From: Dehalococcoidia bacterium
Lineage (GTDB): Bacteria > Chloroflexota > Dehalococcoidia > GIF9 > AB-539-J10
DNA: 8,120 nucleotides
Reading direction: 5' to 3'
NCBI GenBank assembly: GCA_030612345.1
Contig: JAUWOB010000035.1
Span: 1 to 8,120, forward strand
The notes beneath the pieces are model-generated. The model was not told the origin of the DNA. It was given only the letters and a program-made list of their open reading frames with translations, and searched no databases. Shown here piece after piece: positions 1 to 8,120 of the stretch (position 1 is the first letter of the stretch; each line of letters begins with the position of its first letter). Position numbers and translations under genes: made by a program.

Positions 1-593
1 TGATCCCGTGAGAGGATGGGCTGGTGTATCACCGTAGGGCCGTGCGAATAAAGACCGGCCAGTAGGATCGCTGATTTAATCTGAGCACTGGCAACAGGCA
101 TGGTGAAATCTATGCCGCGCAGCCTGGCCCCTTTGATCACCAGAGGAGCAAACGAATCTCTCCCTCTTCCCCGTACGTCGGCGCCCATCAGTCTCAGTGG
201 CTCGATCAGCCTGCCCATTGGCCGCTTACGAAGAGAGACATCGCCGGTGATAATGGACAGGAAGGGCTGGCTGGCAAGCAGGCCGCCAAGAAGGCGTACG
301 GTGGTGGCACTATTCCCGGCATTAAGCACATCGGCAGCCTCCTTAAGGCCATCTCCTCCAGTTCCTGATACTGTCAGATCAGGAGAGTCGGGCGATCCTC
401 TCCTGCCGATTCTCACTCCCAGGGCCCTGAGGCATTTGACCGTGGAGAGACAATCTCTCCCCGGAGCCGAATTCTGAATCTTAGCTTCACCTTCAGCCAG
501 GCTGTTCAGGATTATGGCTCGGTGGGATATAGATTTGTCGCCAGGTAAAGCTATCTCACCCTCCAACCTGGAACAGGGTCTGACGGTTCTCAT
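1..593 (-). CDS. aroA: 3-phosphoshikimate 1-carboxyvinyltransferase (EPSP synthase), partial, 3' end outside window
   Basis: EPSP synthase transfers the enolpyruvyl group of PEP to shikimate-3-phosphate, the sixth step of the cytosolic shikimate pathway to chorismate. The 197 residues present cover roughly the first 45% of a family protein of about 430 residues. They show the diagnostic N-terminal LPGDKSISHRA (substrate-binding K and S), then LNAGNSATTVRLL, the block TGDVSLRKRPMGRL with the family R-P-M, a following LMGAD, and ASAQIKSAILLAGLYSHG near the left edge, ending at SRD. The first in-frame ATG (593) puts LPGDKS about 15 residues in, as in homologues, and AGAGG lies just upstream as a close ribosome binding site. 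No frameshift is seen. It is the first gene of its transcription unit here; any partners lie beyond position 1. Identification is by motif and is close to certain. Confidence 0.96.
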   Translation of the reverse strand, partial: MRTVRPCSRLEGEIALPGDKSISHRAIILNSLAEGEAKIQNSAPGRDCLSTVKCLRALGVRIGRRGSPDSPDLTVSGTGGDGLKEAADVLNAGNSATTVRLLGGLLASQPFLSIITGDVSLRKRPMGRLIEPLRLMGADVRGRGRDSFAPLVIKGARLRGIDFTMPVASAQIKSAILLAGLYSHGPTVIHQPILSRD

Positions 594-673
594 TTCGCCT
601 CTGGTTGGGGACTTACTCTGGTCTTTGATTGAACTCCTCTCCTCGCTCCGATGATGGTAGCCAGCACTGCATA

Positions 674-684
674 ATTATAACACT
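674..684 (-). promoter_or_regulatory. Extended -10 promoter candidate for aroA
   Basis: The minus strand carries TGTTATAAT, a perfect -10 hexamer (positions 679-674) with the extended TGn motif. No good -35 box is found 16-19 bp upstream, which suits an extended -10 promoter. Transcription would start near 667 and give aroA a leader of about 74 nt. Found by eye only. Confidence 0.5.
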
Positions 685-691
685 GTGGGCA

Positions 692-735
692 ATGATGGAT
701 TACCCTCCTGTCATGTCAGGTCGGCTTTCCATCAT
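692..735. repeat. Inverted repeat upstream of aroA (ATGATGGA / TCCATCAT)
   Basis: ATGATGGA at 692-699 is matched by its exact reverse complement at 728-735. The 28-bp interval holds a smaller CCTG/CAGG palindrome. A further direct copy, ATGATGG, lies at 651-657, so the three copies flank the aroA -10 box at 674-679. It could be an operator or a cruciform. Eight-base matches of this kind also arise by chance in a region of this size, so it is only a candidate. Confidence 0.3.
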
Positions 736-820
736 CACTGGAGGTTGTGACAAGGCCTTGAATACTCTTGTCCCCGCCCGCCAGAACACCGACTGGAGGT
801 GCTCAAAGACTTCATACGCC

Positions 821-849
821 TTGACAGTGTGCTGTGAGACTGATACCCT
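821..849 (+). promoter_or_regulatory. Sigma-70-type promoter candidate for the surface-protein gene
   Basis: A perfect -35 box TTGACA (821-826) is followed after exactly 17 bp by TACCCT (844-849). That hexamer matches the -10 consensus at three of six positions but is preceded by TGA, giving an extended -10. Predicted start is near 856, leaving a leader of roughly 100-125 nt depending on the start codon. Confidence 0.5.
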
Positions 850-892
850 AGTTACGGAGGGCGCCCGGAATGTCACGGAGATGCTGACCCTC

Positions 893-912
893 GCGAAAGT
901 GAGCGGTTTCGC
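893..912 (+). other. Hairpin in the 5' leader of the surface-protein mRNA
   Basis: GCGAAA (893-898) pairs perfectly with TTTCGC (907-912) across an 8-nt loop. No T-run follows, so it is not an intrinsic terminator. It lies between the predicted promoter and the start codon and could be a leader structure. It matches no riboswitch I recognise. Confidence 0.3.
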
Positions 913-980
913 ATGGGAGACTGCTAAGCCCGATGTTATGTGGCCGTAGGGCAGGCTTGTCGGACGTAGCGAAGAAGGAG

Positions 981-1796
981 ATGAGAAGAATCTGCGTTGT
1001 TGTTGCCTTGGTGCTGGTGCCGAGCTTCACCTTGGCGAGTGCAACGCCGGCGTTGGCCGGACCTGGTGATGTAGAGGCGGTCACCAGCTTTGGAACCTAT
1101 GCCCCTGCCATTGTTATCACGGCCACTGAGGCTACAGGCGGTGCCCTCGACCCTGAGCAGGCCTACTACAACCTCGATCAGCCTGCCGATGTGTTGGCGG
1201 CCATCATCTGGAACGACGCCAGTGCCGTAGATTCTATCGTGGAGGGTGCGGACAACACTCTGGTGGAGGATGTTCACTACACGGTGGGTATTGTGAATGG
1301 GAAGGTGACGCTGACCATCCTGGATACTTACCTTGCCGGCGAGTTGCTTTCGGTGGGCGATGAGGTGCAGTTGACCATCAGCTTCGACAGCTATGCGCCG
1401 GCCACCTTCACCATCACGGCCATCTCTGAAGAAATGCCGGTTCAGTACGTGCTCACCGTCTTCAGCAGCACCGGTGGTTTGGTCATAGACCCCGGCGAGG
1501 GCATTTTCATCTATGACGCCGGGATGGTGATTGACCTGGTGGCCAGGCCTGACGAGGGTTACCGGTTTTTCAGATGGATGGGCGACGTCGGCACTGTCGC
1601 CGATGTTGCTGCCGCCTCAACCAACATCACCATGCAAGGCAGCTATAACATAACGGCCAACTTCGGTGCGCAGATCGTGTTGCAGCGATCGGTCAATTGG
1701 CCTCTTATTGTGGGAATCATAGCTGCAACCATGGTGGCAGGACTGGTGGTTTTCTTTGTCCGTAAGAGGAGGGCCGCCGTCAGAGAAGGGCGTTAA
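981..1796 (+). CDS. Secreted, membrane-anchored surface protein with X2-type and InlB-type domains
   Basis: Function unknown; probably an extracytoplasmic adhesion or binding protein. From the ATG at 981 (271 aa) it has a signal peptide (MRR, hydrophobic core to about 19, likely cleavage ALA|GP after 26). Residues about 55-147 resemble the X2/CBM_X2 immunoglobulin-like fold found in secreted carbohydrate-active and surface proteins (LDQPADV, HYTV, then a Thr/Ile-rich strand). Residues about 155-229 are a divergent InlB B-type repeat (YVLTVFSSTGG, PDEGYRFFRWMGDVG, NITANF). A C-terminal transmembrane helix (about 240-260) is followed by the basic tail RKRRAAVREGR. This gives a type I topology: exterior domains, single anchor, short cytoplasmic tail. 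The start is unsure: AAGGAG abuts the 981 ATG with no spacer, TTG at 957 has AGGG at good spacing, and an in-frame ATG occurs at 933. There is no catalytic domain and no sortase motif. The domain calls are from memory of family patterns. Confidence 0.85.
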   Translation: MRRICVVVALVLVPSFTLASATPALAGPGDVEAVTSFGTYAPAIVITATEATGGALDPEQAYYNLDQPADVLAAIIWNDASAVDSIVEGADNTLVEDVHYTVGIVNGKVTLTILDTYLAGELLSVGDEVQLTISFDSYAPATFTITAISEEMPVQYVLTVFSSTGGLVIDPGEGIFIYDAGMVIDLVARPDEGYRFFRWMGDVGTVADVAAASTNITMQGSYNITANFGAQIVLQRSVNWPLIVGIIAATMVAGLVVFFVRKRRAAVREGR

Positions 1797-2232
1797 GCCG
1801 GGCCTTCAATCTCTCCAGGCCCGCCACACAGTATCCCAGTCCCCACCATTCACAATCAGAGCAGAATTCAGCCATATCCTCAGACCTTATCCTTTCCTTT
1901 ACCCTCTCCAGGGCCTCACAGAAGGAAACCTGAGTTCCAGGTTCAAATCCGAGCTTCGCCAGTATCTTCAAATCCAGAGATACGGACTTCGCTTCAGAAT
2001 CCGTCTTTCGCAAGCATTTGCCTTCTCTCTTATGAGGGCAGGCGGCACAGATGACATCACAGCCAGCTACCAGAGTCAGAGCGAGGGTACAGTCCGACCG
2101 CAGTTCTTCGACCACGCTTCTCATGTTGGATACGAATGTACTGTTATAACCGAGCCCGCGGAAGCCCAGCATACAGAGGAGGTGATGAGAGCGAATTGTC
2201 AAGGGGTACGCCAGCTTGCTCATTGGCCGCAT
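1780..2232 (-). CDS. DUF1284 family cysteine-rich protein
   Basis: A 150-residue protein of the uncharacterised DUF1284 family; no biochemical role is known to me. The family hallmark RSHHLLCMLGFRGLGYN is at residues 14-30. Cysteines are arranged as C20, C62-x2-C65-P, C73, C124-x2-C127 and C135, with WW at 129-130; this looks like a metal (zinc or iron-sulfur) site, though that is inference. There is no signal peptide or membrane segment, so it should be cytosolic. Its ATG directly follows the birA stop (TAGATG) with no strong ribosome binding site, so it is probably translated by coupling from birA. A second Met at residue 4 is a possible alternative start. The 3' end overlaps the convergent surface-protein gene by 17 bp. 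Confidence 0.88.
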   Translation of the reverse strand: MRPMSKLAYPLTIRSHHLLCMLGFRGLGYNSTFVSNMRSVVEELRSDCTLALTLVAGCDVICAACPHKREGKCLRKTDSEAKSVSLDLKILAKLGFEPGTQVSFCEALERVKERIRSEDMAEFCSDCEWWGLGYCVAGLERLKARLNALL

Positions 2233-3162
2233 CTATTTCTCTAGCAGGTGAATGCAGTCCCCGGCCACAGCCTTCTTCAGAGAACCATTCGGCTCCCTTA
2301 TGATCAGTGCTCCCGTGGCATCAACATCGATGGCCCGTCCTACTATCACCTCACCCGGCATTTCTATCCTGACATCCCTGTTCAGCGTCGCAGAGAGTCT
2401 TTTCCACTCTTTCAGCAGATGTGCATCCATTAAGACCGATTGCTGCCGCTCTATTTCTGCCAGCAATGCGCGCAACAACTCCTTCCTGGAGATTTCCCTG
2501 CCCAATGCATCTTTCAATGAGGTGGCCCTGTTCTCAAACTCAGGAACGGAGGCATTGGCGTTTATGCCTATGCCAAGGTTCACGAAGTTCACAACATCCA
2601 GTTCGGCGTCCATTTCAGCCAGTATGCCGCATACCTTTGCTCCGGCAATCAAGACATCGTTGGGCCACTTGAGTTCGGTCTTTATGCTGAAGAGCTGTCT
2701 GATTGTGGTGGCCACGGCAACGGAGGCCATCAAGTTAATCCTGGGAGCATATATGGGGCTTATCTTGGGCCGCAAAGTGATCGTGAGATAAATCCCGCCT
2801 TCGGGAGAGAGCCATTCACGGCTCAGCCTGCCCCGGCCATGGGCCTGGGATTCGGCAACCACAGTTGTTCCTTCCCCTGCTCCTCGCTTGGCCAACTCCC
2901 TTGCGACATCCATGGTCGAGCCAACCACTGGGTAGTAGTGGATTCTGTGCTCGAAGCCGGGGAATTCGTAAGGTAGCAGCAAATCCGGTGACGAGACCAG
3001 CTTGTATCCCCGTGGCGAAGCCTCTATTAAGTAGCCATCGCCTTTCAGGGCGCGAATATGCTTCGAGATAGAGACCCTGGAGGTCCCCAGCGAATGAGAG
3101 AGCGCCTGGCCGGAAAGGTGATCACCGGAATCTCGCAAAGCCTCCAGAATCCGTCCCTTCAT
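2233..3162 (-). CDS. birA: Bifunctional biotin-[acetyl-CoA-carboxylase] ligase / biotin operon repressor
   Basis: BirA makes biotinyl-5'-AMP from biotin and ATP and transfers biotin to a lysine of carboxyl carrier proteins; forms with the N-terminal helix-turn-helix also repress biotin genes. The 309 residues are full length. Residues about 1-58 are a winged helix (LSGQALSHSLGTSRVSISKH as recognition region). The catalytic core has GST at 81-83, the biotinyl-AMP loop GRGRLSREW at 109-117, KWPND at 165-169, and AGAKVCGILAE with the likely catalytic lysine K176. The C-terminal SH3-like domain runs from about 255 (LNRDVRIEMPGEVIVGRAI). The ATG at 3162 has GAGG about 9 nt upstream. It is transcribed divergently from the NfeD gene and is followed without a gap by DUF1284. 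No biotin biosynthesis gene or clear BirA operator is in the window, so its repressor role is inferred only from the wing domain. Confidence 0.96.
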   Translation of the reverse strand: MKGRILEALRDSGDHLSGQALSHSLGTSRVSISKHIRALKGDGYLIEASPRGYKLVSSPDLLLPYEFPGFEHRIHYYPVVGSTMDVARELAKRGAGEGTTVVAESQAHGRGRLSREWLSPEGGIYLTITLRPKISPIYAPRINLMASVAVATTIRQLFSIKTELKWPNDVLIAGAKVCGILAEMDAELDVVNFVNLGIGINANASVPEFENRATSLKDALGREISRKELLRALLAEIERQQSVLMDAHLLKEWKRLSATLNRDVRIEMPGEVIVGRAIDVDATGALIIREPNGSLKKAVAGDCIHLLEK

Positions 3163-3184
3163 CTTGCTAACCCTCGTTCCTCAA

Positions 3185-3213
3185 ATGTTAGCGATTGTAC
3201 CGGGTTTCGTCAA
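3185..3213 (-). promoter_or_regulatory. Promoter candidate for birA-DUF1284
   Basis: On the minus strand TTGACG (3213-3208) is separated by 17 bp from TAACAT (3190-3185), matching consensus at 5/6 and 4/6 positions. The predicted start near 3178 gives a short leader that still contains the birA ribosome binding site. Confidence 0.5.
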
Positions 3214-3225
3214 TTGCCCTTTCGT

Positions 3226-3254
3226 TTGACTATTCCTGTTGCTTTGCGTATCAT
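3226..3254 (+). promoter_or_regulatory. Promoter candidate for the NfeD-like gene
   Basis: TTGACT (3226-3231), a 17-bp spacer and TATCAT (3249-3254) match consensus at 5/6 and 5/6 positions. The predicted start near 3261 leaves a leader of about 19 nt before ATG 3280. Its -35 box lies only 12 bp from the -35 box of the divergent birA promoter. Confidence 0.55.
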
Positions 3255-3279
3255 TGTCTCCATAGTCTTCCTTAGCAGA

Positions 3280-3726
3280 ATGGATTCCAGGAGATACACA
3301 GCTCACGTTATCATAACAACCTTGCTTGAAGAGGCAGCCCTGGTGGCAGTTGTGCTCTGGGGGCTGCCGATGTTCGGGATAAACGTCCCTCTCTGGGGCC
3401 TAATCGGGCTGATGGCTGCACTGGGAACATATGCCTCGCTGACTTACCGGCTTGGCAGGAAGGCCTTAGCCAGAAAGCCGATGGTTTCGCCCGGTGTTGG
3501 TAGTCGGGGACGAACAACTACCCTTATTTCCCCTACTGGTTATGTTCGGGTCAACGGTGAGCTGTGGCCAGCTTCGTCCAATTCAACTATAGGCGCCGGT
3601 GAGGAGATCGCCGTAGCCGGCATGGAGCGAATGACGCTTTTGATACGCCCTGTAGATGGAGCCAATCATGAGTGTAAAGCCGATAAGGATTCTGATAAGC
3701 ACCGAATACCGTTGTCTGAATCCTGA
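3280..3726 (+). CDS. Short NfeD-like membrane protein with C-terminal OB-fold domain
   Basis: A 148-residue protein of the short NfeD type. Two hydrophobic helices, about 9-33 and 36-55, are followed by a basic linker (RLGRKALARKP) and a soluble NfeD C-terminal OB-fold at about 71-126 (SPTGYVRVNGELWPASS, then IGAGEEIAVAG and MTLLIRP). Short NfeD proteins usually act with an SPFH/stomatin-like partner in membrane organisation, but none is in this window. The tail after 127 is polar and probably disordered. The open frame reaches upstream to 3058, but that part overlaps birA and its promoter and is not NfeD-like; ATG 3280, just after the predicted transcription start, is the sensible start although it lacks a clear Shine-Dalgarno. 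The hydrolase gene follows 69 bp downstream on the same strand. Confidence 0.82.
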   Translation: MDSRRYTAHVIITTLLEEAALVAVVLWGLPMFGINVPLWGLIGLMAALGTYASLTYRLGRKALARKPMVSPGVGSRGRTTTLISPTGYVRVNGELWPASSNSTIGAGEEIAVAGMERMTLLIRPVDGANHECKADKDSDKHRIPLSES

Positions 3727-3756
3727 GAATCTGGTTCCGGGACTTTGCTGTTACTA

Positions 3757-3785
3757 TCGACAAAGCTGAGTAGAAAGGTTATCAT
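3757..3785 (+). promoter_or_regulatory. Possible internal promoter before the hydrolase gene
   Basis: TCGACA (3757-3762), 17 bp, TATCAT (3780-3785): 5/6 and 5/6 matches. The predicted start would be near 3792, only a few bases before ATG 3796, giving an almost leaderless message. It may be coincidental; the gene could simply be co-transcribed with the NfeD gene. Confidence 0.3.
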
Positions 3786-3795
3786 TTAGGCGCTT

Positions 3796-4437
3796 ATGGA
3801 TGTTCTTTGGCTAGGACATGCTTGCTTTCTCATTAAGGGGAAAGACAAGACCATTATCACGGACCCGTATCATCCTGATCTAGGCTACCACCTGGGTGAA
3901 CGAAAGGCGGATATAGCGACACTGAGCCATTTCCACCCTGGTCATAGCTACATCGAAGGTGTTGCCGGTGACCCCAGGCAGATCAAAAGCCCCGGAGAGT
4001 ACGAAATAGGAGGCGCGTTTATCACCGGAGTTGCCTCTTTCCACGATGATAAGAAGGGCGACTTAAGGGGTAAGAATACCATCTATGTTATTGAGATGGA
4101 TGGTGTAACGTTATGTCATCTAGGTGATCTGGGACATCCTTTGGGCCCGCATCTGATAGAAGAATTAGGGGACGTCGGTATACTGCTCGTGCCTGTAGGA
4201 GAGGGCAATACCATACCGGTTGATGTGGCTGTGGAAACGGTAAGGCAGTTGGAGCCTGCTATTGTCATCCCCATGCACTACAGGATGGAGGCACTCGCAG
4301 CTAATCTCAGCTCTGTGGACCAGTTCCTGGACAAGATGCGGGTTCGGGAGATGGAAGCAAGGCCAAAGCTCTCGGTTACTTCATCCTCTCTGCCCGGCAG
4401 CACGCAGGTTGTAGTTCTCAGTTATCAGCCTGGTTAG
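3796..4437 (+). CDS. UlaG-like metallo-beta-lactamase-fold hydrolase (Lactamase_B_3 type)
   Basis: A 213-residue cytosolic protein of the metallo-beta-lactamase superfamily, in the branch that includes UlaG-like lactonases and UPF0173 proteins; the substrate is unknown. It starts with the branch-typical WLGHACFLIKG and TDPY. The first metal motif is SHFHPGH (H45, H47, H50), in which the usual Asp of HxHxDH is Gly. Other likely ligands are H83-D84, the H108-x2-D111-x2-H114 cluster in CHLGDLGHP, and H161 in IPMHY. Length and motif order fit a complete single domain with no signal peptide. ATG 3796 has AGGCG a few bases upstream. The gene lies 69 bp after the NfeD gene on the same strand, so one operon is possible. 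The fold is certain from the motifs; the activity is not. Confidence 0.9.
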   Translation: MDVLWLGHACFLIKGKDKTIITDPYHPDLGYHLGERKADIATLSHFHPGHSYIEGVAGDPRQIKSPGEYEIGGAFITGVASFHDDKKGDLRGKNTIYVIEMDGVTLCHLGDLGHPLGPHLIEELGDVGILLVPVGEGNTIPVDVAVETVRQLEPAIVIPMHYRMEALAANLSSVDQFLDKMRVREMEARPKLSVTSSSLPGSTQVVVLSYQPG

Positions 4438-4638
4438 GCGCATGGGGCATGTCGTTCTCTCTTCGTGGCGGTAGAGGCTTTCGCTGTATGACTTCGTGCG
4501 CGCCTCACAACTCCACAAGGCGAGGATGAACCTCGCCACTACATAAGTCCTTGCAGTCCTCTCTCCGCTGGCGTGAGATAGTTGGAGTAAGGGGGCAGTC
4601 CCGGAAGAACCCGTGCCGATAGCATGCGTATTGCATCG
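4438..4638. other. Convergent intergenic region, hydrolase / ybeY
   Basis: About 200 bp between two genes that converge. I see no open frame of interest and no hairpin followed by a T-run on either strand. It holds the perfect palindrome at 4519-4537 and a weaker bulged hairpin at 4621-4640 (AGC-ATGC ... GCAT-c-GCT) that runs into the ybeY stop codon. Confidence 0.55.
4519..4537. repeat. REP-like perfect palindrome
   Basis: GGCGAGG (4519-4525) and CCTCGCC (4531-4537) form a perfect 7-bp stem around ATGAA. No T-run follows on either strand, so it is not a canonical intrinsic terminator. Its place between convergent genes is where REP-type extragenic palindromes gather, and the wording resembles an interspersed palindrome. 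Other genomic copies cannot be seen from this window. Confidence 0.45.
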
Positions 4639-5160
4639 CTAGCAGGGTAGGCACTTGTCCAGAAGCTCCTTCTCCTTTTCCTTCATCCTGCGTTCCTCCT
4701 CTGGCTCTTCATGGTCGTATCCCAGAAGATGAAGCATGCCGTGGATGATCAACAACGCCAGCTCTCTTTCGAATGGTTGTCCCCGTTCTCTCGCTTGTTC
4801 AGCTGCCTGGGGGCAGGAGATGATCACCTCTCCCAGGTGGGTTATGCCGTCGGGAGGCAGAACGAATGAAGAATCGGCTTCTTGCCCGGCGAGCATGTAA
4901 AAGGCCAGTACATCCGTAGGCTCGTCCAATCCCCTGTAGTCTCGGTTAAGCCTCTGCACAGTCTCCGAATCCGTGAAGACCAGGCTCACCTCATAGGGCT
5001 TAGCCACCCCTTCAGCCTTGAGGACTTGCAGGGCCATCTCTTTAGCCCGCTTCTCATCCACTACCTCCCGGAATTCCTCGTCAACGACAATGCCGATTTC
5101 CTCTGACGATGGTTGTATCAACTCTCTCAATACTGCCTCATTCTTCGTGACTCGCACCAT
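4639..5160 (-). CDS. ybeY: Endoribonuclease YbeY (rRNA maturation factor)
   Basis: YbeY is a zinc-dependent single-strand endoribonuclease involved in 16S rRNA 3'-end maturation and ribosome quality control. The metal site HGMLHLLGYDH has its three histidines at 140, 144 and 150. Also present are the family blocks LNRDYRGLDEPTDVLAF (71-87) and HLGEVIIS (108-115). The tail after 150 is highly charged. The protein is 173 residues from ATG 5160, with about 18 more N-terminal residues than the core needs. That ATG lies directly after an in-frame TGA and has no visible Shine-Dalgarno. TTG at 5130 has GAGG five bases upstream and would give a 163-residue product closer to family length, so the start is uncertain. 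It lies 71 bp downstream of hepT on the same strand. No strong promoter of its own is visible, so it may depend on transcription through the toxin-antitoxin genes. Confidence 0.94.
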   Translation of the reverse strand: MVRVTKNEAVLRELIQPSSEEIGIVVDEEFREVVDEKRAKEMALQVLKAEGVAKPYEVSLVFTDSETVQRLNRDYRGLDEPTDVLAFYMLAGQEADSSFVLPPDGITHLGEVIISCPQAAEQARERGQPFERELALLIIHGMLHLLGYDHEEPEEERRMKEKEKELLDKCLPC

Positions 5161-5231
5161 TCATAATAAGCCAGCCAATCCACGGATCTCGTCTGCCTGA
5201 ATGCTGTTCTGCCGTTCAAACCAGATTACGA

Positions 5232-5507
5232 TCACCCCGCTTTTTCCATATCTTCCAATACCTTCTCTACCAGAGCTTTGACCGGCGATAGTTCTTCTTT
5301 GGCAACCACCCAAACAATCTCTAAATCTACCCCATGATACTCATGAATAAGCTTATCTCTCATTCCTGCCATTCTTTTCCACGGAATGTCCGGATACCTT
5401 TTCCTTACGTCTTCCGGAATTTTCTTTGCTGCCTCACCTATGACCTCAAGACTTCTTATTACTGCATTTATCGTCTTTCTATGACCCAAAAATTCTGTAA
5501 AGTCCAT
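5232..5507 (-). CDS. hepT: HepT-like HEPN RNase toxin, N-terminally truncated (DUF86)
   Basis: HepT toxins are HEPN-fold ribonucleases neutralised by MntA nucleotidyltransferase antitoxins, which AMPylate a tyrosine beside the active site. This 91-residue core keeps the family block TINAVIRSLEVIGEAAKKI, then IPWKRMAGM and the catalytic RX4HXY motif RDKLIHEY (R50, H55, Y57 here), followed by GVDLEIVW. Members usually have about 110-120 residues. The missing first helix is encoded just upstream in the same frame but is cut off by a TGA at 5513-5511. This ORF starts at the ATG at 5507, six bases after that stop. It could be made by re-initiation, by readthrough as a 116-residue protein, or not at all. 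It is more A/T-rich than the flanking housekeeping genes, as is mntA, which suggests transfer. Confidence 0.8.
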   Translation of the reverse strand: MDFTEFLGHRKTINAVIRSLEVIGEAAKKIPEDVRKRYPDIPWKRMAGMRDKLIHEYHGVDLEIVWVVAKEELSPVKALVEKVLEDMEKAG

Positions 5508-5510
5508 ACC

Positions 5511-5582
5511 TCATGTAAAATCGCCAAGCTCCTCTATGGCATCAGAAACATGGGAAATATAGTCTAAGAAATCCTTCTTCAT
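5511..5582 (-). pseudogene. hepT: N-terminal fragment of hepT ending at a premature TGA
   Basis: The natural hepT start is the ATG at 5582, which overlaps the mntA stop in an ATGA arrangement. From it 23 codons are read (MKKDFLDYI at the start, GDFT at the end), matching the first helix of HepT proteins. Codon 24 is TGA, and the same frame continues with GGT-ATG into the remaining HepT core. There is no length change, so the cause is a base substitution (for example CGA, GGA or AGA to TGA), not a frameshift. Confidence 0.82.
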
Positions 5583-5872
5583 ACCATGATTACTTCCTTT
5601 AGAATATGACTGCCTGTTCTTGGTTTCAATGCTTTCTTTGACACAAGATCGACTCTTGCGCCCAGTAGCCCTTCAAGATATTCCTCAAGTTCCAAAAATT
5701 TGAAAAAACCTACAGGTCCCCCAAACTCAACCAGTATGTCAACATCACTTGCGTCCTTTTGTTCTCCCCTGACATAAGAGCCCAACATGCCAATCTCTCT
5801 TACCTTGTATTTTTCCTTCAACTCCTCTCTATGCTTTTCCAGCGTCTCTCTTGTCTCTTGAATCGATTTCAT
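5579..5872 (-). CDS. mntA: MntA-type antitoxin, minimal nucleotidyltransferase
   Basis: MntA is a minimal nucleotidyltransferase that neutralises HepT by transferring AMP groups to it. The 97 residues form one MNT domain. The active-site motif is GS (31-32) followed by D43-x-D45 in GSYVRGEQKDASDVDIL, with a third likely acidic residue D75 in VDLV. GFFKFLELEEYL and a KKALKPR segment are typical of the HepT-linked subfamily. All key residues are present and the length is normal, so it looks functional. AGAGGA lies about six bases upstream of the ATG, and a good promoter lies at 5914-5942. Its stop overlaps the natural start of hepT by four bases, showing that the two evolved as a coupled pair. 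Its codons are more A/T-rich than those of mutS. Confidence 0.92.
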   Translation of the reverse strand: MKSIQETRETLEKHREELKEKYKVREIGMLGSYVRGEQKDASDVDILVEFGGPVGFFKFLELEEYLEGLLGARVDLVSKKALKPRTGSHILKEVIMV

Positions 5873-5913
5873 ATCCTGTCCTCTATCTTACACGCTACTA
5901 CAATAGTGATGGT

Positions 5914-5942
5914 ATCATAACAGGCAATTCAACTCGTTTCAA
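5914..5942 (-). promoter_or_regulatory. Promoter of mntA-hepT
   Basis: On the minus strand TTGAAA (5942-5937), a 17-bp spacer and TATGAT (5919-5914) match consensus at 5/6 and 5/6, and TGT before the -10 makes it extended. Start is predicted near 5907, giving a leader of about 35 nt. Two short palindromes, TGAT-GGT-ATCA (5907-5917) and ACTA-CAA-TAGT (5897-5907), overlap the -10 box and start point and could serve autoregulation; they are short enough to be chance. Confidence 0.6.
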
Positions 5943-5946
5943 CGAA

Positions 5947-5957
5947 TATAGTAGAAT
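5947..5957 (+). promoter_or_regulatory. Possible -10 region for mutS
   Basis: Overlapping -10-like hexamers TATAGT (5947-5952) and TAGAAT (5952-5957) lie just before the mutS ATG. Upstream -35 matches are weak (TTCAAC at 5928-5933 with an 18-bp spacer). If used, transcription would start within a few bases of the ATG, fitting the absence of a Shine-Dalgarno. Confidence 0.25.
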
Positions 5958-5964
5958 AGCGCTG

Positions 5965-8120
5965 ATGGCTGTAACGCCCCTCAGGAAGCAGTATCTCAGG
6001 GTTAAACAGAGGCACCCCGAAGCTATAGTTTTCTTCCGCCTAGGCGACTTCTATGAGACCTTTGACGATGATGCAAGAGTTGCTTCGCGAGAGCTTGATA
6101 TTGTACTAACCTCGCGGGAGATGGGCAAGGGACAGAGGGTGCCCATGGCGGGGATACCTCATCACGCGCTGGACAGCTACCTGGCCAAGCTCATCAGCCG
6201 CGGTCACAAGGTAGCTATTTGCGAGCAACTCAGCCTGCCCGGCAAGGGATTGGTGGAACGTGACGTGACTCGCGTGGTGACGCCGGGGACGGTGGTCGAA
6301 CCTAGTCTGCTCGAGAGCAAGAGCAACAACTATCTGGCCAGCCTGGTTGTCGAAGGCGGGCAAGCGGGAATTGCCTATGTTGATATCAGCGCCGGCGAGT
6401 TTGCCACCACTCAGCTTCCTGCCGAAAGAATGATGCCTGAACTGGAGAGACTTCAACCCAGCGAAGTCCTTATTTCCGCGGATGCTAGCGATGATGCCCG
6501 CTTGCAGTTTACTCTGACCCGGCTCGACGACTACTGGTTTGATCTCGAGATAGCCCGGGAGACATTGCTGGAGCATTTTGGCGTGTCTAACCTTGAGGGC
6601 TATGGCTGTGCCCACCTGTCCCTGGCCATAAGGGCGACTGGTGCATTGATACATTATGTCAATGAGACGCACAAGGAAACCCGGCCTCAACTGGGCAGGC
6701 TTGCCACTTACTCCACCGATTCCTTCATGACGCTCGATGGCCAGACCATCCGCAATCTGGAGCTTTTCCACGGCGGCAGGTCGGGCGAAACGGCCCGCTC
6801 ACTCCTTTCCGTCATTGACCTGACTGAGACGGCAATGGGCGGCAGGCTGCTCAGGAATTGGCTGGCACATCCTCTTCTGGATCTGGAGGTTCTGAATCGG
6901 CGGCAGGGGGCAATTGCCTGGTTTCACCGGGATGGTCCGGCCCGTCGGAAGGTCCTCACGCTGCTGTCGAGCGTTGCTGACCTGGAAAGGCTGGTGAATA
7001 GAGTCGGGGTTGGCAGAGTCATGCCCAGGGAACTGATAACGTTGAGGTTTAGCTTGGAGAAAGCGCCGGGCCTGAAGGCGGCGATGGCAAATGCGGATGT
7101 GGTGGGGTGGCTAATGGACGAACTCAGGCCTTGCCCTGATATCGTCGGCTTAATCGAGAGGGCTATAGCCGATGAACCGGGAGGTTTGGAGCAGGGCGGC
7201 GTGATAAAGGAAGGGTTTTCTCCTGAGCTAGATGAGATCCGCCGCAAGTCAAGCCAGGCTAAGCAATACCTGGCCGGCCTTGAGCAGAGGGAAAAAGAGC
7301 GGACGGGGATCAAATCTTTGAAGGTGGGCTACAACCGCGTATTCGGTTATTACATTGAGGTATCTCGGGCCAATCTCGGCCTGGTTCCCCCGGATTACAT
7401 ACGTAAGCAGACCCTGACGGAGGCGGAGAGGTTCTTCACCCCCGAACTTAAGGAGTACGAATCACTGATCCTAAGCGCGCGGGACAAGATTGCCGACCTG
7501 GAGACTGGCATTTTCCGGCAGCTTTGTCAGCAGATAAACGCTGCGGGTGAGCGGATTCTGACCACTGCCAGGGTCATAGCTCAGATCGATGCCCTGGCCG
7601 GCCTTGCCGAGGCGGCAGCGCGTCACGGCTATGTCCGGCCGAGCCTGAGCGACGAGGATATCGTAGATATCAAGGGCGGGCGTCACCCTGTCGTGGAACA
7701 GAGCATTGGCAGCGACAAATTCGTTCCTAACGATGCTTATCTCTGCAACAAGGATAATCAGCTCATGATACTCACAGGGCCTAACATGTCAGGAAAGTCC
7801 ACGTATCTCAGGCAGGTAGCCCTCATCATACTTCTGGCACAGATTGGGAGCTTTGTCCCTGCTGATTCTGCCGGTGTCGGCATTGTCGACCGCATTTTCA
7901 CCCGCATCGGCGCTCAGGAGGACCTGGCCGCCGGGCAATCCACCTTTATGGTGGAGATGACTGAGGCAGCGAATATCCTGAATAATGCTACGCCTCGCTC
8001 CTTTATCATTCTGGACGAGATTGGGCGAGGTACCTCCACCTATGACGGGCTTTCCATTGCCTGGGCGGTGGTCGAGTACATCCACAACCACCCCGGGCTT
8101 GGGGCGAAAACCCTGTTTGC
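5965..8120 (+). CDS. mutS: DNA mismatch repair protein MutS, partial, 3' end outside window
   Basis: MutS finds mismatches and small loops and, after ATP binding, recruits MutL. The 718 codons read without interruption to the right edge. They cover the mismatch-recognition domain (GDFYETF with the wedge Phe29 and Glu31 of the F-x-E motif; PMAGIPHHALDSYL), the connector, the core lever domain (SFMTLDGQTIRNLELF), the clamp (GYNRVFGYYIEVSRAN) and the ATPase. The last has Walker A GPNMSGKST at 605-613, the signature region DLAAGQSTFMVEM, and Walker B ILDEIGRGTSTYDG with D684 and E685. Only the end of the ATPase domain and the C-terminal tail (perhaps 100-150 residues) are missing. The recognition motif marks it as MutS1 rather than MutS2. 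ATG 5965 gives the usual spacing to the first conserved block; no Shine-Dalgarno is visible. It is divergent from mntA with a 92-bp gap. Confidence 0.97.
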   Translation, partial: MAVTPLRKQYLRVKQRHPEAIVFFRLGDFYETFDDDARVASRELDIVLTSREMGKGQRVPMAGIPHHALDSYLAKLISRGHKVAICEQLSLPGKGLVERDVTRVVTPGTVVEPSLLESKSNNYLASLVVEGGQAGIAYVDISAGEFATTQLPAERMMPELERLQPSEVLISADASDDARLQFTLTRLDDYWFDLEIARETLLEHFGVSNLEGYGCAHLSLAIRATGALIHYVNETHKETRPQLGRLATYSTDSFMTLDGQTIRNLELFHGGRSGETARSLLSVIDLTETAMGGRLLRNWLAHPLLDLEVLNRRQGAIAWFHRDGPARRKVLTLLSSVADLERLVNRVGVGRVMPRELITLRFSLEKAPGLKAAMANADVVGWLMDELRPCPDIVGLIERAIADEPGGLEQGGVIKEGFSPELDEIRRKSSQAKQYLAGLEQREKERTGIKSLKVGYNRVFGYYIEVSRANLGLVPPDYIRKQTLTEAERFFTPELKEYESLILSARDKIADLETGIFRQLCQQINAAGERILTTARVIAQIDALAGLAEAAARHGYVRPSLSDEDIVDIKGGRHPVVEQSIGSDKFVPNDAYLCNKDNQLMILTGPNMSGKSTYLRQVALIILLAQIGSFVPADSAGVGIVDRIFTRIGAQEDLAAGQSTFMVEMTEAANILNNATPRSFIILDEIGRGTSTYDGLSIAWAVVEYIHNHPGLGAKTLF

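What the first reader, a model, noticed from the sequence alone, without database searches (positions are those of the whole stretch)
5508..5582. In-frame TGA splits the HepT toxin while the MntA antitoxin is intact
The mntA stop and the natural hepT start overlap as ATGA, and the sequence from that start encodes a good HepT first helix. Codon 24 is TGA, then GGT-ATG resumes HepT in the same frame up to a core with the RX4HXY motif. Options are decay of the toxin with the antitoxin kept, a truncated toxin made by re-initiation six bases after the stop, or programmed readthrough. Standard annotation would show only a 91-residue ORF and miss the defect.
Basis: partly seen in the sequence, partly recalled or inferred. 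Interest (0 to 1): 0.7.

Follow-up and report, generated by a model that had tools for sequence, protein, structure and literature searches.

The report
Severed HepT toxin beside intact antitoxin
In this bacterial genome an in-frame stop codon cuts the gene of the HepT toxin at codon 24, at the predicted end of its first helix, while the antitoxin gene MntA beside it stays open, so the toxin has likely been disarmed with its antidote kept, a half-decayed state also seen in a few per cent of related loci.

Summary
In detail: on the minus strand mntA (5872-5579) is open and overlaps the hepT start as ATGA; hepT codon 24 (5513-5511) is TGA; an ATG (codon 26, 5507) resumes the frame for 91 residues of HepT core with RX4HXY. 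In 73 of 80 fetched relatives the open frame reaches a start codon 20-34 codons further upstream, so the family does not naturally begin at ATG 5507. The break falls at the predicted end of helix 1 of a four-helix fold. Best reading: a HepT/MntA pair whose toxin was severed and likely disarmed, antitoxin kept. This is ordinary: of 116 class-level HepT matches, HepT is broken over two frames or ORFs in 6, the antitoxin in none. Readthrough has no support. A functional reading stays alive: a 95%-identical HepT on another contig is also listed as 91 residues from the same Met, with a full-length MntA on a contig of that length; the cores differ by 5 of 91, MntA by 10 of 97. That DNA could not be read, and some such database entries are start mis-calls. 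New context: the site between mutS and ybeY is empty in 10 of 15 genus loci, and a promoter-like element that there precedes ybeY now precedes mntA.

The parts
5579..5872 (-). mntA, antitoxin (minimal nucleotidyltransferase), 97 aa, open, GSX10DXD present
   Evidence: PF01909 58.6 bits, PF18765 36.8 bits; NCBIfam MntA model 39.4 bits, cut-off 60 (open relatives score 45.1 and 46.8); motif read
5514..5582 (-). hepT 5' piece: ATG plus 22 codons, predicted helix 1
   Evidence: 70% identity (16 of 23) to the G010 copy; helix 1 = residues 2-23 in the model of relative P0003
5511..5513 (-). in-frame TGA, hepT codon 24
5232..5507 (-). hepT core ORF from ATG codon 26, 91 aa, RX4HXY present
   Evidence: PF01934 95.9 bits
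5579..5582 (-). ATGA overlap of mntA stop and hepT start
5914..5942 (-). promoter-like -35/-10 (TTGAAA-17-TATGAT, TG before it) in front of mntA; a like sequence precedes ybeY in 8 of 10 relatives without the pair
4639..5160 (-). ybeY, downstream in the same direction
   Evidence: PF02130 140 bits
5965..8118 (+). mutS (divergent neighbour; window ends inside it), no in-frame stop

Best explanation
This is a HepT/MntA toxin-antitoxin pair in which an in-frame TGA cuts the toxin gene at codon 24, at the predicted end of helix 1, while the antitoxin gene is open, so the toxin is likely disarmed. Shown: the stop, the open antitoxin, the intact motifs, the upstream start in 73 of 80 relatives, and the position between mutS and ybeY where 10 of 15 genus loci have no such pair. 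Inferred: translation of hepT stops after 23 residues; the four-helix HEPN fold then lacks helix 1 and would not form the active dimer; a 91-residue core may still be made at low level by re-initiation at ATG 5507 and may be harmless or only bind MntA; losing the toxin before the antitoxin is the safe order of decay; mntA likely stays transcribed because it lies behind what looks like the ybeY promoter.
For: TGA in frame with MntA open. Start codon 20-34 codons upstream in an open frame in 73 of 80 relatives. Model of relative P0003: helix 1 = residues 2-23, mean pLDDT 89.9; its best PDB matches are Shewanella HepT chains, probability 1.00, E 0.003. The 91-residue core model has pTM 0.69 and finds no HepT in the PDB (18 matches, best E 2.8). 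HEPN is a four-helix fold with helix 1 in its first hairpin (PMC3710099, passages). Census: HepT spread over two ORFs in 6 of 116; MNT broken in 0 of 116 (one MNT locus, L182, has a second weak overlapping hit beside a full one). Of the 5 core differences between window and c10868, 3 fall in columns at least 90% conserved, against 92 of 790 in 28 pairs of 8 open relatives (P 0.013), a hint of relaxed constraint. The syntenic open copy in G010 differs at a Pro and a Trp that are invariant in the alignment, so the toxin may be failing in that lineage too.
Against: The core keeps RX4HXY and has one lesion only. A 95%-identical core on another contig is also listed as 91 aa (P0002), and a full-length MntA (P0123) lies on a contig of the same length; if that stop is shared, a dead core should have drifted far more than 5 of 91 (expected 18-46 under the stated assumptions). 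The relaxed-constraint hint is weak: leaving out Ser74, which open relative P0003 shares, gives P 0.07. The missing PDB match of the core model had no control with the same piece cut from the full-length model.
Confidence: 0.62

Rival explanations
1. The split is old and the 91-residue core, alone or together with the separately made helix-1 peptide, is still functional and under selection (two-chain HepT, weakened toxin, or a harmless partner of MntA). The core is made by re-initiation at ATG 5507.
For: Break exactly at the predicted helix 1/loop boundary; ATG 3 bases after the stop; P0002 and P0007 are listed from the same Met, and full-length MntA proteins lie on contigs of the same lengths, 10868 and 3336; window/c10868 cores differ 5 of 91, MntA 10 of 97; neutral drift since a shared stop is rejected under the assumptions; in HEPN the termini are adjacent and helix 1 is circularly permuted in the KEN relative (PMC3710099, passages).
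Against: The DNA of those contigs could not be read. Listed starts at this Met can be mis-calls: P0264 is listed as 89 aa on a contig of the length of that of L021, whose frame is open from an upstream GTG. Foldseek finds no HepT fold for the core model. Three of five core differences hit conserved columns.
Confidence: 0.2
2. The TGA is an assembly or sequencing error, or a minor strain variant; the toxin is intact in most cells.
For: The genome is a 148-contig, 69%-complete assembly; reads were not available.
Against: P0002, 95% identical and from other sources, is also listed as 91 aa; nothing else in the frame is damaged.
Confidence: 0.1
3. Programmed readthrough or recoding of TGA makes full-length HepT.
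For: The frame continues after TGA.
Against: No Rfam match in the window; no SelA in the own genome, itself incomplete; RNA fold around the stop no stronger than shuffles (z 1.1); TGA ends mntA and hepT itself and does not occur in frame in mutS or ybeY.
Confidence: 0.04

Closest known systems
HepT/MntA type VII toxin-antitoxin, Class I HEPN/MNT (Shewanella oneidensis SO_3166/SO_3165; PMC7641770 and PMC4621449, passages seen)
   Same: PF01934 toxin core with RX4HXY, nucleotidyltransferase antitoxin with GSX10DXD, antitoxin first, overlapping genes; the model of relative P0003 matches 5yep/7bxo
   Different: toxin gene carries an in-frame stop after helix 1; window proteins score below the NCBIfam equivalog cut-offs, but so do open relatives, so this sets apart the subfamily, not the break
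Broken toxin genes next to whole antitoxin genes, found here in relatives (L176, L178, L191, L231, L235, L262)
   Same: toxin over two ORFs, antitoxin in one
   Different: here a single stop at the predicted helix 1/loop boundary, core open to its end, ATG 3 bases after the stop
G010 contig C117 (same length and coordinates as JACUUR010000010.1, Dehalococcoidia bacterium Kmv36; L013, L144)
   Same: same order mutS, mntA, hepT, ybeY
   Different: hepT frame open, but with changes at two invariant positions

Membership tests
HepT/MntA (type VII, Class I HEPN/MNT) | PF01934 HEPN toxin domain | tested here: met
   core 95.9 bits, cut-off 23.5
HepT/MntA (type VII, Class I HEPN/MNT) | RX4HXY in the toxin | tested here: met
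   core R50, H55, Y57, invariant columns; motif from PMC7641770 passages
HepT/MntA (type VII, Class I HEPN/MNT) | GSX10DXD in the antitoxin | tested here: met
   read from the MntA translation (alignment)
HepT/MntA (type VII, Class I HEPN/MNT) | antitoxin upstream, stop/start overlap | tested here: met
   ATGA 5582-5579; overlap described for SO_3165/SO_3166 in PMC4621449 passages
HepT/MntA (type VII, Class I HEPN/MNT) | one open frame for the whole four-helix toxin | tested here: not met
   TGA at codon 24; helix 1 severed (model of a relative)
HepT/MntA (type VII, Class I HEPN/MNT) | NCBIfam equivalog cut-offs NF047751 / NF047752 | tested here: not met
   41.6 and 39.4 bits against 60 each; control: open relatives P0003, P0008, P0004 score 49.7, 48.9, 42.3 and P0124, P0126 45.1, 46.8, also below
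HepT/MntA (type VII, Class I HEPN/MNT) | RNase toxicity and neutralisation by adenylylation | not testable with these tools
   needs bench work
Selenocysteine / programmed TGA readthrough | recoding element and machinery | tested here: not met
   no Rfam match, no SelA, no strong fold; the genome is incomplete

The most novel reading that the evidence does not exclude
A natural two-chain toxin: one operon makes HepT as a 23-residue helix-1 peptide and a 91-residue re-initiated core that reassemble, the stop setting a low toxin dose, and this split form is kept by selection in at least two lineages.
Probability: 0.13. Interest if true: 0.65.

Novelty: new member of a known kind. Interest (0 to 1): 0.36.

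Why it matters
If the toxin is dead, the locus is a snapshot of how a toxin-antitoxin pair is taken apart: toxin first, antitoxin later. The census (6 of 116 against 0 of 116) puts a number on that order for HepT-like pairs in this class, and it warns that annotation can list such remnants as ordinary short DUF86 genes. If the core is instead kept by selection, it would be a split HEPN toxin or a toxin turned into a harmless partner, which one look at the sister contig's DNA would largely decide.

Tried and rejected
Natural start at ATG 5507: rejected for most relatives. Readthrough or recoding: no support. Phage origin: 12 pattern matches but no relative in viral contigs; the plasmid search gave one partial match, 18% of the query. 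PADLOC: MntA matches PDC-S09 models, the HepT core none. Lesion hot spot at the helix 1/loop junction: considered, because L263 (G839) has a frameshift at the same junction and L264 a lesion at the end of helix 1, but in the census the 6 breaks are spread over the gene, and the 12 loci were picked for short open frames, in-frame stops or both, so no hot spot is claimed. Listed proteins starting at the equivalent of Met 26 (52 of the 120 best of 400 short forms) were not counted as splits, because L021 points to mis-called starts. Codon-based rates against G010: mntA 0.155, hepT core 0.099, ybeY 0.225; not decisive, since most of that time likely precedes the stop; the mutS figure of that call used a wrong frame and is discarded. 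Literature listings showed no title on this locus or on split HepT; the library holds open-licence papers only, and only passages of PMC7641770, PMC3710099, PMC4621449 and PMC7180214 were seen.

Full report
What is there. On the minus strand mntA (5872-5579, 97 aa) overlaps the natural hepT start as ATGA. HepT reads 23 codons, TGA at 5513-5511, GGT, ATG at 5507, and then 91 open residues to 5232. The core is PF01934 at 95.9 bits; the genome search, which reads through stops, scores the frame at 107.4 bits from profile position 2. RX4HXY and GSX10DXD, the motifs that mark this pair in PMC7641770 (passages), are intact. The genome is a 960-kb, 148-contig, 69%-complete assembly with this as its only PF01934 match.

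Is Met 26 the natural start? No, for most relatives. Of 80 loci fetched with the core (131 encoded a relative, the best 80 were kept), 73 have an ATG (64) or GTG (9) 20-34 codons upstream in an open frame (in L065 this GTG looks like chance, from the frames). Of the other 7, L085 and L087 have a start nearer, because their alignment begins earlier in the protein, and L035, L036, L041, L081 and L088 look broken in the first third. L014 and L049 carry lesions further on; L049 also has other indels that look like sequencing errors.

Where does it cut? In the model of the open relative P0003 (pLDDT 89.9) helix 1 is residues 2-23 and the loop 24-27, so codon 24 is the boundary. That model's best PDB matches are Shewanella HepT chains, 5yep and 7bxo, probability 1.00, TM 0.66-0.67, E 0.003-0.004. 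The 91-residue core model is less confident (pLDDT 84.1, pTM 0.69) and finds no HepT. [quoted passage not shown] Loss of helix 1 is therefore expected to disarm it; this is inference.

How unusual is it? From 393 genomes of the class I took 116 of the 119 PF01934 rows with E at most 2.4e-22 (left out: the window itself, G360:C15 at a contig edge, G137:C316, which is not a typical HepT); weaker rows were not used, though one of them, G234:C294, also shows an in-frame stop beside an open MNT frame. HepT is spread over two ORFs in 6 of 116 (L176, L178, L191, L231, L235, L262), each with the MNT gene in one ORF. MNT is broken in 0 of 116: one locus, L182, has a weak second hit that overlaps a full one. 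In one of the six, L231, the second HepT piece scores only 3.1 bits. Six of six on the toxin side has P 0.016, or 0.024 weighted by length. MNT matches often cover the profile only in part, and L226 has none, so MNT damage may be under-counted. In-frame stops also occur in rows of the phylum search and of an archaeal phylum; these capped lists were not counted. Broken HepT is thus ordinary.

Is the break private? P0002 (95% identity, contig 10868) is listed as 91 aa from the same Met, and P0123 (MntA, 90%, contig 10868) is full length; P0007 and P0125 (75%, 76%, contig 3336) form the same pattern; P0003 and P0124 (88%, 88%, contig 947) are full length. P0122, a 98%-identical MntA, lies on an 8108-base contig; its HepT was not seen apart. 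Caveat: 52 of the 120 best short HepT entries start at the equivalent of Met 26, and P0264 (contig length of L021) looks like a start mis-call, as L021 is open from GTG.

Selection. Window and c10868 differ by 5 of 91 in the core and 10 of 97 in MntA; 881 close pairs that leave out the three 91-residue entries have a median core/MntA ratio of 1.04 (5-95%: 0.74-1.46), this pair 0.53, not significantly lower (P 0.16). If the stop is shared, a neutral core should show about 18-46 differences for MntA dN/dS of 0.5-0.155. Against selection, 3 of the 5 differences hit columns at least 90% conserved, versus 92 of 790 in 28 pairs of open relatives (P 0.013; 0.07 without Ser74, which P0003 shares). In total count of such changes the window core (2) is within the range of 114 open relatives (0-5). 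A recent private stop and an old, still useful core both remain possible; I put the first higher because broken HepT is common and the second needs a new function.

Setting. Of 15 genus loci with ybeY, 10 have mutS and ybeY as neighbours with no mntA or hepT hit between; own and G010 carry the pair; L097, L101, L102 are uninformative. In 8 of the 10 empty sites (L093-L096, L098, L103-L105; not L099, L100) a sequence like the window's TTGAAACG...TATGAT stands right before ybeY, and in the window it stands before mntA. The pair thus appears inserted between a promoter-like element and ybeY, which could keep mntA transcribed; untested.

Verdict. A severed, likely disarmed HepT beside an open MntA, a member of a recurring class of half-decayed pairs. 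The open point is the DNA of the sister contig.

Noticed in passing
window 5161-5965; L091-L105, L144: mntA-hepT sits in a site that is empty in 10 of 15 genus loci; a promoter-like sequence that in 8 of these 10 precedes ybeY now precedes mntA.
   Followed up: yes
L144 3180-3449 (G010, same locus): The open HepT of the syntenic relative has changes at an invariant Pro and an invariant Trp of the core, so it may be failing by missense.
   Followed up: partly
L263 (G839:C105): A HepT with a frameshift at the same helix 1/loop junction, an ATG at the Met 26 position and an open MntA frame.
   Followed up: partly
L041, around 2471-2545: A HepT that seems to have lost most of helix 1 and the loop by deletion, MntA frame open.
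   Followed up: no
L021 / P0264: A database entry of 89 aa on a contig of the same length as that of L021, whose frame is open from an upstream GTG: short HepT entries include likely start mis-calls.
   Followed up: yes
G000, place not listed: The own genome has two PF18765 matches; their places were not shown, so at least one may lie outside this window.
   Followed up: no
window 5579-5872, mntA: MntA of the window has Leu and Thr at two columns at least 95% conserved in relatives, one of them just before the GS of its motif.
   Followed up: partly
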